Positions 1 through 64,000 of a stretch of DNA of 64,000 nucleotides are shown here, piece by piece. The notes under the pieces were generated by a model. The model had not been told where the DNA came from. It did not search any database and saw nothing but the letters and a program-made list of their open reading frames with translations. Positions within the stretch are counted from its first letter, which is position 1, and every line of letters begins with the position of its first letter. Origin of the DNA: Verrucomicrobiia bacterium (GTDB lineage: Bacteria > Verrucomicrobiota > Verrucomicrobiia > Limisphaerales > UBA8199); NCBI GenBank assembly GCA_035946615.1, contig DASYZB010000030.1:1-64000 (forward strand), given 5' to 3'. A program made the translations under genes and the position numbers.

Positions 1-715
1 CATGAGACTCAAAAATGGGAAAAAGCCCTGCGGAAGCCGACATTCCCCACCGAAACTTTATCCCCAAGCAACTCGAACCCGTCCCGCCACCCACCCCCGA
101 ACCATTGCCCATGCAGGAGATGCTCAAAATGCAACTCGACTGTCTCCGCCGCCGTTCTGCCCCCGCAGCCCCAGTCACCCCAAACCCGGAACCCGCTCAT
201 TAAACCCGAACCGTCCATCCCGTGTCCTCGCCAAGCGTTTTGGGCTGCGCCAGTCCTCTGGCGCTTTCGCCCCGGCTCTCGGTTGGACCATCGACCCGCC
301 ACATTGCCTGAGCGCGTCTCAAACCCTCAATAACGCAGGCGTCCTCGCCGACCAGTTAACCGGGCGTCTCGCCCGATTTTCAGGGCGGCGGGGCGCCACC
401 CTAACCCGCCCGCCTCCTTACGGAACTTTGTGTCCTTCTTTTTTCCGTGTCCTTCTTTTTCCCTTCTTTTTTCCGTTGCTAAAAAATACCGCCATGCTAT
501 TCACCTCCCCTCAAGAGCAGGGTCGATCCCGGACCGAGCAGCGCCCTCCGGGAAACTTCTGGGAACTGCCCCGGCAGCAGCAGTCAGCGCCATGGGCTGT
601 TGGCCCCATGACAGAAAACGATTCTGCACTATATTTTTGTTCAGGCTGTCTTTGGCGCATGATCGAAGCGGCCCTGCCTCTTACGGCGCTAATGGGTTTT
701 CATTGAGGATTTTTT
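1..715. other. Left-edge region without a convincing gene
   Basis: About 700 bases in which no reading frame looks like a real protein. A 62-codon frame (15-203, +) has a Pro/Glu-rich product and could be a small gene or the tail of something broken, but nothing supports it beyond being open. A perfect 6-bp GC stem with a 3-nt loop at 361-375 is followed by ATTTT and could be a weak terminator for + strand transcription. A pyrimidine-rich tract at about 430-477 contains a short tandem duplication (GTGTCCTTC twice). The promoter of the AsmA-like gene at 716 should lie at the right end of this region, but I cannot point to convincing -35/-10 boxes. Confidence 0.4.
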
Positions 716-3700
716 ATGGCTAATTCAACAGTCACTTCGCCGGCGCCCTCAAGGCGCCATCGCTGGCTCCGGGTTATCGGCTGGATTGTCGCCGTGCTCG
801 TTGTTCTCATAGTGGTCGCCTACTTCGTTGGCACCAGCTCCGCCTTCCTTAAAGCGGTCATCCTGCCCAAGGCAAGCGAGGCCCTGAACGCCAAAATCAC
901 CGTCTCGGATGCGTCTATCAGCCCATTCCATGAAGTCATCCTGCGCAATCTCAAGGTCCAAACCACCGGCACCGAACCGCTCCTGACGGCGCCCGAAGTG
1001 CGCCTGCGCTATAGCCTCATGGACATCATCGGCGGCAACATCAACGTGGATGAAGTGGCCGTCTCCGCCCCTGCCATTGTCCTGGTCCAAAACCCCGACG
1101 GCACCAGCAATCTCGATCCCATCCTCAAGGGGCAAAAGGCGAAACCCGCCCAGCCTGCCCAGCCGTCCAAGCCCTCGAAGCCGCTGCGGCTGGACATCAA
1201 AAAAATCGCCCTCACCGAAGCGACCTTGCGCCAGGTTAAGCTCTATAAGGGTAATTTCAGCGACACGACCGAACTATCGCACCTGACCGTCACGATTGAG
1301 AACGTCAAGAACGGACAAACGGGCAAACTCGCTCTCAATTCTGATCTCAGCATGCGCAACAACCCGCCCCCCCCAGGAACCAACGGCCTTCTCCAGGCCA
1401 ATATCCAGGCCGGATACACTTTCGGGCTGACGCCTGACCTGAAGCCCTCGGCCATCCAGGGCAATGCGCGCGTGCAGGTCTCGCGCGCCGAAGGGGCCCT
1501 GGCCCAGGTCAATGCCCTGGCCACAACACTCGATTGCGATGTCACACCGACGGACATCCGGCACGTCACCCTCACCTTTCAAAAAGCCGACACCCGCCTG
1601 GGCGAACTGCGGGTCAGCGGGCCATTTGATATGCAGAACGTCGAGGGCAAACTCAAAGTGGAGATCATTCATATTGATAAAAACCTCCTGAATCTCGCCG
1701 GTGCTCCCAGCGGTATTGATTTCGGCCCTACCACGATCGATTCGACCAACGAAATCGACCTAGCCAAAGGCGGCTCCGCCATCACCACCGTCGGCCAGTT
1801 GGACCTCAGCCATCTCCAATTGACACGCACCAACGAAACGACTCCTCCGCTCGATCTCCAAGCCAAATATGATGTCAGCGTGGACAAGGCAGCCGGCACG
1901 GCGCTGCTCCGGGCCTTTGACCTGAGCGGCAGTCAAAACGGAAACCAATTCCTCCAAGGCCAATTAACCAGCCCCATGAACTTTAATTGGGGCAGCACAG
2001 CCGGCGGCGTCGGCAACGCCGCACTCAAGGTCACCGTCACCCGCTTTGACCTTGCCAATTGGAAAGTATTCCTCGGCGAGGTCGCCCCGGCCGGGCTGGT
2101 GAATCTCCAACTCGAGTTGAACTCGCATCAGGGCGGCAAACAGCTCGGCTTCGACCTCAATTCCCAAATCGATGACCTCACTGCCGGCTCGGGCAGCAAC
2201 CAGATTTCAGGGGCCACCGTCACCCTCCAGGTTGCCGGCACCGCCACCAATCTCAATCAGTTCAACCTCAGCACCTATAAGTTCCAGGTCTCGCGCCAAA
2301 ACCAGCCGCTCGTCGTCCTCTCCGGCGCCGGCACCTGCGATCAGACGGCCAAAACCGCCGATCTCCAGCTCGATGGCCAGTTCCTGCTCGCCCGCCTTCT
2401 GCAGGCCCTCCCGCGGCCTGACCTCAGCGTCTCGTCCGGTTCCGCTCAAATCAAAGCGCGCCTGACACAGAATCAGTCTGAGCAAAACATTACCGGCAAT
2501 TTTGCGCTCACGGATTTCACGGGCTTGGTCGGCAGCAATTCCTTTAAGAGCTTTGGCGCCACCGCCGACCTCGACGTCACCATGAACACCGAGCAGGTCC
2601 AAATCCGCAAAATCGCCGGCAACATTTCCCAAGCAAACAACCCGGGCGGGGCCTTCAACTTGTCCGGCACTTACGGCCTAAGCAATAAAGTCGCCGCTCT
2701 CAAGGCCACGCTCACCGGCTTTAACCAGAATGGCCTTGGGCCGTTCCTGCAGCCGGCGCTCGCGGATAAGCAGCTCAAGTCCATTGACCTCAACGCGGAC
2801 GCCACCGTGCAGTACGATCCCCAGGCTGCGTCCTCTGTCAAAGCCGGCCTCCAGGTAACCAACCTCGTGGTGTCAGACCCCAAAGGCCAGTTCCCTGCCA
2901 CACCTCTGGCCGCCACGATGCTGCTGGATGGTTCGCTGAACCAAAAGGTGCTCGACCTGCGCCAATGCCAGCTCGGCTTGACTCCAACCGCTCGCGCCAC
3001 AAACCAGGTTGATCTCACCGGTCATATCGATATGTCCCAGACCAATATCACCGGCAACGTCAAATTGGCCGCCGATTCCCTCGATTTCACCAGTTACTAT
3101 GACCTCTTCGCGGGTCCATCCAAGACCGCTCCTCCTGCCCAGGCGGCCCCCTCCCCCTCACAACCCGCGTCGGCCCCGTCCGCTCCCGCAGGCCCTGAAA
3201 CCGAGGCCCCGGCCAAACAATTCCCTCTAAGCAATTTCACCGCCGAGGCCTCCATTCACCACCTCTATTTGCATGAAGTCGATATCGCCGATTTCCTGGC
3301 GACGGCCAAAATCGATGGCGGCCACGTCATTCTCGACCCATTCAAACTCTCGCTCAATGGCGCCCCCGTGAACTCGGTCATTAACCTCGACCTGGGTATC
3401 CCAGGCTATAAATACGACCTTTCCTTTAGCGCCCAAGGCGTCCCTCTGGCGCCGCTGGTTGACTCGTTTCAACCCGACCGCAAAGGCCAGATCGGCGGCG
3501 CCATGGTTGCGCAGGCAAAAATTAACGGCGCAGGCACTACCGGGGCCAGCCTTCAGAAGAATCTGGCCGGTCAGTTTGATGTCGCCTCCACCAACCTCAA
3601 CCTCTCCGTCATCAATATCCGAAGCCCCATCCTTAAGACCATCATCAACGTCGTCGCTGTCCTGCCCGAACTCGTGCGGAATCCGGCTTCAAGCCTCGGC

Positions 3701-4270
3701 AGCGTCCTTGGAGCCGTCATGCCTGGTCAGGGGGCGGGCAAAACCGGCAGCTTATCCGATGAACTGCAGAAATCTCCGATCGACCAAATCATTGCGCGGG
3801 GCACAATCGGGAGCGGCACAGTGAACCTGCAGGAGGCCCTCATTCAAAGCGCGGCCTTCCAAGCCCAGGCCGAGGGCACGGTCGCCCTTGCTGCGGTCCT
3901 GACCAATTCCGCCATTCAAATCCCCGTCTCGGTCTCCCTGAGCCGTTCCATCGCTGACCGCGTGAACCTCACGCCTGCCAACGCCGACACCAATGTCGCC
4001 TATGTTAAGTTGCCCCAGTTTCTCACTCTCACCGGCACTGTTGGCCAACCCAAAGAGAATATTAACAAGCTGGCGCTGGCCGGCACCGTCTTTAAGGGCA
4101 TCAGCGGCATAGTGCCGGGTGGGACCGCGAGCGATGTTCTGCGGGGTTTGGGCGGCCTGCTCGGAGGGAACACCACTGCCGGCACGAATGCCCCACAGAA
4201 CACAGCCACCAACGCCCCGGGCCAATCTATTAACAATCTCCTCCATGGAATTTTCGGGCCGAAAAAATAG
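716..4270 (+). CDS. AsmA-like envelope protein (DUF748/AsmA superfamily)
   Basis: A 1184-residue protein with a positively charged N-terminus, one membrane anchor (about residues 18-40) and then a very long beta-rich periplasmic region. The first 100 residues after the anchor have the AsmA-type pattern: a post-membrane stretch with 'KITVSDASISPFHEVILRNL', then VDEVAVSAPAIVLVQNPDG. A Pro/Ala linker lies near residues 800-825, and an AsmA_2-like C-terminal block follows. AsmA-like proteins bridge the envelope and are implicated in phospholipid transport to the outer membrane. That role is inferred here. The start is supported by GAGG 8 bases upstream of ATG. The last 35 residues are low-complexity Gly/Asn/Thr. 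Size and fold class are clear, but the exact subfamily is not. Confidence 0.8.
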   Translation: MANSTVTSPAPSRRHRWLRVIGWIVAVLVVLIVVAYFVGTSSAFLKAVILPKASEALNAKITVSDASISPFHEVILRNLKVQTTGTEPLLTAPEVRLRYSLMDIIGGNINVDEVAVSAPAIVLVQNPDGTSNLDPILKGQKAKPAQPAQPSKPSKPLRLDIKKIALTEATLRQVKLYKGNFSDTTELSHLTVTIENVKNGQTGKLALNSDLSMRNNPPPPGTNGLLQANIQAGYTFGLTPDLKPSAIQGNARVQVSRAEGALAQVNALATTLDCDVTPTDIRHVTLTFQKADTRLGELRVSGPFDMQNVEGKLKVEIIHIDKNLLNLAGAPSGIDFGPTTIDSTNEIDLAKGGSAITTVGQLDLSHLQLTRTNETTPPLDLQAKYDVSVDKAAGTALLRAFDLSGSQNGNQFLQGQLTSPMNFNWGSTAGGVGNAALKVTVTRFDLANWKVFLGEVAPAGLVNLQLELNSHQGGKQLGFDLNSQIDDLTAGSGSNQISGATVTLQVAGTATNLNQFNLSTYKFQVSRQNQPLVVLSGAGTCDQTAKTADLQLDGQFLLARLLQALPRPDLSVSSGSAQIKARLTQNQSEQNITGNFALTDFTGLVGSNSFKSFGATADLDVTMNTEQVQIRKIAGNISQANNPGGAFNLSGTYGLSNKVAALKATLTGFNQNGLGPFLQPALADKQLKSIDLNADATVQYDPQAASSVKAGLQVTNLVVSDPKGQFPATPLAATMLLDGSLNQKVLDLRQCQLGLTPTARATNQVDLTGHIDMSQTNITGNVKLAADSLDFTSYYDLFAGPSKTAPPAQAAPSPSQPASAPSAPAGPETEAPAKQFPLSNFTAEASIHHLYLHEVDIADFLATAKIDGGHVILDPFKLSLNGAPVNSVINLDLGIPGYKYDLSFSAQGVPLAPLVDSFQPDRKGQIGGAMVAQAKINGAGTTGASLQKNLAGQFDVASTNLNLSVINIRSPILKTIINVVAVLPELVRNPASSLGSVLGAVMPGQGAGKTGSLSDELQKSPIDQIIARGTIGSGTVNLQEALIQSAAFQAQAEGTVALAAVLTNSAIQIPVSVSLSRSIADRVNLTPANADTNVAYVKLPQFLTLTGTVGQPKENINKLALAGTVFKGISGIVPGGTASDVLRGLGGLLGGNTTAGTNAPQNTATNAPGQSINNLLHGIFGPKK

Positions 4271-4313
4271 GACCTTGGAGGGCCGCGTTCCACGACTTTC
4301 TCCCTCTGGCTCT

Positions 4314-4338
4314 CCCTCTCCCCTTGGAGGGGAGAGGG
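4314..4338. terminator. Perfect 11-bp hairpin between AsmA-like gene and M20 peptidase
   Basis: CCCTCTCCCCT and its exact reverse complement are separated by a 3-nt TGG loop. The hairpin lies 44 bases after the AsmA-like stop codon. No T-tract follows, so it may be a dispersed palindromic repeat acting as a transcript end or stabiliser, not a classical intrinsic terminator. Confidence 0.45.
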
Positions 4339-4398
4339 CCGGAGGCGAGGGTCCTTCTCTGTGTAGCCCATCCTAGTCCCCCAGAATAATATCCGCCT

Positions 4399-5781
4399 AT
4401 GCAAGCCGTCCTCGAGTACCTCAAACAAAACCAGGCCCGTTTCATCTCGGAACTCACTGAGTACGTTCGCTTCCCCAGCGTCTCCGCTCAACCGCAGCAT
4501 CAGCCCGATATGCAGGCCTGCGGCGAATGGCTGGTAAAACACTGCCAGGCCATTGGCCTCGACGCCCGCCTCTGCCCCACATCAGGCCACCCCGTTGTTC
4601 TGGCTTCCACTCCTCCGGCCAAAGCCCCTGGCAAACACCGCCCGCGTTTCCTGGTCTATGGCCATTACGATGTCCAGCCACCCGAGCCGTTTGAGCTCTG
4701 GAAATCGCCTCCGTTCGAAGCCCGCATCGAAAACGGCTCCCTCTTCGCTCGAGGCGCCTGTGACAACAAAGGCCAGAACCTCGCTCATCTCAAAGCGGTC
4801 GAGGCCTACCTCAAAACCGGCACTGAACTGCCCTGCGACATCACATTCGTCATCGAGGGCGAAGAGGAAGTCGGCAGCCCCAGCCTGGCGCCGTTTCTCA
4901 AAGAACATCGGACCAGCCTGGCCTGCGAGGCCATTGTCATCTCGGATACCGGCATCCCCAGCCCCAAGCATCCGGCCCTCACTTACGCCTTGCGCGGCAT
5001 CTGCGCCTTCGAGGTCATCGTCCACGGCCCCGCGCGCGACCTCCACTCCGGCATCTTTGGCGGCACAGTCGATAATCCTGCCATGGCTTTGTCCCAGCTT
5101 TTGGCTAAACTCCGCGATAAAAATGGCCGTGTCGCGATTCCCGGCTTCTACGATGATGTGCGTCCCCTTTCAGCTTACGAACGGAAAGAGCTCAAACGCC
5201 TTCCGTTCAAAGAGAGCCAATACCGCAAGCTCCTGGGCGTGCCCAAGCTCTTTGGCGAGCGCGGCTACACTCCCACCGAACAACGCTCGGCCCGGCCCAC
5301 GCTCGAAATCAATGGCCTGACCAGCGGTTACCAGGGCGAGGGAAGCAAAACGATCATCCCCTCCTGGGCTCGCGCCAAAATCACCACCCGCCTGGTCCCC
5401 GATCAGCGACCAGAGCGCATCAATAAACTCCTGCGACAGCATCTCAAAAAACTCTGCCCGCCCACCGTCCGCATCGAAATCCGCTCAGGCCACGGCGCGG
5501 TCCCTTACATGGTTTCCCCATCGAGTCCCCAGGCCCAGGCCGCTCTGCGCGCCTTGCGCGCCGCCTTCGGCCATGAACCCGTCCTGATGCGCGAAGGCGG
5601 CTCGATCCCAATCGTCAACGAATTCAAACAAATCCTCCGCGCCGACGCCCTCATGATGGGGTTGGCCTTGCCGGACGATAACGCCCATTCCCCCAACGAG
5701 AAGTTCAGCCTCGAATGCTTCGCCAAAGGCCAGGCCATGGGGGCCCATCTTTGGCAGGAATTGGCAAGGACTGAAGCGTAA
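4399..5781 (+). CDS. M20 family dipeptidase / metallopeptidase
   Basis: A 460-residue cytoplasmic zinc-dependent exopeptidase of the M20 family (ArgE/DapE/CPG2 fold), most like the M20 dipeptidase group that cleaves dipeptides. Metal-ligand signatures are visible in order: GHYDVQ (His89, Asp91), RGACDNKGQ (Asp122), and the catalytic/ligand acidic run EGEEEVGS (about 153-160). The lid-domain histidine is in 'RDLHSGIFGG' and the C-terminal metal histidine in 'DNAHSPNEKF'. Length fits the family (about 450-470). It starts at the first ATG after the hairpin, with no strong Shine-Dalgarno sequence. It lies 128 bases after the AsmA-like gene and is not obviously linked to it. Substrate cannot be read from sequence. 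Confidence 0.92.
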   Translation: MQAVLEYLKQNQARFISELTEYVRFPSVSAQPQHQPDMQACGEWLVKHCQAIGLDARLCPTSGHPVVLASTPPAKAPGKHRPRFLVYGHYDVQPPEPFELWKSPPFEARIENGSLFARGACDNKGQNLAHLKAVEAYLKTGTELPCDITFVIEGEEEVGSPSLAPFLKEHRTSLACEAIVISDTGIPSPKHPALTYALRGICAFEVIVHGPARDLHSGIFGGTVDNPAMALSQLLAKLRDKNGRVAIPGFYDDVRPLSAYERKELKRLPFKESQYRKLLGVPKLFGERGYTPTEQRSARPTLEINGLTSGYQGEGSKTIIPSWARAKITTRLVPDQRPERINKLLRQHLKKLCPPTVRIEIRSGHGAVPYMVSPSSPQAQAALRALRAAFGHEPVLMREGGSIPIVNEFKQILRADALMMGLALPDDNAHSPNEKFSLECFAKGQAMGAHLWQELARTEA

Positions 5782-5908
5782 ACGTCCAGGATTTTGAGCC
5801 CGGTCACCCCGCTCATGGCGGACCAAGCGACTTAGTTAGTCAGGTAAAGACGTTGTTGGATGTGAGAATAGCCGGCAAGCCGTTGGGGAAACTGCATCAT
5901 TCCCCGCC

Positions 5909-7336
5909 TCAACACACTTGCGCCACCTCGGCGCCCACCAACTTGCCCAGCTTCTCAATCCTGGAGGCGATGTGACTGACCCCAACGGCGCAGTGATGGG
6001 CTGGGCCCTGGGCGTTCCAGGCCTTTACGAACTCCCTCGCCCCAATGCTAAACCGGTAGCGGCTGTTGGTATTCCCAATTTCCAAAATCGGGCCGGGAAC
6101 CGACTCGCCCTCCGCGACGAGCAGTTTCAATTTCCCACCCGGCGTTTCGGCAACCGAAAGACAGGTCACCGGCCCGTGTTTTACACACATCTCGACCGAC
6201 AAGCCCCTGCCGACTTTGCCGTGATATACTTTGAGCGGGCGCACCTTGGTTTTGCCCTGGCCAATGGCGATATGGGCGGGTCCGTCGTGGCCCATGAGCA
6301 CGACATCGTCCTTGAAATCCATAGCATAATATTCAGTAAACGAACCGCCGCTGCCGAAGGCATCCATTATTTTCATGGCCTGAGCGTTCTTTACCTCGTA
6401 CTCACCGGCTACAGGAATCCCGCGGGCGGTCAGGAGCGAATTTCCAAGGATGATAGAGCTGATGGCCTCTTCGTTTTCCGCGTTGCCGGCGCCCATGTAA
6501 TAATAGGCCAGCGAACCGAGTTCGTGCTCTTTGACCAGGCGGTCGAGCGCCACGGAGGTTCGCGCCGCGCGTTCCAACTCGGCGCGTGAGCAATCGCGCT
6601 GAACGTCAAAAGCCCTCTTGAACTTGGCGACGCGTTCCTTGATTTGGGCGCTGGAAACCCCGCGGCGCAAAGCGGCCAGTTCGTCCACTTCAATCATCTC
6701 GATGTGGCCGCCCAAGACGGCGCATTGCAGGGTCGTATCGGAATAAATGTCGAGCATGCCGCCGTAATAGTGGCCCATCAAACCAAGGCGATTATGGGAC
6801 ATCGTGTGCGCCACGCGCGCGGCGTCGATCCACGCATCGACCTCGCCCCAGCAAACCGGATCGTTATCGAGCATCCCTGTGACTTGATGAAAAGCAATTC
6901 GTGCCCGGCTGAAGACGTTGGCGATTTCCGGGACGGGACAAGCGCCGCAAAAGGCCAGCCACTCGCCTGTCATCGCCGTGCGGTCTTGCATGCGGTTAAC
7001 GGATGCGTAATCGATTGCGGCCCCGGGCGAGAGGTTCAGGATAATCACCGGGACTTTGGCCCGTTGCACGACAGGCAAAACGGTCGAGGACAGCGCGTAA
7101 GTGGTGGCGTAGAGGAAAACCAAATCCACATCAGCCGCCCGCATTGTGTGTCCGGCTTCCAGGGCTTTCTTGGGGTTGTCCACCAGGCCGAGATTCACAA
7201 CCTTGATGCCGGGGCGCTGCAATTTCTTCTCGACAGCGCGGACATAGCCCTCCAGGCGAGGCTTGAGACCTTTGAATTGCGGCCAATAGGTATCAAGGCC
7301 AATCCCGAAAAGCCCAACGCGAAGCGGATAGTTCAT
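5909..7336 (-). CDS. L-fucose/L-arabinose isomerase-family protein
   Basis: A 475-residue protein resembling the fucose/arabinose isomerase superfamily. It has an N-terminal Rossmann-like domain ('RVGLFGIGLDTYWPQF', 'ADVDLVFLYATTYALSS'), a middle domain with 'GLMGHYYGGMLDIYSD', and a C-terminal domain with 'VLMGHDGPAHIAIGQG'. Such enzymes interconvert aldoses and ketoses using a divalent metal. The sugar here cannot be deduced. The start at 7336 is chosen because its ATG overlaps the TGA of the upstream RhaT-type gene (ATGA, 7333-7336). The frame is open 42 codons further upstream, but that part lies inside rhaT. Coupling to a rhamnose-type symporter suggests import followed by isomerisation of a deoxysugar or pentose. 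Confidence 0.85.
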   Translation of the reverse strand: MNYPLRVGLFGIGLDTYWPQFKGLKPRLEGYVRAVEKKLQRPGIKVVNLGLVDNPKKALEAGHTMRAADVDLVFLYATTYALSSTVLPVVQRAKVPVIILNLSPGAAIDYASVNRMQDRTAMTGEWLAFCGACPVPEIANVFSRARIAFHQVTGMLDNDPVCWGEVDAWIDAARVAHTMSHNRLGLMGHYYGGMLDIYSDTTLQCAVLGGHIEMIEVDELAALRRGVSSAQIKERVAKFKRAFDVQRDCSRAELERAARTSVALDRLVKEHELGSLAYYYMGAGNAENEEAISSIILGNSLLTARGIPVAGEYEVKNAQAMKIMDAFGSGGSFTEYYAMDFKDDVVLMGHDGPAHIAIGQGKTKVRPLKVYHGKVGRGLSVEMCVKHGPVTCLSVAETPGGKLKLLVAEGESVPGPILEIGNTNSRYRFSIGAREFVKAWNAQGPAHHCAVGVSHIASRIEKLGKLVGAEVAQVC

Positions 7337-8508
7337 TTGCCTTTCAGATACGTCCCGTAGCCAATCACGACCGTTGAAAGGATCAGGGTCAGGATGCCAC
7401 CGCCGATTAGCAGGTGGGCCTTGTTGCTCGACCCCTTCCATTCGTGGAGAATCCAGCCCCACATCGTGCTGAAAATAATGATGCTGGCCATGTGCAGTGT
7501 CCAGGAAGCAAAACTGAACTTGCCCATCTGGGTCTCGCCCATGGTGTAAAAGAAAAACTGGAAATACCAGCAGGTCCCCGCCAAAGCCGAAAGGAGGTAA
7601 TTGCTCAACATGGGAATCTTCAGAGCAGTGACATTTGCTTCCACAGCCGTCAGCAGAGCAGTCCGTTCGCTGCCGATATGTTCGCCGGCCCTCGGTGCGC
7701 CCTGATGCGCCGGTTCACGAACATGCAGGGCCAGATACTGGTAGCCGGTGCGGTTCTTGATGTTGAGCAGCAGGCACCAAATGAAATTGGTCGTGAACCC
7801 GCCGCCGAGCACGACGCAGAGTTTGGGCAGACCGGTCCACAACGTCGAAGTGCCGGCCTGGGCGGCGGCCGCACCGATGGGATTGCCGGCTGTGAGCGCG
7901 AATGAAAAGCACGCGCTCATGATGCCTGAGAATGTCGCGACCAGGATGCCTTTGCGGAAATTGAATTCTGCGATAGCCTTTTTCTTTTGCGCCTCGGGCA
8001 TTTCTCTTTCCTTGGTCAACCCGGCCAAAGCCGCGATAGCGATGCCGAGCAGGCACACCGCCACGCCCGCCAGCGTGACCTGGCCCGCTGTCGAGCGGGC
8101 GATCTCGCCGATGCTGGAACCGACTGGCAGGGCCGGTTTGAATTGCTTGAAGATCGGCGGGACCAGAGTTCCGAATGCCGCGCAGTAACCCAGCGCCACA
8201 CCCATCCCTAGCGACATGCCCAGGTAGCGCACCGCCAGACCGAACGTGAGCCCGCCAAAGCCCCACAGCGCGCCAAAAAAGTAGGTCCACCAAAGCGTGC
8301 CGAAAGACTGTTGCTTCAGAACACCCAAAAGGTCGTGTGTCAAAAAAGACGCCAGCAGCCACGGGCAAATAATCCATGAAAAAAACCCGCCTGCCAGCCA
8401 GTAGGTTTCCCACGACCATTTCTTCACACCCCGGTATGGCACATAAAAACTGCCGGAAGCCAATCCGCCGAGCCAATGGAAGAAGACGCCAAGAAAGGGA
8501 TTTCCCAT
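7333..8508 (-). CDS. rhaT: RhaT-family sugar/proton symporter
   Basis: A 391-residue integral membrane protein with about ten hydrophobic segments. The N-terminus closely follows the L-rhamnose-proton symporter pattern: 'VPYRGVKKWSWETYWLAGG', 'IICPWLLA', 'FGALWGFGGLTFGLAVRYLG', and later 'CWYFQFFFYTMGETQMGKFSFASW' in shortened form. E. coli RhaT is about 344 residues. This protein is longer, mainly through a hydrophilic insert around residues 250-290. It probably imports L-rhamnose or a related sugar. It is translationally coupled to the isomerase-like gene downstream. No regulator of the rhaS/rhaR type is present in the window. Confidence 0.88.
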   Translation of the reverse strand: MGNPFLGVFFHWLGGLASGSFYVPYRGVKKWSWETYWLAGGFFSWIICPWLLASFLTHDLLGVLKQQSFGTLWWTYFFGALWGFGGLTFGLAVRYLGMSLGMGVALGYCAAFGTLVPPIFKQFKPALPVGSSIGEIARSTAGQVTLAGVAVCLLGIAIAALAGLTKEREMPEAQKKKAIAEFNFRKGILVATFSGIMSACFSFALTAGNPIGAAAAQAGTSTLWTGLPKLCVVLGGGFTTNFIWCLLLNIKNRTGYQYLALHVREPAHQGAPRAGEHIGSERTALLTAVEANVTALKIPMLSNYLLSALAGTCWYFQFFFYTMGETQMGKFSFASWTLHMASIIIFSTMWGWILHEWKGSSNKAHLLIGGGILTLILSTVVIGYGTYLKGK

Positions 8509-8555
8509 AGGGTCAAAAGCGAATCAAACTGTTGCAAAGGTTCAATGGCCGTGAA

Positions 8556-11500
8556 CTACTCGGTAGTTAGGAACAGCTCTGCTAGCGAAGCAAATGGCGC
8601 TGTTGGATCGAAGCTGCTCAAGGCGACGAACTTCAGGAACCTGGTTTCCATGGGCTGAACAAATTTGATCCGGTGCAGGTTATCGTTCCTTTCAAATGCC
8701 CCCTGGGCTATTGGCCGGCCCCAGCCTTGGCCATCGGCGCTGGCATACACGGCGTAATCTTTTATCCAGCCGTTATGATTGTTATCCTGGCGCGGCAGGC
8801 AGGTAAGGCCGGTGATGCGCGCCGGTTTCGGAAGTTCAATAATGAGGTGATGCGGGAATGGTGTCGCCGACTCTCCCCAAGGCGTGTGCCACAGCGTGTC
8901 TGCATCCCCGTCGATTGCATTGTCAGCAGGATAATCCGGCTCGGCGCTGTCCGCGCGGATTTTGGCGCCCAATGCCTGAAGGTTATTTGAGAACTTGGGC
9001 ACGAACAGCTTGTCCAGCCAAGTCTCGCTCAGGTCCTGGGCCGGATTGAATGCTGCGGAACCGGCGTAGGCGTAAAGGCCGGCGAGCAATTGCCGCGCGG
9101 CAGGGTCTTTGGACAACGAGGGTAAATCGAATCCGCACGCCAGCAACTGGCCGGCACCGGCGCGGGCTTCGAAGATTATCCCCAGTTTGTGGTTGCGGGC
9201 AAAGTTGTCGATTACTGTGAGGATAGGCCAAAGACCAGAAGGCGCGTCATCGAGCACAAAGACCCGCGAGTGCTGCATCAAGTCGTACCATTGCCAGTCA
9301 CTGTGAGAATCGGTTGGGAACTGCGCGAACAAGGGGTGCGTCGGCTCGCACAGCAGGCCCATGGTGTTGGGCTTTTGGTTCGGAAACCACACCGGGCTCC
9401 AGAACACCGGTAAAAACCTGCCGCGCATGGATTCCGCCGGATTGGCCGACGTCGCGAAGAACACAACACGCTTTCCCTGCGCCAGCGCCGCTTTGGCGGA
9501 TTCCCATTGTTCGCACACGGCGACGTTCGCGGGCGGCTGAAGGTTGGTCTTGGCCGGGTAAACCCAAATATCCCAGTCGTTGGCGAACGGGGTGCCTTCG
9601 AGAGCGAGGGACACGTTGAGCTTTGCAGGCGCAGCGGCCTTGGCCAGCGATGCGCGGATAACGCCCAGCGAGGTCAATCGGCCAGTCGGCGCGGTTATGG
9701 CCGGCAGTCTGCCGGAGGCCAGCTCGCGGCCCTGGGTGTGCTTAATCGTCCAGACCGGTTGGGCATGGGCAATGTCAGCGGCGCCGTAGTGCGCCAGGTC
9801 AGCCTCGGCCTCGAAAGGTTCATCTGTCGTGTAGGTCCGCTTGGGCAGGCGCAGCAGCGGGACAGTGGGGCCGCAGAATTGACGAAAAGATTTCGGCGCA
9901 ATAAAGCCTTTGGAATCCCAGAACGGGTCCAACGGCCCGACCAGCGCCGTGCCTTGGTTGGGATAATCGTGCAAGTCGAGCAGCGAAAATCCTGCGTAAC
10001 CCGGCGTGCGAAGCAGGACTTCGATTTCCTCTTTGTACAGCCGCACCGCGAACCGGCCCGAGGCCCGGACGAACTTCGGCGCCAACTCCAGCAGGTGCTT
10101 GTTTTGCATGTCCTGGCGGATCAGTTCGAAATTCTTCGTCGCCATGACGCCGGTGTATTTCTTCGTCTCGTTGAAATCGGGGAAAAACATCCATTGCCCG
10201 ATTTCGTGGCCGACTGTGGGGTGGGTATCGCCGGCCACCACGTCGCGCAAATCGCGCTCAGTGCCCGGTCCCTGGATGCCGCGTCCGGCGGCGCTCTCAG
10301 TCCACTGCCGGTTTGGCGTGGTTTGCGCCGCCGAAGCCGACGAATAGAGGTGGCGTGGATCACGGTCGATTAACATGCCGACCCAACGCGCCAGCAAGTC
10401 GGCTTTGCCACCGTATTCGTTCCCCAATGTCATGGTGCAGAACGACGGGTGATTGCCGTAGGTATCGACGATGCGCTTGAACTCTGCCTCGATAAACGCG
10501 TCGCGGACCGGGTCTGTGCCGGCCTGGACATTGGCCTGCGGCCCTTCGACCTGGAGCATGATGCCTTCGGCGTCAGCCGCTTGGAACGCCGCCTCGGGCG
10601 GGCACCACGAGTGAAACCGCATGAAATTCAGACCGTAGGTTTTGATGGTCTTGAAAATCTTCTGCCATGCCTCCGGCTCCGTTGGGGGATAGCCGGTCAA
10701 TGGGAAAACCGAGCATTCCAGGGTGCCGCGCAGAAACACGGGCCGGCCATTCATGGTGAATTGCGTCCCTTGCGCCGCAAACTCCCGATAGCCAAAGGTC
10801 GTGGATTTTATATCCGCGCCATGGTTCAGGTTAGCCTGCAGTTCGTACAGGCCAGGAGCAAATTCGTCCCAATAATGAACCGGTCCGGCCTCGGCAATGG
10901 GCAGGTCCACCGTGAAGGGGCCGCCAGCCGATCCCCAGGCAGCCTGTATCTCGTGAACAGGCGTAGCCTGAGTGTTACCCCGGAACTGCAGCCTCAAATC
11001 GAGCGCCCCCTGGCCGGCCTTGCCACTTTCATTCCCAATCCTCCCTTTGACAGTGACGGTCTTTGTCGCCAGGTGCGGATAGACCTGCAAGTCGTCTATC
11101 CAGATTGGCGGTGTCGCTCTCAGTTCGATGCGCCCAATGATGCCGTTCATATTGCCCCATGTTCCGCCGAAAAGGGCGGACACAAAGGGGCCCAGGTTAA
11201 TTTTGACGGTGTTATCGACGCAAATGGTCAGGCGATGTTTGCCCCGAGTAATACCCGTCCCCAGATCGTAAAAGTGCGGGGCGATCAGGCTGTCCTGTGT
11301 GCCGATGAATCTGCTATCGAGCCACACACGCGTGACCCAGCGCACCCGTTCGAGGAACAGTGTCACGCGCTGTGCCTGCCACGTGGCCGGGATTTCGATG
11401 TCTCGTTGATACCACGCCGGCCCGGCATAGTCATAGAGCCGGTAAGGGCCTTCCAGAGTGGGGGCTTTGGAATTCCTGGGGCCGAGCCCGGCGTCATCCA

Positions 11501-11693
11501 TGGTTCCCGGCAGATGAATGGCGCCTGGCAGTTCACGGCTGAACTCCTGCGCATTCGTATCGGCGATTTCAAACCGCCACTGGCCGGCCAGGGAAACAGC
11601 CTGTTCCTTCCCAGCCGCCCCGCAAGCGCCCATGCCGCTCATCCCCAGACACAAACAAGCAAGCCATCGAATCGATTTGAGACGCGGTTCCAT
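8556..11693 (-). CDS. Secreted glycoside hydrolase family 2 protein with C-terminal F5/8 type C domain
   Basis: A 1045-residue exported enzyme. It begins with a signal peptide (Arg/Lys then a hydrophobic core ending near GACGAAG). A jelly-roll sugar-binding domain follows ('LAGQWRFEI', 'LPGTMDDAGLG', 'WYQRDIEIP'), then an immunoglobulin-like domain and a TIM barrel. The barrel carries the probable acid/base in 'TLGNEYGG' (about 423) and the probable nucleophile in 'GHEIGQW' (about 496). The last 130 residues form a discoidin-type carbohydrate-binding module ('DNAIDGDADTLWHTPWGES'). The exact substrate is unknown. ATG 11693 gives a clean signal peptide. A GTG at 11777 overlapping the upstream stop (GTGA) is an alternative start that would add 28 residues in front of it. 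It sits in the same-strand sugar locus as RhaT and the isomerase. Confidence 0.85.
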   Translation of the reverse strand: MEPRLKSIRWLACLCLGMSGMGACGAAGKEQAVSLAGQWRFEIADTNAQEFSRELPGAIHLPGTMDDAGLGPRNSKAPTLEGPYRLYDYAGPAWYQRDIEIPATWQAQRVTLFLERVRWVTRVWLDSRFIGTQDSLIAPHFYDLGTGITRGKHRLTICVDNTVKINLGPFVSALFGGTWGNMNGIIGRIELRATPPIWIDDLQVYPHLATKTVTVKGRIGNESGKAGQGALDLRLQFRGNTQATPVHEIQAAWGSAGGPFTVDLPIAEAGPVHYWDEFAPGLYELQANLNHGADIKSTTFGYREFAAQGTQFTMNGRPVFLRGTLECSVFPLTGYPPTEPEAWQKIFKTIKTYGLNFMRFHSWCPPEAAFQAADAEGIMLQVEGPQANVQAGTDPVRDAFIEAEFKRIVDTYGNHPSFCTMTLGNEYGGKADLLARWVGMLIDRDPRHLYSSASAAQTTPNRQWTESAAGRGIQGPGTERDLRDVVAGDTHPTVGHEIGQWMFFPDFNETKKYTGVMATKNFELIRQDMQNKHLLELAPKFVRASGRFAVRLYKEEIEVLLRTPGYAGFSLLDLHDYPNQGTALVGPLDPFWDSKGFIAPKSFRQFCGPTVPLLRLPKRTYTTDEPFEAEADLAHYGAADIAHAQPVWTIKHTQGRELASGRLPAITAPTGRLTSLGVIRASLAKAAAPAKLNVSLALEGTPFANDWDIWVYPAKTNLQPPANVAVCEQWESAKAALAQGKRVVFFATSANPAESMRGRFLPVFWSPVWFPNQKPNTMGLLCEPTHPLFAQFPTDSHSDWQWYDLMQHSRVFVLDDAPSGLWPILTVIDNFARNHKLGIIFEARAGAGQLLACGFDLPSLSKDPAARQLLAGLYAYAGSAAFNPAQDLSETWLDKLFVPKFSNNLQALGAKIRADSAEPDYPADNAIDGDADTLWHTPWGESATPFPHHLIIELPKPARITGLTCLPRQDNNHNGWIKDYAVYASADGQGWGRPIAQGAFERNDNLHRIKFVQPMETRFLKFVALSSFDPTAPFASLAELFLTTE

Positions 11694-11773
11694 CGGTGGC
11701 CCGCAAGTGTGCAAGACAAAACGTCCCTTCGCAATGCGCAACGGCCGGGGCGCGCACGCATCGAGCAGAATCT

Positions 11774-12733
11774 TCACCCTGCGAGCGTCACGAATGTCTC
11801 ACCGACGTCGCGCCAGCCCAGCCGCTCCGGTTCGAGCGCGGCCTGGAGCCGTTCAAGCGGTTCGACCACCCCTTCGCGACCAAGGGGGAACGTCTTGAAG
11901 TGAATGGGCAGTAGATGCTCAGCGCCCGCATCATTGGCCATTCGCACGGCTTGCTCCGGTGTGCAATGGGAGCAAATCCACGGCTGGTACGCGCCAATCG
12001 GCATGATGGCCAGCTCGAATGGCCCTTTAGAACGTAGCGAACGAAAAGAATCGGTCCAGGCTGTGTCGCCGCCAAAAATAATCCTCTTCCCTTCGCGCTG
12101 GACGATATAGCCGTTGTAGCCGCGGAATTTGTCGTAACGCCAGCGGGCGCCCCAATGGTTGACCTCGAAGGCGCGCACCTGCACACACCCGTTGCGGGTC
12201 CTGAGCCGGGTTTGCTCGCCCCAACGGAGTGGAATGGGTGTTTGGAGCCGGGTTCCAGCGAGCAGGTCGTCGGTGGCGTGCGCCGTTACGGCTTGGGGAT
12301 GGCCGGGCAAATCGGCAATGGTGGCCAAGTCCATGTGGTCCATATGGGCGTGGGACAACAATACCAAATCAATGGGCGGCAACTGCTGCGGTTTGAGGGC
12401 CGGCGCAATCAAGCGCCGCGCGCCGATGGTTCCAATGCGGGTATTGGCCCCCACCCGTCGCAGCAGGGCAGGGTCGGTCAGAATGGTCACGCCATAAAAG
12501 TTCAGAAGCACCGTGGCGTGTCCCAGCCAGGCTGCCGTGAGGGCTTGGCTCGACCACAACTCGGGCGCGGGGATGATCTTGGGTTCGAGAATGGGCCGGC
12601 GGGTTTCGGCGACCAGCTCGCGCACTGCGCGGGCCCCCAATTGATTGGAACATCCGGCCCATACACCGGCCAGGCCGAGGGAACCGACTGTCAAGAAACG
12701 GCGACGCGAAAATCTCCGGCTGTATTTTTTCAA
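11774..12733 (-). CDS. Tat-exported MBL-fold metallohydrolase lipoprotein (UlaG/NAPE-PLD-like, COG2220)
   Basis: A 319-residue protein with a twin-arginine signal (SRRRFLTVG, residues 9-17) and a lipobox ending at Cys28 (VWAGC), so it is predicted to be exported folded and anchored as a lipoprotein. The catalytic core shows the metallo-beta-lactamase motif SHAHMDHMD, followed by 'IFGGDTAWTDSF' and 'LLPIHFKTFPLG', typical of the UlaG / NAPE-phospholipase D-like branch. I choose the TTG at 12733, preceded by AGGAAAG, because the open frame further upstream (to 12967) runs through a palindromic repeat and is unlikely to be translated. The GH2 gene follows immediately, so the two may be cotranscribed. 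Substrate unknown. Confidence 0.8.
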   Translation of the reverse strand: MKKYSRRFSRRRFLTVGSLGLAGVWAGCSNQLGARAVRELVAETRRPILEPKIIPAPELWSSQALTAAWLGHATVLLNFYGVTILTDPALLRRVGANTRIGTIGARRLIAPALKPQQLPPIDLVLLSHAHMDHMDLATIADLPGHPQAVTAHATDDLLAGTRLQTPIPLRWGEQTRLRTRNGCVQVRAFEVNHWGARWRYDKFRGYNGYIVQREGKRIIFGGDTAWTDSFRSLRSKGPFELAIMPIGAYQPWICSHCTPEQAVRMANDAGAEHLLPIHFKTFPLGREGVVEPLERLQAALEPERLGWRDVGETFVTLAG

Positions 12734-12836
12734 ACTGCTTTCCTGCAAAGACTGTTTAATCGAGGGTGAACAATATACAGACTGGAAATGCGGGCAAGAA
12801 AAAACAGCCGACCTTCGTCGCTCAGTGCCGCTCACT

Positions 12837-12974
12837 GTAGGAGACGACGTAAGGAGTCTCTGATCAGCAAGTTCCGGGTAAGCAAAGGCGAGGCGTGACC
12901 GGCAGACAATCTTGATCAGAGACTCCTTAGGTCGTCTCCTACAAGGATTTGGAACCGGCCTTGTCATTGACCCC
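12837..12974. repeat. Long palindromic repeat, copy 1 (30-bp near-perfect inverted arms)
   Basis: Arms at 12837-12866 and 12913-12942 (beginning GTAGGAGACGAC and ending TCTCTGATCA) differ at one of 30 positions. About 46 bases separate them. Homology to copy 2 at 35863-35994 covers the arms, parts of the spacer (TTCCGGGTAA, CAATCTTG) and about 30 bases beyond the right arm (GGAAC..CTTGTC..TTG..CCC). It lies between two same-strand genes. Confidence 0.85.
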
Positions 12975-12988
12975 GTGAAGGCGGGGCG

Positions 12989-14026
12989 TTAATGGGGTTT
13001 GGAGTTCGAAGTCTCCTGGGACTTTGTCGTTTGAGCGGTTGGAATTTGAGCCTTGAGCGCGTTTGTGCCGTTCGCTTCGGCTTGTCGTTGTTCCAGATTC
13101 CGCGCCAGGCGCTTCTTAAGGTCCAAGTACACATCGTTAGTGATGGCATCGAGGTGAGAGCGCGCCTCGGCGAACCGGCGCGCCATGATCTTTAGCCGCG
13201 CAAAATGGATATAGACCCCTTCGCGCTCGATTTCGTCGTGGGCGATTTTCAGGGCATTGGTCCAGGCGTTCAGGGCCTTATCAATCGGCACGGGTTGAAG
13301 GCCGTAATAACTTTGGGCCACATCAGAAAGCAACGGAAAATTCTGCGGGTCCAGCCGCATTGAATTGCTATAAAGCTGGAATGCCTTCGCGAAGACTTGG
13401 TCCTCGTTGAGCGCAAAATATTCCTTGGCATCCTGCCGGAACAGGAAAACTGTGGTGCCGAAGTTGTGATAATAGACCGGTTCGAGGGGGTTGAGTTCAA
13501 TGGCCTTGGCGTAATATTCGAAGGCCTTCTTGACCGGCCCATGATGTCCGTAGATGTTGGCCAGGTTATTATAAATCGCCGGGTTATTCGTATCCAGTTC
13601 GAGCGCCTTTTCCAACTGGTCCTGGGCGCTGTCTTCGTCCTTAGTGTCCCCCAGAAAACTGGCATAGGCGATGCGCGCGGTGGAGAATTTAGGATGCCGC
13701 TGAATGAAATCCTGGTAGGCCTTGCCGACCGGTTCGAGCCGTTGCAGGATACGTTGCCTCAATTCCTCCGCCGGAACGCCGGCCCCTTTGGACGCAAACT
13801 GAGCGTTCTCTTGAATCCACCGGTCCACTTCGGTCTGGGCGTCATCATCCTGGGCCATCAATTCCTTGAACTGGCGTTCCACAGCCTCTTTGGATTCGGC
13901 CGCCCCGGTAGCGGCATTTGTGGCTATGGCGTTCGTCCCGGCCACTTTTGTGGAGCTAAGGGAAAAGTTGTTCCCTGGGCTCGCGCTGCCTAATGCCAGG
14001 GCGCTCATCAAACCAATCGCGAACAT
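12989..14026 (-). CDS. Exported tetratricopeptide-repeat protein
   Basis: A 345-residue protein with a hydrophobic N-terminal signal (MFAIGLMSALALGSASPG) and a series of TPR-like helical pairs at about residues 90-250. Recognisable units include 'ALELDTNNPAIYNNLANIYG', 'AFEYYAKAIELNPLEPVYYH' and a related 'SMRLDPQNFPLLSDVAQSYY'. The C-terminal 40 residues are Gln/Asn/Thr-rich. TPR arrays mediate protein-protein contacts. No enzymatic domain is visible, so the specific role is unknown. The frame is open to a GTG at 14050, but the ATG at 14026 gives a tidier signal peptide. Nothing in the neighbourhood indicates a partner. Confidence 0.75.
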   Translation of the reverse strand: MFAIGLMSALALGSASPGNNFSLSSTKVAGTNAIATNAATGAAESKEAVERQFKELMAQDDDAQTEVDRWIQENAQFASKGAGVPAEELRQRILQRLEPVGKAYQDFIQRHPKFSTARIAYASFLGDTKDEDSAQDQLEKALELDTNNPAIYNNLANIYGHHGPVKKAFEYYAKAIELNPLEPVYYHNFGTTVFLFRQDAKEYFALNEDQVFAKAFQLYSNSMRLDPQNFPLLSDVAQSYYGLQPVPIDKALNAWTNALKIAHDEIEREGVYIHFARLKIMARRFAEARSHLDAITNDVYLDLKKRLARNLEQRQAEANGTNALKAQIPTAQTTKSQETSNSKPH

Positions 14027-14134
14027 GCTCACAGGCGGCCAAGATAGCACGCGAGAGGGACTGTCAAAAGAAGAAACGCAGTCTCAACGTCCCACCGCAG
14101 GGTTCTAAGAGGGCATTTGAAAAACCTTGTTCAG

Positions 14135-14174
14135 GTAGCACCCGACACAAGAGCCTCCTTACGCCGGGTGCTAC
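14135..14174. repeat. Short REP-like hairpin beside the group II intron
   Basis: GTAGCACCCG and CGGGTGCTAC form perfect 10-bp arms around a 20-nt loop. Read on the minus strand the right half is GTAGCACCCGGCGTAAGGAG, clearly related to the outer arms of the 12837 and 35863 repeats (GTAGGAGACGACGTAAGGAG). The intron 3' end lies about 6 bases away. Confidence 0.7.
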
Positions 14175-14296
14175 ATTTTCGTAGAGTCGAGGAGTGGCGC
14201 GGTGGCGTTTAGACCTGGCCGTAGCGGTGTCCGGCCCTTTCGGTTGCCGGTGCCTGAATATCCAGTCATGCACTCCGTTTCCACTCCCCGCTCATC

Positions 14297-14330
14297 AAAC
14301 CGGACGTGCGGTTTTCCCGCATCCGGCTTT
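14297..14330 (-). ncRNA. Group II intron domain V
   Basis: A 34-nt hairpin read on the minus strand: AAAGCCGGATGCGG, GAAA loop, CCGCACGTCCGGTTT. It has the AGC catalytic triad near its 5' end and a two-base bulge region. It is the most conserved catalytic element of group II introns and lies just after the reverse transcriptase stop codon. Confidence 0.85.
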
Positions 14331-14343
14331 CGTTCAAGAGGAC

Positions 14344-15672
14344 TCATGCGTTCGCACACGAGCGGTTGCCGGTCAGGGGTGCCAGTCTGAGCAAACCCAG
14401 GTCCCGGTGCAGATACAGGGGAGCGTAGCGCACGGAAGGCACGCCCTGACTCCGATGCTTGCCGTTCAACCACTGACGCAGCCGATGTCGGGCATGGTTA
14501 TCCACCGCTCGATAGGCTCGGCTGACCGCGCCCAGGCAGAAGTAATTTACCCAGCCGCGTAAGGTTCGATTGAGATCCTCAACCATTGCCTCCACCGGCT
14601 TCCAATAGAAGCTCGGTTGAGTCATTTGGCTGATGGCTTGGCAGATGGCGCCGATTCGCTTGCGGGAGGGACGCGTGCCGATAAAGGCACGGCCATCCTT
14701 GGGCGAGTAACACCGGCCGATGGTGTATCCCAGGAAATCAAAGCTCTCCTGGGGCACCCGACAGATGCGCGTCTTCTGTTCATTGACCGTCAAGTTGAGC
14801 GTGCTCATGATGGCTTGCATCTGCTTCTTGGCCTCTGCCGCATTGCTGCGGCAGAGGATGACGAAGTCATCTGCATAGACCACCAGGCGCGCTTGCAGCT
14901 TTTGTTCCCATCCCAGTTTCTTCCATCCCAGTACAAACCGCCGCATATAGAGGTTGCTCAGCAACGGCGAAATCGGTGCCCCTTGTGGAGTTCCTCTTCC
15001 GCTGTCCTTAGCCACGGTCGTGCGGCGTTTGCCGCCGTGTCCGTCGTCCTCTTCTACCGGCGTCTGCAACCACGCTTTTATCAATGCCAGCATGGCCCCG
15101 TCGCTCACGCGCCGTGCCACACTCTTCATTAATTGCGCGTGGGGAATGGAATCGAAGTAGCCGCTCAGGTCGCAATCGACAACCTCACGGTGTCCCTGGT
15201 TGAGCAGCCCATGGATATTACGGATGGCGTCATGAGCGCTGCGCCCGTGTCGATACCCATATTGTTCCTCGGGCAGGTCCGCCTCAAAGATCGGTTCCAG
15301 CACGATGACCGCTGCCATCTCTACTACCCGATCTTTGATGCAGGGTACTCCTAAAGGCCTCTGCTTGTCGGTTCCGGGCTTGGGTATCCAAACCCGCCGC
15401 ACTGCTTGTGGCCGATAGGTTTTTTCCTGCAATTCCTTTGCCAGTTCTTCCAGCCAGCCGTTCACACCCTCCTGCTCAATCTGCCGAAAACTCACTCCGT
15501 CCACTCCGGGTGCGCCGCCGTTGGCACGGCAGCACCTCCAGGCGTGCCAGAGCACGTCCTTTCGATACAGTTTGTCATAGAGACTATGAAACCGGCAGGC
15601 CGGCTCTCTCTTCGCTTTAGCATGCAACGCTTCCTGAAGCTGCCAGACAGTTTCCGGAGTTATTAGGCTCAC
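14344..15672 (-). CDS. ltrA: Group II intron-encoded reverse transcriptase/maturase
   Basis: A 442-residue LtrA-type protein. Reverse transcriptase blocks are visible in order: 'NGGAPGVDGVSF' (RT1), 'RPLGVPCIKDRVVEMA' (RT2), 'EQYGYRHGRSAHDA' (RT2a/3), 'DLSGYFDSIPH' (RT3), 'GTPQGAPISPLLSNLYM' (RT4), the YADD active site in 'VVYADDFVIL' (RT5), then 'FDFLGYTI' (RT7). A maturase domain (GIIM type) follows with 'LNRTLRGWVNYF'. There is no HNH endonuclease domain. I choose GTG at 15672 because AAGGAG lies 6 bases before it. The open frame extends to a GTG at 15837 but with unlikely sequence. It acts with the intron RNA in splicing and retrohoming. Confidence 0.92.
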   Translation of the reverse strand: MSLITPETVWQLQEALHAKAKREPACRFHSLYDKLYRKDVLWHAWRCCRANGGAPGVDGVSFRQIEQEGVNGWLEELAKELQEKTYRPQAVRRVWIPKPGTDKQRPLGVPCIKDRVVEMAAVIVLEPIFEADLPEEQYGYRHGRSAHDAIRNIHGLLNQGHREVVDCDLSGYFDSIPHAQLMKSVARRVSDGAMLALIKAWLQTPVEEDDGHGGKRRTTVAKDSGRGTPQGAPISPLLSNLYMRRFVLGWKKLGWEQKLQARLVVYADDFVILCRSNAAEAKKQMQAIMSTLNLTVNEQKTRICRVPQESFDFLGYTIGRCYSPKDGRAFIGTRPSRKRIGAICQAISQMTQPSFYWKPVEAMVEDLNRTLRGWVNYFCLGAVSRAYRAVDNHARHRLRQWLNGKHRSQGVPSVRYAPLYLHRDLGLLRLAPLTGNRSCANA

Positions 15673-16256
15673 GCCAATCTCCTTGCTTTTGCTTCTTCTT
15701 GCATTGCTCTTGAACCAAGGCCCCTTCCCTCCACCGGCATTACCCGGCTTCTTCGGTAATATAGGCCTCTCCGACTTCCCACCCAGCCCTGCCCTGCCCT
15801 CGCGGGTGGCCGGTTGCTTCGCCACTTGGCGTTGCACTGAGCGGGAGATCCCGTGTTGCTACAGGACTCCAATTGCCGACATGCCGTCACCAATGCCCCG
15901 GTGGACCCGAACAGCGTTTGCTTCGCTCGCGTACTGTCCGGTGGCAGCTTTCCCCACGTTTTAGCTGGGTCAGCATCCACATTAGATGGTTTCGGGACTT
16001 GCTCAGTGTTCATTCACATTACGGCCTGCCTGCTCGCTGACCCGCTTCCGGGCCTTTTGCACCAAGGGCTTCGGACATTTCATTACTTCCATGCTCGCCT
16101 CGGCTGCTACCGGCTGGAGCGTAAGTTGCCGGGTGGGTTTAATACTCTCCCACTGGAGTTCTGCGCCTTTCCACGGCGCACTAAAACACGCTCTAAGGGT
16201 TAAACCCACTTTAGGTATGGGTTATTGAGCTTAGATTAGTTCAAAAAGGATTCATT

Positions 16257-16763
16257 ATGAAGAAATGTGCAATCAGTCTCCTGGCCGCGTCTGCCCTGCT
16301 GGTAGGCTGCAACCAGAGCGTCCAAACGGCATCAGACCAATTCAACGCGCTGCCCTCGGCGGTGCAGAAAACCGCTCGGGCCCAGGCGCCCAACGCGGAA
16401 ATCACCAGCGTGACGCAAATCACTACGAATGGCATGATGGCGTATGAGATTGAGTTTAGCGAGCAAGGAGGCAGTCCCAAGATTGTAGTGGGGCAGAACG
16501 GGACTCTGCTCAGCTCGGAGCTGCCGAACCGGGCCGGAGTGATCCAGAAATTGCTAACGCCCACAGGGGCCATTGGCACGCCCTTCAGCGCACTGCCGGT
16601 CGCCGCGCAAAAGACGATCCAGGACCAGGCCCCGCACGCGGAGATAACCGGGATCAGCCGCCACGACGAGAATGGGCGAATGGTCTATGAGGTGAAGTTC
16701 AAGGATCACACGCCGATTCAGGTGGCCAGCGACGGCGCATTGGTCGAGGGCACGCCGAAATAA
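16257..16763 (+). CDS. Small lipoprotein with duplicated PepSY-like domain
   Basis: A 168-residue protein with a lipoprotein signal (MKKCAISLLAASALLVGC, Cys18). Two homologous repeats of about 55 residues follow: the first 'ALPSAVQKTARAQAPNAEIT...YEIEF', the second 'ALPVAAQKTIQDQAPHAEIT...YEVKF'. Each has the helix-then-beta layout of PepSY-like (BLIP-like) domains found in periplasmic proteins. The duplication is visible directly. A binding or inhibitory role is only inference. A good ribosome-binding site (AAAAAGGA) lies 6 bases before the ATG. The group II intron is inserted just upstream in antisense orientation and could separate the gene from its promoter. Confidence 0.8.
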   Translation: MKKCAISLLAASALLVGCNQSVQTASDQFNALPSAVQKTARAQAPNAEITSVTQITTNGMMAYEIEFSEQGGSPKIVVGQNGTLLSSELPNRAGVIQKLLTPTGAIGTPFSALPVAAQKTIQDQAPHAEITGISRHDENGRMVYEVKFKDHTPIQVASDGALVEGTPK

Positions 16764-17032
16764 TTTCAGGCCCTGTTGGAACTCGGCACGCCGTGGAGAG
16801 GGAGAGCGGGTTCAGGCCGGGGACCAAATGACCCGCCCGCAGTTTCAACCCGAGCAGGCCCCGCGCCATTGCGAGGGCATTTGAAGCTCCGCGGTTCGAA
16901 AAAAATTTGTTAAGCGAGGTCTCGACAGAATTCGCGTTCATTTGCGTTGAGTTGCGGTTACCATTCACTAGCCTCCAACTAAGGCCTATACGGATGCGGG
17001 CAGAGTTGGTTAAATAGGCCGGAGGCGCCTGA

Positions 17033-18424
17033 ATGGCATTGGAACATCAACCCATGAGCGGCGGCATCAAGTTCAGATTGGCCGCTTTTATCCTGACGAT
17101 AGCGGGGATGGTCGCGCTGATCGCCTGGACGGCCCAAAGCGCGTGGAGGCGGGCCGGAGAGTTGCGTGAGAAATTGACGGTCGTGCAGTTGCAGAGCTTC
17201 CAAATCGCAGACCATTTTCAGCAAAGCATTCTGGAACTCAACAACCGGATACTGCGCTACGGGGTTTACCACCATATCAATGACTGGCGGAACTTCCAGG
17301 AAGCGAGCACCAACCTGGACCACTGGATTGATGAGCAGCGGCCCATTCTCAACACCGAACGGGAGAAAACGATCCTGGACCGGATCAATACGAACTATGA
17401 CTTTTACATAGCCGCCGCGCGCGCTATAGAAGCCAAAGTGCGGACCAGCGGCGCGCCCACCACGCCGTTATTGGAATTTGCGAATTTCGAAGACCAATCG
17501 CAGAGGATTCTGAAACTGTCGTTTGAACTGGCGGGGGCGCATCGCGAATCCATGAACGTGTTCCTGGATGAATCGAACAAGGCCTTGAGTTATCTGAGTT
17601 TTTTGCTGGTGACCTCGCTGGGGTTGCTGCTGGTGGCGGGGGGCGGACTGGCCGTGGTGGTGTATGGGGAATTAATCGCGCCCCTGCGGGTCCGGCTTGT
17701 CCACAGCCAGGAGCTGATCGAGCGTCAGGAAAAGCTGGCCTCTCTGGGGATGCTCGCCGCCGGGGTAGCGCACGAAATCCGCAACCCGCTGACGGCCATC
17801 AAGGCCTGGCTGTTCATCCAAAGCAAACACCTGAAGCCGGGCACTCCGGAACATGCGGACGCCGAAATTATCAGCCATGAGGTCAACCACCTCGAACGCA
17901 TCGTCAAAGATGTGCTGCTCTTTGCCCGGCCTTCCGAACCGCGCCTGGCCATCATTGAGGCCGATGAGCCCTTGCGCCAGGTCCAAACGCTGTTGGCTCC
18001 TGAATTGCAAAACGCAGACATCCGGCTGGTGTTCGAAAACTCAGTTTCCGCTAAAATCGAGATCGACTCCCAGCAAATACAGCAGGTCCTGATCAATCTG
18101 GTCCAAAACGCCGCTGATAGCATTGGGTCTCACGGGACGGTTACTTTGAGAGTCAAAACGGGGACAAAACGGCTGGCGTCAAATGTGGGTGAGGTGGTGA
18201 TTCTGGAGGTGTCCGATAGCGGCAAAGGAATACCTCCGGAAGTTGAGAAACGCCTCTTTGACCCCTTCTTTACTACCAAGGAAGACGGCACCGGGCTGGG
18301 GCTTTCGATTGCCGCGCGGATTGTGCAGAAACATGGCGGCGCGTTGCAGTACCAAACCCAAATGGACCGCGGCACCACTTTTGGCATCGTCCTCCCCAGA
18401 GCCGGAAGGCCGCCCTCGAGTTGA
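17033..18424 (+). CDS. Sensor histidine kinase (membrane-bound, orphan)
   Basis: A 463-residue kinase with a transmembrane segment at about 14-34, a periplasmic helical sensor of about 150 residues and a second membrane segment at about 187-211. A short linker is followed by HisKA (phospho-acceptor His247 in 'VAHEIRNPLTAIK') and an HATPase domain with N-box 'LVQNAADSIG', G1 'DSGKGIP' and G2 'GTGLGLSIA'. It autophosphorylates and presumably passes the phosphate to a response regulator, but none is encoded next to it. The start is supported by GGAGG 7 bases before ATG 17033. Ligand and target are unknown. Confidence 0.92.
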   Translation: MALEHQPMSGGIKFRLAAFILTIAGMVALIAWTAQSAWRRAGELREKLTVVQLQSFQIADHFQQSILELNNRILRYGVYHHINDWRNFQEASTNLDHWIDEQRPILNTEREKTILDRINTNYDFYIAAARAIEAKVRTSGAPTTPLLEFANFEDQSQRILKLSFELAGAHRESMNVFLDESNKALSYLSFLLVTSLGLLLVAGGGLAVVVYGELIAPLRVRLVHSQELIERQEKLASLGMLAAGVAHEIRNPLTAIKAWLFIQSKHLKPGTPEHADAEIISHEVNHLERIVKDVLLFARPSEPRLAIIEADEPLRQVQTLLAPELQNADIRLVFENSVSAKIEIDSQQIQQVLINLVQNAADSIGSHGTVTLRVKTGTKRLASNVGEVVILEVSDSGKGIPPEVEKRLFDPFFTTKEDGTGLGLSIAARIVQKHGGALQYQTQMDRGTTFGIVLPRAGRPPSS

Positions 18425-18444
18425 AATGTGGCGGCGGTGTCGCT

Positions 18445-19245
18445 CTAAAGAGGAACCGATTCGCGGCGGCGGGCCTTGAAGCGGCACGAGTGCGTATAAC
18501 CGGCGCTGCGGGCCAAGTGAACAGCTTCGGCAAAATTCAGGCCAACCTCGGCTGGGGCATGGGCGTCGGACCCGAAGGTAATCGGCACACCGGCTTTAAA
18601 AGCAAGCCCGACAAGCGCCGGGCAGGGATAGATTTCCTTGCAATCCTTGCGAAGGCCGGCCGTATTCAACTCGATGGCGACATCGTGGCGTTTGGCCACC
18701 TCCACAAACCGGGTGAACAGCCCTGTGCAATCTTCTTTGGGATAAAAGCAGAATTTTTTGCACAAGTCGGCGTGGCCAATAATATCGAACAGGCCGGACT
18801 CAGCGGCCTGTGTTAATCGCTCAAAATAACCGGTCCAGACCTCGAATGGTTCGCGGCGTTTCCACTCGGACATCTGGGCCGGGTTATCAATCGCCCAGGG
18901 TGGCGTCAGATAATGCACCGAGCCGATGAAGTAATCCCAGGGATGCCGGGCGCGCAGCTCGCGAACCCAGTCTTCGTAACCGGGTATAAAATCGACCTCG
19001 AGGGCCAGCTTGATACGCATCTGGGGATACTTGCGGCGGGCCTGCTCGACTTTGGTTACATATTCGTCCAGCTCTCCTGGGTTCATCCGCCACTCGTCAA
19101 AGTTATCCTGAGGCATCGGGTTGTGGTCTGAAAACCCTATCTCCTCCAGCCCCACCCGCAGCGCTTGCTCGGCCAATTCAACCGGCTCGCCGACCGCGTG
19201 GCGGCAGAGGGGGGTGTGCATGTGGTAATCGACTGGTAAAGACAT
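18445..19245 (-). CDS. PHP-domain histidinol-phosphatase-like protein (HisJ/HisK family)
   Basis: A 266-residue cytoplasmic PHP phosphoesterase. The opening 'VDYHMHTPLCRHA' supplies the first metal-binding His-x-His. 'GFSDHNPMP', 'LALEVDFIPG', 'GSVHYL', 'GHADLCKKF' and 'FGSDAHAP' supply the remaining expected metal ligands. Size and motif order match HisJ-type L-histidinol-phosphate phosphatases of histidine biosynthesis. No other his genes are nearby, so a different phosphomonoester substrate is possible. The start at 19245 is the first ATG and brings the HMH motif to residues 8-10, as usual. It converges on the histidine kinase gene with a 20-base gap. Confidence 0.85.
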   Translation of the reverse strand: MSLPVDYHMHTPLCRHAVGEPVELAEQALRVGLEEIGFSDHNPMPQDNFDEWRMNPGELDEYVTKVEQARRKYPQMRIKLALEVDFIPGYEDWVRELRARHPWDYFIGSVHYLTPPWAIDNPAQMSEWKRREPFEVWTGYFERLTQAAESGLFDIIGHADLCKKFCFYPKEDCTGLFTRFVEVAKRHDVAIELNTAGLRKDCKEIYPCPALVGLAFKAGVPITFGSDAHAPAEVGLNFAEAVHLARSAGYTHSCRFKARRRESVPL

Positions 19246-19312
19246 AGGAGAGTTTAATTAGCGGGTTAATTAGAGCCCAATGCATTCGGCGGCTCTGATG
19301 ACTCCGGTAATG

Positions 19313-19636
19313 TTAGCGGGCCGGGGGATTGGTGGCCATGGTCGCTTTGAGTTGCTCGATCATATTATTGATGAGCGTCTTTTGGGTTTCGGTGATGCTC
19401 GGGTCGCTGCTGAGCTTGTCCAATGCCGAGAGCGTGTTCACATACTGGCCATATCGAATTCCCATGTAGGCATTCTGAATGGCGGCCTGTTGTTCGGGTG
19501 TTCCGCTGGCGAAGGCCTGCTGCAAGCTCTGCATCGTGGCGACCTGCGGCGGCACTTGCGGCGCTTTGGGCTTGCAGCCGCCACACACAAGCAATCCACC
19601 CACGAGCACCGCCTCGAACCATTTGGTTGTTTTCAT
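19313..19636 (-). CDS. Small lipoprotein of unknown function
   Basis: A 107-residue protein with a charged N-terminus, a hydrophobic segment and a lipobox ending at Cys21 (LVCGGC). The mature part is helical and Gln/Ala-rich ('TMQSLQQAFASGTPEQQAAI', 'LSALDKLSSDPSITETQKTL'). No family is recognised. The open frame continues upstream to about 20137, but that part overlaps the divergent epimerase gene. The ATG at 19636, directly before the signal peptide, is the natural start. It shares a 136-base divergent intergenic region with the epimerase operon. Confidence 0.65.
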   Translation of the reverse strand: MKTTKWFEAVLVGGLLVCGGCKPKAPQVPPQVATMQSLQQAFASGTPEQQAAIQNAYMGIRYGQYVNTLSALDKLSSDPSITETQKTLINNMIEQLKATMATNPPAR

Positions 19637-19772
19637 ACGCGCGTTATACGTGAAGTGTCTGGTCAATGAAAGTCTTTTGCAGAAGGGACAGAATTCCATT
19701 AAACCGCTTGCCTCTGAAAGGACTCTCGGGTTAGCTCTCCCGCATGTTGGCCTCAATCCAGTTCCCGGCCTG

Positions 19773-20834
19773 ATGAGAATTCTGATTACGGGCATCTGTG
19801 GATTTGTTGGCCAGGTCTTAGCTCGCGCTCTGGCCGAACAGTTGCCAGGGCTGGAATTGTGCGGTTTGGATAATCTGATCCGCCCCGGCAGCGAACAGAA
19901 CCGGCGTTCGCTGGCCAAACTGGTGAAATTCTTCCACGCCGACGTGCGCAGCGCGTCGGACATGGAAGGCCTGCCTCCCGCCGACTGGGTGCTGGATGCG
20001 GCTGCCAACGCCAGTGTCCTGGCGGGGATGGAACATCCAGGCGCCAGCCGGCAATTGGTCGAGCACAACCTGGACGGCACGATCAACTTGCTCGAGTATT
20101 GCCGCCGGCACCAGGCTGGGCTCATCCTGCTGAGCACCAGCCGAGTCTATTCCATTGAGCCCTTGGCCTCGCTGGAAATGGTTGTTCAGAACAGCGCCTT
20201 CCAACCTCGGCCCGAACAGGCCTGGCCGGCGGGCTGTTCTACCAGAGGCATTGTCGAAAGCTTTTCCACCCAACCGCCCCTCTCCCTGTACGGCAGCACC
20301 AAACTGGCTTCGGAAATCCTGGCGCTGGAGTATGGAGCAGCCTTCGGCCTGCCCGTTTGGATCAATCGCTGCGGCGTTCTGGCCGGAGCCGGCCAATTCG
20401 GGCGCGCTGACCAGGGGATTTTCTCTTATTGGATTCATGCCTATGCAGCGCGCCGCCCGCTCAAGTACATCGGTTTTGACGGCCAAGGATGCCAAGTTCG
20501 CGATTGCCTCCACCCATCAGACCTGGCCCCGGTTCTCGCGCGGCAAATGCGCTCGCCCTCCTCACGGCCTGAGCCGCCACTACATTTTGGGGGCGGCATT
20601 GAAAACAGCATGTCCCTTGCCCAACTGAGCGATTGGTGCAGCCGCCGGTTCGGCCCCCATCCTATCGATGCCGACCCCAAGCCGCGGCCATTCGATCTGC
20701 CGTGGGTGGTGCTCGATTCGGGCGCGGCGGCAAAAAGATGGGGCTGGCGGCCACAACACAAATTGCCCGCCATCCTTGAAGAAATCGCAGGGCACGCCGA
20801 GGCGCTCCCGGATTGGCTCGACCTGACCTCATGA
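19773..20834 (+). CDS. NAD-dependent epimerase/dehydratase (CDP-paratose epimerase-like SDR)
   Basis: A 353-residue extended short-chain dehydrogenase. It starts with the dinucleotide-binding Rossmann motif 'ILITGICGFVGQVLA'. It continues with 'VLDAAANASVLAGM', the serine region 'LILLSTSRVYS' and the catalytic YxxxK in 'SLYGSTKLASE'. The residues after the active site ('WINRCGVLAGAGQFGRADQG') and 'YIGFDGQGCQVRDCLHP' match CDP-paratose / CDP-tyvelose 2-epimerases and related nucleotide-sugar epimerases. ATG 19773 is chosen because the Rossmann motif begins directly after it. It is the first gene of a coupled trio: its TGA overlaps the methyltransferase ATG. This suggests a role in surface-sugar synthesis or modification. 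Confidence 0.88.
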   Translation: MRILITGICGFVGQVLARALAEQLPGLELCGLDNLIRPGSEQNRRSLAKLVKFFHADVRSASDMEGLPPADWVLDAAANASVLAGMEHPGASRQLVEHNLDGTINLLEYCRRHQAGLILLSTSRVYSIEPLASLEMVVQNSAFQPRPEQAWPAGCSTRGIVESFSTQPPLSLYGSTKLASEILALEYGAAFGLPVWINRCGVLAGAGQFGRADQGIFSYWIHAYAARRPLKYIGFDGQGCQVRDCLHPSDLAPVLARQMRSPSSRPEPPLHFGGGIENSMSLAQLSDWCSRRFGPHPIDADPKPRPFDLPWVVLDSGAAAKRWGWRPQHKLPAILEEIAGHAEALPDWLDLTS

Positions 20835-21490
20835 GCGCCGACAACGTTCAATCCATTTACAGCCTGCGCTTTGCCGGCAATCGGGATTACCGCAGGCAGG
20901 TTTGGCAGGTGCTGACAGCGGAGTTCTTCCAACCGCTGATCAGACCCTCCGGAGCCGTGCTGGACCTTGGTTGCGGTTATGGCGAATTCATCAATCAAAT
21001 CCAGGCGCAAGAAAAGTACGGGATGGACTTAAACCCCGACTCCGCCCGAAAGCTGGATGGTGGTATTCGCTTTTTCGAGCAGGATTGCTCAAAAACCTGG
21101 CCATTGCCGGAGGGCAAGCTCGACGCGGTGTTTACCAGCAATTTTTTCGAACACCTGCCCGATAAAGCGACCCTGGGACTCACGCTCGAACAAGCGCGGC
21201 GGTGCCTCAAGCCGGGCGGCCGGTTGATAGCCATGGGACCCAATATCAAGTATCTCCCGGGGGCCTATTGGGATTTTTGGGACCATTATTTGCCCTTGAC
21301 GGAGCAATCGCTCTGCGAGGGTCTGGTGAATCAGGGTTTTGGAATCGAGCAATGCCATGAGCGTTTTCTGCCTTACACGATGGTCAAGAGCAGGGAATAC
21401 CCGGTTTTCTTGCTCAGACTCTATCTGAAGTTGCGGCTGGCCTGGCGTATTTTTGGCAAGCAGTTCCTGGTAGTGGCGGCCAAAAAATGA
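20831..21490 (+). CDS. Class I SAM-dependent methyltransferase
   Basis: A 219-residue protein with a glycine-rich SAM-binding motif I ('VLDLGCGYGEFINQI'), an acidic end of beta-2 ('YGMDLNPDS'), 'FTSNFFEHLPD' (motif II/III) and 'ARRCLKPGGRLIAMGPNIKY', all typical of Methyltransf_11/25 family enzymes. The C-terminus has a short hydrophobic/basic helix ('YLKLRLAWRIFGKQFLVVAA') that could touch a membrane. ATG 20831 overlaps the epimerase stop codon (ATGA). A further ATG at 20813 in the same frame is less likely. Coupling to the epimerase and, by another ATGA overlap, to the symporter suggests one operon. Substrate unknown. Confidence 0.85.
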   Translation: MSADNVQSIYSLRFAGNRDYRRQVWQVLTAEFFQPLIRPSGAVLDLGCGYGEFINQIQAQEKYGMDLNPDSARKLDGGIRFFEQDCSKTWPLPEGKLDAVFTSNFFEHLPDKATLGLTLEQARRCLKPGGRLIAMGPNIKYLPGAYWDFWDHYLPLTEQSLCEGLVNQGFGIEQCHERFLPYTMVKSREYPVFLLRLYLKLRLAWRIFGKQFLVVAAKK

Positions 21491-23091
21491 ACAGCTACTT
21501 CAGCCTGGGAGATTGGGCGATTATCTTCCTGTATTTGGCGGGCATCATTCTTTTGGGAGTTTGGTTCGGGCGGGACCAACACAATACCCGCGATTATTTC
21601 CTGGGCAGCAAGACGGTGCCCTGGTGGGGGATTGGCTTTTCAATTGTGGCTGCCGAGACCAGCGCGCTGACCATCATTGGAGTGCCGGCAATGGCATTCG
21701 GGGGCAACATGGGTTTCCTCCAAATGGTCATCGGCTACGTCATCGCCAGGATACTCCTGGCCGTCGTTTTGGTCCCCCATTATTTCAAAGGAGAGATTTA
21801 TTCGCCCTATCAGCTCTTTGCGGACAAATTCGGCCCCGCGGCGCGCCAGGCCTCCGGGGGCTTTTTCCTCCTCAGCGAAACGCTCGCCGCGGGGGTGCGG
21901 GTGTATGTGGCAAGCATTCCTGTCAAGCTGCTGTTTGGAGACCGGCTGTTAGGGGCAGGCACCGGCGACCCGCTCCTGGGGGCCATCTTCCTGTTCGTCG
22001 TGCTGGCGCTGCTCTATACGTACGTCGGCGGCGTTAAGGCGGTCATCTGGACCGATGCGGTTCAATTTGGCTTGTTCCTGTTCGGCGGCATTTTCGCGCT
22101 CTGTTTTATCCCATCGCGTGTCCAAGGGGGAGTGAGCGCTGTTCTGACCCAGGCCCTCGAAGCCGGCAAACTGCATTGGCTGGAGGTGACACCGCCGGCG
22201 GGAACCTCGGTTTTGACGTTTCTGCTCGGGCCTCCTTTCAATCTTTGGATGGGCGTTATCGGCGGTACGGTTGTGGTGCTCTCATCCCATGGGGCCGAGC
22301 AATTGATCGTGCAGCGGGTGCTTGCCTGCAAATCCGTTGGCGATGGACGAAAGGCGCTGGTGCTCAGCGCGGTTATCATCTTTCCTCTCTTCCTCATTTT
22401 CTTGCTCGTGGGCGCTATGTTATGGGTATTCTACCAGGGACATCCCTTTCAGATACCGCTGCCCGAACCGCGGCCCGGATTGAAGGCGACCGATTTCGTC
22501 TTCCCGGTCTTCATCATGACCGAAGTGCCCCACATCATGAAAGGCTTTCTCATCGTGGCCGTTTTATCCGCTGCGATGTCTTCGGTCAGTTCCGCCTTGA
22601 CCTCGCTTTCTTCTGTTTTAACGATGGATTTCATTCGCCATGCTCTTCCGAGCCGCAGCGAGGGGTTTTTTTTGCGGTTTAGCAAGGTCTCGACAGTGTT
22701 TTGGGCGACGGCCTTGATCCTGGTCGCCTATTGCAGCCGGCAAGCGCAGTTTGTGCTCAACGCAGCCTTTTCCTTGCGCGGCCTGACCAGCGGGGCATTG
22801 GTCGGGGGCTTGGCACTGGCGGTCTTCTGGCGGCAGGGCCGTGCCGGACCCGTGGTGGCGGCAATGCTCGTTTCGCTGACGGCCATGACGGCGATTGAGG
22901 TCCTGCCCCAGTGGCACGTGACGCGAAGGTTCTGGATGGAAAAGGTCGGCACGGAAATTTTTTGGCCCTGGTACACGCTGATCGGGGCCATTATAACCCT
23001 GGGCACGGCGTGGGTAGCGCGCCGCTGGCTTCCCGCCGCGCCTGAGGCTGAACCACAGACACACCGAGATGCCGAGAACGCGATTCAATGA
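21487..23091 (+). CDS. Sodium:solute symporter (SSS family)
   Basis: A 534-residue membrane protein with about 13 hydrophobic segments. Family signatures include 'RDYFLGSKTVPWWGIGFSIVAAETSALT' (shown in part), 'YTYVGGVKAVIWTDAVQ' and 'SAAMSSVSSALTSLSSVLTMD', characteristic of sodium-coupled sugar or organic solute transporters (SLC5-like). The start ATG overlaps the methyltransferase stop (21487-21490). The last dozen codons (after PEAEPQ) are encoded by the first copy of an intergenic repeat, so the C-terminal tail is probably a recent replacement of the native end. Substrate is not predictable. The coupled epimerase hints at a sugar. Confidence 0.9.
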   Translation: MNSYFSLGDWAIIFLYLAGIILLGVWFGRDQHNTRDYFLGSKTVPWWGIGFSIVAAETSALTIIGVPAMAFGGNMGFLQMVIGYVIARILLAVVLVPHYFKGEIYSPYQLFADKFGPAARQASGGFFLLSETLAAGVRVYVASIPVKLLFGDRLLGAGTGDPLLGAIFLFVVLALLYTYVGGVKAVIWTDAVQFGLFLFGGIFALCFIPSRVQGGVSAVLTQALEAGKLHWLEVTPPAGTSVLTFLLGPPFNLWMGVIGGTVVVLSSHGAEQLIVQRVLACKSVGDGRKALVLSAVIIFPLFLIFLLVGAMLWVFYQGHPFQIPLPEPRPGLKATDFVFPVFIMTEVPHIMKGFLIVAVLSAAMSSVSSALTSLSSVLTMDFIRHALPSRSEGFFLRFSKVSTVFWATALILVAYCSRQAQFVLNAAFSLRGLTSGALVGGLALAVFWRQGRAGPVVAAMLVSLTAMTAIEVLPQWHVTRRFWMEKVGTEIFWPWYTLIGAIITLGTAWVARRWLPAAPEAEPQTHRDAENAIQ

Positions 23092-23133
23092 ACCGGGTTC
23101 ACACGCTCTCTCCGCCTCCGTATAGTAAAAAGG
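23049..23133. repeat. Tandem intergenic repeat, unit A (overlaps the symporter 3' end)
   Basis: An 85-bp unit beginning TGAACCACAG and ending GTAAAAAGG. It aligns along its length with unit B (23148-23235), sharing for example CGATTCAATGAA..GGTTC. It is diverged from B. The symporter stop codon at 23089-23091 lies inside this unit. Confidence 0.85.
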
Positions 23134-23147
23134 TAGATTGCATGATA

Positions 23148-23235
23148 TGAACCACAGAGGCATAGAGACACAGAGACGATTCAATGAAGCAGGTTCCTTA
23201 CTTCTCTGTGTCTCCGTGCCTCTCTGGTAAAAAGG
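23148..23235. repeat. Tandem intergenic repeat, unit B (ACCACAGAGGC..CTCTGTG..CTCTCTGGT palindrome)
   Basis: An 88-bp unit with inverted ends: ACCACAGAGGCATAGAGACA near the left and TGTCTCCGTGCCTCTCTGGT near the right. It belongs to a type of small palindromic repeat seen in many environmental bacteria (recognised from memory, not searched). Its terminal AAAAAGGA forms the apparent ribosome-binding site of the following rRNA methyltransferase gene. Confidence 0.85.
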
Positions 23236-23244
23236 ATTGGCCGA

Positions 23245-24459
23245 TTGTCCCCCTCAAATCCCCAAAATTCCCGGCTGCGCTTACGGGTAAGGCCGGCGGT
23301 CGAATCCCGGCTGCGCTCGGGCCATCCGTGGGTGTTTGCCGAAAGCATCACCGAGCAGAACCGAGAAGGGCAAGCAGGCGAATTGGGTGTAGTCTATGAT
23401 CGGAGCAACCGGTTTCTGGCGATTGGATTATTCGATCCGGACTCTCCCATTCGCCTGCGCGCGCTGCACACTGGCCGCCCACAAAGAATTGACCAGAGGT
23501 GGTGGGGTCAACGCCTCGAACAAGCCCTCGAACTGCGGCGCGGCGCTTTTGACGCGCAGACAACCGGGTTTCGGTGGATCAATGGTGAGAGCGACGGCTG
23601 GCCCGGCTTGGTTCTCGACCGCTACGAAGAGACGCTGGTTCTGAAGCTGTACACAACCGCGTGGCTCCCGCGCCTGGACGAGTTGATAGAATTAATATGC
23701 GCCGAGTTGCGCCCGGAACGAATCGTTTTGCGCTTGAGCCGAAATCTGCAAGCCGCTGCGGAGCGTTTTGGCAGGGTGGATGGCCAGGTATTAATCGGAG
23801 TCCCACCGTCCGGAGCAATTATCTTTCGCGAATCGGGCGCTCGGTTTGAAGCCGACGTGCTCCGAGGCCAGAAAACGGGCTTTTTCCTGGACCAACGCGA
23901 GAACCGCCGGTTGGCGCAGTCCCTCGCGCCGGAACGCGCGGTTCTCAATGCCTTCAGCTTTTCCGGGGCGTTTTCGGTCTATGCAGCTCGAGGCGGGGCA
24001 AGGGCGGCGACGGACCTCGACATCAGCCCGCACGCATTGACGGCTGCCAACAGGAACTTCGCGCTCAATATTTCAGACGCCGCTGTGGCCGCCTGCCACC
24101 ATGAAACGGTGCAGGCGGATGCCTTTGATTGGCTGGGTACCGCCTCCAACCGGCGGTTCGGTTTGATCATCCTTGACCCGCCCTCGTTGGCCAGGCGCGA
24201 ATCCGAGCGAGCGGGCGCTCTCCGGGCGTATGGCCGGCTGACAGCGGATGCCATTCGCCACCTCGCGCCAGGGGGCTATCTCCTGGCATGTTCCTGTTCA
24301 GCCCATGTCGATGCCAGCGAGTTTTTCGGTGTCATCCGCCAGACTGCCGCCAAGTCTGGCCGCAGGTTTGATGAAATCCAAACCACGGGCCACGCGCTGG
24401 ACCACCCGGCTGCCTTTAATGAAGCCCAGTATTTGAAGGCGATTTATCTCAGGTTCTAA
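23245..24459 (+). CDS. rlmI: RlmI-like 23S rRNA (cytosine-C5) methyltransferase
   Basis: A 404-residue protein with an N-terminal PUA-like RNA-binding domain ('[12 protein letters not shown]', '[15 protein letters not shown]'), a central EEHEE-like domain ('[20 protein letters not shown]') and a C-terminal SAM-binding domain ('[14 protein letters not shown]', '[20 protein letters not shown]', '[14 protein letters not shown]', '[12 protein letters not shown]'). This order matches RlmI/YccW, which methylates C1962 of 23S rRNA. The first usable start is TTG 23245, with AAAAAGGA 8 bases upstream provided by the preceding repeat. There is no in-frame ATG near the N-terminus. Converges with mlaD (11-base gap). 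Confidence 0.88.
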
Positions 24460-24469
24460 CCTGGACTTT

Positions 24470-25447
24470 TTAAAAGAGCTTGCTGAGGGCGGAGCCAAGA
24501 ATGCTTAAAGGTCCTTGGTCTTCGAGACCTTCGGTGGCCTGGTCGAGCTTTTGAAGGGTCAATTTGGCGTTTTTGTAAAGGTCCTGGTCGTTGACGAGTT
24601 TGCCAACAGACCCCTGGCCCTGGTTGATCTTCTGAAGAATCTCCTTGAGGTTGGTCATTGAATCGGTGGTCTCGCGATAGAGAGTGTCATCGTGCAGCAA
24701 CTTCCCCACCGTTCCTTGCCCGGCATTGACCTGGTCCACGACTTTGCGGGCATCGGCGACCGTCAGGTTGATTTGAGTGGCTGTCTCCTGGAGATTTGTC
24801 ACTGCGGTGTAAGCGGAGTTATATAGCGTATCGTCATAGATCAATTTGCCCACGGTGCCTTTACCCTGGGCGATCTGGCTGGAAACGGCTTGGAGATTGG
24901 CAATGGTGGCCGTAAGCGGGACGCGGTTGGCCTTGAGGAAATCCGTAAAGGGACCAAGCAAGTTGTCGATTTTATCTCCGGTGAAGCTCTTGGTCAGGTT
25001 CTCGACACCGGTGGCGACATTATCGATCTTGGCCATGACCGCGCTGAGGTCAGGTTGTTCCTGGGTGGCCAGCATCGTGCCCGGGGTCGCAATAGGGGCA
25101 TTGCGCGTGCCAAAGTCGAGTGAAACGAAGTTCTGCCCCATCAACCCCGTGAATTTCACCGTGGCCACGCTGTCGGTCCTGACCTTGACCCCTTCCCGCA
25201 ATTTCATCACAACCAGCACCTTGTTATTGGTTTCATCGAGGGAGATGCTCGAAACCCTGCCCACCTCGACCCCGGCCATTTTCACACGGTCACTTTCTTT
25301 GAGGTCCTGGACGGTGTTGAACAATGCCTTCAATTCGTAGCCGCGCTCGAACCGCTCGACGCCCCCCACGATTTCGAGGATGAGCACCGCGGCGATAACC
25401 GCCAGCGCGACGAATATGCCCAACCGGGTTTCCAAAGAATTTTTCAT
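24470..25447 (-). CDS. mlaD: MlaD/MCE-domain lipid-transport protein
   Basis: A 325-residue protein with one N-terminal membrane anchor (about residues 8-25), an MCE domain (about 35-120, with 'KMAGVEVGRVSSISLDETNN' and 'GLMGQNFVSLDFG') and a long helical tail. The tail contains three diverged copies of a motif of about 45 residues: 'GTVGKLIYDDTLYNSAYTAV', 'GTVGKLLHDDTLYRETTDSM' and 'GSVGKLVNDQDLYKNAKLTL'. Such helices probably form the barrel or needle that carries lipid across the periplasm. It is the last gene of the module with MlaF and MlaE. Compared with E. coli MlaD (about 180 residues) it is much longer because of the repeats. Confidence 0.9.
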   Translation of the reverse strand: MKNSLETRLGIFVALAVIAAVLILEIVGGVERFERGYELKALFNTVQDLKESDRVKMAGVEVGRVSSISLDETNNKVLVVMKLREGVKVRTDSVATVKFTGLMGQNFVSLDFGTRNAPIATPGTMLATQEQPDLSAVMAKIDNVATGVENLTKSFTGDKIDNLLGPFTDFLKANRVPLTATIANLQAVSSQIAQGKGTVGKLIYDDTLYNSAYTAVTNLQETATQINLTVADARKVVDQVNAGQGTVGKLLHDDTLYRETTDSMTNLKEILQKINQGQGSVGKLVNDQDLYKNAKLTLQKLDQATEGLEDQGPLSILGSALSKLF

Positions 25448-25501
25448 AGTGTGTCTTTTGGTTAATTCAGAATCTGTTTAAAAGCAAATCCAACTGGCCA
25501 T

Positions 25502-26266
25502 CTAAGTTCTAGTAAAATGCGCGTTCAGGAAATGTTGGACCAGCGGCTCCTGGTTGTGGCGCACCTCATTGGGCGTGCCGATGGTCAGTATCCGGCCCTC
25601 GTTAATGACGGCGACGCGGTCGGCTACCCCAAAGGCCAAGTCGCGGTCATGCGATACGACCAGCGAGGTCACATGAGTCCGCTCGTTGAGTTTGACAATC
25701 TCCTCGGCAATGACAACCGAGGAGAGCGGGTCCAATTCACTGGTCGGTTCGTCGTAGAGAATCAACTGGGGCTCGATCACCAGCGCGCGCGCAATAGCCA
25801 CTCGCTTTTTCATCCCCCCCGACAACTCGGTGGGCATGGCGTTTGCGGCATCTTTGAGGCCAACCACTTCGAGTTTCTCAGCCACAATGCGCGCGATCTC
25901 CTCAGGCGGTTTGAGCCGGTGTTCGGCGAGATACAAGCCGACGTTTTCGCCGACCGTCAACGAGTTGAGCAGGGCGCCGGATTGGAAAACCATTGCCAGG
26001 CGATACTGCTCCATGACTCTGGAGGACTGGATGGGCTGGTTCTCAACAAGGATTTCGCCCTCATCCGGTTCTTCGAGCCCGATGATATGCTTGAGCAGGA
26101 CCGATTTGCCGCTGCCGCTAGGGCCCATCAGCACGAAAATCTCTCCTGGTATGACATCAAATTCGACGCCTTTGAGCACCTCATGCCCGTTAAAGCTCTT
26201 GCGCAATCCGCGCACGAGGACACTCACCCCCTGGCCGGAACTGGTATTGGTTGAGTCCGCAGCCAT
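25502..26266 (-). CDS. mlaF: MlaF-type ABC transporter ATP-binding protein
   Basis: A 254-residue ABC ATPase. Walker A is 'LMGPSGSGKSVLLKHI', the Q-loop is in 'AMVFQSGALLNSLTV', the signature is 'ELSGGMKKRVAIARAL', Walker B 'LILYDEPTSELDP', and the H-loop 'VVSHDRDL'. 'GALLNSLTVGENV' and 'SGGMKKR' are hallmarks of the MlaF/Ttg2A branch that energises phospholipid transport between the membranes. The start is supported by AGGGAAC before ATG 26266. It lies 6 bases after the permease and 54 bases before MlaD, in one operon. Confidence 0.95.
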   Translation of the reverse strand: MAADSTNTSSGQGVSVLVRGLRKSFNGHEVLKGVEFDVIPGEIFVLMGPSGSGKSVLLKHIIGLEEPDEGEILVENQPIQSSRVMEQYRLAMVFQSGALLNSLTVGENVGLYLAEHRLKPPEEIARIVAEKLEVVGLKDAANAMPTELSGGMKKRVAIARALVIEPQLILYDEPTSELDPLSSVVIAEEIVKLNERTHVTSLVVSHDRDLAFGVADRVAVINEGRILTIGTPNEVRHNQEPLVQHFLNAHFTRT

Positions 26267-26272
26267 AGTTCC

Positions 26273-27010
26273 CTAGCGCAGCAGGAGCCGGGTCAGGATG
26301 TAATCAAAGATAACGATGAGCACGATGGAGTTGACCACCGCCTTGGTTACCGAGCGGCCAATTCCGCGCGGGCCTCCGATGGTAATCAAACCCTGGTGGC
26401 AGGAAACCACGCCAATAACCCAGGCGAACATGAAACTTTTGAAGACCCCGTTCACCACGTCTTTGAGTTGGACCACATTGCGCAGGGCGGAGAAAAAGCT
26501 GGTAAAGGAAATATCGATGCGATGCACGGCGGTGCTCACGAATGCGCCGCCGAGCCAGCCGACGAGGATGGAGAAGATGACCAGCAGCGGCAGGGCAGCG
26601 GCAATGGCAACCAGCCGGGGCAGCACGAGGTACTGAATCGGATTGATGTTCATGGTGCGCAAGGCATCGATTTCCTGGTACACACGCATCGAACCAATCT
26701 CAGCCGCCATGGCCGAGCCGATGCGGCCAGCAATCAGAATGGACATCATCACCGGCGCCAGCTCTTTGCAAATCGATATGCCCACCACTCCCCCAACCGC
26801 GCTCGCCAGGCCGCTATCAACCAGCACCGGGCCGGTCTGCAACGCAATGACCCCCCCGATGAAAAACGACAGGATACAAACCATCAACAGGCTGGCATTG
26901 CCGATCTCGAAAAACTGCTCAAAGACTTTCTCGCGCTGGCGCCAGGTCTGCGGCAGTGCCAGCAGTGTGCGCCAGAGCAAAATCACCATCTCGCCGATAT
27001 TCTGGAACAT
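26273..27010 (-). CDS. mlaE: MlaE-type ABC transporter permease
   Basis: A 245-residue integral membrane protein of the MlaE/YrbE family. Conserved features are 'IALQTGPVLVDSGLASAVGG', 'LAPVMMSILIAGRIGSAMAAEIGSMRV', 'EIDALRTMNINPIQYLVLPR' (quoted in part) and 'GGPRGIGRSVTKAVVNSI'. About five hydrophobic segments. It works with MlaF and MlaD to move lipids through the inner membrane. The open frame extends another 60 codons, but that part overlaps the upstream gene and is unlike the family. ATG 27010, 12 bases after the upstream stop, gives a normal length. Confidence 0.92.
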   Translation of the reverse strand: MFQNIGEMVILLWRTLLALPQTWRQREKVFEQFFEIGNASLLMVCILSFFIGGVIALQTGPVLVDSGLASAVGGVVGISICKELAPVMMSILIAGRIGSAMAAEIGSMRVYQEIDALRTMNINPIQYLVLPRLVAIAAALPLLVIFSILVGWLGGAFVSTAVHRIDISFTSFFSALRNVVQLKDVVNGVFKSFMFAWVIGVVSCHQGLITIGGPRGIGRSVTKAVVNSIVLIVIFDYILTRLLLR

Positions 27011-27021
27011 CGGTGTGAATT

Positions 27022-28323
27022 CTAGGTTTTGCCTCGAAACTCCTGCATCAAGCGGAGGACCTCCTCGCGTATGGCAAAGAGCTCGCCGCGAATTGATGTC
27101 ACCGTTTGCGCAGGCAGAAGCTTTTTGGGCGCCGCCTGGTCCAAGGCCCCTTGAGCGGCGTGGAGGTGAGACAAGGCCCGTTTGAGACAAGCCACAATGA
27201 ACGGCCCTTCGTTGAGGTCCCGGCCATAAGCCAGGCCATCGAGCGCCCCGGCCAGTTTGGCTCCCAGGGTTTGATACTCAGCGAGCAATCCGCATAGGTC
27301 CTCGTCGGCAGGTTCTTCCAGGCCCAATTCCTTGAGTTTGTCGCAAAGGGCCACCGCTCCATCCATCGCGCGCAAGGCCAGTGGATGACTGATGTAGCCG
27401 TCCTCCTTGCGCACCCAATCCAATCCCTCAGTAGAAGGCTCGGGCTGCAACTCCGGCGGCTCCTCGGCAGATGAAAATGCATCCTCAACCTCATGCTCTG
27501 CCTGGGCCGATTCAGAGACGGCTTCGGAAGCTGCCGGACTGCCCTTATCTTGCCCGGCAGACCCCCGCTCGGTTGTTTCGTTGGTTGTCTCCGGGTCTGA
27601 CCAGCCCATTTCTTTGGCTATCAGTCGGTCGCGGTCGGGGTGGTCCATGTACTTGTCCAACAACTCGGAATATTTATTGGTGCGCGCATCGCACTCGCGC
27701 ATGAACCGTTCGTAATCGAATTCGTCCCATTCCTTATCTTCAGGCGGGTGATGTTGTTGGGCGGCCAAAACTTTGCTGAGCCTTTCCATGAAACTGTTGA
27801 AACCATTGGCGGCATCGATCTGCCTTTGTTTTTCCTCCTCGGAGGTAAGCCGCCAGGCCGGCGCCGAGATGGTCAGCTTGTAGTCCGTGCTCTCGACGAC
27901 GACCCGCCCGTTGGCTTCGCTGAACCATTCCAGGTACAGGCAATTGGCGCGATGCTCGGGGACCGGCAAGCCCTGGTCCAGCCGTCGGTGAACCTCTTCC
28001 AAGGGGATATCGAATACGCGAACCTTGCGCGAGGCAGTCAGATCCCCAATAGCCCCGCGCTGCAGCAGATTCATTTCGGTGTCCAGGGCAATTGCAGGGC
28101 CGGGGTTGTCGAACGTGAGCAAACAGCCGGCGAGATCGGCAGCGGCATTGCCCTGCAAATCCAGAAGCATCGGGGCGGGCTGGCCCTTGAGCCAAATCTT
28201 ACCCCGTACCGCGCCGCGTTGCCGATTATCGATTTCGCCTCGAATAACGTTTTGGTGAATCCGCCAAGCCATAACCGCAGAGTAATCCCTGATTGCCTGA
28301 CGGCCAAGAGGATTTCTTCTCAT
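27022..28323 (-). CDS. Conserved-looking protein of unknown function in the Mla operon
   Basis: A 433-residue soluble, acidic protein without signal peptide or membrane segment. The N-terminal 180 residues look like a compact domain ('IHQNVIRGEIDNRQRGAVRG', 'LYLEWFSEANGRVVVES'), the middle (about 230-310) is disordered and Glu/Ser/Thr-rich, and the C-terminal 120 residues are helical ('AMDGAVALCDKLKELGLEEP'). I do not recognise a family. ATG 28323 overlaps the decarboxylase TGA (ATGA), indicating translational coupling. An ATG at 28272 is an alternative start. Position between the decarboxylase and mlaE suggests expression with both, but no function can be claimed. Confidence 0.72.
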   Translation of the reverse strand: MRRNPLGRQAIRDYSAVMAWRIHQNVIRGEIDNRQRGAVRGKIWLKGQPAPMLLDLQGNAAADLAGCLLTFDNPGPAIALDTEMNLLQRGAIGDLTASRKVRVFDIPLEEVHRRLDQGLPVPEHRANCLYLEWFSEANGRVVVESTDYKLTISAPAWRLTSEEEKQRQIDAANGFNSFMERLSKVLAAQQHHPPEDKEWDEFDYERFMRECDARTNKYSELLDKYMDHPDRDRLIAKEMGWSDPETTNETTERGSAGQDKGSPAASEAVSESAQAEHEVEDAFSSAEEPPELQPEPSTEGLDWVRKEDGYISHPLALRAMDGAVALCDKLKELGLEEPADEDLCGLLAEYQTLGAKLAGALDGLAYGRDLNEGPFIVACLKRALSHLHAAQGALDQAAPKKLLPAQTVTSIRGELFAIREEVLRLMQEFRGKT

Positions 28324-29447
28324 TCATTTTGGTGGACAATCTTTGCCGGGGCAAACCCGTTGAACCAGGTGGCCGACGCGCAGCTGTAGGCCCCGATGTT
28401 CTTTGCGCACACCAGGTCCTCAATTTCCAACTCCGGCAGCTCTTCCGAAAGGGAAATGGTGTCCAGCGCGTCGCACGTTTGGCCAAAAACGGCGCATACC
28501 TCCGTTTTGCCTTTTTTAAACGACTTCAAATGATATTGGCAATGATCGAAAATGATTCCGCTGAAGGTGTGATAAACGCTGTCGTCGATGTAATAGCAGG
28601 TTTTGCCGTCGCGGACCGCTTTGCCAATAATGCAGGCCACCGAGGTGGCAGCCGTCGCGACCAGGAACCGGCCCGGCTCGGCTAGAATCTGAATGTCTTT
28701 GGGGAAGAGCCGATCGATTTCGGCATTAATCTTTTTGGCCAGCGCGCTGAAAGGCTTGACGTGCCGGTCGTAGGGCGCGGGAAAACCTCCGCCAATATCG
28801 AGGATTTTGAGTTCGTGCCCGCGCGACTTGGCTTCGCGCATCACGGCCGCCGAGATGTCCAGGGCCTGGACGAAATTCTGGAAATTGGTGCATTGGCTGC
28901 CCACGTGAAAGCTGAGCCCCTCGACCGTCAGGCCCTGCTCAAAGGCCGCCAGGATCAAATCCACCGCCTCGCCCGGATGACAGCCGAATTTGGACGAGAG
29001 CTCGACCATCGAGCCTGTATTGGGCACGCGCACCCGGAGCACCACCCCCGCATGCGGCGCATAGCGTTTGATTTTGTCCAGCTCACCCGGATTGTCATAG
29101 GTGACCAGCGGTTTGTATTGGTCCAATGCGCGCAGCGTTTCCTTGGGTTTGGTCGGATTGGCATAGATGATCTTATCCCAAATAAAATCCTGCTGCTGTG
29201 CCGGAGGCAGATTTTTGATATTCTCGTAAACGAGCATGAACTCCGGCAGCGAGGCCACATCGAAACTGGCGCCGGCCTTGTACAAGGTGCGCACGATGGC
29301 GGGCTCGGCATTGGCCTTGACCGCGTAATAGGCCTGGACTTTGGGCAGATACTTTTTAAAAGCAGCGTAATTCTTCCGCAGGATGTCATGGTCGATTACC
29401 ACCAGCGGTGTGCCGTGCTGGGCTGCAATGGACTCGAGGCGTGTCAT
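28320..29447 (-). CDS. Class III PLP-dependent decarboxylase (ornithine/diaminopimelate decarboxylase family)
   Basis: A 375-residue alanine-racemase-fold decarboxylase. The PLP lysine is Lys44 in 'AYYAVKANAEP'. Other signatures are 'LSFHVGSQC', the glycine loop 'ILDIGGGFPAPY', 'AEPGRFLVA' and the catalytic-cysteine motif 'FGQTCDALD'. The last motif and the length match the eukaryotic-type ornithine decarboxylase group, not the longer diaminopimelate decarboxylases, so the likely product is putrescine (or cadaverine) in polyamine synthesis. ATG 29447 is taken as the start because homologous sequence begins directly after it. It overlaps the next gene by 4 bases and follows the helicase gene by 89 bases. 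Confidence 0.87.
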   Translation of the reverse strand: MTRLESIAAQHGTPLVVIDHDILRKNYAAFKKYLPKVQAYYAVKANAEPAIVRTLYKAGASFDVASLPEFMLVYENIKNLPPAQQQDFIWDKIIYANPTKPKETLRALDQYKPLVTYDNPGELDKIKRYAPHAGVVLRVRVPNTGSMVELSSKFGCHPGEAVDLILAAFEQGLTVEGLSFHVGSQCTNFQNFVQALDISAAVMREAKSRGHELKILDIGGGFPAPYDRHVKPFSALAKKINAEIDRLFPKDIQILAEPGRFLVATAATSVACIIGKAVRDGKTCYYIDDSVYHTFSGIIFDHCQYHLKSFKKGKTEVCAVFGQTCDALDTISLSEELPELEIEDLVCAKNIGAYSCASATWFNGFAPAKIVHQNE

Positions 29448-29536
29448 TTCCGTTTGATTGCTGCTGGCCTTTAAGGGGTTTCCAACCGCCGCACAAGAAA
29501 AATCGTCGGCCAAATCTGAGCAAAGCCAAGCAGCAG

Positions 29537-30619
29537 TTAGGCCTCTGCGACGACCAGCTCGACGATTGGAATTTCCCATTCTGTCGCCTGATAGCGCTCA
29601 CGGCGCTCTTGGTCTGTGTCCTGCTCGGCGGTTCGGCGAGCGATGGCCAATACGCGGACCTCGCGAATGGCCGCGATGCGACTGGCCCATTCCGCTTCAG
29701 CTTTGTGCGAAAGGCGGGCGACACATACGTCTCCGGCAAAAAGCCCGATGGCATCATTTTCCAGCCGGCCCGGCATCAGGTTGTCTCCCGGCTCCAAGCG
29801 CGCCAGGGCGGCATGAATGGCCGCGCCCGGGCTGAACGTTCCTGGAAATCCGAGGTGAATATCTTCAAACCCCAAAGTTTCGTAGTTCAATCGATTGGGG
29901 GCATTCAGCGATGTGTGGGCAAATTGGCGAATCATGACAGCGGGGCCGCTGAGCGCGTTGGGCAGCGCCGGCCGAATGTCCTGTCGTTCGAAAACAGCCA
30001 GCGTTCTTCGTGCGCGAGTCATTCCGACGTAGAGTGCCCGCCGGCTTTCCTCGAGCCTGGCTTGGTCCTGGTGCGCCGGCCAGGCGCCAACAACCAGGAC
30101 GTGCTCGTATTCCGTGCCCTTAGCGGCATGAACCGTGCTCAGAGTTACCCCGGCTCCGTAGTTAAATTCGCGCCGGCTTTCTGCGCACATTTCGTAGAGG
30201 AACTCCATCGCCTCATAGACCGGCAGTTCTGCATCCCCCGATTCCTGCTGCCATGTATCGAGCAATCGAAAAAGAAACCGTACCCAGGAGTTCGTGCTGT
30301 CATGACCAAACATCTGAACCGCAACCGCGGTGAGTTGTGTTGCTCGTTTCATCTGATTGCGCGCCGGCTCGAGGCGCAGCAGGAAACGCCCGAGCTCCCT
30401 TATCTGGTGCAGAGTTGGCATTTTATCTCGATGCGCCACCCACCGAATCGGAATCCCGCCCGCCTCGGCCAGGGCCCGGACGTCGGCCAATTCCCGATGC
30501 GTGCTGGATAAGACGGCGATTGGGGACCAGTCGCTCGCCCCCAATTGAAGCAAGCGACTGACCTCAGCGATAGCTGCCTGAGCTTGCGCGCGCTCATTGG
30601 CGACCCGGATTACCTGCAC
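29537..30619 (-). pseudogene. C-terminal part of the RecQ-UvrD helicase (frame-shifted second half)
   Basis: A 360-residue frame starting with GTG inside the last codons of the giant helicase gene, in another phase. It contains the missing UvrD core: 'TLSTVHAAKGTEYEHVLVVG' (motif V) and 'EESRRALYVGMTRARRTLAV' (motif VI), preceded by an alpha-helical 2A/2B region. A short C-terminal domain of about 100 residues follows. It has no motif I-IV of its own, so it cannot be a complete helicase. Joining the frames by one base at about 30619-30622 would give a continuous protein of about 1740 residues. Either the gene is broken, the junction is a sequencing or assembly error, or the two halves are made separately (GTG start). 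Confidence 0.7.
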
Positions 30620-33600
30620 CTTTCCGCGGTGATTGGGTCGCGTTGGCTGAATTCACCCCCAGCGGGCAGCATTTCCCGGCTTCGATCAATGCGGAGTGGT
30701 TGGCCGGTTTTCATTCGATCTGTATTAGCGCCAATCAATTGGTTTGCCGCTTCGATGATATAGCGTGTGGACCGGTAGTTTTCGACGAGGTAATGCACGT
30801 CGGCGTCGTAATCCTGCTGAAAACGGCGAATGAACTCGACGTTGGCGCCGCGAAACGCGTAGATATTTTGATCGTCATCGCCGACTGCCAGGATCGAAAG
30901 TTTAAGGTCCGGGTCCTCGAGGGTTCTGCCGGCGATAGCGCTGATCATCTCGTATTGCGGCTTGTCAATGTCCTGATACTCATCCACCAGAATGTATTGA
31001 TAACCTGCCAGCAGCCGGTCCCGGACTTCGTCGGCCTCCATCCCTGCGGGGGTGTTTTCGCCGCGGAGTAGCTTTATTGCGCTGGAAATGAGCGCATCGA
31101 AATCAATTCCGTTGGAATTTTTTTGGGCGCGTCCGGTAAAGGAGTAACCCAACAGCCGCATGGCCAGCCCATGATAAGTCAGAACCGTCACCCCTTTGGC
31201 ATCATCCCCGACCAACTCGCGCAGGCGTCGGCGCAACTCAATGGCAGCTTGCCTGTTGAAACAGCAGACCAGCACACTCTGGGGGCGGACGCGCTCAACC
31301 CGCAGCAGATACGCGCAACGATGAACGACGGTTTTGGTCTTGCCGGACCCGGGTCCGGCGAGCACCAGCATGTTGCGCCCGACCGGAGCGGTGACGATCT
31401 TGATCTGGACCGGATTGGCCAGGTCGCTAACAATTCCTTGGTACGATTGGGCGGTCGTGGCATGAACAAGCAAATCCGGCTTTGTGTTCAGGAACCGCCG
31501 GATGAACTCCTCTTTACCCAGGGAGAAGTAAGCCAGCACCATCCCCAGGGCCTCCTGAATCCGATCGAGGCCGCGCCGGGCGAATTCGCTCATCACGTGG
31601 ACCTGGAGGATGCGCTCCTGATAATGGTGCTCCAGAGGTTGATAGTCGCTGGGCTTGTATCTTTCACCCTTCGCTCCGGGCTGGAGGCGAATCGTCATAG
31701 CCGCCCGGAAAACGGCCAAGCCCTGCTGCAAAATAATAACCCGCTGTTCATGCAGGTACATCAGCGCCCGTTCGAGTGCCGCGGGCAGGTCTTTTAATTC
31801 CGCCCGGAGGAGGGGGTCGCGCTCGATAGCATCCTGAAGCTCCTGGAATGAGAATTCGACCAGCAAGTCCGCCTGCGCCGGGGTACCCGCTTGGACCTTG
31901 GCCAGCAGCGCATCGAGAACCAGCGAGGCCACGCGGCGGCGCTTTTCGGCCAGTTCACTTATAGCCGTCCAACTCCGCTTCACGCGCAGCCGGCAGGAAT
32001 CCTGCCCGATGTGCCGCAGCTCGATGCTGCCATAGGTGCCGGCGAACCCGCGGCCATCCTGGCTGAGGCTCTTGAGCAAAGAACGCAGGAGCTGAGTTGA
32101 GGAGTCCAGTTGCTCGTCGCACAGGCGCTGATTGACAAGCCCCAATGACAAAGGCATCCAACCCTCCGGGTCCGGTTCTTCTCTGGCCAGGACATCTACC
32201 AGCGCGCGGTCCACTCGCAGCACGTTATCCAACCGCAGCCGCGAATGATCAGCGACATTGTAGCGGATAAATGCGTTCAGGAGCATGTCCCGCTTCATCA
32301 GCCCGGATTGGGCCATGCTCCCTAGAATCTTGAGAACCTTGGCGCTTATGTATTCGGGATTGGCGGCGGTATTGGTTTTGGCGTATTCGGTGAATTCGGG
32401 CAGGAGGGCCAGTCGATCGATGGTCAATTGGTCCGAGGGCCCGCAGTTGATGACCTCGCGGAGGATGGCCATCCACAGGCGCTGTTCCTGCGGGGACAGG
32501 TTCAGCGGCTGGATTTTGGCGGCAGCTTCCTCGATGTCCTTTACCAGGGGCCTGGCTTGAAAGACCTGCGTCACGTTCTCATCGCGCTGGAGAAAATCCG
32601 CCCTCTCCAGCCAAGAGATGGCCGTGCGCACTTTGGTGTCGGCATCTCGATCTTCCAAGTCGATGCCGGTTTCGACATCCTCGTCGCGCAGGATTTCTCC
32701 GGAGGTAATGACAATCTCGCCGCGGTCGCCTTTGGCAGCTTTGCGAAGGCCGCGCAGGATTTGAGCAATATCGCGCCGGGTCAGTTGCGAGAAAGCGCAC
32801 ATGCGGAACTGGCGCTCGCAATCGGCTTCTTCAAAGAGCAGCACGCACTCAGCCGAGCGCCCATCCCGGCCTGCGCGCCCGGCTTCCTGGAGATAATTCT
32901 CAAGCGACCCGGGGGTATCGGCGTGGATGACCAACCGGACGTCTTCTTTGTCAATGCCCATCCCAAAGGCGTTGGTGGCGCAGATCACTTGGGTTTCGCC
33001 TGCCAGGAATTGGTCTTGAATCCTCTTTTTTTCAGGGGGTGTCAGCCCGGCGTGAAAATGCTCCACCCTCCAACCCTTTTCCCGAAGATACTCGGCGGTC
33101 ACTTCTGTGTCTGAGCGGGTGGCGCGAAAAACGATTGCGCTGCCCTCGGTGAGGCGTTCCGAAAGGGTATCGTGAACGCGCTCTAATTTCGAGTAATCGC
33201 TGATGGCCTGCACCTCAAATCGCAGGTTTTGACGCTCGACGCCGCCTTCATACAAAACCAAATCACGCCCCGTCTGGGTTTTGAAGTAAGCCAGAATCTC
33301 TTCCTTGACATCCTGCTTGGCCGTGGCGGTAAAGCAGGCCACTGAGGGAATCTCGACACCTTGCCTCTGTGAGAACTCGCGGATGAACCGCCCGGCATAA
33401 AGATAGTCCGGACGAAAATCGTGGCCCCATTTGGAGAGACAATGGGCTTCGTCGAAAACCCAACAGCCGATTTCCCGCTGCGAGATAGCCTCGCGAAAGG
33501 AGCGATTCCGCAATTGCTCCGGTGATACGTACAACACCGCTATATCCCCCATGCGAACCCCTCGAAGCACTTCGCCCCGTTCGAGCGGCGTTAGCAAGCC

Positions 33601-34761
33601 GTAAAGAGCAGCGGCAAATGGGGTGCCCGTGCGCCGGACTAATCCATCCACTTGGTCTTTCATCAGGGCCTGAAGGGGGGAAATGACAATCGTGAGCACG
33701 CCTCTGCGGAAATTGCGAACCAACGCAGGCAATTGAAAACAGAGCGATTTTCCGCCGCCAGTCGGCAGGAGCGCCAGCAAAGATTCGTTGCGAAGCCCTG
33801 CATCGACAATTTCCCGCTGCAGGCTGCCGCCCTGCTTGTTGAGGGGCGCGGGGCGGAAATCCTCCCAGCCAAAGAACACGCGCAACTGCTCGCGCGCGTC
33901 GTGGACTTTTCTGCAATACGAGCATTGCGCAGAGCGGCAGGGCACTTCGCGCAACCGCCGGATCAAGGCGCCTGTCGCCGGGTGCTCGAGGCGGACCCAA
34001 GGCGGCAGTACGGAGTTAGACCCCGCGATCCGCAGCCAGGCCACTGTGTAAGCCAAGGCGTGCCTTTGGGACTGTGTCGAGAGCAGACCCAAGAGCAGAC
34101 CCTCATCTGCCGGAACACTGGCACAACCCCAACGAGAGAAGACTTCACCGCAAATCTTTAGTGCCTTGGACTTGCTTGGCTTGGTTCCGCCCAGAATTTC
34201 AAAGAGCATCTCCATTCCTGACGAACAGCCATCCCCAGGGCCCTCTGCTGTCGAAAGCAAAAAGTGAAGCAGTTCGAAAATGCGCGGTTCTGTTCGTTGC
34301 AGCCCGGCAAGGGCTCGGAATTCGTCCCTAAAGAGGACGCCCGCCTGCCGGGCGTCGGCCACAGGGTCGTTCACGCTCTCCCGGACCAGCTTGTAATCTT
34401 TGACCAGCCGGTGATAGGGGTTTTCCGGGAAGCAAATGGGCGAAAGCGCCAGGGTATCGATCACCGGGAGCCGATGCAGCGCCAATCCCGGGGCGCTCTC
34501 GCGCAAAATCGGCAGATCGTGACGGAGGAGATTATGTCCCAGCAGACAAGCGGCCCCTTCTGCCAGGCGATTGAGTTCATCAAGAAACCCTGGGCCGGAA
34601 TGGCTCGCTGAATAGGTTAGAGTCGAGTCCCCTAGAAGCGCCCCAAGTTTGAGGAGTTTGCCTTGATGAGAAACTTCCAGGTCGAGCCGCAGCGCGCGCC
34701 TGAGCAATGCGTCGAGTTCATCGCGCAGTGGCGTCACGCTCTGGCCTGCTGTTAAATCCAT
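30610..34761 (-). CDS. Exonuclease-RecQ-UvrD fusion helicase (N-terminal part)
   Basis: A 1383-residue multi-domain DNA enzyme. Residues 1-150 resemble a DEDD 3'-5' exonuclease (Asp27/Glu29 in 'LDLEV', Asp82 in 'GHNLLRHDL', Asp136 in 'NDPVADA'; the usual DEDDh histidine looks like Asn131). Residues about 290-650 form a RecQ helicase: Walker A 'LLPTGGGKS' (331-339), 'VFDEAHCLSKWG', 'FTATAKQDV', 'ATNAFGMGIDKEDVR' and 'YLQEAGRAGRDGR'. A RecQ C-terminal-like region follows. From about 1120 a UvrD-type helicase starts: 'LAGPGSGKTKTVVHR', 'ILVDEYQDIDKPQ', 'VGDDDQNIYAFRG' and 'LVENYRST'. The frame stops after motif IV, and the remaining motifs lie in the next frame. It probably acts in recombinational repair or defence against foreign DNA (inference). 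Confidence 0.88.
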   Translation of the reverse strand: MDLTAGQSVTPLRDELDALLRRALRLDLEVSHQGKLLKLGALLGDSTLTYSASHSGPGFLDELNRLAEGAACLLGHNLLRHDLPILRESAPGLALHRLPVIDTLALSPICFPENPYHRLVKDYKLVRESVNDPVADARQAGVLFRDEFRALAGLQRTEPRIFELLHFLLSTAEGPGDGCSSGMEMLFEILGGTKPSKSKALKICGEVFSRWGCASVPADEGLLLGLLSTQSQRHALAYTVAWLRIAGSNSVLPPWVRLEHPATGALIRRLREVPCRSAQCSYCRKVHDAREQLRVFFGWEDFRPAPLNKQGGSLQREIVDAGLRNESLLALLPTGGGKSLCFQLPALVRNFRRGVLTIVISPLQALMKDQVDGLVRRTGTPFAAALYGLLTPLERGEVLRGVRMGDIAVLYVSPEQLRNRSFREAISQREIGCWVFDEAHCLSKWGHDFRPDYLYAGRFIREFSQRQGVEIPSVACFTATAKQDVKEEILAYFKTQTGRDLVLYEGGVERQNLRFEVQAISDYSKLERVHDTLSERLTEGSAIVFRATRSDTEVTAEYLREKGWRVEHFHAGLTPPEKKRIQDQFLAGETQVICATNAFGMGIDKEDVRLVIHADTPGSLENYLQEAGRAGRDGRSAECVLLFEEADCERQFRMCAFSQLTRRDIAQILRGLRKAAKGDRGEIVITSGEILRDEDVETGIDLEDRDADTKVRTAISWLERADFLQRDENVTQVFQARPLVKDIEEAAAKIQPLNLSPQEQRLWMAILREVINCGPSDQLTIDRLALLPEFTEYAKTNTAANPEYISAKVLKILGSMAQSGLMKRDMLLNAFIRYNVADHSRLRLDNVLRVDRALVDVLAREEPDPEGWMPLSLGLVNQRLCDEQLDSSTQLLRSLLKSLSQDGRGFAGTYGSIELRHIGQDSCRLRVKRSWTAISELAEKRRRVASLVLDALLAKVQAGTPAQADLLVEFSFQELQDAIERDPLLRAELKDLPAALERALMYLHEQRVIILQQGLAVFRAAMTIRLQPGAKGERYKPSDYQPLEHHYQERILQVHVMSEFARRGLDRIQEALGMVLAYFSLGKEEFIRRFLNTKPDLLVHATTAQSYQGIVSDLANPVQIKIVTAPVGRNMLVLAGPGSGKTKTVVHRCAYLLRVERVRPQSVLVCCFNRQAAIELRRRLRELVGDDAKGVTVLTYHGLAMRLLGYSFTGRAQKNSNGIDFDALISSAIKLLRGENTPAGMEADEVRDRLLAGYQYILVDEYQDIDKPQYEMISAIAGRTLEDPDLKLSILAVGDDDQNIYAFRGANVEFIRRFQQDYDADVHYLVENYRSTRYIIEAANQLIGANTDRMKTGQPLRIDRSREMLPAGGEFSQRDPITAERCR

Positions 34762-34864
34762 TACCCGAACATTACAGCCCCATTCCAGGAAGTCGTTTGG
34801 ATATGGACATCGCCCCCGACCAGATGCGGAAGTTTCCGTCCCAAGCTAAAACTGAGGTTCCATA

Positions 34865-35809
34865 TCACGGATGCCGGACCAAGGGCAGCAGCTCGGAGAT
34901 GTTCACCTGGCGCGCCTTTTGGGCAATGTCACCTGAGTAGCGGCTTTGCATGGAGCGCGCTTCCTCGAGCAGGGACGAGAATGCATCCTTCAATTGCCTG
35001 GTGCTGAGGGTGCGTCCACTGGTGTAATAACGCCGGGCGACTTGTCCGAGGGCATAGGTCGTTGCGAAAGCGAAGGCCGAGCCTGTCACCTCTCCCGCCA
35101 GGCCGCCCAAAAGGCCTCCGGCCAGGCCACCCGCCAAGCGGCCTACGAGCCGCCGGGTGAATCCTTCGAAAACCTGCGAGGTCAATCCAACGCCCACCGT
35201 TGCCAGGAAGTCCTTGATATGGCCGGCATCCAGTTCATAACCACAGCGCTTGCCGATTTGATAAACCATCCGCATCTGCAGCGGCACGATGGCCATGGTC
35301 GCCAATGTGTGCGGCATGATTTCCAAGGCGCCATTGAGAATGGCTGCGTTCAGAATTAAATGGTCGAGTTCCGCCTCTTTCCCAATGTCCATTATGGGGG
35401 GCGCGGCCAATGGCTGCGCGGCCATCGCTTGAGCCGCCTGTTGGTGAACGTCCGCCGCCGCTGGGTTTGTGAGCTGCAACGCCTGGCGCAAGTCGGTCAG
35501 AAATATCTGTTCGGATTCTTTCAGGACGCCATCCGCATGACAGACGCAGACGGCCATTTCATACGCCAGCGCCTTGGCAGCAGGCGCCTGCAGTTGGCCG
35601 GCGACTTGCGACAGCGACAACTTCCCACCGAGCATATCCTGGTAGGCCGAAGCCAGGTCCAGGTGGTCCTCCGAGAAACCTTGCACGATGCGCTCGATCT
35701 GGGCGCGTTCGGTTTCATCCTGTTCGCCATCGGCGAAGGCCGACAGTATGCAAACGCAAAGGATTGCCTTGTGTTCCTGCTGGTTTAAAGGTCCAGGTTG
35801 AATTGGCAT
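34865..35809 (-). CDS. TerB-like / DUF697 membrane-associated protein
   Basis: A 314-residue protein. The N-terminal half looks like a TerB/DjlA-type helical domain ('CVCILSAFADGEQDETERAQ', 'AVCVCHADGVLKESEQIFL'). After an Ala/Pro linker (about 130-150) the C-terminal half resembles DUF697: 'MAIVPLQMRMVYQIGKRCGY', 'FLATVGVGLTSQVFEGF', a Gly/Ala-rich hydrophobic hairpin ('GGLAGGLLGGLAGEVTG') and 'ATTYALGQVARRYY'. DUF697 proteins usually associate with membranes. TerB-like domains are linked to stress and tellurite responses. ATG 35809 is chosen because the longer open frame (to 35896) runs into a palindromic repeat. Function unknown. Confidence 0.75.
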   Translation of the reverse strand: MPIQPGPLNQQEHKAILCVCILSAFADGEQDETERAQIERIVQGFSEDHLDLASAYQDMLGGKLSLSQVAGQLQAPAAKALAYEMAVCVCHADGVLKESEQIFLTDLRQALQLTNPAAADVHQQAAQAMAAQPLAAPPIMDIGKEAELDHLILNAAILNGALEIMPHTLATMAIVPLQMRMVYQIGKRCGYELDAGHIKDFLATVGVGLTSQVFEGFTRRLVGRLAGGLAGGLLGGLAGEVTGSAFAFATTYALGQVARRYYTSGRTLSTRQLKDAFSSLLEEARSMQSRYSGDIAQKARQVNISELLPLVRHP

Positions 35810-35862
35810 AGGCTCATTATGGCCCAGCCTGCGTTCAGGTCCAATTGTAATCATTCCTGAGT

Positions 35863-35994
35863 GTAGGAGACGACGTAAGGAGTCTCTGATCAGCAACTTC
35901 CGGGTAAACCAAAAGGCCGCCAGTTGGCAATCTTGCTCGGAGACCCCTTACGTCGTCTGCTACAAAGGTGTGGAACTGATCTTGTCCTTGGCCC
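35863..35994. repeat. Long palindromic repeat, copy 2
   Basis: Left arm 35863-35892 matches copy 1 at 12837 perfectly. The right arm (35934-35963) is more diverged (GGAGACCCCTTACGTCGTCTGCTAC). Spacer and right flank are also homologous to copy 1. As with copy 1 it sits between two genes transcribed leftwards, shortly upstream of the downstream gene's start. Confidence 0.85.
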
Positions 35995-36025
35995 TGGGCA
36001 GCGGCTCGCGCTCGTGACTCGCTCC

Positions 36026-36628
36026 CTATTTTCTGGCTGCCTTTTGGACCTGGTCGGGGGAAGAATTAACCGAGGTTGGATGAATTAATAGAAAGCCCAA
36101 TTCATTGCGCACAAAGGCCCCGGCAAAGGAATCCTCAAAAATGGCCACCTGCAGGCTATGGAGGTTGGGAAACAGGTTACTCCCATAGGCGTCTTCCTGA
36201 AACTTTTCCATCGACTTTAGCTCTACCGGTGAGAACGCGCGGGCGTTGAGCAGCGCCAGGCCCATTAGCAGCATGCAGCAAAAACGGACCAGTCCAGAGC
36301 CCATGCCCAAATAATATTCACTCCGTCCAAAAATGTCGCTCCCGGCCAGCTTGGGCTCCAACCGCCGCTGGACCAGTGAAAAGAAGAGAAAAATGACCAG
36401 CGCCGCCCCGAGATAGGTCAAAAGATACGCCGAGAGGAGGTCAAACGCGCCGTATTGGGCGATCATTTCCCCAACCGGTTCGTAAATGGCCGCGCAACCA
36501 AACAACAGCACCAGCCATTTCAGCAGGTTCAGGAACTCCCGTGAAAACCCCTGCCGGCGACCACGGACGACACCCCAGGCCAATAAGGCTGCCATCAGGA
36601 GGTCAAACAGGTTTATGGGCATCACCAT
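36026..36628 (-). CDS. cvpA: CvpA-family membrane protein
   Basis: A 200-residue inner-membrane protein. Four hydrophobic segments occupy the first 130 residues. The opening 'INLFDLLMAALLAWGVVRGRRQGFSREFLNLLKW' pattern (quoted in part) is characteristic of CvpA/colicin V production proteins. The remaining 70 residues are hydrophilic and probably periplasmic. CvpA influences envelope homeostasis and colicin V production in enterobacteria, but its molecular action is unresolved. Start ATG 36628 (an in-frame ATG also lies at 36622). It is transcribed in the same direction as the TerB-DUF697 gene, but repeat copy 2 lies between them. Confidence 0.85.
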   Translation of the reverse strand: MVMPINLFDLLMAALLAWGVVRGRRQGFSREFLNLLKWLVLLFGCAAIYEPVGEMIAQYGAFDLLSAYLLTYLGAALVIFLFFSLVQRRLEPKLAGSDIFGRSEYYLGMGSGLVRFCCMLLMGLALLNARAFSPVELKSMEKFQEDAYGSNLFPNLHSLQVAIFEDSFAGAFVRNELGFLLIHPTSVNSSPDQVQKAARK

Positions 36629-36864
36629 ATATACCGCTCATTCTTTCTCTTCCGCTGTCTTAGTGCATCAGGCGCCAAGGGCTTCTTGTACAGAAAGAGC
36701 CTTTTCCGTGCCAAAAAATGACACATCGCTGGTTTTTTCAGGCAGTAGGCCCTGTTCAGAACGGACGGGTTAAACCCTATTGGCCGGGGATGAATAAGGG
36801 GTGACTGTCTTCGATAGAACCGACCGGTGCCACCACAAACCCAAACGCAAAAAAGAAAGAAAAT

Positions 36865-37317
36865 ATGAGAAGGATTAGCAGACTACTTTGGCTCGCGCTA
36901 CCGCTTGGCTTGACCGTCGGATGCGCACATACACAGAATTATGCCACGGCCCAATTCGCGCCCTTGCCTGCAGCGGCCTTGGCGCCTACCTCGAACCGCG
37001 CTGAACCGCGAATTTATGCGGGTGGGACCGGGTTCGCGGAGGATTACTCGGCGCCCCCGGGAGCTTCGCCGGCCGACTGGAACCTGGCGGAGGAAATTCG
37101 CGACAGGCTCACGACCGATCACGCATGGAAGGCCTCGCCGGTCACCGCAGTCGTTAATAACGGCCAAGTCACGCTCCGGGGCGAAGTGCCTAATGACACC
37201 CAGCGGCGCGAGGTGACCCAAATGGTCGCCAGCCTGCCCGGCGTTCAGCGGGTAAACGATCAGCTTCAGCTCGGCAACCCCGCCGTTTTCTGGAAACGGA
37301 GCAACGCAAATTACTGA
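36865..37317 (+). CDS. BON-domain lipoprotein
   Basis: A 150-residue protein with a lipoprotein signal (lipobox LTVGC, Cys20), a low-complexity Ala/Pro linker (about 25-70) and one BON domain (about 75-140: 'LAEEIRDRLTTDHAWKASPV', 'VVNNGQVTLRGEVPNDTQRR', 'ASLPGVQRVNDQL'). BON domains bind phospholipid membranes or envelope components. OsmY-type proteins protect cells under osmotic stress. Purine-rich AAAGAAAGAAA precedes the ATG and can serve as ribosome-binding site. A palindromic repeat starts 22 bases after the stop codon. Confidence 0.85.
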   Translation: MRRISRLLWLALPLGLTVGCAHTQNYATAQFAPLPAAALAPTSNRAEPRIYAGGTGFAEDYSAPPGASPADWNLAEEIRDRLTTDHAWKASPVTAVVNNGQVTLRGEVPNDTQRREVTQMVASLPGVQRVNDQLQLGNPAVFWKRSNANY

Positions 37318-37338
37318 GCCAACGAGGTGCCCAAAATG

Positions 37339-37407
37339 GGGAGCGCGCCCGCGCGGGGCGCAGCCGACGCCGCCCTAGGCGTCGGCACGCGTGCGGACGG
37401 CCTCCGC
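37339..37407. repeat. Palindromic repeat, second family, copy 1
   Basis: Begins GGAGCGCGCCCG and ends GTGCGGACGGCCTCCGCT. A perfect 9-bp hairpin (GCCGACGCC, 6-nt loop, GGCGTCGGC) occupies 37363-37386. Related to 45496-45560, which has the same order of blocks. It lies 22 bases downstream of the BON-lipoprotein stop codon and may act as transcript terminator or stabiliser. Confidence 0.7.
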
Positions 37408-37540
37408 TTTTAGCTTGTCCGTCCCAGGTTCTGTTTGGCACCGCTCTTTTTCAGGTGCTCCATTCGCACGCATAGATGGTATCTTTCTCCGTCACACCAC
37501 AGGGATTACACAAACGCAAGCAGCATGCAAATCGTATAGC

Positions 37541-37561
37541 CATCAAAATCATGTTTTGATG
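37541..37561. promoter_or_regulatory. Perfect 8-bp inverted repeat, possible operator
   Basis: CATCAAAA and TTTTGATG are separated by 5 bases. It is AT-rich in an otherwise GC-rich setting. No gene start lies near it on either strand, so its role is unclear. Confidence 0.25.
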
Positions 37562-37909
37562 GTTACCATCGCATCATTCTGGGGCCAATCGCTCGGGCCG
37601 CAGCGGAGCTGTTAACGAATGGGCACTCGCTGGGCCAAGTGCGCCTTTGCCAGGGGGATACCTGTGGCTGGCTGTTTGTGGATTCGAGCAAAAATCATAG
37701 CCGCCGCTGGTGCGATATGCGGGATTGCGGCAACCGTGCGAAAGCTCGGCGCCACAGGGCTAAATCTGTGCTCGGAGAGGCCAACTCGCGCGAGTCCACA
37801 TAATGACGCCACTTTGGATGGTCGCGCCCTGCGCCGCAGCATCCAAAAGGGGTCTGCGTCGCTTGGCGGGAAGCGGCTTATCATTAAAACCCCATAACGG
37901 TAAAGTCCG

Positions 37910-40789
37910 TTACTCGAGAGCCGGGCGAGGGGTGCATGACCTCGCCTGAATTGTTGTCGTGGCCGGTGCCAGGCCCTGCGCCCGGGCAGTGAGGGTGAGG
38001 GTCCCGGCCTCTTTGCTTGATTGCACCAGCACTTGCGCCAAGCCGTTAAAGACGCTGCGTTTCCAATCCGTTGGGACCGGCTTCTGTTCGATCTCGACAG
38101 CCACGCCCTTGTTTAATCCTCCCGAATTTTCGTGGTTCTTGACGGCCACGGCCACGGTGTTCTCGCCGGCATGAAGGAGCTTGTGAATCTCGAAGCTGTG
38201 GGGCACCGACCAGTCATGCGCTTCGCCTGCGAAACGGCCATTGATATAAACCCAGCCCTCATCATCAATCATCCCGAAGCGGAGCAGGATGTTCGTGGCG
38301 GCTAAATCCTCGGCGGTGGCCGAGAAGTGGGCGCGGAACACAGCCGCTTGCTCAGGTTGCAAGGGGCCGGCGCTGCGGCGCACATTGACTCTACGAAAAC
38401 CGGCCTCTGGAGCATCCTCGGCTGTTTCGGGCCCTTCCTTGGCCTCCGGCACGATTTTCATCCGCCAATCCTCCAGGGCGATGGCCCGAACCGGCATCTG
38501 GTCCAGATACACATCGGGCTCGTGGCAACTGGGGTCGCCGTTGCCTACGCCCAGGATTTTGCCGGGACCGCTCAGTTCGAAATTCACGAGGTCGCCCGCC
38601 ACAGGCACCACACGGCCTTGGGCATCCACCACCGACACAGTAACCAGGCTGACGTCCTGTCCATCGGCGTCGATTTGACCTCGGTCGGGAGCAAGCTCCA
38701 CTTTCGCCGGGGCTCCCGTCGTTTCAATCTTTGTCTCGGCTACAGCCACACCGCCATTAAAAGCTCGCGCGGAGAGCGTGCCTGGGGCGTATTTGACCTG
38801 CCATTGCAAGTGAGAATTCCTGGGCATGGACTTTTTGCCCAGGCTTTGGCCATTGAGGAACAACTCCACTTCTTGGCAATTGCTGAAGCAGCGCACGTCG
38901 ATGTCTTGGCCCTCCTTTCCCGGCCAGTTCCAATGGGGCAGGAGGTGCAATACCGTTTTGTCGCTCCACCAGGCCTGGTAATAATAGAAGTTATCCTTTG
39001 GAAACCCGCAGGTATCTACAATGCCGAAATGGGAATTGATGCAGGGCCACCCGTAAGGCGTTGGCTCGCCCCGGTAATCAAATCCAGTCCAGGCGAATCC
39101 GCCGGAAAGCCACGGGCGGGGGGCAAAGAAGGTCCACCAGGTTTCAGCCGTATGCGCCCAGGGGGGAGCATTATCGTCATAAGCGCTGACATAGCCGCGC
39201 ACCTTATCATTGGCATAAATGCCGCGGGTGCACACGGTGCTGGCCTGCTCTGTCCCCAGATTGGGTTGGGCCGGGTGGGCGGCATGGTAATTGTCCATTT
39301 GCTTGCCGATGTGGTAATTCCAGCCCCGCACGTCGATGATGCGATTCAGGCCGGCGAAGGTGTTGCCGACGTTCGCCGCCATCGTGACCGAGCGGGTTGG
39401 GTCCATGCGGTGAATCAGGTCCTGCATCGTTTCAGCCACCCGCCCCCCGGTCGGGGTGGTCTGCACTCCCTCTTCATTGGCGATGGACCAGACCACGACA
39501 CTGGGATGGTTGCGGTCGCGGCGCACCAGCCCTGCGAGCCGATCGAGGTTGGCCGCGTCGCTGCCGAGCAAGCGGTTCTCATCCATGACCACCATGCCCA
39601 AGCGGTCGCAGGCCTCGAGCAGTTCCGGTGTTGGAGGATTATGCGAGGTGCGGTAAGCGTTGTCGCCCATCTCTTTCAGGCGCGCGATACGAAAATATTG
39701 GACTCTGTCCGGCAGCGCGGCGCCCACCCCTGCATGGTCCTGGTGGTTGCAGGTGCCTTTTATCTCATAATGTTTGCCGTTGAGCAGGAAGCCTTGATTG
39801 GGATCGAATGCCACGGTCCGTATTCCAAACTCCGTGTCTTTGCGGTCCACCACCTCCCCCCCGCTCAGGACGGTGGTGACTAAACGGTAGAGCTTCGGAG
39901 ATTCGGGCGACCAAAGAATGGGGGAATTGAAAGTGATACGTGGCAGGACCTGCTGGTTGGACCAAGGCTGGACCATAAATGATTCTTTTATTTGGGCCAC
40001 TTCTTTGCCGTCGGGGTCCAGCACCTGGCAATTGACAGCCGCATCCCCCTGCGCGCCCTGTGAATCGTTCAATTCGACGTTCATGTAAAGCGTGACGGGC
40101 CCCTCCGGCACGTTATTCTTGAATTGCGAATAGACAAAGACACCATCCGGCGCAATGGCGAGCGGGCTGGTCTTGACCAGCCAGACATGGCGGTAAATGC
40201 CCGCCCCTTCATAAAACCAGCCCTCGAACTCCGACGCGTCCACGCGCACGGCAAGGGTATTTTTGCCACCGCAGTTTGCCACATCGGTGATGTCGTAGCG
40301 AAAACTGCTGTAGCCGCTCTCGTGGTGGCCGACAAAATAGCCGTTCAGAAAAACCCGGCAGTCGCGGTAGGCCCCGTCAAATTCCAGCCAGAGCCGTTTT
40401 CCGGCGTCCTCCTTGGGCAATGTGAAGACCCGGCGATACCAACCGACGCTGTTTTGGGGGAAACCTGGCCCGACAGGTTTGAAGCCATGCGAACCATCAG
40501 CCTGCTCGTCAAAAGGCAGCTCGATGGCCCAGTCGTGGGGAAGATTGGTTGAGCGCCAGCCCATGTCCGAAAAACCGGGGCGCGCCGGCCCGCCGCTCGA
40601 CCCTGCCTTGGCCAAATCTTCGCCCGTGCCCCAGTCATCACCGAGGTGGAACCTCCATCCGAAATCCATCAGAAGCCGCTCGCGCGGCGAGGTGGGTTCC
40701 GCTGCCGCGGTGAACGAGAGCGGCGCGAAAGCCAGGATAAGCGCAAATGCGGCAAGCAAGTTGAGAGAGAGCCGTTTTCCAATATTCAT
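37910..40789 (-). CDS. Secreted GH2 beta-galactosidase-like enzyme
   Basis: A 959-residue exported enzyme with an Ala-rich signal peptide (about residues 1-30). Domains in order: jelly-roll sugar-binding domain ('LLMDFGWRFHLGD', 'LPHDWAIELPF', 'GWYRRVFTLP', 'NGYFVGHHESGYSSFRYDIT'), Ig-like domain, and TIM barrel with acid/base Glu in 'WSIANEEG' (about 438) and nucleophile Glu in 'LGTEQAS' (about 512), plus 'GFAWTGFDYRGEPTPYGWP'. A DUF4982-like domain, an invasin/Big-like domain ('GDLVNFELSGPGKILGVGNG') and a jelly-roll insert ('GWVYINGRFAGEAHDW') follow. This layout is typical of secreted beta-galactosidases of polysaccharide degraders. It stands alone, with no adjacent transporter. Confidence 0.92.
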   Translation of the reverse strand: MNIGKRLSLNLLAAFALILAFAPLSFTAAAEPTSPRERLLMDFGWRFHLGDDWGTGEDLAKAGSSGGPARPGFSDMGWRSTNLPHDWAIELPFDEQADGSHGFKPVGPGFPQNSVGWYRRVFTLPKEDAGKRLWLEFDGAYRDCRVFLNGYFVGHHESGYSSFRYDITDVANCGGKNTLAVRVDASEFEGWFYEGAGIYRHVWLVKTSPLAIAPDGVFVYSQFKNNVPEGPVTLYMNVELNDSQGAQGDAAVNCQVLDPDGKEVAQIKESFMVQPWSNQQVLPRITFNSPILWSPESPKLYRLVTTVLSGGEVVDRKDTEFGIRTVAFDPNQGFLLNGKHYEIKGTCNHQDHAGVGAALPDRVQYFRIARLKEMGDNAYRTSHNPPTPELLEACDRLGMVVMDENRLLGSDAANLDRLAGLVRRDRNHPSVVVWSIANEEGVQTTPTGGRVAETMQDLIHRMDPTRSVTMAANVGNTFAGLNRIIDVRGWNYHIGKQMDNYHAAHPAQPNLGTEQASTVCTRGIYANDKVRGYVSAYDDNAPPWAHTAETWWTFFAPRPWLSGGFAWTGFDYRGEPTPYGWPCINSHFGIVDTCGFPKDNFYYYQAWWSDKTVLHLLPHWNWPGKEGQDIDVRCFSNCQEVELFLNGQSLGKKSMPRNSHLQWQVKYAPGTLSARAFNGGVAVAETKIETTGAPAKVELAPDRGQIDADGQDVSLVTVSVVDAQGRVVPVAGDLVNFELSGPGKILGVGNGDPSCHEPDVYLDQMPVRAIALEDWRMKIVPEAKEGPETAEDAPEAGFRRVNVRRSAGPLQPEQAAVFRAHFSATAEDLAATNILLRFGMIDDEGWVYINGRFAGEAHDWSVPHSFEIHKLLHAGENTVAVAVKNHENSGGLNKGVAVEIEQKPVPTDWKRSVFNGLAQVLVQSSKEAGTLTLTARAQGLAPATTTIQARSCTPRPALE

Positions 40790-41057
40790 GCAGGGGTTCT
40801 AGCAGGTCTGGCGCGACTTGTCAGAGCCAAATTATCCATTATGGCCAAAGTTATTCAGCGTGGAGAGGATGTTTTGCCTTCGTGACTGCCCTTTCTCGAA
40901 TTTGAAGCACGAAGCGATTCAAATGAAACGCCTAGCGTTCCTTGGATTGCATTGATTTTCCGGCTCTTTTCCAATTTGTTGCCAGGTACCGTGGTGAATA
41001 TTGCCGCGAGTTTTGCCAGTTACAGCTCTTGGCCTGCCCTCTGCTTTGGGTGTTGTC

Positions 41058-42167
41058 ATGAGTCGTGCCAGAGTAGAGATACTGAAGAGGAGGGAGCCGT
41101 TGCGGATTGGGTTTCTGCCGGTGAGCGATTGCGCCCCCTTGGTCTATGCCAGCACATCCGGCCTATTCGAGAAATTCGATTTGGAGGTACAGCTCCAGCG
41201 CGAGAGCAGTTGGGCGCAGGTGCGTGACAAAGTGATTTACGGCGAGCTGGATGCCGCCCATGCCCCTGCCACCCTGCCGTTCCTGGCCAACCTCGGCCTG
41301 GATTCCGACCCGTGCGCCTGCGTCAGCGCGCTGGTGCTCAGCCTGCAAGGCAACGGCATCGCCCTGTCTCGATGTCTTTGGGAAGAAGGTGTGCATGACG
41401 CACCCGGTTTGCGCGAACAAATCTATAAACTATGGCGCAAACGCACTTATACCTTCGGCGTGGTGTTCCCGTTTTCTACCCAGGAAATCCTCCTGCGCCA
41501 ATGGTTGCACTCTGCGGGCATTGTCCCGGATGTCGAGGTCCGCGTGGTAGCCATCCCGCCAGCGCAGATGTTTCCGACATTGAAACTGGGATACATCGAC
41601 GGGTTCTGCGCATCGGAACCGTGGCTGTCACTGGCCGCGCAGGCCGGCGCCGGCGTTTGCGTGACCACGAGCGCTCAACTGGCGCCCATGCACCCCGAAA
41701 AAGTCCTGATGCTCCGCCAGAGCTTCGCCGCTGGACGCGCTGAAGAGCATGAACGGTTGCTGGCAGCCCTGCTGGAGGCTTGCGCCTTTTGCGAGTTGCC
41801 ACAGAACCGAGAGTTTCTGGGTGACCTGTTGTCGGACCCGCAATACGTGAATGCCCCCGCAGAATGGGTCCAGAGCGGGTTCGGGAAGGCCTTCGAGGGC
41901 GCTCAGTCCACGAGCGGCTTGAGCATCTTTCATGGCGCCAAAGCCAATGAACCCAGCGATGAGAAGGCCTCGTGGATAATGAACAATCTATACGAATTGC
42001 TTTGTCAACGCGGCTTCATCGCCAGGAGCCTCGGACGGACTCCTGTCCTGAAGAACATTTTCCGCCGTGACATATTCCTGCGCGCCCAGGCCAGCCTGGC
42101 AACCGGCGGGTCGAATGCGCGCGGCGCGCCTCAACCGCTTGAGACGCTGGCCGGGGGCGCTGCTTAA
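41058..42167 (+). CDS. NrtA/CmpA-like ligand-binding protein without signal peptide
   Basis: A 369-residue protein of the nitrate/bicarbonate/sulfonate-binding (NMT1/NrtA) family. Matches include 'LRIGFLPVSDCAPLVYAS', 'GELDAAHAPATLPFLANLG', 'LKLGYIDGFCASEPW' and 'HPEKVLMLRQSFA'. Unlike ABC-transporter binding proteins it starts directly with the ligand domain and has no signal peptide or lipobox, and no permease or ATPase follows. This resembles NasS-type cytoplasmic nitrate sensors, although no nasT is present. ATG 41058 is preferred over the TTG at 41001 that opens the frame. The extra 19 residues are hydrophobic and could be a poor signal, so localisation is not certain. A strong terminator-like hairpin follows. 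Confidence 0.8.
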   Translation: MSRARVEILKRREPLRIGFLPVSDCAPLVYASTSGLFEKFDLEVQLQRESSWAQVRDKVIYGELDAAHAPATLPFLANLGLDSDPCACVSALVLSLQGNGIALSRCLWEEGVHDAPGLREQIYKLWRKRTYTFGVVFPFSTQEILLRQWLHSAGIVPDVEVRVVAIPPAQMFPTLKLGYIDGFCASEPWLSLAAQAGAGVCVTTSAQLAPMHPEKVLMLRQSFAAGRAEEHERLLAALLEACAFCELPQNREFLGDLLSDPQYVNAPAEWVQSGFGKAFEGAQSTSGLSIFHGAKANEPSDEKASWIMNNLYELLCQRGFIARSLGRTPVLKNIFRRDIFLRAQASLATGGSNARGAPQPLETLAGGAA

Positions 42168-42214
42168 ATACGCGGCCCTGCTCTTTCCCCGCGCCCCTCC
42201 TCCGAGGCGCGGGG

Positions 42215-42265
42215 CCGAGGCTTGGGCGCCTTGAAGGGTTCTCGGCGCCCGGCCTCGGATTTTGT
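42215..42265 (+). terminator. Strong stem-loop with T-rich tail after the NrtA-like gene
   Basis: CCGAGGC (42215-42221) and GGGCGCC (42224-42230) pair with GGCGCCC (42244-42250) and GCCTCGG (42252-42258), giving a 14-bp interrupted GC stem followed by ATTTTGTT. This fits an intrinsic terminator for the gene ending at 42167. Confidence 0.65.
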
Positions 42266-42501
42266 TGCCTAAAGAAACTGGAAAGAGAATCTCTTATCCG
42301 CCAGATTCCTGAGGCGCCGCGCAAGATACGCCAATTGGTTTCCGACCTGCAAGATACCGTCAAGACTGCGGAGGCTGCGGGTCTGGTCCTTCCCCCGCCG
42401 AAGACTCGCCCGATGCGTGGAATCGAGGCCACCGCCTGAACTGATCCTTCTTCTGTTGGTGTGCCGCTGGCTTGGCCCGGTGAAACTGAGGGCTGAGAAC
42501 A

Positions 42502-42524
42502 GAGCCTCCTGGCGGCGGCTGCTA
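42502..42524 (-). repeat. REP-like half-element
   Basis: On the minus strand this reads GTAGCAGCCGCCGCCAGGAG then GCTC. It resembles the outer arms of the 14135 hairpin (GTAGCACCCGGCGTAAGGAGGCTC) and of the long palindromes at 12837 and 35863. No second arm of equal quality is present. Confidence 0.5.
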
Positions 42525-42589
42525 CGGACCAGGATGAGGCTAGCGGTTGACATTGGGGGCGCGACTCTCGAAGATCGAACATAGAAGAG

Positions 42590-45496
42590 ATGACGTTCCT
42601 GCCCATTGTGCGGCGCGAATTGCGGGCCACCGCTCGCCGGCGCGCCACTTATTGGATGCGGCTGGCTATCGCGCTATTGGCCACTTGCGTGGGCGCCGGC
42701 ACCTTCATCGTCACGCTCGGGTCGGTCACATTGCAGCAGACCGGGCAATTCATTTTCAGAGGCCTTTCCGGTCTGCTGTTGCTCTATGGGCTGGCGTATG
42801 GGCGGCGGGCGACAGCGGATTGTCTCAGTTCCGAAAAGCGGGAGGGGACACTCGGGTTGTTGTTCCTGACGGACCTGAAGGGACACGACGTGGTGCTGGG
42901 GAAACTGACCGCAACGTCCTTGAATGACTTTTACGGATTGCTGGCCGCGCTGCCGGTGTTGGCGGTGTGCCTGCTGCTAGGGGGCATCACGAGCGGGGAG
43001 TTCTGGCGGATGGTCCTGGTGCTGGTGGATACGTTTCTGCTGTCGCTGTCGATCGGGATGCTGGGTTCGGCCTTGACCCGGCAATTCCGGTGGGCGATGG
43101 CGGCGAATTTCCTGCTGCTGCTGCTCATCACCGGGGCGCTGCCGGCGTGCGCATTGGCCATAGCCTACTCGCTGCCGGCTATAGGGCTGCTGCCGCAACT
43201 GCTCTGGTGCTGCCCGGCCTACGGCTTTTACCTCTCATTCGACGCGCCCTACAAGTTTGATCGGGCAAATTATTGGTGCTCGGTGGCGCTCATCCAAGCT
43301 ATGGCCTGGCTGCTGATAGTGCTGGCCAGCTCGATTGTGCCCCGGTCATGGCAGGATAGGCCCGCGCAGTCCGGCCAGAAACGCTGGCGCGAGTTGTGGC
43401 AGGCCTGGAGTTACGGCAAAGAAGCCCAGCGGCCTCAGTACCGCCGACGATTGCTCGATAGGAATGCGTTTTACTGGCTGGCGGCGCGGGCGCGTCTCAA
43501 GCCGGCACATGTTTGGGTCTTTCTGGCCTGCATGGCCGTGTGGTGGCTGGTGGGCTGGGCCGCTTCGGGTCATTTTTGGTTCGATGAAGCCGAGTACATT
43601 CTTTCTGCAGCACTGCTCAGTTTTGGCCTCAAGGTATGGATAACCACCGAGGCGGGGCAGGAAATCGCCGATGACCAGCGCAGCGGCGCAGTCGAGTTGC
43701 TCTTATCGGTGCCGCTGAGCGTCGAGGACATTCTCCGGGGGCAACTGCTGGCGTTGCGGCGTCAATTTTTAAGCCCGCTGCTGGTGGTCATTGGGGTGGA
43801 ATTGATTTTCATGGCGGCGCTGTATCGGCGGTCGCACGAGGCGCGCATCCTGGCGATGTGGCTGGCAGCCCCGGTGATGCTGGTGATGGATGTGGTCACT
43901 CTGGCTTGGGTAGCAATGGCGCGCGCCCTGACGGCAAAGAATCATAATCACGCAACGATTAGCGCACTGCTGCGGGTGCTGGCCCTGCCCTGGGTGCTGT
44001 TTGGCTTGGTGTTGGGACTCGGCAATGCCTGGTACACCCTCACCCAATATAGGTACTGGGCGCCCGGCTGGAAATTCGACCTGGCCCTTTGGTTCGCCCT
44101 GGGGCTGGGAGCGGATCTCCTGTTCGGCTTAAGGGCTTGGTGGCAGTTGCACCACCATTTCCGTGAGTTGGCGCTACAGCGGTTTAGCCCGGCAGCAGCA
44201 CCGGTTGCGGCGGAAGCGCGGCCAGAAATTGCGCATCCGGTTGCACAGCCCCAGCCGGACGGCCTTCAGCTAGGGCGTCTGGAAGGTTCAGGAACGGCTT
44301 GTGTGCGGCCCGGGAAGCGGTGGGCATGGATGGCGATCTGTTTGGCAACTGGATGCGTTGCGGTGCTGGTGCTTAGCTCGCGCAGCAACGTTCCACGGCC
44401 TTTGAGCGTGACTTTGGGACCGCATAAAGGACCGATGCGGGTCCTGGCAATGACGCAAGGCGTGATGTTCATTCTGCCCGACGGCTCGCTCTGGCGTTGG
44501 GGCATCCCGGGCACAGCTTGGCCCACGCCGGCTCCCTTTCCAGAGCAGGTCGGGACCAATCGCAATTGGATGCAGGTTTCGGCAGCCGGAGGGCGCTACC
44601 TGGGGCTGCAGGATAACGGCACAATTTGGCAGTGGCATTCGAGCGCTTATACATGGGGAGAGGGGCCGGCTCAGGCTGGCTCGGGCAACGACTGGATGAG
44701 TGTTGGAGCGCTACACGATTACACAGTGGCCGTGCGCAGCAATGGGACGTTATGGGCCAGGGGGGGCGCCCCATTCGAGGGAGCCCAACTGACCGGGACA
44801 AACCTGGTGCAGGTGGGAACCAACGACGACTGGAAGGCCATCGGCGCGCATTGGAGCTGCATGTTTGGATTGCGCAAGGACGGCTCGCTATGGGTATGGG
44901 GGCGTCCTTTCTTTTTCGGAACCGGCACGATGGCAGTGAACACCTATGCCAAACCGACCCGCGTATGCCGCGAAATGGATTGGACAGCGTTCAACGGCGG
45001 ATTGCTGCTGCAGGCCTGGACGCGTTCTGGCGAATTATGGGACCTTTCCTACGGGCCACCCGAGCCGGAAGGCCATGCCTCGGCGAGTTGCCGCCTGGTG
45101 CTCACAAACAGCCGCCCCGGCAAAGCCGCGGTAGCCTTTCCGGGCATGCCGAAGCTGTACCACATTCACGCCGATGGCACGCTCTGGGAACGGGATTACT
45201 CGTATGAAACGACAAGCCCGCCCAAGGGCCAGTGGCGTCGAGTGGGGGAGCGGTCGGATTGGACTTCGGTTTGGGGTGGGGGCGGGACGGCCTTGGGGCT
45301 AACAGCGGACGGGACGCTCTGGACCTGGGGTTTTGACGCCTGGCGCCAGGCTGCGCCGGACTTTTGGTCGAAGCTTCGCATCGCTCGGGTGCGCCTCAGC
45401 GGCTGGATAGGCGGCCAGGCTGGAAGGGTGCCGGGCCCCGGGATGCCTGGATTTCAAGACACACCTCGTCCGCTGATGAAGCTGGCGCCGCCGTAG
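42590..45496 (+). CDS. ABC-2-type membrane permease fused to an RCC1-repeat propeller
   Basis: A 968-residue protein. Residues about 1-545 are a polytopic membrane region typical of ABC-2 permeases: 'FLPIVRRELRATARRRATYW' at the start, 'SSEKREGTLGLLFLTDLKGHDVVLGK' (quoted in part; 'REGTLGLL' is the family hallmark) and a second 'GQEIADDQRSGAVELLLSVPLS', suggesting two permease-like halves. A further membrane helix lies at about 578-597. Residues about 616-935 contain at least six RCC1-type repeats ('LPDGSLWRWG', 'QDNGTIWQWH', 'RSNGTLWARG', 'RKDGSLWVWG', 'HADGTLWERD', 'TADGTLWTWG'), predicted outside the membrane. No ATPase gene is adjacent. I know of no described function for this combination. 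The ORF is continuous, with AGAAGAG before the ATG. Confidence 0.85.
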   Translation: MTFLPIVRRELRATARRRATYWMRLAIALLATCVGAGTFIVTLGSVTLQQTGQFIFRGLSGLLLLYGLAYGRRATADCLSSEKREGTLGLLFLTDLKGHDVVLGKLTATSLNDFYGLLAALPVLAVCLLLGGITSGEFWRMVLVLVDTFLLSLSIGMLGSALTRQFRWAMAANFLLLLLITGALPACALAIAYSLPAIGLLPQLLWCCPAYGFYLSFDAPYKFDRANYWCSVALIQAMAWLLIVLASSIVPRSWQDRPAQSGQKRWRELWQAWSYGKEAQRPQYRRRLLDRNAFYWLAARARLKPAHVWVFLACMAVWWLVGWAASGHFWFDEAEYILSAALLSFGLKVWITTEAGQEIADDQRSGAVELLLSVPLSVEDILRGQLLALRRQFLSPLLVVIGVELIFMAALYRRSHEARILAMWLAAPVMLVMDVVTLAWVAMARALTAKNHNHATISALLRVLALPWVLFGLVLGLGNAWYTLTQYRYWAPGWKFDLALWFALGLGADLLFGLRAWWQLHHHFRELALQRFSPAAAPVAAEARPEIAHPVAQPQPDGLQLGRLEGSGTACVRPGKRWAWMAICLATGCVAVLVLSSRSNVPRPLSVTLGPHKGPMRVLAMTQGVMFILPDGSLWRWGIPGTAWPTPAPFPEQVGTNRNWMQVSAAGGRYLGLQDNGTIWQWHSSAYTWGEGPAQAGSGNDWMSVGALHDYTVAVRSNGTLWARGGAPFEGAQLTGTNLVQVGTNDDWKAIGAHWSCMFGLRKDGSLWVWGRPFFFGTGTMAVNTYAKPTRVCREMDWTAFNGGLLLQAWTRSGELWDLSYGPPEPEGHASASCRLVLTNSRPGKAAVAFPGMPKLYHIHADGTLWERDYSYETTSPPKGQWRRVGERSDWTSVWGGGGTALGLTADGTLWTWGFDAWRQAAPDFWSKLRIARVRLSGWIGGQAGRVPGPGMPGFQDTPRPLMKLAPP

Positions 45497-45560
45497 GAGC
45501 GCGCCCGAAGGCAGCCGACACCGCCCGCGGCCTCGGCAAGCACGTGCGCACGGCTTCCGT
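45496..45560. repeat. Palindromic repeat, second family, copy 2
   Basis: Shares blocks GGAGCGCGCCCG, CAGCCGAC, CCGCCC and GTGCGCACGGCTTCCG with the element at 37339. It begins on the stop codon of the permease-RCC1 gene and lies between two convergent genes. Confidence 0.65.
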
Positions 45561-45579
45561 TCCACGCCAAAGCGAAGGC

Positions 45580-46005
45580 TCATCGTTGTTGTCTGGGCCA
45601 CGGATCGGGCGGCAACTCGATCTTGAGCCCTTTGTTAAGCTTTTCACGGAACTCATCGCACTTTTGCCGATAAATGACGCGCTGCTCCGGCGTTAACACC
45701 TGGTCGATGCGCCGCCAGGACTCGACCAGATTCGTTCCTGAAACACGAACTGCCTGGCCGAAAGTCTGGCCAAATTGCTTTCCGCTCTCCTCCACAATCG
45801 CCCGCACCCTTGGTTCCTGCTCTGGAGTCAGCTTGAGTTCCTTTTGGAGGAACTGCATCGTCATTGAGTCGTAATTCTCGACCGTAAACCCTCGCTCGAA
45901 AGCGCGCTTGAAATGGAAGAAGCTCGTCACCGCCCCCGTTACCAAACCGGCGGCAAACACGAGCACAATTGCGAGAATGACCTTCCAGTGCTTCAGAATT
46001 CTCAT
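45580..46005 (-). CDS. Spy/CpxP-like periplasmic protein (putative CnrX-type sensor)
   Basis: A 141-residue protein with an N-terminal membrane anchor (about residues 8-28) and a helical periplasmic domain. It has two LTPEQ motifs ('LKLTPEQEPRVRAIVEE' and 'QVLTPEQRVIYRQKCDEF') like the LTxxQ repeats of Spy, CpxP and CnrX. Those proteins sense or buffer envelope stress or metals. It is the last gene of a three-gene operon: its ATG overlaps the TGA of the membrane anti-sigma gene (ATGA at 46002-46005). The open frame further upstream belongs to that gene's region. The CnrX-like role is inferred from architecture. No metal-binding His/Met cluster stands out. Confidence 0.75.
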   Translation of the reverse strand: MRILKHWKVILAIVLVFAAGLVTGAVTSFFHFKRAFERGFTVENYDSMTMQFLQKELKLTPEQEPRVRAIVEESGKQFGQTFGQAVRVSGTNLVESWRRIDQVLTPEQRVIYRQKCDEFREKLNKGLKIELPPDPWPRQQR

Positions 46006-46298
46006 TGGGAAAGATTGCTGACAAGGAAGCTCAAGGCCGAAGAAAACGGCTCGGCTGGGGAAGGAGCAGAGCGCTGGCTCACGAACACAAGTGTGCCGCA
46101 AAGAATCAACACGAGGGCCGCACAGCTTAACCCCCACGCACTGCTTTGCAGTTCTTCAAAAACCGTGGGGGCTTGGGGTGGTTTTCGGGAAGCCAAAACA
46201 CGCCCGGAAAAACCAAACGGCGCCTGCTCTGGCAGGACGGGTGACGCTCGCCGCGCCCATTTGAGCAACCGTTTCAGTTCAGGGTCCATCCGATTCAT
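46002..46298 (-). CDS. Small single-pass membrane protein, probable anti-sigma factor
   Basis: A 98-residue protein with a basic cytoplasmic N-terminus ('MDPELKRLLKWARRAS'), one transmembrane helix (about 54-73, 'GLSCAALVLILCGTLVFV') and a short periplasmic tail. It has no zinc-binding HxxxCxxC motif, so it is not a classical ZAS anti-sigma. Its size and topology are like CnrY. It overlaps the ECF sigma stop codon by 4 bases upstream and the Spy-like gene start by 4 bases downstream. Coupled translation with both strongly suggests it holds the sigma factor at the membrane. This is a context inference. Confidence 0.65.
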   Translation of the reverse strand: MNRMDPELKRLLKWARRASPVLPEQAPFGFSGRVLASRKPPQAPTVFEELQSSAWGLSCAALVLILCGTLVFVSQRSAPSPAEPFSSALSFLVSNLSQ

Positions 46299-46891
46299 AA
46301 ATGCGCTTCTCCTTTCAGGCTTCTAAAGGCCTTGTTCAACCGGCGTCGTGCCCTGAAAGCTCGCACCCGGATAGCCACGGAGGACCAACCGGTCACCTGC
46401 TGAATCTCGTCCACCGAGCGGTCCTCCATTTCCAGCATGCGCATTAGGAGGCGATCCTCGGGCCCCAAAGCCTCAAGCAGCTTGTTGACCAGTTCGCGGA
46501 CACCGAGCAAATGGGCAGGGTCTGCATCCTCCGCGTCCGGGCTTATCACTGTCTCAAGAGCCGCTGCTTGCTCTTCAGATAAGTCCGCCATCCGCCATTC
46601 CGGGCGGGCCATTTGAGCACGGATGGCATTCAGACAATGATTAACGGCAATGCGAGAGACCCAGTGCTCCACAGGCACTTTGCCTTCAAACTGATCCAGT
46701 TTCGCAAACATTTTCACAAAAATTTCCTGCGCCAAATCTTCTTCAGCCGCTCGCCGCGGCAGATTACCGCGCACGATTCGGATCACCGTTGGATACAGGT
46801 ATTCCACCAGCGAGCGGGCGGCATCCTGGTCTTGCTTGCGCACTCGCGCCAGGCACTCTGCAACGTCCAAATCCAAGTCGTTTCTATTCAT
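46295..46891 (-). CDS. ECF-type RNA polymerase sigma factor
   Basis: A 198-residue sigma-70 family factor with only regions 2 and 4. Region 2: 'LVEYLYPTVIRIVRGNLPRR', then 'EEDLAQEIFVKMFAKLDQFE' and 'VEHWVSRIAVNHCLNAIRAQ'. Region 4: 'LLEALGPEDRLLMRMLEMED', then 'SVDEIQQVTGWSSVAIRVRAFRARRRLNK' (helix-turn-helix, quoted in part). It directs transcription of an unknown regulon, often including its own operon. Its gene heads the operon with the membrane protein and the Spy-like protein. A 7-bp GC hairpin (46905-46923) sits between the start codon and the upstream region and might affect its translation. Confidence 0.92.
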   Translation of the reverse strand: MNRNDLDLDVAECLARVRKQDQDAARSLVEYLYPTVIRIVRGNLPRRAAEEDLAQEIFVKMFAKLDQFEGKVPVEHWVSRIAVNHCLNAIRAQMARPEWRMADLSEEQAAALETVISPDAEDADPAHLLGVRELVNKLLEALGPEDRLLMRMLEMEDRSVDEIQQVTGWSSVAIRVRAFRARRRLNKAFRSLKGEAHL

Positions 46892-46904
46892 GACACGCGA
46901 GACG

Positions 46905-46923
46905 CCCGCCGCGTTACGGCGGG
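46905..46923 (-). promoter_or_regulatory. Hairpin in the 5' leader of the ECF sigma operon
   Basis: CCCGCCG and CGGCGGG pair around a 5-nt loop, ending 14 bases before the sigma-factor ATG on the minus strand. It could limit ribosome access, or terminate transcripts on the plus strand, where a loose T-run follows (CTGTTTTTC). Confidence 0.35.
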
Positions 46924-47000
46924 ATTACGCTGTTTTTCATTGCGTGCGCTTCTTTCTTCGTGCTTTCTAAAGAACTGTTTTTTATCGGACAGTCTTAATT

Positions 47001-49091
47001 ATGAAAGAATACCATGCTGCTGATATTCGCAACTTCGCCATCGTCGGCCATGCCTCTGCGGGAAAAACCATGCTCAGTGAAGCCATGCTGGCCACGGCCG
47101 GCGTCATCAACCGCATGGGGACCATTGCGGGGGGATCGACCGTCTCGGATTATCATGACAGCGAGCAGCATCGGCAAATCTCCGTTTCCACCACGCTCAT
47201 GCACCTGGAATGGCTCGGGAAGAAGTTCAACCTCCTGGATTCGCCCGGCTACGCCGACTTCATCAGTGAGGGCCTTGGGGCGCTGCGGGTAAGCGATTTT
47301 GCGTTGATTGTGGTGCACGCCAATCACGGAGTGGGCGTTGGCACTGATGCGGTGTGGAAATATGCAACCCAGCTTGGCATCCCCAAGATGATCGTCATCA
47401 ACGCATTCGATAAGGAAGAGGTTGATTTCGAAAAGGCCCTGGCCCAAATCCGCGAGCATTTTGGCAGCCGCATTTTCCCCCTGATGCTTCCGGTCAATCC
47501 AGGGCCTGGTTTCAACCAGGTGCTGGATGTGCCGCGCAGCGAAATCATCTCTTACGCCGGCGATAAGAGCGGCAAGTTCACCGAAGCCACCGCCACCGGG
47601 GCTTGGGCTGACCGCGTTAAGGAACTGCACGGGCAACTCATCGAGCTCATTGCCGAATCGGATGATGCGTTAATGGAGAAATTCTTCGATCAAGGGGGGC
47701 TTTCGGAAGAGGAAATGCGGGCCGGGCTGCACGCGGCCATTCAGAAGCAGGTGTTCACTCCGCTCTTCGTCACCTCGGCGGAAAATAATATCGGCGTGGC
47801 GCGCCTGATGGACCTCATCGCCAAATACGGCTCTTCACCTGTGGACCGGCCCAAAGCCCCCGCCGAAGACGCCGACGGCAACGAAATCGAACTCGGCCTC
47901 AATGACCCTGACCCCGTCCTCTACATATTTAAAACGATGAGCGAGGCGCAATTCGGCGAACTCTCTTTTTTCCGGGTGTACTCGGGCTCGGTAAAATTTG
48001 GCAGCGAACTGTACAACACCGACCGCCGCACCACGGAGAAGATCGGCCAAATTTATCTCCTGAACGGCAAAACCCGGACCAGCGTGCCCACACTCAAAGC
48101 AGGAGACATCGGCGCGGTCGTCAAGCTCAAGGACACCCAGACAGTCAACACTTTATGCGCGACAAAAAAGCCGGTCTCCCTTGCCAAAGTCGATTACCCC
48201 AAACCCAACATCCATGCCGCCCTCAAGAGCAGCGGCAAGGGTGAAGAGGACAAAATCGCCTCCGGCCTGGCGGCGCTGCATCACGAAGACCCAACCTTTC
48301 TGTACATGGTCGATTCGGAATTGCGCCAGACGATCCTTTCGGCTCAAGGCGAGCTGCACCTGGAAGTGATCGCGGATAAATTACGCAAACGCTATAACGT
48401 CCATGTCGAACTCATCGAACCGCGCGTGCGCTACCGCGAAACCATCAAGGGCCGCGGCGACTCGAAGTACCGGCACAAAAAACAGACCGGGGGCGCCGGC
48501 CAGTTCGCCGAAGTTTGGATGAAGATCGAACCTAAACCGCGCGATACCGGAGTCGAGTTCACTCAAAGCCTTTCCGGGCAGAACGTGGATCGGGTCTTTG
48601 TGCCCTCAGTTGAAAAAGGGGTAATGAAGGCCTGCGAGGAAGGCATCCTGGCCGGTTACCGCGTGGTCGATGTGAAGATCGATTTCTACGATGGCAAGAT
48701 GCACCCGGTCGATTCCAAGGACATCGCTTTCCAGATCGCGGGCTATTTTGGGTTCAAAGAGGCCTTCACCATGGCCCGCCCCTGCCTGCTCGAACCCATT
48801 CACCTGGTCGAAATCCGCATCCCGGAAGATTGCATGGGCAAGGTGATGGGCGACCTGTCGAGCCGTCGCGGGAAAATCCAGGGCATGGATATGGAGGGGG
48901 GATTTCAGTTAATCAAAGCTCATGTGCCGGCCAAAGAACTCTACCGCTACTCGAGCACATTGCGCTCCCTGACCGGCGGGCGCGGGGTGCACTCGGAAAG
49001 CTTCAATCACTACGAAGAGATGCCCCGAGAGGCCGAGCAGCGGGTGATTGAAGAGAGCAAACGCGCCAAACTGCAGCCGACCGCAGAGTGA
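47001..49091 (+). CDS. EF-G-like translational GTPase (FusA paralogue)
   Basis: A 696-residue protein with all five EF-G domains. The P-loop is 'GHASAGKT' (residues 16-23) instead of the usual GHIDAGKT. The DxxG motif is in 'LLDSPGYADF', and the guanine-specificity motif is 'VINAFDKE', so the usual NKxD reads NAFD. Domain II to V signatures are present: 'GELHLEVIADKLRKRYNV', 'YRHKKQTGGAGQFAEV', 'FKEAFTMARPCLLEPI' and 'RRGKIQGMDMEGG'. These changes, and the lack of neighbouring rpsL/rpsG/tuf genes, indicate a second EF-G (EF-G2-like), not the housekeeping copy. Its role is unknown. The downstream glycosidase gene follows after 15 bases. Confidence 0.87.
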   Translation: MKEYHAADIRNFAIVGHASAGKTMLSEAMLATAGVINRMGTIAGGSTVSDYHDSEQHRQISVSTTLMHLEWLGKKFNLLDSPGYADFISEGLGALRVSDFALIVVHANHGVGVGTDAVWKYATQLGIPKMIVINAFDKEEVDFEKALAQIREHFGSRIFPLMLPVNPGPGFNQVLDVPRSEIISYAGDKSGKFTEATATGAWADRVKELHGQLIELIAESDDALMEKFFDQGGLSEEEMRAGLHAAIQKQVFTPLFVTSAENNIGVARLMDLIAKYGSSPVDRPKAPAEDADGNEIELGLNDPDPVLYIFKTMSEAQFGELSFFRVYSGSVKFGSELYNTDRRTTEKIGQIYLLNGKTRTSVPTLKAGDIGAVVKLKDTQTVNTLCATKKPVSLAKVDYPKPNIHAALKSSGKGEEDKIASGLAALHHEDPTFLYMVDSELRQTILSAQGELHLEVIADKLRKRYNVHVELIEPRVRYRETIKGRGDSKYRHKKQTGGAGQFAEVWMKIEPKPRDTGVEFTQSLSGQNVDRVFVPSVEKGVMKACEEGILAGYRVVDVKIDFYDGKMHPVDSKDIAFQIAGYFGFKEAFTMARPCLLEPIHLVEIRIPEDCMGKVMGDLSSRRGKIQGMDMEGGFQLIKAHVPAKELYRYSSTLRSLTGGRGVHSESFNHYEEMPREAEQRVIEESKRAKLQPTAE

Positions 49092-49106
49092 CCTTGGGAC
49101 ACCAGG

Positions 49107-51416
49107 ATGAATACAATCCAACGCCTGGCCCAAACGCTTGGGCTCGCCGAGTGCGTGTTTGCGGCCTTGACGACCTGCGAAGCAGGAAGTTCGCCGCAAA
49201 CGGCATCTCTTGAAACACCCTTCGTTCGTTTCACTGTCTCGCATGTCGATGGCACGTGTGAAATTGTCGATAAGAAAGCGCACGTCACCTGGCGCTCGGA
49301 TGCCAAGCACCCCCACTTCGGCTGGGTGCGGCTGAGCTTTCATGAGGAACCCTATCGCGCTCAACTCAAGCGGTGCGACTTGCATTCGCTGGGGACCGAG
49401 CTGATTGCCTCGTTCCAGCCGTTCGATTCCAGGCCATGGTCGAAGTTTAATGTGAGCGTGCGCGCGTTGCCGGACCAGAGAACGCTTGAAATCAGTTACC
49501 AGGAAGACGACGAACTGCAGGTTGAGAGCGTTTCGCTGCTCGACACCGTGTTCAGCGTGGCCAACTCGCAAAACGGTTACGTCGTGGTGCCGGTGCGCGA
49601 AGGGTTGCTGGTCCCCGCCGACAGCGGTGTCAGTTTTACAAACCGGTTCGATACCTACGCTTACGAAGGCTGCCACATGGCCATGCTGGGCGCGGTGCAA
49701 AATGGCGCGGCAACGCTCTTGACGTGGAGTGATCCCTATGTCGCGGCGGAATTGCGCAGCGTGGTTGATAGGAGCAATCCAGACATGCCAGGCCAGCGCC
49801 TTTCACCCGCTCTGGTGCTGACCGGCTCGGCGCGCAGCTTCCGTGTTCAGTTCCTTGGCAAAGGCGATTACGTGACGATTGCCAAGGCCTATCGGCAGGT
49901 CGCGCGAGAGAAGGGCTTGCTGACCACTTGGGAGCAAAAACTCAAGGGTCACCCCGAGCGGGCGAAGCTTTTCGGGGCTGCGAATTTCAAGTTGTGGAGC
50001 GCGCTGGACCGCCGCATGAACGAGCAAAGCACCCAGCAAGAATCTGTTCGCACCAATTGGACTTTTGCCGAAGCGGCGCAAGTGGCCGAGCACCTCAAAA
50101 ACGATCTCAAGCTCGACAAGGTGCTCTTCACGCTGGGCGGGTGGATTCATCGCGGCTACGACAACCAGCACCCGGACATCCTGCCCGCCGCCCCGGAGTG
50201 CGGCGGCGACGCCGCGTTTGCCGACTGCGCCCGGCGCGTCCTGAAGCTTGGCTACCTGTTTTGTCTGCACGATAATTACCAGGACATCTACCGCGACTCA
50301 CCTTCCTGGAATGAAGGGCTTATCATGAAAACCGAGGACCACCAGCTTGCCCACGGCGGCCACTGGGCCGGCGGAATGGCCTATTTAATCTGTTCCAGAA
50401 TGGCCGTTGGCCTTGCGCAACGTCCTCAGAATTTGCCCGGTGTGAAGCAGCTTTCGGATGCCAATTCCTATTTCATCGACACAACCTATGCCGCTGGTCT
50501 GCAGGAATGCTATGACCCGGCCCATGCCCTCACCCGCGGGGATGATATGAAATGGAAACAGGCCCTCTCCGATTATGCGCGGCAGGTTTTTGGGGTTTTT
50601 GGCAGCGAGGATGGGCGCGAGTGGGCCATTCCGCACAGCGACTTTTTCGAGGGGCTGACCGGCGTCAGCGGCCATCCTTACCATGACGCGAATTTGCAGG
50701 CGAAGCTGGGGGCCTCTGTTGTGCCTTTGTTCGATTTGGTTTATCGGGATTGCATCGCGATCTACGGCAAATATGGCTACGACCCGAACCGGGCTGCGGA
50801 ATATGTTCTGCGCCATATCAGCATCGGGCGCCCGCTCAATTATCACTCAGTCCCACCCCATTTATATTGGCTGCGGGGGTCTGGCCGGGAAGCTCCCACC
50901 CCTTCTTCAGGCGCGCCTGACCCGGCGGTGTTCACGCGGGCCGAAAACGGCTGGGCATCCGGACTCCACCCCCTGGACCGCTTCGTTAAAAACACCTGCG
51001 AAATCCTATCTCCTCTCAACGAATTGACCGCCCGGAGCCAAATGTCCCAGCATGAGTTTCTCACACCCGATCGGAAGGTGCAGAGAACCGTGTTTGGGCA
51101 GGGCGCCACTGCGGTCGAGGTAGTGGTCAATATGAGCACTAATGCGTTCGAATATCCCCAGAAGAGCGGCGTCGTGGTCCTCCCGCCATACGGGTTCTTG
51201 GTGCAATCACCAACGTTCGTTGCGTTTCATGCGTTGAGTTGGGGCGGGGTGAGGTACGATGCGCCCGCCATGTTTACGTTGCGAAGCCTCGACAAACACC
51301 CTTTAAATCGCTCGCGCAAAGTGCGCGTCTTTCATGCCTTTGGAAGCGACCAAGTACGGGTCGGCAAACTTACTCATTCGGTGCCGACTGAAATGGTTCT
51401 CGGGTTCGGCAGTTAG
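49107..51416 (+). CDS. DUF5696-like putative glycoside hydrolase
   Basis: A 769-residue protein. The N-terminal 270 residues form a beta-sandwich ('VRFTVSHVDGTCEIVDKKAH', 'GYVVVPVREGLLVPADSG'). The central part looks like a TIM barrel resembling DUF5696 and the GH101/GH129 clan: 'FTLGGWIHRGYDNQHPDILP', 'GYLFCLHDNYQDIYRDSP', 'ANSYFIDTTYAAGLQECYDP' (candidate nucleophile Asp, about 457) and 'VFGSEDGREWAIPHSDFFEG' (candidate acid/base Glu, about 501). A beta-rich C-terminal domain follows. The N-terminus is only weakly signal-like, so secretion is uncertain. Family assignment is from memory of motif patterns. The residues named are guesses by analogy. Confidence 0.7.
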   Translation: MNTIQRLAQTLGLAECVFAALTTCEAGSSPQTASLETPFVRFTVSHVDGTCEIVDKKAHVTWRSDAKHPHFGWVRLSFHEEPYRAQLKRCDLHSLGTELIASFQPFDSRPWSKFNVSVRALPDQRTLEISYQEDDELQVESVSLLDTVFSVANSQNGYVVVPVREGLLVPADSGVSFTNRFDTYAYEGCHMAMLGAVQNGAATLLTWSDPYVAAELRSVVDRSNPDMPGQRLSPALVLTGSARSFRVQFLGKGDYVTIAKAYRQVAREKGLLTTWEQKLKGHPERAKLFGAANFKLWSALDRRMNEQSTQQESVRTNWTFAEAAQVAEHLKNDLKLDKVLFTLGGWIHRGYDNQHPDILPAAPECGGDAAFADCARRVLKLGYLFCLHDNYQDIYRDSPSWNEGLIMKTEDHQLAHGGHWAGGMAYLICSRMAVGLAQRPQNLPGVKQLSDANSYFIDTTYAAGLQECYDPAHALTRGDDMKWKQALSDYARQVFGVFGSEDGREWAIPHSDFFEGLTGVSGHPYHDANLQAKLGASVVPLFDLVYRDCIAIYGKYGYDPNRAAEYVLRHISIGRPLNYHSVPPHLYWLRGSGREAPTPSSGAPDPAVFTRAENGWASGLHPLDRFVKNTCEILSPLNELTARSQMSQHEFLTPDRKVQRTVFGQGATAVEVVVNMSTNAFEYPQKSGVVVLPPYGFLVQSPTFVAFHALSWGGVRYDAPAMFTLRSLDKHPLNRSRKVRVFHAFGSDQVRVGKLTHSVPTEMVLGFGS

Positions 51417-51472
51417 TTAGCTGCATGGCGCAGAGTTTACAAAGGTCGATGCCTGGGGATATTGGAATCGCC

Positions 51473-52978
51473 CTATCCCTGGGCGATCTTGAGATGAGTG
51501 ATGCGGAAGATAGCCCCTTGAGGTTGGTTGGGCAGGCACTCGATTTCCCAGCCATGGGCAAGGACAATCTGTTGTACGACAGCCAGGCCCAAACCTGTTC
51601 CGGTCTTCTGCGTAGTGAAGTAAGGCTTGAAGATTTCGGCACGGCGCTCCGGGGGCACCCCGGGTCCGTTGTCACGCACCTCCAAGGCGGCTTCGGCGGC
51701 GCTCTTGCGGGAAGCAACGATTTGGATGTTGCCCGCGCCGTTGACAGCCTGCACGGCATTGAGCAGCAGGTTGAACAGGGCCTGGCGCAGGAGTTGTTCG
51801 TCCGCTTCAATCTGCAGCGAATCGCCCTGGACCTGCAACGTAATTTTTTTCTCTTCCAGGTCATAACTCAACGTGCGGACCACCTCGTTGACTACGGAGT
51901 TGAGGACCAGGGACGCGCGGCGTACTTCACGCGGCCTGGAATAATTGATAAACTCATTGAGTTGCGCGGCCACTTTGTCGGCCTCATCCACAATTTCGTG
52001 GGACTTTTTGGCTATCTCTGGCGAAGTCTCAGGCTGTTTGGAGATCATCTGAGCCAGGCCGCGGATGATGTTCAATGGATTGCGCGTTTCATGGGCCAGG
52101 CCGGCGGCGGCGAGATTCATCTCTTTGAGGTGGGTGTTCAGTTCGCTGGCGCGAACCAGCCGGATTTGGAGATCGGAGGATTTCATGAGGCTGCGCCAGG
52201 CAACCCCTGTGCCCAGCGCCGAGACGGTGGCCAGCAGCACGATGATGCTGCGCAGATAGAGGTCACGTGTGGAAGCTGCATCGAACGATTCGGTGGACAT
52301 CGCAATCGCCAACCCGTGCAAGGCGCGCTTTTCCATGAGTGACTGATACTCCTCGTCGCTGAGATTCCGCAGCCACGGTGGCCTGCGGGGCTCGCCACGC
52401 CGAAACGGTGGGGGATGGGGATGAGCCGAGGCGATATTTGTCTCGATTTGAGTTTTGGCTGCTGGGTCAGGGTGCGAAGAGGGCGGTGGGCCGGGATGGA
52501 AATCGCGGGGAATCGGAGGGAGAATGACTGTCGGATTAGTGGCCCCTTCCGGGCTCATGGTGCCTAGATCAACCGGGTGGACAAAAACCACGGTGCGCTG
52601 CCCCCAGCGCTCGCCTTGCTGGGCAATGTCCTGTTGGCTGAGGTCAATTGGCCTGCCTGCCTCGGCAACCGATTCATTGCTGGCATTGAGCAGCACCAGG
52701 GCGAGCAGTTCGCTGGACTTGACCAATTCATTGGTGCGTCCATTGACTAGTTCATCCAGCACCGGCACTATCCGCTCCTGGAGCACCGCCCCGCTGCGAA
52801 AACGCATTCCCCGCAGACAAGCGCTGACCGTGTTGGCTATATCTTTGGAACGATTGCTTAGATTGGTTTTGGCGGCCTCCCGGACGCGATAATGTTCCTC
52901 GGCCTGCCACACCACCACCAGCGCCCAAACGGAGGCAAGCAACGAGTAGAGAACCAAATTGCGCCGAGCCAAATCCAC
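51473..52978 (-). CDS. Sensor histidine kinase at the end of the type II secretion cluster
   Basis: A 501-residue membrane kinase with an N-terminal transmembrane segment (about 8-25), a periplasmic region of about 215 residues containing a Pro/His-rich stretch (155-200), and a second segment (about 243-262). HisKA follows (His296 in 'LAHETRNPLNIIRG'), then an HATPase domain with N-box 'NLLLNAVQAVNG', G1 'DNGPGVP' and G2 'GTGLGLAVVQQ'. Its GTG start lies 30 bases after the secretin stop, on the same strand, so it is probably cotranscribed with the secretion genes and might regulate them. No response regulator follows in the window. The GTG has no clear ribosome-binding site, so the exact start is uncertain. 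Confidence 0.88.
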   Translation of the reverse strand: MDLARRNLVLYSLLASVWALVVVWQAEEHYRVREAAKTNLSNRSKDIANTVSACLRGMRFRSGAVLQERIVPVLDELVNGRTNELVKSSELLALVLLNASNESVAEAGRPIDLSQQDIAQQGERWGQRTVVFVHPVDLGTMSPEGATNPTVILPPIPRDFHPGPPPSSHPDPAAKTQIETNIASAHPHPPPFRRGEPRRPPWLRNLSDEEYQSLMEKRALHGLAIAMSTESFDAASTRDLYLRSIIVLLATVSALGTGVAWRSLMKSSDLQIRLVRASELNTHLKEMNLAAAGLAHETRNPLNIIRGLAQMISKQPETSPEIAKKSHEIVDEADKVAAQLNEFINYSRPREVRRASLVLNSVVNEVVRTLSYDLEEKKITLQVQGDSLQIEADEQLLRQALFNLLLNAVQAVNGAGNIQIVASRKSAAEAALEVRDNGPGVPPERRAEIFKPYFTTQKTGTGLGLAVVQQIVLAHGWEIECLPNQPQGAIFRITHLKIAQG

Positions 52979-53008
52979 AATAATAGCGGTTAAACGATTA
53001 GATTATTC

Positions 53009-54247
53009 TTATTTATGCGTGCTGGGCAAGCTGGAGTTGGACGGCGGTTTGGCGGGCAGAGCGTCCAGGAATTTATTAATTTCCTCTTCACGGAAGGCTT
53101 TCGGGGCATCGGCTTTGGCGCGTTCGCTCGCAGAAAGGGCGGCCAATGCGGTGGGATTCTGCACGATGCGCGGTGTGAGGAAGATGAGCAACTCGGTTTG
53201 GGCGTTGCTGCGCTGCTGCCGTTTGAAAAGGTTCCCTAAAATCGGAATATCCCCCAGGAGCGGGATTTTGGTGTCGGTATAGGACTTGTCGCTTTCCATC
53301 AAGCCTCCGATGATGACTGTCTCGCCGTCAGCGGTGACGACGACCGTATCGGCGGAACGATTATCGATGACAGGGGCATTGACTCCGGCGGCGATCGGGA
53401 CGGTGATGGTCGGATCGAGGGAAGAAATCGAGGGTGAGACCATCATTTGGATGAGGCCGTCGGCCGTAATGAAGGGCGTGACTTGGAGCGTGACGCCGAT
53501 GGTCGTGTAGGTGATGGAGTTTATGGGAGTCCCATTGAGTGGATTGTAAGAAACGCTGGTGATTAGCGGGACGTACTGCCCGACGTTGATGGTGGCCGGC
53601 TGATTATTGCGAGCCAGAATCGAGGGACGGGAGAGGATTTTGGCCCGGCCAGCTTGAGCGATTGCGCGCAAGGTCACCTGATAGTCCTGACCGAGAATCT
53701 GGTACAACCCGGCGCCCGGCTGCGTGATGGGAGATACAGCGGAGAAACTGGAGAGTGGCTGGCCGAACTGATTGATGTTAGTGCCGACCACCGAGCTGAG
53801 GCCGGACAGGCCGAAGCCATTGACCGCGCTGGCACTGCTGATGGCGCCATTCATGTTCTGCCTGCCCCATCCGCCCTCGAGGCCGATGTCGGAGGCGTTG
53901 TTATAGGTGACTTCGACAAAAACGACTTTGATGAGCACTTGCGGTTTGGGTCGGTCCAGATTGGTCAGCACTTGGGAGATGTAGCGAGCGGTGTCCTCAT
54001 CGGCGATGTACACAACTCGGTGCGTCTCCGGGTCTATGGAAAAATAGGCGTCGCCAATGGTGCCGTTATTGGGGTATTGGCGTCCGGCGGTGGAGGCGCC
54101 GCTGGTGGCGCCGGCGCCAGCGGGCCGGGCGCCGGCAGCTCCGCCACCCCCGGCACGCTGCTGTGCGTGGATGCAAGGGGTGAATGCGAATGTGAAACTC
54201 AATATGGCGCTGAGGTATTGCGGCCGCAATGGGTGTTTTTTAATCAT
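53009..54247 (-). CDS. gspD: Secretin C-domain protein (GspD outer-membrane pore, separate polypeptide)
   Basis: A 412-residue protein with its own signal peptide (about 1-29, ending CIHAQQ), a Gly/Ala linker, one short N-type domain ('YFSIDPETHRVVYIADEDTA', 'VLIKVVFVEVTYNNASDIG') and the secretin pore domain: 'KILSRPSILARNNQPATINVG', 'YTTIGVTLQVTPFI', 'VVVTADGETVIIGGLMES', 'VPLLGD' type sequence as 'KIPLLGDIPILGNLFKRQQ', and 'ELLIFLTPRIV'. It forms the outer-membrane channel of type II secretion. The ring domains expected upstream of it are encoded by the preceding gene. A GAGG 7 bases before ATG supports independent translation. Confidence 0.88.
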   Translation of the reverse strand: MIKKHPLRPQYLSAILSFTFAFTPCIHAQQRAGGGGAAGARPAGAGATSGASTAGRQYPNNGTIGDAYFSIDPETHRVVYIADEDTARYISQVLTNLDRPKPQVLIKVVFVEVTYNNASDIGLEGGWGRQNMNGAISSASAVNGFGLSGLSSVVGTNINQFGQPLSSFSAVSPITQPGAGLYQILGQDYQVTLRAIAQAGRAKILSRPSILARNNQPATINVGQYVPLITSVSYNPLNGTPINSITYTTIGVTLQVTPFITADGLIQMMVSPSISSLDPTITVPIAAGVNAPVIDNRSADTVVVTADGETVIIGGLMESDKSYTDTKIPLLGDIPILGNLFKRQQRSNAQTELLIFLTPRIVQNPTALAALSASERAKADAPKAFREEEINKFLDALPAKPPSNSSLPSTHK

Positions 54248-54279
54248 AGATGCCTCGGTAGGTTTATGTGAGAGAGTCG

Positions 54280-55908
54280 TTACCGGCCCAACCCGCCGAC
54301 ACCGGCGCCGCCGCCGGCGCCCACGCCGGAGCGCATTAAGCTCGTGCCGATGGTGGATTGCTGGTTGCCGGTGGTCTCACGCAAGGTCAGCGGGTTATTT
54401 TGGCCCATCAGTGAGTTGTTGTTGTTGTTGTTTTGCATGTGGACCGTGCTGCGGTTGAAGAGGTCCTGCAGGTTGCGATAAACATCCTGCGGGTCGGCGT
54501 TCTGCAACTCGAAATAGCTGACCACCTCTCTTTTGCCTTTGCTCGAGTCCAATTCGGCAATCATGGCGGCTATCTGCGGCATGAGGGTCTTGGAGGCGGT
54601 GACGATGACGGAAGCGGTGCGCGGGTCCGGAACCGCAAGCACCTTGCCCATTTTTCGGGCGCGGTCGCTGGTGTTGGCTGCGTTATTGTTATTGGCGCCG
54701 GCGAATCGGCCTCGGAAAAAGAAGGGCACGTTTTGGTTATTATTATTGTTGTTGGAACTGGTCTCGTCGGGGAACAACTGGGAAAGCTGGTCGGCCATCT
54801 CGGAGGGGTCCGCATTGGCAAGGCGAAAGACGCGCAACTCGGTTTCATCGGAGACTTGCCGGTCAATTTGATCGAGCATTTCGTCAATGGTGGTTATCAT
54901 ATCGGGCGGGGCGCTGATAACGACGGAATTGGAGCGATCATCGGCAACGGCCACGACATGGGCGCCGGCGGTGTTGCCACGTGTGTTGGCACTGGCGGCC
55001 GCCTGAGCCATGGCGCGGAAGAAGCCGCCTGGACCGCCACCGCCGGGGCCGCCGAAATTGGGGCCGCCGCGGTTGCCCTGGCCGCCAGTCTGGCTGGAGC
55101 TTTGCGGGGAGAAGATTTGGGTAATCAAAGTGGCGGTATCTTTCGCGTCGGCGTATTGCAGTTGCCTGACTTTGATGGTGGAGACAGTGGCAATCGAGGT
55201 GTCGAGGGCCTGGACGATTTTGAGCATGCGCTTGATGTCGCTCTTGGTGGCCACCAGCAACAGCGTGTTGGCGCTCTCATTGGCGGTCAGCGTGGCGCTG
55301 GTTGGCAACAGAATCTCCAAATTCGGGACCAGTTGGGTCGCGCTGGCGTAATGCACCGGAATTATCCGGGTCTCCATCTCATCGGAATCGGGCACGCTAT
55401 TGGGGTCGCTTCCGCTAACCACCTCAAGTTGCGAAGAAGTCTTTGCGGTGTCCATGGGCATGATCGTCAGGATGCGCCCGTTGCGGACAATGGCGTAACC
55501 GTTTTTGGAAAGCACCGAGCTGAGCAAATCAACGGCTTCGTCTTTGGTGACTGGCTGCTTGCTCCAGACCTCGACGGTACCATGAACATCGGCGGTTTTG
55601 TTGATGATAAACCCGGCGGCATCGCTGAGGTAATCCAGCACCAAGTTGAGCGGGGCGCCATGGAAGTTGATGCGCAAACCGTTGGTCCCGTTTTCGGAGG
55701 TGATGGGCGGCGCCGCGGCGTTCGTAGCGGCCTCTGATGCCGGGACTGTGGCCGGCGCGGCTGTGGCTGTGGTGTCCGGCTGAGCAGTGGCGGCTTGGTT
55801 TGTGGGGCCGGCTGGTGGCGCGGCCAGGTTGGTTGAAGGGGTGTTGGATTGCGCGGTCGCCAAGCTGGCCAAGGCGGTTGAGAGTACAAAGAGGATTAGT
55901 GGTTTCAT
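54280..55908 (-). CDS. Secretin N-domain protein (GspD periplasmic rings, separate polypeptide)
   Basis: A 542-residue protein with a signal peptide (about 1-19), an Ala/Thr/Pro linker and the periplasmic secretin N-domains: N0 ('INFHGAPLNLVLDYLSDAAG'), N1 ('RIIPVHYASATQLVPNLEIL'), N2 ('VRQLQYADAKDTATLITQIF') and N3 ('LRVFRLANADPSEMADQLSQ', then 'SYFELQNADPQDVYRNLQDL'). It ends in a Gly-rich tail and lacks the pore domain, which is in the next gene. Two Asn-rich runs (NNNNNN) and a Gly-rich loop interrupt the N-domains. It should provide the rings contacted by GspC. The 32-base gap to the pore gene and a separate signal there show the split is real. Confidence 0.87.
   Translation of the reverse strand: MKPLILFVLSTALASLATAQSNTPSTNLAAPPAGPTNQAATAQPDTTATAAPATVPASEAATNAAAPPITSENGTNGLRINFHGAPLNLVLDYLSDAAGFIINKTADVHGTVEVWSKQPVTKDEAVDLLSSVLSKNGYAIVRNGRILTIMPMDTAKTSSQLEVVSGSDPNSVPDSDEMETRIIPVHYASATQLVPNLEILLPTSATLTANESANTLLLVATKSDIKRMLKIVQALDTSIATVSTIKVRQLQYADAKDTATLITQIFSPQSSSQTGGQGNRGGPNFGGPGGGGPGGFFRAMAQAAASANTRGNTAGAHVVAVADDRSNSVVISAPPDMITTIDEMLDQIDRQVSDETELRVFRLANADPSEMADQLSQLFPDETSSNNNNNNQNVPFFFRGRFAGANNNNAANTSDRARKMGKVLAVPDPRTASVIVTASKTLMPQIAAMIAELDSSKGKREVVSYFELQNADPQDVYRNLQDLFNRSTVHMQNNNNNNSLMGQNNPLTLRETTGNQQSTIGTSLMRSGVGAGGGAGVGGLGR
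54415..54432. repeat. GTT trinucleotide microsatellite in the secretin N-domain gene
   Basis: Six GTT units encode a run of asparagines near the C-terminus of the minus-strand protein. A second run of GTT/ATT units at about 54736-54754 encodes another Asn stretch. Length changes would stay in frame. Confidence 0.7.
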
Positions 55909-55914
55909 GGTAAA

Positions 55915-56724
55915 TCAGTCCTTTTCACGTCGTAACATCAGGCGTTTGAGTATCTCGCTTTCCCCTCCATTGCTGGCAGAGCTGGGTTGCGAATTGCTGG
56001 AGGAACTATTGGAGCCGGCGGCGTAGGTTTCTGCGCCGGCGACCTCGACCCAAGTGCCATCGTCCTGCCGGCGCAACTGGGCGCCCACCGGCAAATTTAT
56101 CTGCTTGTTGTCCTGGGTTAGTTTGACCGAATCAGGCAAAATGGCCAGAACAGTGTAGCCGGCGATGGTCTCGGACGGTTTCAAGACCTTTTTATAATCT
56201 GCGCTCGTGCCATCGAAGAAGGCAAAGTCGCCTTTGGAATAGCTCATGGTACCGACGAGGCTAAAGGCATCCACGGTTTTGGCCTGGACCGGCGGGCCGC
56301 TGCGCGCCATGCGATTGGGGTCAAAGATGTTCCGCTCGGTGATGAGCCGGAAGGCAGAGAAGTCCAATGAGGACGGGCTATTTGTAGCGGCTGAAGCTTC
56401 AGCCGCGGGGGGCAAGTTGTAGGCGCGGCGGCGATTTTGTTGCTGGCGTTCCCGCCAAAGAGAGTGGGCATCCGGCCCAGGCGTACCTGTGAGGGTTTGG
56501 GTAGGGGCGGGGGGGCCATTAGTGCTCTCGGAGACCTCGGCAGCCGATTCCATTTCTTTGAGGGCGGGTTGATCGGGCGGCATTTGTTCCGCCTGGATGA
56601 CTTCGTTGGTTGGGGGCAAATCATTAGTGTCTTGTGCCTGCGATGAGCAGCGGCCCAGGGCTAGTGCCAGACCGGCGGCGAGCAACCAGTGTTTCCCGTG
56701 ACATCTTTTACTGCTTAGCTTCAT
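55915..56724 (-). CDS. GspC-like type II secretion inner-membrane protein
   Basis: A 269-residue protein with an N-terminal hydrophobic segment (about 12-28), a disordered Pro/Thr/Gln region (30-110) and a homology-region domain typical of GspC/PilP: 'FRLITERNIFDPNRMAR', 'FSLVGTMSYSKGDFAFFDG', 'YTVLAILPDSVKLTQDNKQI'. The ERNIFDP motif is characteristic. There is no PDZ domain. It couples the inner-membrane platform to the secretin. ATG 56724 overlaps the GspM stop (ATGA). The gene ends 6 bases before the secretin N-domain gene. A 20-bp perfect palindrome lies inside its coding sequence at 56387-56406. Confidence 0.8.
   Translation of the reverse strand: MKLSSKRCHGKHWLLAAGLALALGRCSSQAQDTNDLPPTNEVIQAEQMPPDQPALKEMESAAEVSESTNGPPAPTQTLTGTPGPDAHSLWRERQQQNRRRAYNLPPAAEASAATNSPSSLDFSAFRLITERNIFDPNRMARSGPPVQAKTVDAFSLVGTMSYSKGDFAFFDGTSADYKKVLKPSETIAGYTVLAILPDSVKLTQDNKQINLPVGAQLRRQDDGTWVEVAGAETYAAGSNSSSSNSQPSSASNGGESEILKRLMLRREKD
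56387..56406. repeat. 20-bp perfect palindrome inside the gspC-like gene
   Basis: GCGGCTGAAGCTTCAGCCGC reads identically on both strands and contains a HindIII-type centre. It encodes part of an Ala/Glu/Ser linker, where such a sequence would be tolerated. It may be the core of a small repeat. Confidence 0.5.
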
Positions 56725-57254
56725 TTTGGTTCGGGATGGAGCACCAGGCCGCTGAATTGCAGGCCAAGGGAAAGTTGCTGGCCGTCTTTGTCGCGGGAGG
56801 TGATTTCGACCGAGTCGAGCTTCAAGGCGAGTGGCTCGCGTTCGGCCTGGTAAAGAAAGCGGCTGAGCCGGTTGATGTCCCCGCTGGCGTCCACGCGGCA
56901 CTCGTAAGTCGCGTAATCATCGGAATCGCTTTTCCATTGCGGGGTAATGGCATTAATGATGACCCCGGTGTTGTCCGCCCAGTTGTTGATCGCGTGGAAG
57001 ACCGCCTGTTCGGCCGCCGAGGTGTTGTTGGTCAACGCACGGCGCTGCATTTGGTCCCAATGCTCACGAACGCCCCGTTCGCGCTGGGCCAGCATTTTCC
57101 CGCGCGTCAATTGATTGCGTAAAACGGCAATTCGGGCGGCCCGCGCGGACCACAAATTCGTCAACGGGGACAATAATAGTTTGTCAGCGGCGAACAGAGA
57201 CACTGCGGCTACCGCGACAATGATGAGAAGTTGCTGGCGGTTTTTAATTTGCAC
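56721..57254 (-). CDS. GspM/PilO-like type II secretion protein
   Basis: A 177-residue protein with one N-terminal membrane helix (about 8-26, 'LLIIVAVAAVSLFAADKL'), a coiled-coil stretch (about 35-70) and a ferredoxin-like domain ('INAITPQWKSDSDDYATYEC', 'INRLSRFLYQAEREPLALKL'), as in GspM and PilO. It forms the inner-membrane assembly platform with GspL. GTG 57254 is chosen: AAGGAGGAG lies 7 bases before it. The frame opens at a TTG 24 bases upstream. It overlaps the end of the GspL-like gene by 11 bases and the GspC-like start by 4. Confidence 0.8.
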   Translation of the reverse strand: MQIKNRQQLLIIVAVAAVSLFAADKLLLSPLTNLWSARAARIAVLRNQLTRGKMLAQRERGVREHWDQMQRRALTNNTSAAEQAVFHAINNWADNTGVIINAITPQWKSDSDDYATYECRVDASGDINRLSRFLYQAEREPLALKLDSVEITSRDKDGQQLSLGLQFSGLVLHPEPK

Positions 57255-58704
57255 TGGCAACTCCTCCTTTCCATGCAAAGACGAAACTGAACTGGAGCGC
57301 GGGGGATTGGCCGCGAGTCGGGCCGAGATTGGCGTCGCGGATTTGAGGTTCAGCGCGCAGCCGTTGGATGGTTTGGAGCAAAGCCGGGTAGCTCCGGGCG
57401 GTCCCAGTGCAAGTAACGGTTTTTAAATCACGGATTTCAACGCTTTTGGCTGTGACGCTGCCGTCCTCAGGAAATGCCTGGGTCAGGCAGCGCAGCAAAG
57501 TCAGGCCGCGCACCGTCTCATCGTCCCAGGGACGGTATTGGTTGATTTGTTTGTTGATGATTTCGAGCTGGGTAACCGTGGGAGCAATGCGGGCCCATTG
57601 CGCTTCCACGCTCCAAAGCTGGCATTGCTGATAAAAAAACAAGCCGCCCACCAGCACCGCAGCAGCCCCCGTGGCGGTCAGGACAGTCCGCAACCGTCCC
57701 GAAGCATAGCGGGAGGACATCTGTTGCCAGGGGGTGAGGCGGGGCGGTAAGAACTCGAATACGGCTGGTTTGCCGGCAAGTTTCTGGGCTGCGAGGCTGC
57801 ATGCCTGACTGACGGGAGCATCGGCAGGCATCGCCACGCCAAATTCCCCCGGGCTATAGCGGGTTACGGGCTCTGCCTTCAACCCGAGAGAATCCAGCCG
57901 CAAATCCAATTCGTCAGTCAATTGCTGGGCCAGGTCGCGAGGGCCGAACACGCGAATCGCGCGCACGGCTTGTCGAAGTTCGGGCGCCAACTGCCCGAGG
58001 GTGATGCGCACCTCCCGTGCAACGAGGTCCGCGTGCAACACGCGCCGGCTGCCTTCCAATTCCAGCGCTCCTTCCAGAGCGCGCAAGGAGGCCACGCCCC
58101 CGCCCGCGATGACTTGGAGCGCAAGCTGGCTCTCGCCGATTCCCAGCGCCAGCACCCCGGGGCCCGCACTGGTTCCGGGCGGCTGCAGAGCGGTAATACC
58201 CAGCGAGAAACTCACCGGCTTGAGCTTGGCCGCGCGGAGCGCCTGTTCAAGAATGGCCAGATGGTTGTTGGGAATGCCTGCCAGCAGGGCCTGGGTCTTG
58301 CCCGGAGAGACCTGGCAGCGCGACGAGCCGATGTTCAGAGTCCCGCTATCGCACGGAAACCCGCGTTCGGCTTCGATTTGCAGAAAACTGGCAACATCCG
58401 CCTCTGGCAAATCGGGGATTTCGATATGCGTCACCAGCGCCCATTTGAGCGGCAGGCCCACCACGCAGTTGCGTTCCCCAACTCCGGCGGCGTCGAGGTG
58501 ATTGCGAATTTCGCGTCCGACCAGTTCCGGGGCATTCGTGAGCGGGTCCAGCGAGAGCGAGACGGAGAAGGTCTGTTGGAGGGTAAGGCCGCCGTTGGTG
58601 CGGCGCAGCACCAGGCCATCGAGCCGGCTGCCATCCAGCGACAGCCCCAACAGCGAGGTGAGCCGTTTGTGCCTGCCAAAATTCAATTTGACCAATTCAT
58701 TCAT
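57244..58704 (-). CDS. PilM-PilN / GspL-like fusion protein
   Basis: A 486-residue protein. Residues 1-330 resemble the actin-like PilM/GspL cytoplasmic domain ('LLGLSLDGSRLDGLVLRR', 'VGLPLKWALVTHIEIPDLPE', 'FLQIEAERGFPCD', 'VLALGIGESQLALQVIAGGG'). One membrane helix (about 347-366) and a PilN-like periplasmic domain follow ('QQCQLWSVEAQWARIAPTVT', 'LLRCLTQAFPEDGSVTAKSV'). In type IV pili these are two proteins; in type II systems the equivalent is GspL. It links the ATPase GspE to the periplasmic platform. ATG 58704 overlaps the GspK stop (ATGA); an in-frame ATG at 58728 also exists. Confidence 0.83.
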   Translation of the reverse strand: MNELVKLNFGRHKRLTSLLGLSLDGSRLDGLVLRRTNGGLTLQQTFSVSLSLDPLTNAPELVGREIRNHLDAAGVGERNCVVGLPLKWALVTHIEIPDLPEADVASFLQIEAERGFPCDSGTLNIGSSRCQVSPGKTQALLAGIPNNHLAILEQALRAAKLKPVSFSLGITALQPPGTSAGPGVLALGIGESQLALQVIAGGGVASLRALEGALELEGSRRVLHADLVAREVRITLGQLAPELRQAVRAIRVFGPRDLAQQLTDELDLRLDSLGLKAEPVTRYSPGEFGVAMPADAPVSQACSLAAQKLAGKPAVFEFLPPRLTPWQQMSSRYASGRLRTVLTATGAAAVLVGGLFFYQQCQLWSVEAQWARIAPTVTQLEIINKQINQYRPWDDETVRGLTLLRCLTQAFPEDGSVTAKSVEIRDLKTVTCTGTARSYPALLQTIQRLRAEPQIRDANLGPTRGQSPALQFSFVFAWKGGVASAN

Positions 58705-60110
58705 GGGGTGCTCTTTGCGAAAAGCCATTTGTCACGCACCGGTTTGCCCAGCGCCCAGCCAAGCTGGGTCAGGTCCTGTCGATAAACGATCTGCGGCGTG
58801 CCGGTGCTGGTATCGAAAACGAACCTCACCCGGCGATAGCCCCGGCCATGCGGCCCCAAGGCGGCGACATCGGCGCAGAATTGGTAGGTTTGAGTCGTAA
58901 TACAATCGTTGGTCTGGAGCATCGAGAGGTCGGATGAATAACTCTGTCCCAAGGCATCCATCACCCAGCCAATGGAAGCGAGGTTGTTGGGATTGGTTTG
59001 GCGGTAGGTAATCAGTTGTTGCGCGGCGGCCTGGTCCCCGTTGAGCAGGCAAGTCAGCACCGGCAGGGGCGCCGAGTTGACGTTGACGCGCCCCTGGATG
59101 AACGCGCCGCTGGTGGTAGTAATGTTAGTTGAGATTTGGGCGAACTCGACGCTGGTCATCCCGCTTTGCACAAAAAAGCTCAGCGGGCTTGGAAAGCTCC
59201 TGGATATGGCAACGGGCGCATTGCTGGCGCCGCGGCCTCTTGTGCCCGGACCCGTAGCCGCTCCTCCTCCCAACCCCAGGCGGGCCAGAATTTGGCCGGC
59301 GCGGGCCGCTCCTAAATTGGTCTGCAACAGCGAAGAAATCGCCGCGACATTGACCGGGTTTATATCAACCTTGGCCGAGCCGTTGCTGTTGGTGTTTGGT
59401 TCGCGCGTATAGAGAGTGAGGTACTCGAAAATTCCCGGGTCCACCATGTTGTTCTGGTTCTCGTCGTTTTCATTCGGGTCAAGGATGCCATTTTGGTTGA
59501 CATCCTCACCGACCAGGATGTCCATATTCGCGCCATACACCAGGCGCAATTCGCCGAGGGTTTCGAAGGGCTCGCTTTTGCACTGATAAGGCGGTTGCTG
59601 CATCGCGTAGTAAAGCACCGTGGGGCCATTGGCATTGGTGCTCCGCCAATCCAGGATGGCCTGCGTGATGTCAATGGTCATGCGGGGGAGCCAAATCAGC
59701 GCGTTACTCGGGGCCAGGTTCAAATTGAGTTTCGAGGCCTCATCCACCAGCCCGAAGCAGATTGTGCCGGGACCCACGGGGTTGTTGGTATCCCGTCCAA
59801 TAAGCCAAAAGTGCGCGTCCCCAACTGGCACTGCCTGGCACTGATAATCGAACAAAGTCGGGAAACAACCATTGGACCCGTTCACAATCTGGGTTTCGAG
59901 CAGGTAATTGACGTAACGGGTGGCGCCGTCGATGGCCTCATCGGCAACTTGGGCCGAGACCCGGTTATCGGCCGCATGCAGTTCGGAAGTCATCGAATCG
60001 GCGAAGTAAATGGCCAGGCTGACCAGCCCAAAAGCTATCCAAAGCACGATGATGAGCACCGAACTGCGTTCGGAAAGCCCTGCGGTCAGGTCATGGCGAA
60101 GAATGTTCAT
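58701..60110 (-). CDS. gspK: GspK-type minor pseudopilin
   Basis: A 469-residue protein with a basic leader, a hydrophobic segment ('SSVLIIVLWIAFGLVSLAIY', about 16-36) and a large periplasmic domain. It has the GspK features: 'LHAADNRVSAQVADEAIDGA', 'FGLVDEASKLNLNLAP', two helix-hairpin-helix-like regions ('INPVNVAAISSLLQTNLGAA', 'SAPLPVLTCLLNGDQAAAQQ') and an insert with an Asp/Asn-rich, dockerin-like calcium site ('DVNQNGILDPNENDENQN'). It caps the pseudopilus tip with GspI and GspJ. ATG coupling with the GspJ stop (60107-60110) supports the start. The usual Gly before the hydrophobic helix is not seen. Confidence 0.88.
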   Translation of the reverse strand: MNILRHDLTAGLSERSSVLIIVLWIAFGLVSLAIYFADSMTSELHAADNRVSAQVADEAIDGATRYVNYLLETQIVNGSNGCFPTLFDYQCQAVPVGDAHFWLIGRDTNNPVGPGTICFGLVDEASKLNLNLAPSNALIWLPRMTIDITQAILDWRSTNANGPTVLYYAMQQPPYQCKSEPFETLGELRLVYGANMDILVGEDVNQNGILDPNENDENQNNMVDPGIFEYLTLYTREPNTNSNGSAKVDINPVNVAAISSLLQTNLGAARAGQILARLGLGGGAATGPGTRGRGASNAPVAISRSFPSPLSFFVQSGMTSVEFAQISTNITTTSGAFIQGRVNVNSAPLPVLTCLLNGDQAAAQQLITYRQTNPNNLASIGWVMDALGQSYSSDLSMLQTNDCITTQTYQFCADVAALGPHGRGYRRVRFVFDTSTGTPQIVYRQDLTQLGWALGKPVRDKWLFAKSTP

Positions 60111-60895
60111 GGCATCGCCGTAAAGTTTGTGCGCGTGACCGTCATCAACGGCACGGTCATTTCCAGCGGTTGCATCGAGGCGACTGCCTGGCCCTCCTGT
60201 GGGGCCAACTGGATGCGCACCCGGACAGCGACCGGGAGATTAGTATCGCCCGAACTGGTGTCCCAGTAGTTGCGCCACTGGAAGCCGTCGTAACAATCGA
60301 AGTCGATGGTTGAGATATGGCTAAGTAAAGTTTGTGGATCAGGCGTGACGAGTGTCGTGGCCAGGAGGTTGCGATTGACGTATCGCACCAACTCCATGCC
60401 GGGCTGGCCAGAATCGGTCGAGGCCTTCAGCGCATAAAAAACCTCCTGCAAATCCCCCCACGGGGCGTCATCGCCAACCTGCCCCGTTGCGCTAAAGAAA
60501 TCGAGACCCGACCCACCTGCAGCGGCGCCTGTAATGCCCATGTTTGCGCCCACCGTTTGCACCCCGCATTTGAAATCCCCGGCTAAAAAGCCCCCGGGCC
60601 CGACCGCCCCTTTCAAATCGCGGCGCATCATCTCGAAGGTCCGCTCGGCAGGTTGGCTGGCGGCCACGGCACTGGAAGTCCGCTCGCGCAAGCGCACAGC
60701 GGTCGCAAAAACGGCTTGGATGGCCACCAGAATGATGGCGCAGATAGCCAGGGCCAGAAGCACTTCGACCAGCGTAAATGCGCTGTCTCCCACCCCGGAG
60801 TGATTGTTAGACGCCGCACCGCATCCGTGAGAGACGCCGCCTCGACCTGCCGGCGAGGTTGCCTGCGCTGCGTTGTTCTCCAGGTGGGCTCGCAT
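60107..60895 (-). CDS. gspJ: GspJ-type minor pseudopilin
   Basis: A 262-residue pseudopilin with a 38-residue leader, then the prepilin helix 'AFTLVEVLLALAICAIILVA' with Glu at position 5. The residue before the cleavage-site Phe is Ala, not the usual Gly. The globular domain contains 'MMRRDLKGAVGPGGFLAGDF' and a beta-rich C-terminus ('VAVRVRIQLAPQEGQAVASM'), consistent with GspJ. It assembles at the pseudopilus tip. It overlaps gspK by 4 bases and follows gspI by 6 bases. Confidence 0.83.
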   Translation of the reverse strand: MRAHLENNAAQATSPAGRGGVSHGCGAASNNHSGVGDSAFTLVEVLLALAICAIILVAIQAVFATAVRLRERTSSAVAASQPAERTFEMMRRDLKGAVGPGGFLAGDFKCGVQTVGANMGITGAAAGGSGLDFFSATGQVGDDAPWGDLQEVFYALKASTDSGQPGMELVRYVNRNLLATTLVTPDPQTLLSHISTIDFDCYDGFQWRNYWDTSSGDTNLPVAVRVRIQLAPQEGQAVASMQPLEMTVPLMTVTRTNFTAMP

Positions 60896-60901
60896 GCGTT
60901 T

Positions 60902-61399
60902 CTAATGCGTTGAAGTTGCCGGCAAACCCAGGGTTAGCGAACTGTCCACCAGTGTGCTCATTTTCACGCTATAATCATGGCCGCGGACGTTGTAAATCAC
61001 CTCGACGGAGAGCTGGCGAATGACGCTCTGGCCGGGGTCCTGTATCCAGGGGTCGCTCGTCAGGGTCCAACGGAAAGGCCGTTGGTCTTCGGTGGTGGTG
61101 CCTTGGAGGGTTTGGGTCCAATTGGTATTGACCACATTATCGTTGAGCACTTGCAGAGCAATGCGGGCGGCCTGGCCTTTGCGCGCGGCCACGGCCCCGG
61201 CCAGGCTGGCGATGTGCAATCCCTCAACCGCAACGGGTATCACAATAGCCATGAACAGCAGCGCCGCCAGAACCTCGGCCAGCGTGAAGGCGCTCACCAA
61301 CAGGTGTGCGCCCCGAGCCCAGGAACCATTTGTTGCGCGTTCTTTCAAACGGCAGCCAGGGTTTGGGCCGCGGCTATTTCTGGCTATTCCGAATTTCAT
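60902..61399 (-). CDS. gspI: GspI-type minor pseudopilin
   Basis: A 165-residue pseudopilin. A leader of about 37 residues precedes 'AFTLAEVLAALLFMAIVIPV', the prepilin helix with Glu at position 5 and again Ala at -1. A short globular domain follows, with 'RPFRWTLTSDPWI' and 'SVIRQLSVEVIYNVRGHDYS'. Small size and position between gspH and gspJ fit GspI. The start is ambiguous: ATG 61399 (overlapping gspH by 26 bases) or GTG 61447. No clear ribosome-binding site decides between them. Confidence 0.8.
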   Translation of the reverse strand: MKFGIARNSRGPNPGCRLKERATNGSWARGAHLLVSAFTLAEVLAALLFMAIVIPVAVEGLHIASLAGAVAARKGQAARIALQVLNDNVVNTNWTQTLQGTTTEDQRPFRWTLTSDPWIQDPGQSVIRQLSVEVIYNVRGHDYSVKMSTLVDSSLTLGLPATSTH

Positions 61400-62273
61400 A
61401 ACTGAGCTTGTCGCTGGTTTGGACCAGCCAGAGCGAGGAGCCGTCACGGGCGGTTAGCACTAACTGGGTGGGGCTGGTCGAGCTGATAGTCCCGTCCGGC
61501 AGGAACCGGATAGTCGGCAACGTCGGGTGAGCCAGTTTGACCGGGGGCACACTGGCAATGCTAGGCATCTGCCCCGGCGTGAGCACTTGGGGAGTAGCTG
61601 CAACCGGCGGTTTGGCGGCCTCGATTTGCAGGCCCGTGTCGAGCTTGAATTCGACTGCGCGCCCATCGGTGGTTTCGTAGCTCGGCTCGGCTTCCAATCC
61701 GAACTTGCCATCTGCCGCATCAATCCAAAGGTCCATCGGCAGGCCTTCCGAGACCGCGCGGCTCTGGCCGCCATGGGTCAGGGCCAGCAGCCGGCGCGCT
61801 TCGGAATCGAGTGAGCGACCACGAAAAAAATTCGACAACGCCGGCGCAGTGAGAGAGACAGCCATGGTGAGAATGGCCATCACAAGAATCAGTTCGATCA
61901 GGGTGAAGGCGGAAACAGGGTGGCTTCGTGCAATTGGTCTCTGGCTCCGCGCGGTCTGAGGAGCCCCCTCGTTAGGATTTTGTTTCTCATCCCGGAGGGA
62001 CGATTGAGAATAGCCCAACGCTTCAGCGTTGGGGAGACGTTTGGTGGCACGAGTCCCGAAGGGACGGCTGAATGGAGCACGCAAGTGTGCAGGTTCAGCC
62101 GTCCCTTCGGGACTAAAGGGCTGCAACATCCCCTCCCCAACGCTGAAGCGTTGGGCTATTATCGGATGTCCCTCCGGGACAGTCGGTGCACTGGGTTTGA
62201 CCGCCACGAGCCTCGGCGTAGGTCCTAATGGCGCGCTCCGCATTTCCACTGCATTTTGCGTCCACGGCTTCAT
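61374..62273 (-). CDS. gspH: GspH-type pseudopilin with a repeat-derived leader
   Basis: A 299-residue protein whose mature part starts at about Phe123: 'AFTLIELILVMAILTMAVSL' followed by 'APALSNFFRGRSLDSEARRL' and a beta-rich GspH domain. The leader of about 122 residues is extraordinarily long. Residues about 32-95 of it are encoded by the palindromic repeat at 61991-62179. No ATG, GTG or TTG in frame lies between the repeat and the mature helix, so translation must enter through the repeat or use a rare start such as ATT. Starts considered are ATG 62273 and TTG 62279, the latter overlapping the gspG stop. Confidence 0.8.
   Translation of the reverse strand: MKPWTQNAVEMRSAPLGPTPRLVAVKPSAPTVPEGHPIIAQRFSVGEGMLQPFSPEGTAEPAHLRAPFSRPFGTRATKRLPNAEALGYSQSSLRDEKQNPNEGAPQTARSQRPIARSHPVSAFTLIELILVMAILTMAVSLTAPALSNFFRGRSLDSEARRLLALTHGGQSRAVSEGLPMDLWIDAADGKFGLEAEPSYETTDGRAVEFKLDTGLQIEAAKPPVAATPQVLTPGQMPSIASVPPVKLAHPTLPTIRFLPDGTISSTSPTQLVLTARDGSSLWLVQTSDKLSYEIRNSQK
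61991..62179. repeat. 189-bp nested palindromic repeat in the gspH leader
   Basis: Outer arms begin CCCGGAGGGAC and contain ATAGCCCAACGCTTCAGCG, matching the reverse complement on the right. Inner perfect 20-bp arms at 62053-62072 and 62094-62113 (GTCCCGAAGGGACGGCTGAA) flank a small loop with GCAC/GTGC. The sequence could fold into one long cruciform or RNA hairpin. It lies entirely inside the translated frame of gspH. Confidence 0.9.
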
Positions 62274-62275
62274 CT

Positions 62276-62713
62276 TCAATGGCTCTGGACAGGCCAGTTG
62301 CCGATTGGGCTCTGTTGTCCGGGCGGGCCTGGGGAACTGATGTCGTAGGAGCTGGGATTATGTTTACCTGGACACTCATAAACATAATCACCGCCCCAGG
62401 GGTCCTTGGGGATGCTTTCGAGGTACGGCCCGTGCCAGCCCACGGCATCGCGTGGCTGTTGCAGCAGGTCGCCCAGGCCGTTTCGGCCTTTGGGATAGTA
62501 GCCGGTATCGACCTCAAAGGCGTCGAGGGCCGTCTTGAAATTGGCTATCTGGGTTTGTGCAGCCGTCACGCGCGCCTGTTCGCTGCGTCCCATCACCTTG
62601 GGATAAACAATGGCTGCCAGGGTGGCCAGAATGACCAGTACCAGCAGCATTTCCACCAGGGTAAACCCGGAGCGGCTCGGGCCGGTTTGTTTCGTCAGTT
62701 CTCGTATTTTCAT
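62276..62713 (-). CDS. gspG: GspG major pseudopilin
   Basis: A 145-residue major pseudopilin with a short basic leader and canonical cleavage site 'RSGFTLVEMLLVLVILATLA' (Gly at -1, Glu at position 5). Also 'YPKVMGRSEQARVTAAQTQI', 'LDAFEVDTGYYPKGRNGLGD' and 'DPWGGDYVYECPGKHNPSSY', the conserved calcium-binding and C-terminal GspG features. It polymerises into the pseudopilus that drives secretion. Its stop codon lies next to the gspH start. It follows gspF by 30 bases. Confidence 0.95.
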   Translation of the reverse strand: MKIRELTKQTGPSRSGFTLVEMLLVLVILATLAAIVYPKVMGRSEQARVTAAQTQIANFKTALDAFEVDTGYYPKGRNGLGDLLQQPRDAVGWHGPYLESIPKDPWGGDYVYECPGKHNPSSYDISSPGPPGQQSPIGNWPVQSH

Positions 62714-62743
62714 ATTCTGCGAATGAGCATTGAGTGGCGGTTC

Positions 62744-63988
62744 TTACTTGATGTATTCCTGCATAGTGAAGATCGGCAGCACCATGCTGATGAAGATGGT
62801 CCCGATAAAGCCGGCGATGAAAAACAGCAACAGAGGCTCGGCGAAAGCCACGGCGGTTTTGAGTTCGCGATCCAGGTCACCTTCGGTGACATTGGCAATC
62901 CGAATGAGTTCCTGGTCAAGTTTGCCGCTCTCCTCGGCAACCGCTATCATTTCCACAACCGACCCAGGAAAGAGCCCTCTGCACTCGGCCAGGCTCGCCC
63001 CGAGCTGACCGCCTTGCTGGACCCGCTCGATGGATTGGTTGACGGCATCGACCAGGATTTGGTTGCCAATGGATTTGCGGGCGACGTTAAGGCCCTTGAC
63101 CAGAGGCACGCCGGCGCTCAGCAAGGTGCCCAGCATGCGGCAAAAGCGGGCCATGGCAAATTGAGCCACCAGCGGCCCCACAATGGGGGTGCGCAACATG
63201 AGCCCTTCCCAGACCCGGCGTCCTTTTTCAGAAGCAACCCAGTTGCGGACCAGCAGGAACAGGAGCACAAGACCCATCAGCACGAAGAAGCCGTAATGAC
63301 GCACGATATGGCTGGCGCCCAGGACTATCTGCGTCGGCAAAGGGAGCGCGGCGCCCAATCCATTGAAGATGGTTTGGAACTTCGGAATGAAAAACGTCAA
63401 GAGGAACACCAGTACCGCCAAGGCCAGAACCAGGAGCACGCACGGATACAGCATGGCGGCAGTCACCTTCGAGCGCAGGTCCTTCTCCCGCGCGTGGAAG
63501 TCAGCAATTTGGGCAAGCACCAGGTCCAGGAATCCGCCGGTCTCCCCCGCCTGCACCATGGCGGTATAGACTCGCGGGAAGGTGTCAGGTGATTTGCCCA
63601 TCGCGTCGGCCAGCGACATGCCGTCCACAACAAAGTCATGGATTTCTTTCCATTTGGCCTGGGCCGCCGGGTTGGAGGATTCCTTGTGTAGAATGACCAG
63701 CGCCCGGCTCAGGGGCACGCCTGCAGCCAGAAGGCTCGAGAGCAACCGTGTGAAGTTTTCCAAGGCCCGGCCCGAGACCTTCTGAGCCCTTTTGAAGAAC
63801 GTCCCCGAGAAGGAAACCGGCAGCTTAAGTCCCGGTTGCGCGGCAGCAGCGGCTTTTTCCGAGAGGCTCACGGGGCGCAAGCCGAGGTTGGCCATCTGGG
63901 CAAAGGCCTCGGAGCGGCCCGGGGCCTCGAGTTGGCCTTCGGCCACCGCGCCGTTAGCTTGCAAGGCCTTGTATTGAAAGAGGGCCAT
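62744..63988 (-). CDS. gspF: GspF inner-membrane platform protein
   Basis: A 414-residue polytopic membrane protein with two T2SSF domains (about 75-195 and 275-400): 'FTRLLSSLLAAGVPLSRALV' and 'FCRMLGTLLSAGVPLVKGLN', with 'MVQAGETGGFLDLVL' and 'MIAVAEESGKLDQEL'. Three transmembrane segments lie at about 170-190, 220-240 and 380-400. The N-terminal domain begins 'MALFQYKALQANGAVAEGQL', as is usual. It forms the central inner-membrane platform, turned by GspE. ATG 63988 is the first start. The gene for GspE is expected just beyond the window's right edge. Confidence 0.95.
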   Translation of the reverse strand: MALFQYKALQANGAVAEGQLEAPGRSEAFAQMANLGLRPVSLSEKAAAAAQPGLKLPVSFSGTFFKRAQKVSGRALENFTRLLSSLLAAGVPLSRALVILHKESSNPAAQAKWKEIHDFVVDGMSLADAMGKSPDTFPRVYTAMVQAGETGGFLDLVLAQIADFHAREKDLRSKVTAAMLYPCVLLVLALAVLVFLLTFFIPKFQTIFNGLGAALPLPTQIVLGASHIVRHYGFFVLMGLVLLFLLVRNWVASEKGRRVWEGLMLRTPIVGPLVAQFAMARFCRMLGTLLSAGVPLVKGLNVARKSIGNQILVDAVNQSIERVQQGGQLGASLAECRGLFPGSVVEMIAVAEESGKLDQELIRIANVTEGDLDRELKTAVAFAEPLLLFFIAGFIGTIFISMVLPIFTMQEYIK

Positions 63989-64000
63989 AGATTAGCGCCG

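Follow-up and report, generated by a model that had tools for sequence, protein, structure and literature searches.

The fused gene and its product

The window, the 64,000-nucleotide stretch of DNA analyzed here, contains at 42590–45496 a single open frame of 968 amino acids with an ATG start. By frame, Pfam matches and an AlphaFold2 model, it encodes an ABC-2 permease with two sets of six transmembrane (TM) segments, a thirteenth segment (TM13) and an RCC1 propeller; all parts described below lie on the + strand. The first ABC-2 half (residues 1–254; 42590–43351) contains a coupling-helix block, i.e., the presumed ATPase-docking region (residues 74–108; 42809–42913), recognized by its identity to ATPase-linked permeases. 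The second half (residues 284–535; 43439–44194) contains the corresponding block at residues 350–396 (43637–43777), which aligns to that of half 1 (hhalign, E 1.5e-4). A linker with low conservation follows (residues 536–575; 44195–44314), predicted to be cytoplasmic; mean pairwise identity in the alignment of the fused proteins is 0.18 over residues 536–600. TM13 (residues 576–594; 44315–44371) is predicted from the model and the loop charges to run from inside to outside, and it leads to a seven-bladed propeller (residues 605–918; 44402–45343). A conserved C-terminal strand (residues 954–966; 45449–45487) possibly closes the propeller.

An earlier sequence-only reading had proposed one uninterrupted frame joining two ABC-2 halves, an extra membrane helix and at least six RCC1 repeats. 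The joined frame is borne out by the frame itself, Pfam, the model and the fold matches. RCC1 repeats are indeed present, but their number is seven, as marked by W motifs at residues 631, 676, 718, 764, 813, 862 and 907. The Pfam search suggested by the same reading gave a divided answer. ABC2_membrane_2 matches in two stretches with 30.8 bits, above its cut-off of 27.2, which places the protein among these permeases, while ABC2_membrane, WD40_RLD (RCC1-like; E 5.1e-8) and RCC1_2 (17.2 bits) all stay below their curated cut-offs. RCC1_2 exceeds its cut-off in the homologues L116 and L118, and WD40_RLD and ABC2_membrane_2 each hit, at E<=0.01, all 12 fused proteins of alignment A2, of which the window protein is one. 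The family profile also matches the RCC1-like domain (RLD) of HERC2 (E 4.4e-19), so that RCC1/RLD profiles, taken together, recognize the domain. The window protein alone has no match among PDB sequences (phmmer), unlike the family profile and the fold comparison.

The AlphaFold2 model was built from the window protein aligned with its relatives (37 rows; mean pLDDT 83.5, pTM 0.63). It shows two successive sets of six long helices, with one coupling helix per half, then TM13, then propeller strands at residues 605–918 and the further strand at 954–966. Residues 541–578, a disordered linker, and 585–599 have pLDDT below 50; given these stretches and the pTM, the modeled placement of the propeller relative to the permease is uncertain. 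We compared the model with solved structures. Residues 1–254 match NosY of the NosDFY complex (Z 19.4–19.6, the latter with 7qba_E; 3.4 Å over 248 residues), so the first half has the six TM helices and coupling helix of the NosY fold; for the second half, the evidence for an ABC-2 fold is the helix pattern and the coupling-block match. Residues 610–967 match UVR8 (Z 22.4, 4.0 Å over 300 residues), and RCC1 is matched too by about the same part (residues 606–967; UVR8/RCC1 Z 22). The W motifs, the model and these matches agree on a seven-bladed RCC1 propeller, and the outcome that would have spoken against the sequence-only reading, a predicted structure lacking a propeller, did not occur. The propeller model also resembles the PLL/PHL lectins (Z about 16). 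A viral fold library yielded RCC1 proteins of phages and giant viruses, a kinship of fold only.

The propeller had been suggested to lie outside the cytoplasm, and the topology prediction agrees. The loop between the halves (residues 255–303) carries 12 K+R; it and the N-terminus are predicted to be cytoplasmic, with both ends of the 12-TM part inside. In 12 of 12 fused proteins more K+R precede TM13 than follow it, and the propeller should therefore lie outside the membrane, on the predicted periplasmic side.

Conservation of the fusion and its permease relatives

Is the fusion peculiar to one assembly? Among 320 genomes of the same order as the window genome, we found 15 fused loci in 13 genomes, representing 11 genera and 5 families; those with names are Limisphaerales, Pedosphaera or Verrucomicrobia metagenome genomes. 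The frame is unbroken at 12 of the 15 loci (window, L069, L070, L116–L119, L122–L126), L124 meeting a contig end in its last residues. Of the rest, L121 and L128 are cut by contig ends and L071 is broken at an NN pair. The fused relatives are about 46–63% identical to the window protein in the permease, and the blades and coupling helices are conserved. A contig scan with the window protein as sole query found no relative; with the family alignment as query it gave 80 named loci. In a sample of 387 genomes from the phylum, queried with the window protein, permease and RCC1 matches were separate and no fused match appeared outside the window's genome.

With 14 fused loci besides that of the window, 11 of which are unbroken, chance or a frame error is ruled out. 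The sequence-only reading had named homologues encoded as two genes, with a frame error here, as the result that would overturn it; since the fusion is conserved across independent assemblies, that explanation is rejected. The architecture looks like a real transporter design and not a sequencing accident.

In a tree of 68 permease halves, all 14 fused permeases fall into one clade of 16 (SH-aLRT 100), which also holds the unfused orphan permeases L073 and L074. The next clade (26 rows, SH-aLRT 99) adds mainly ATPase-linked permeases with a GldA-like ATPase upstream. The fused permeases are thus akin to ATPase-linked ones. Plain members of the family are about 540–600 amino acids long; in other genomes, one to four of them are lined up immediately downstream of an ABC ATPase of approximately 318 amino acids. 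A linked ATPase accompanies none of the 19 permeases with an extra C-terminal domain versus 29 of the 50 plain ones (Fisher p 4e-6, a descriptive value because relatedness is uncorrected and some rows lie near contig ends). Five members of the family (L078, L079, L080, L081 and L085) end in long domains of other kinds, preceded by an additional hydrophobic segment, and they likewise have no linked ATPase.

No cognate ATPase gene adjoins any fused locus of the window type, linkage being usual but not obligatory in the family. As had been noted from the sequence, none is adjacent to the window gene: the one ABC ATPase that turned up in the window resembles MlaF (25505–26266). Yet identity in the coupling block of half 1 is 0.85 within the fused set, 0.81 within the ATPase-linked set and 0.83 across the two, compared with 0.40 between the sets for the whole permease, 0.29 for TM5–6 and 0.27 for TM9–12. 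The block of half 2 reaches 0.58 between the sets. With the first block at 83% versus 40%, the orphan fused permeases thus retain the surface on which the ATPase of their linked relatives docks.

Of 17 genomes checked, 16 have a single copy of the ATPase that belongs to these relatives, at 75–100% identity; the lone exception is a genome that is 75% complete. The next-best ABC ATPase matches are at most 46% identical. The window genome's orthologue is GldA-like and 86% identical (G000:C74:263-1204; L156). In relatives, one to four permeases directly follow this gene, but none is found in the 8.8 kb read after the copy on contig C74, nor are there permease remnants (best tblastn match a short piece, E 0.013). 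The gene is at the contig start, and its upstream side is cut by the contig end. The same genome has two permeases without an ATPase, the window gene on C30 and another on C46 (L067), as well as an ATPase-linked permease pair of the same family on C12 (L066). The sequence-only reading had left a choice between an unlinked ATPase and a non-transport role. The conserved contact block and the C74 candidate sharpen the former option, and we infer that the C74 ATPase is the best candidate partner of the fused permease. The orphan permease on C46 could equally be its partner, and co-occurrence is weak evidence for the pairing because ATPases of the C74 type are also found in genomes without the fusion.

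The fused loci of the window type that we compared have no conserved gene neighbors, so the surroundings suggest no substrate. In the window, a gene for an NMT1_2-type substrate-binding protein (41001–42167) lies just upstream of the fused gene; it is not a shared neighbor at the other fused loci compared. Elsewhere in the window, 49107–51416 encodes a DUF5696/DUF6259 protein that weakly resembles GH129 and may be a glycoside hydrolase. In one genome, mlaE/mlaF/mlaD-type genes directly follow the fused gene (L071:3915-6511, G012:C459; compare window 24470–27190). Another locus contains five RCC1-type frames side by side (L135:4411-12161, G522:C156).

A second fusion family

The same layout, with about 12 TM segments, a thirteenth and an RCC1 propeller, recurs in another ABC-2 family. 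In 19 of 24 loci examined (L127, L131, L249, L260–L263, L265–L268, L271–L278), all 19 from the same bacterial order as the window's genome, we see a complete row: a GntR regulator, an ABC ATPase and the permease::RCC1 fusion (e.g., L127:2347-6253 and L131:7910-11818). The regulator is short and reaches no NCBIfam cut-off; the ATPases are 60–75% identical to that of L127. Among the remaining loci, L269 and L270 have the ATPase at the contig edge, in L264 regulator and ATPase are both present although the fusion frame is broken, neither gene is seen at L132, and L068 is truncated. One locus has a tandem pair of fusions behind a single ATPase (L268:4408-10012, G636:C74). There are no conserved neighbors around the operon beyond its own three genes; the large clusters obtained are wrong-frame ORFs overlapping it. 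The AlphaFold2 model of this family (pLDDT 79.3, pTM 0.75) and its Pfam matches agree; for the propeller, the fold matches include UVR8 (Z 30.8) and also BLIP-II, CR4 and PLL.

In the 387-genome phylum sample, the second-family permease occurs only in the window's genome, whose copy (L068:9789-11981, G000:C156) is truncated at the contig end. The window's assembly contains no close orthologue of the ATPase expected with it (best match 36%), as would be the case if that gene lay beyond the contig end.

The RCC1 domains of the two fusion types are separate in the tree. The window-type domains cluster with TM-anchored RCC1 proteins that stand alone (SH-aLRT 99), and the group of the second type is weakly supported. 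From these sequence relationships, two independent origins of the fusion are likely. The earlier view that no described system has this architecture holds insofar as a search of open-licence papers found none describing an ABC-2::RCC1 fusion; the window protein is, however, not a one-off, since a second family has reached the same design with the ATPase in its operon. Apparently this is an unreported, recurrent architecture within the known ABC-2 transporters.

Possible function and comparison with known systems

NosD is a beta-rich periplasmic partner carried by an ABC-2 type TM domain, and NosFY acts with it. The window protein shares the six-TM NosY-type fold, but it has two NosY-like halves in one chain, its external domain is a covalently attached RCC1 propeller instead of a separate beta-helical NosD, and no ATPase is linked. 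Because neither a NosF ATPase nor a NosD is found beside the gene, it could at most work like NosDFY and is not a member of that system (this comparison draws on PDB entry titles and general background). The GldA-GldF-GldG system of Bacteroidota is similar in that the candidate ATPase matches GldA best (246.6 bits) and GldF is a weak match of the permease (18–24 bits); the NCBIfam cut-offs are 402.6 and 288.5 bits, respectively, so neither protein qualifies as a Gld component. To our knowledge, the Gld system has no RCC1 domain. The second family, but not the window type, resembles the GntR-controlled ABC-2 operons of the YtrA/YtrB type (compare PMC12772383, PMC8060467): its own operon opens with a short GntR regulator, after which come the ABC ATPase and the ABC-2 permease. 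It differs in the fusion of the permease to a propeller.

The propellers of RCC1, UVR8 and the HERC2 RLD have the same seven-bladed fold. Unlike them, the window propeller is predicted to be periplasmic and is fused to a transporter, with 11–16% identity, and nothing leads us to expect a role in Ran exchange or UV sensing. Fold matches include protein-binding propellers (RCC1, HERC2 and, for the second family, BLIP-II) as well as sugar-binding ones (PLL/PHL). The external sensor or docking platform once suggested from the sequence would be a possible role, and the propeller may serve as a docking or capture module.

It is tempting to picture a putative ATP-driven machine. Two permease halves of the NosY/GldF type would sit in one chain, with TM13 holding the propeller at the periplasmic face. 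A cytoplasmic ATPase whose gene lies elsewhere, the C74 protein being the best candidate, would dock in two copies on the two conserved coupling helices, and ATP hydrolysis would move the TM domains in transport or conformational work. The propeller could then bind an external partner, whether protein, glycan or lipid, and this partner would act as receiver or deliverer in the cycle or be moved by it. On balance we favor this reading, an ABC-2 machine driven by a shared, unlinked ATPase and working in a NosDFY-like manner with its propeller as a periplasmic docking or capture module. A broader proposal seems to us evenly poised between right and wrong: that Limisphaerales possess an undescribed class of ABC-2 machines in which an extracytoplasmic RCC1 propeller is integral, and that this class arose two or more times, in one case as a GntR-controlled operon with its own ATPase and in the other as orphans borrowing one conserved GldA-like ATPase, with the propeller as the external work-piece of the ATP cycle.

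What else could the protein be? The permease might be a membrane anchor or signaling platform of a non-transport receptor or adhesin, whose propeller binds a glycan, as in the seven-bladed Photorhabdus PLL/PHL lectins, or a protein, as in BLIP-II or the CR4 receptor ectodomain. The likeness to PLL/PHL, the BLIP-II, CR4 and PLL matches of the second family, and standalone TM-anchored RCC1 proteins of the same subfamily (L072, L120) are consistent with this, as is the lack of a linked ATPase at every fused locus of the window type. However, an anchor needs no 12 TM segments with coupling helices 58–83% identical to those of ATPase-linked relatives; a single TM segment suffices in the standalone forms, and the second family keeps an ATPase in its operon, so that elsewhere this architecture goes with an ATPase. 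We regard a receptor or adhesin as unlikely. Somewhat less probable again is a fused permease served by another unlinked ATPase, or by several. At E<=1e-30, 12 ABC ATPases are matched in the window genome, one of them beside the plain permeases on C12, but the remaining matches are at most 46% identical, and related permeases elsewhere mostly adjoin the 75–100% orthologue.

Two further explanations would deny the protein a function or an existence of its own. An orphan single gene with unconserved neighbors might be a recently fused, decaying paralogue; this is very improbable, given long frames kept in 13 genomes and 11 genera at the permease identities noted above, with conserved blades and coupling helices. 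That permease and propeller are two genes joined by an annotation or frame artefact has a negligible chance of being correct: both parts do occur separately (permeases L073 and L074, the standalone TM-RCC1 protein L072), but 12 unbroken single frames come from independent assemblies, the break in L071 coincides with undetermined NN bases, and the conserved fusion refutes it. The ATP-driven machine with an unlinked ATPase thus remains the reading that we prefer.

RCC1 propellers are best known from eukaryotic signaling and ubiquitin proteins. Here they are joined to the outside of an ABC-2 transporter, apparently twice independently. This makes the fused protein a natural model, within a single chain, of the way in which the cycle of an ABC-2 transporter reaches a domain outside the cytoplasm. 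With it one can also test whether one ATPase serves permeases whose genes lie at other loci, and it would provide a first functional lead on a common, unnamed protein type of the Limisphaerales.
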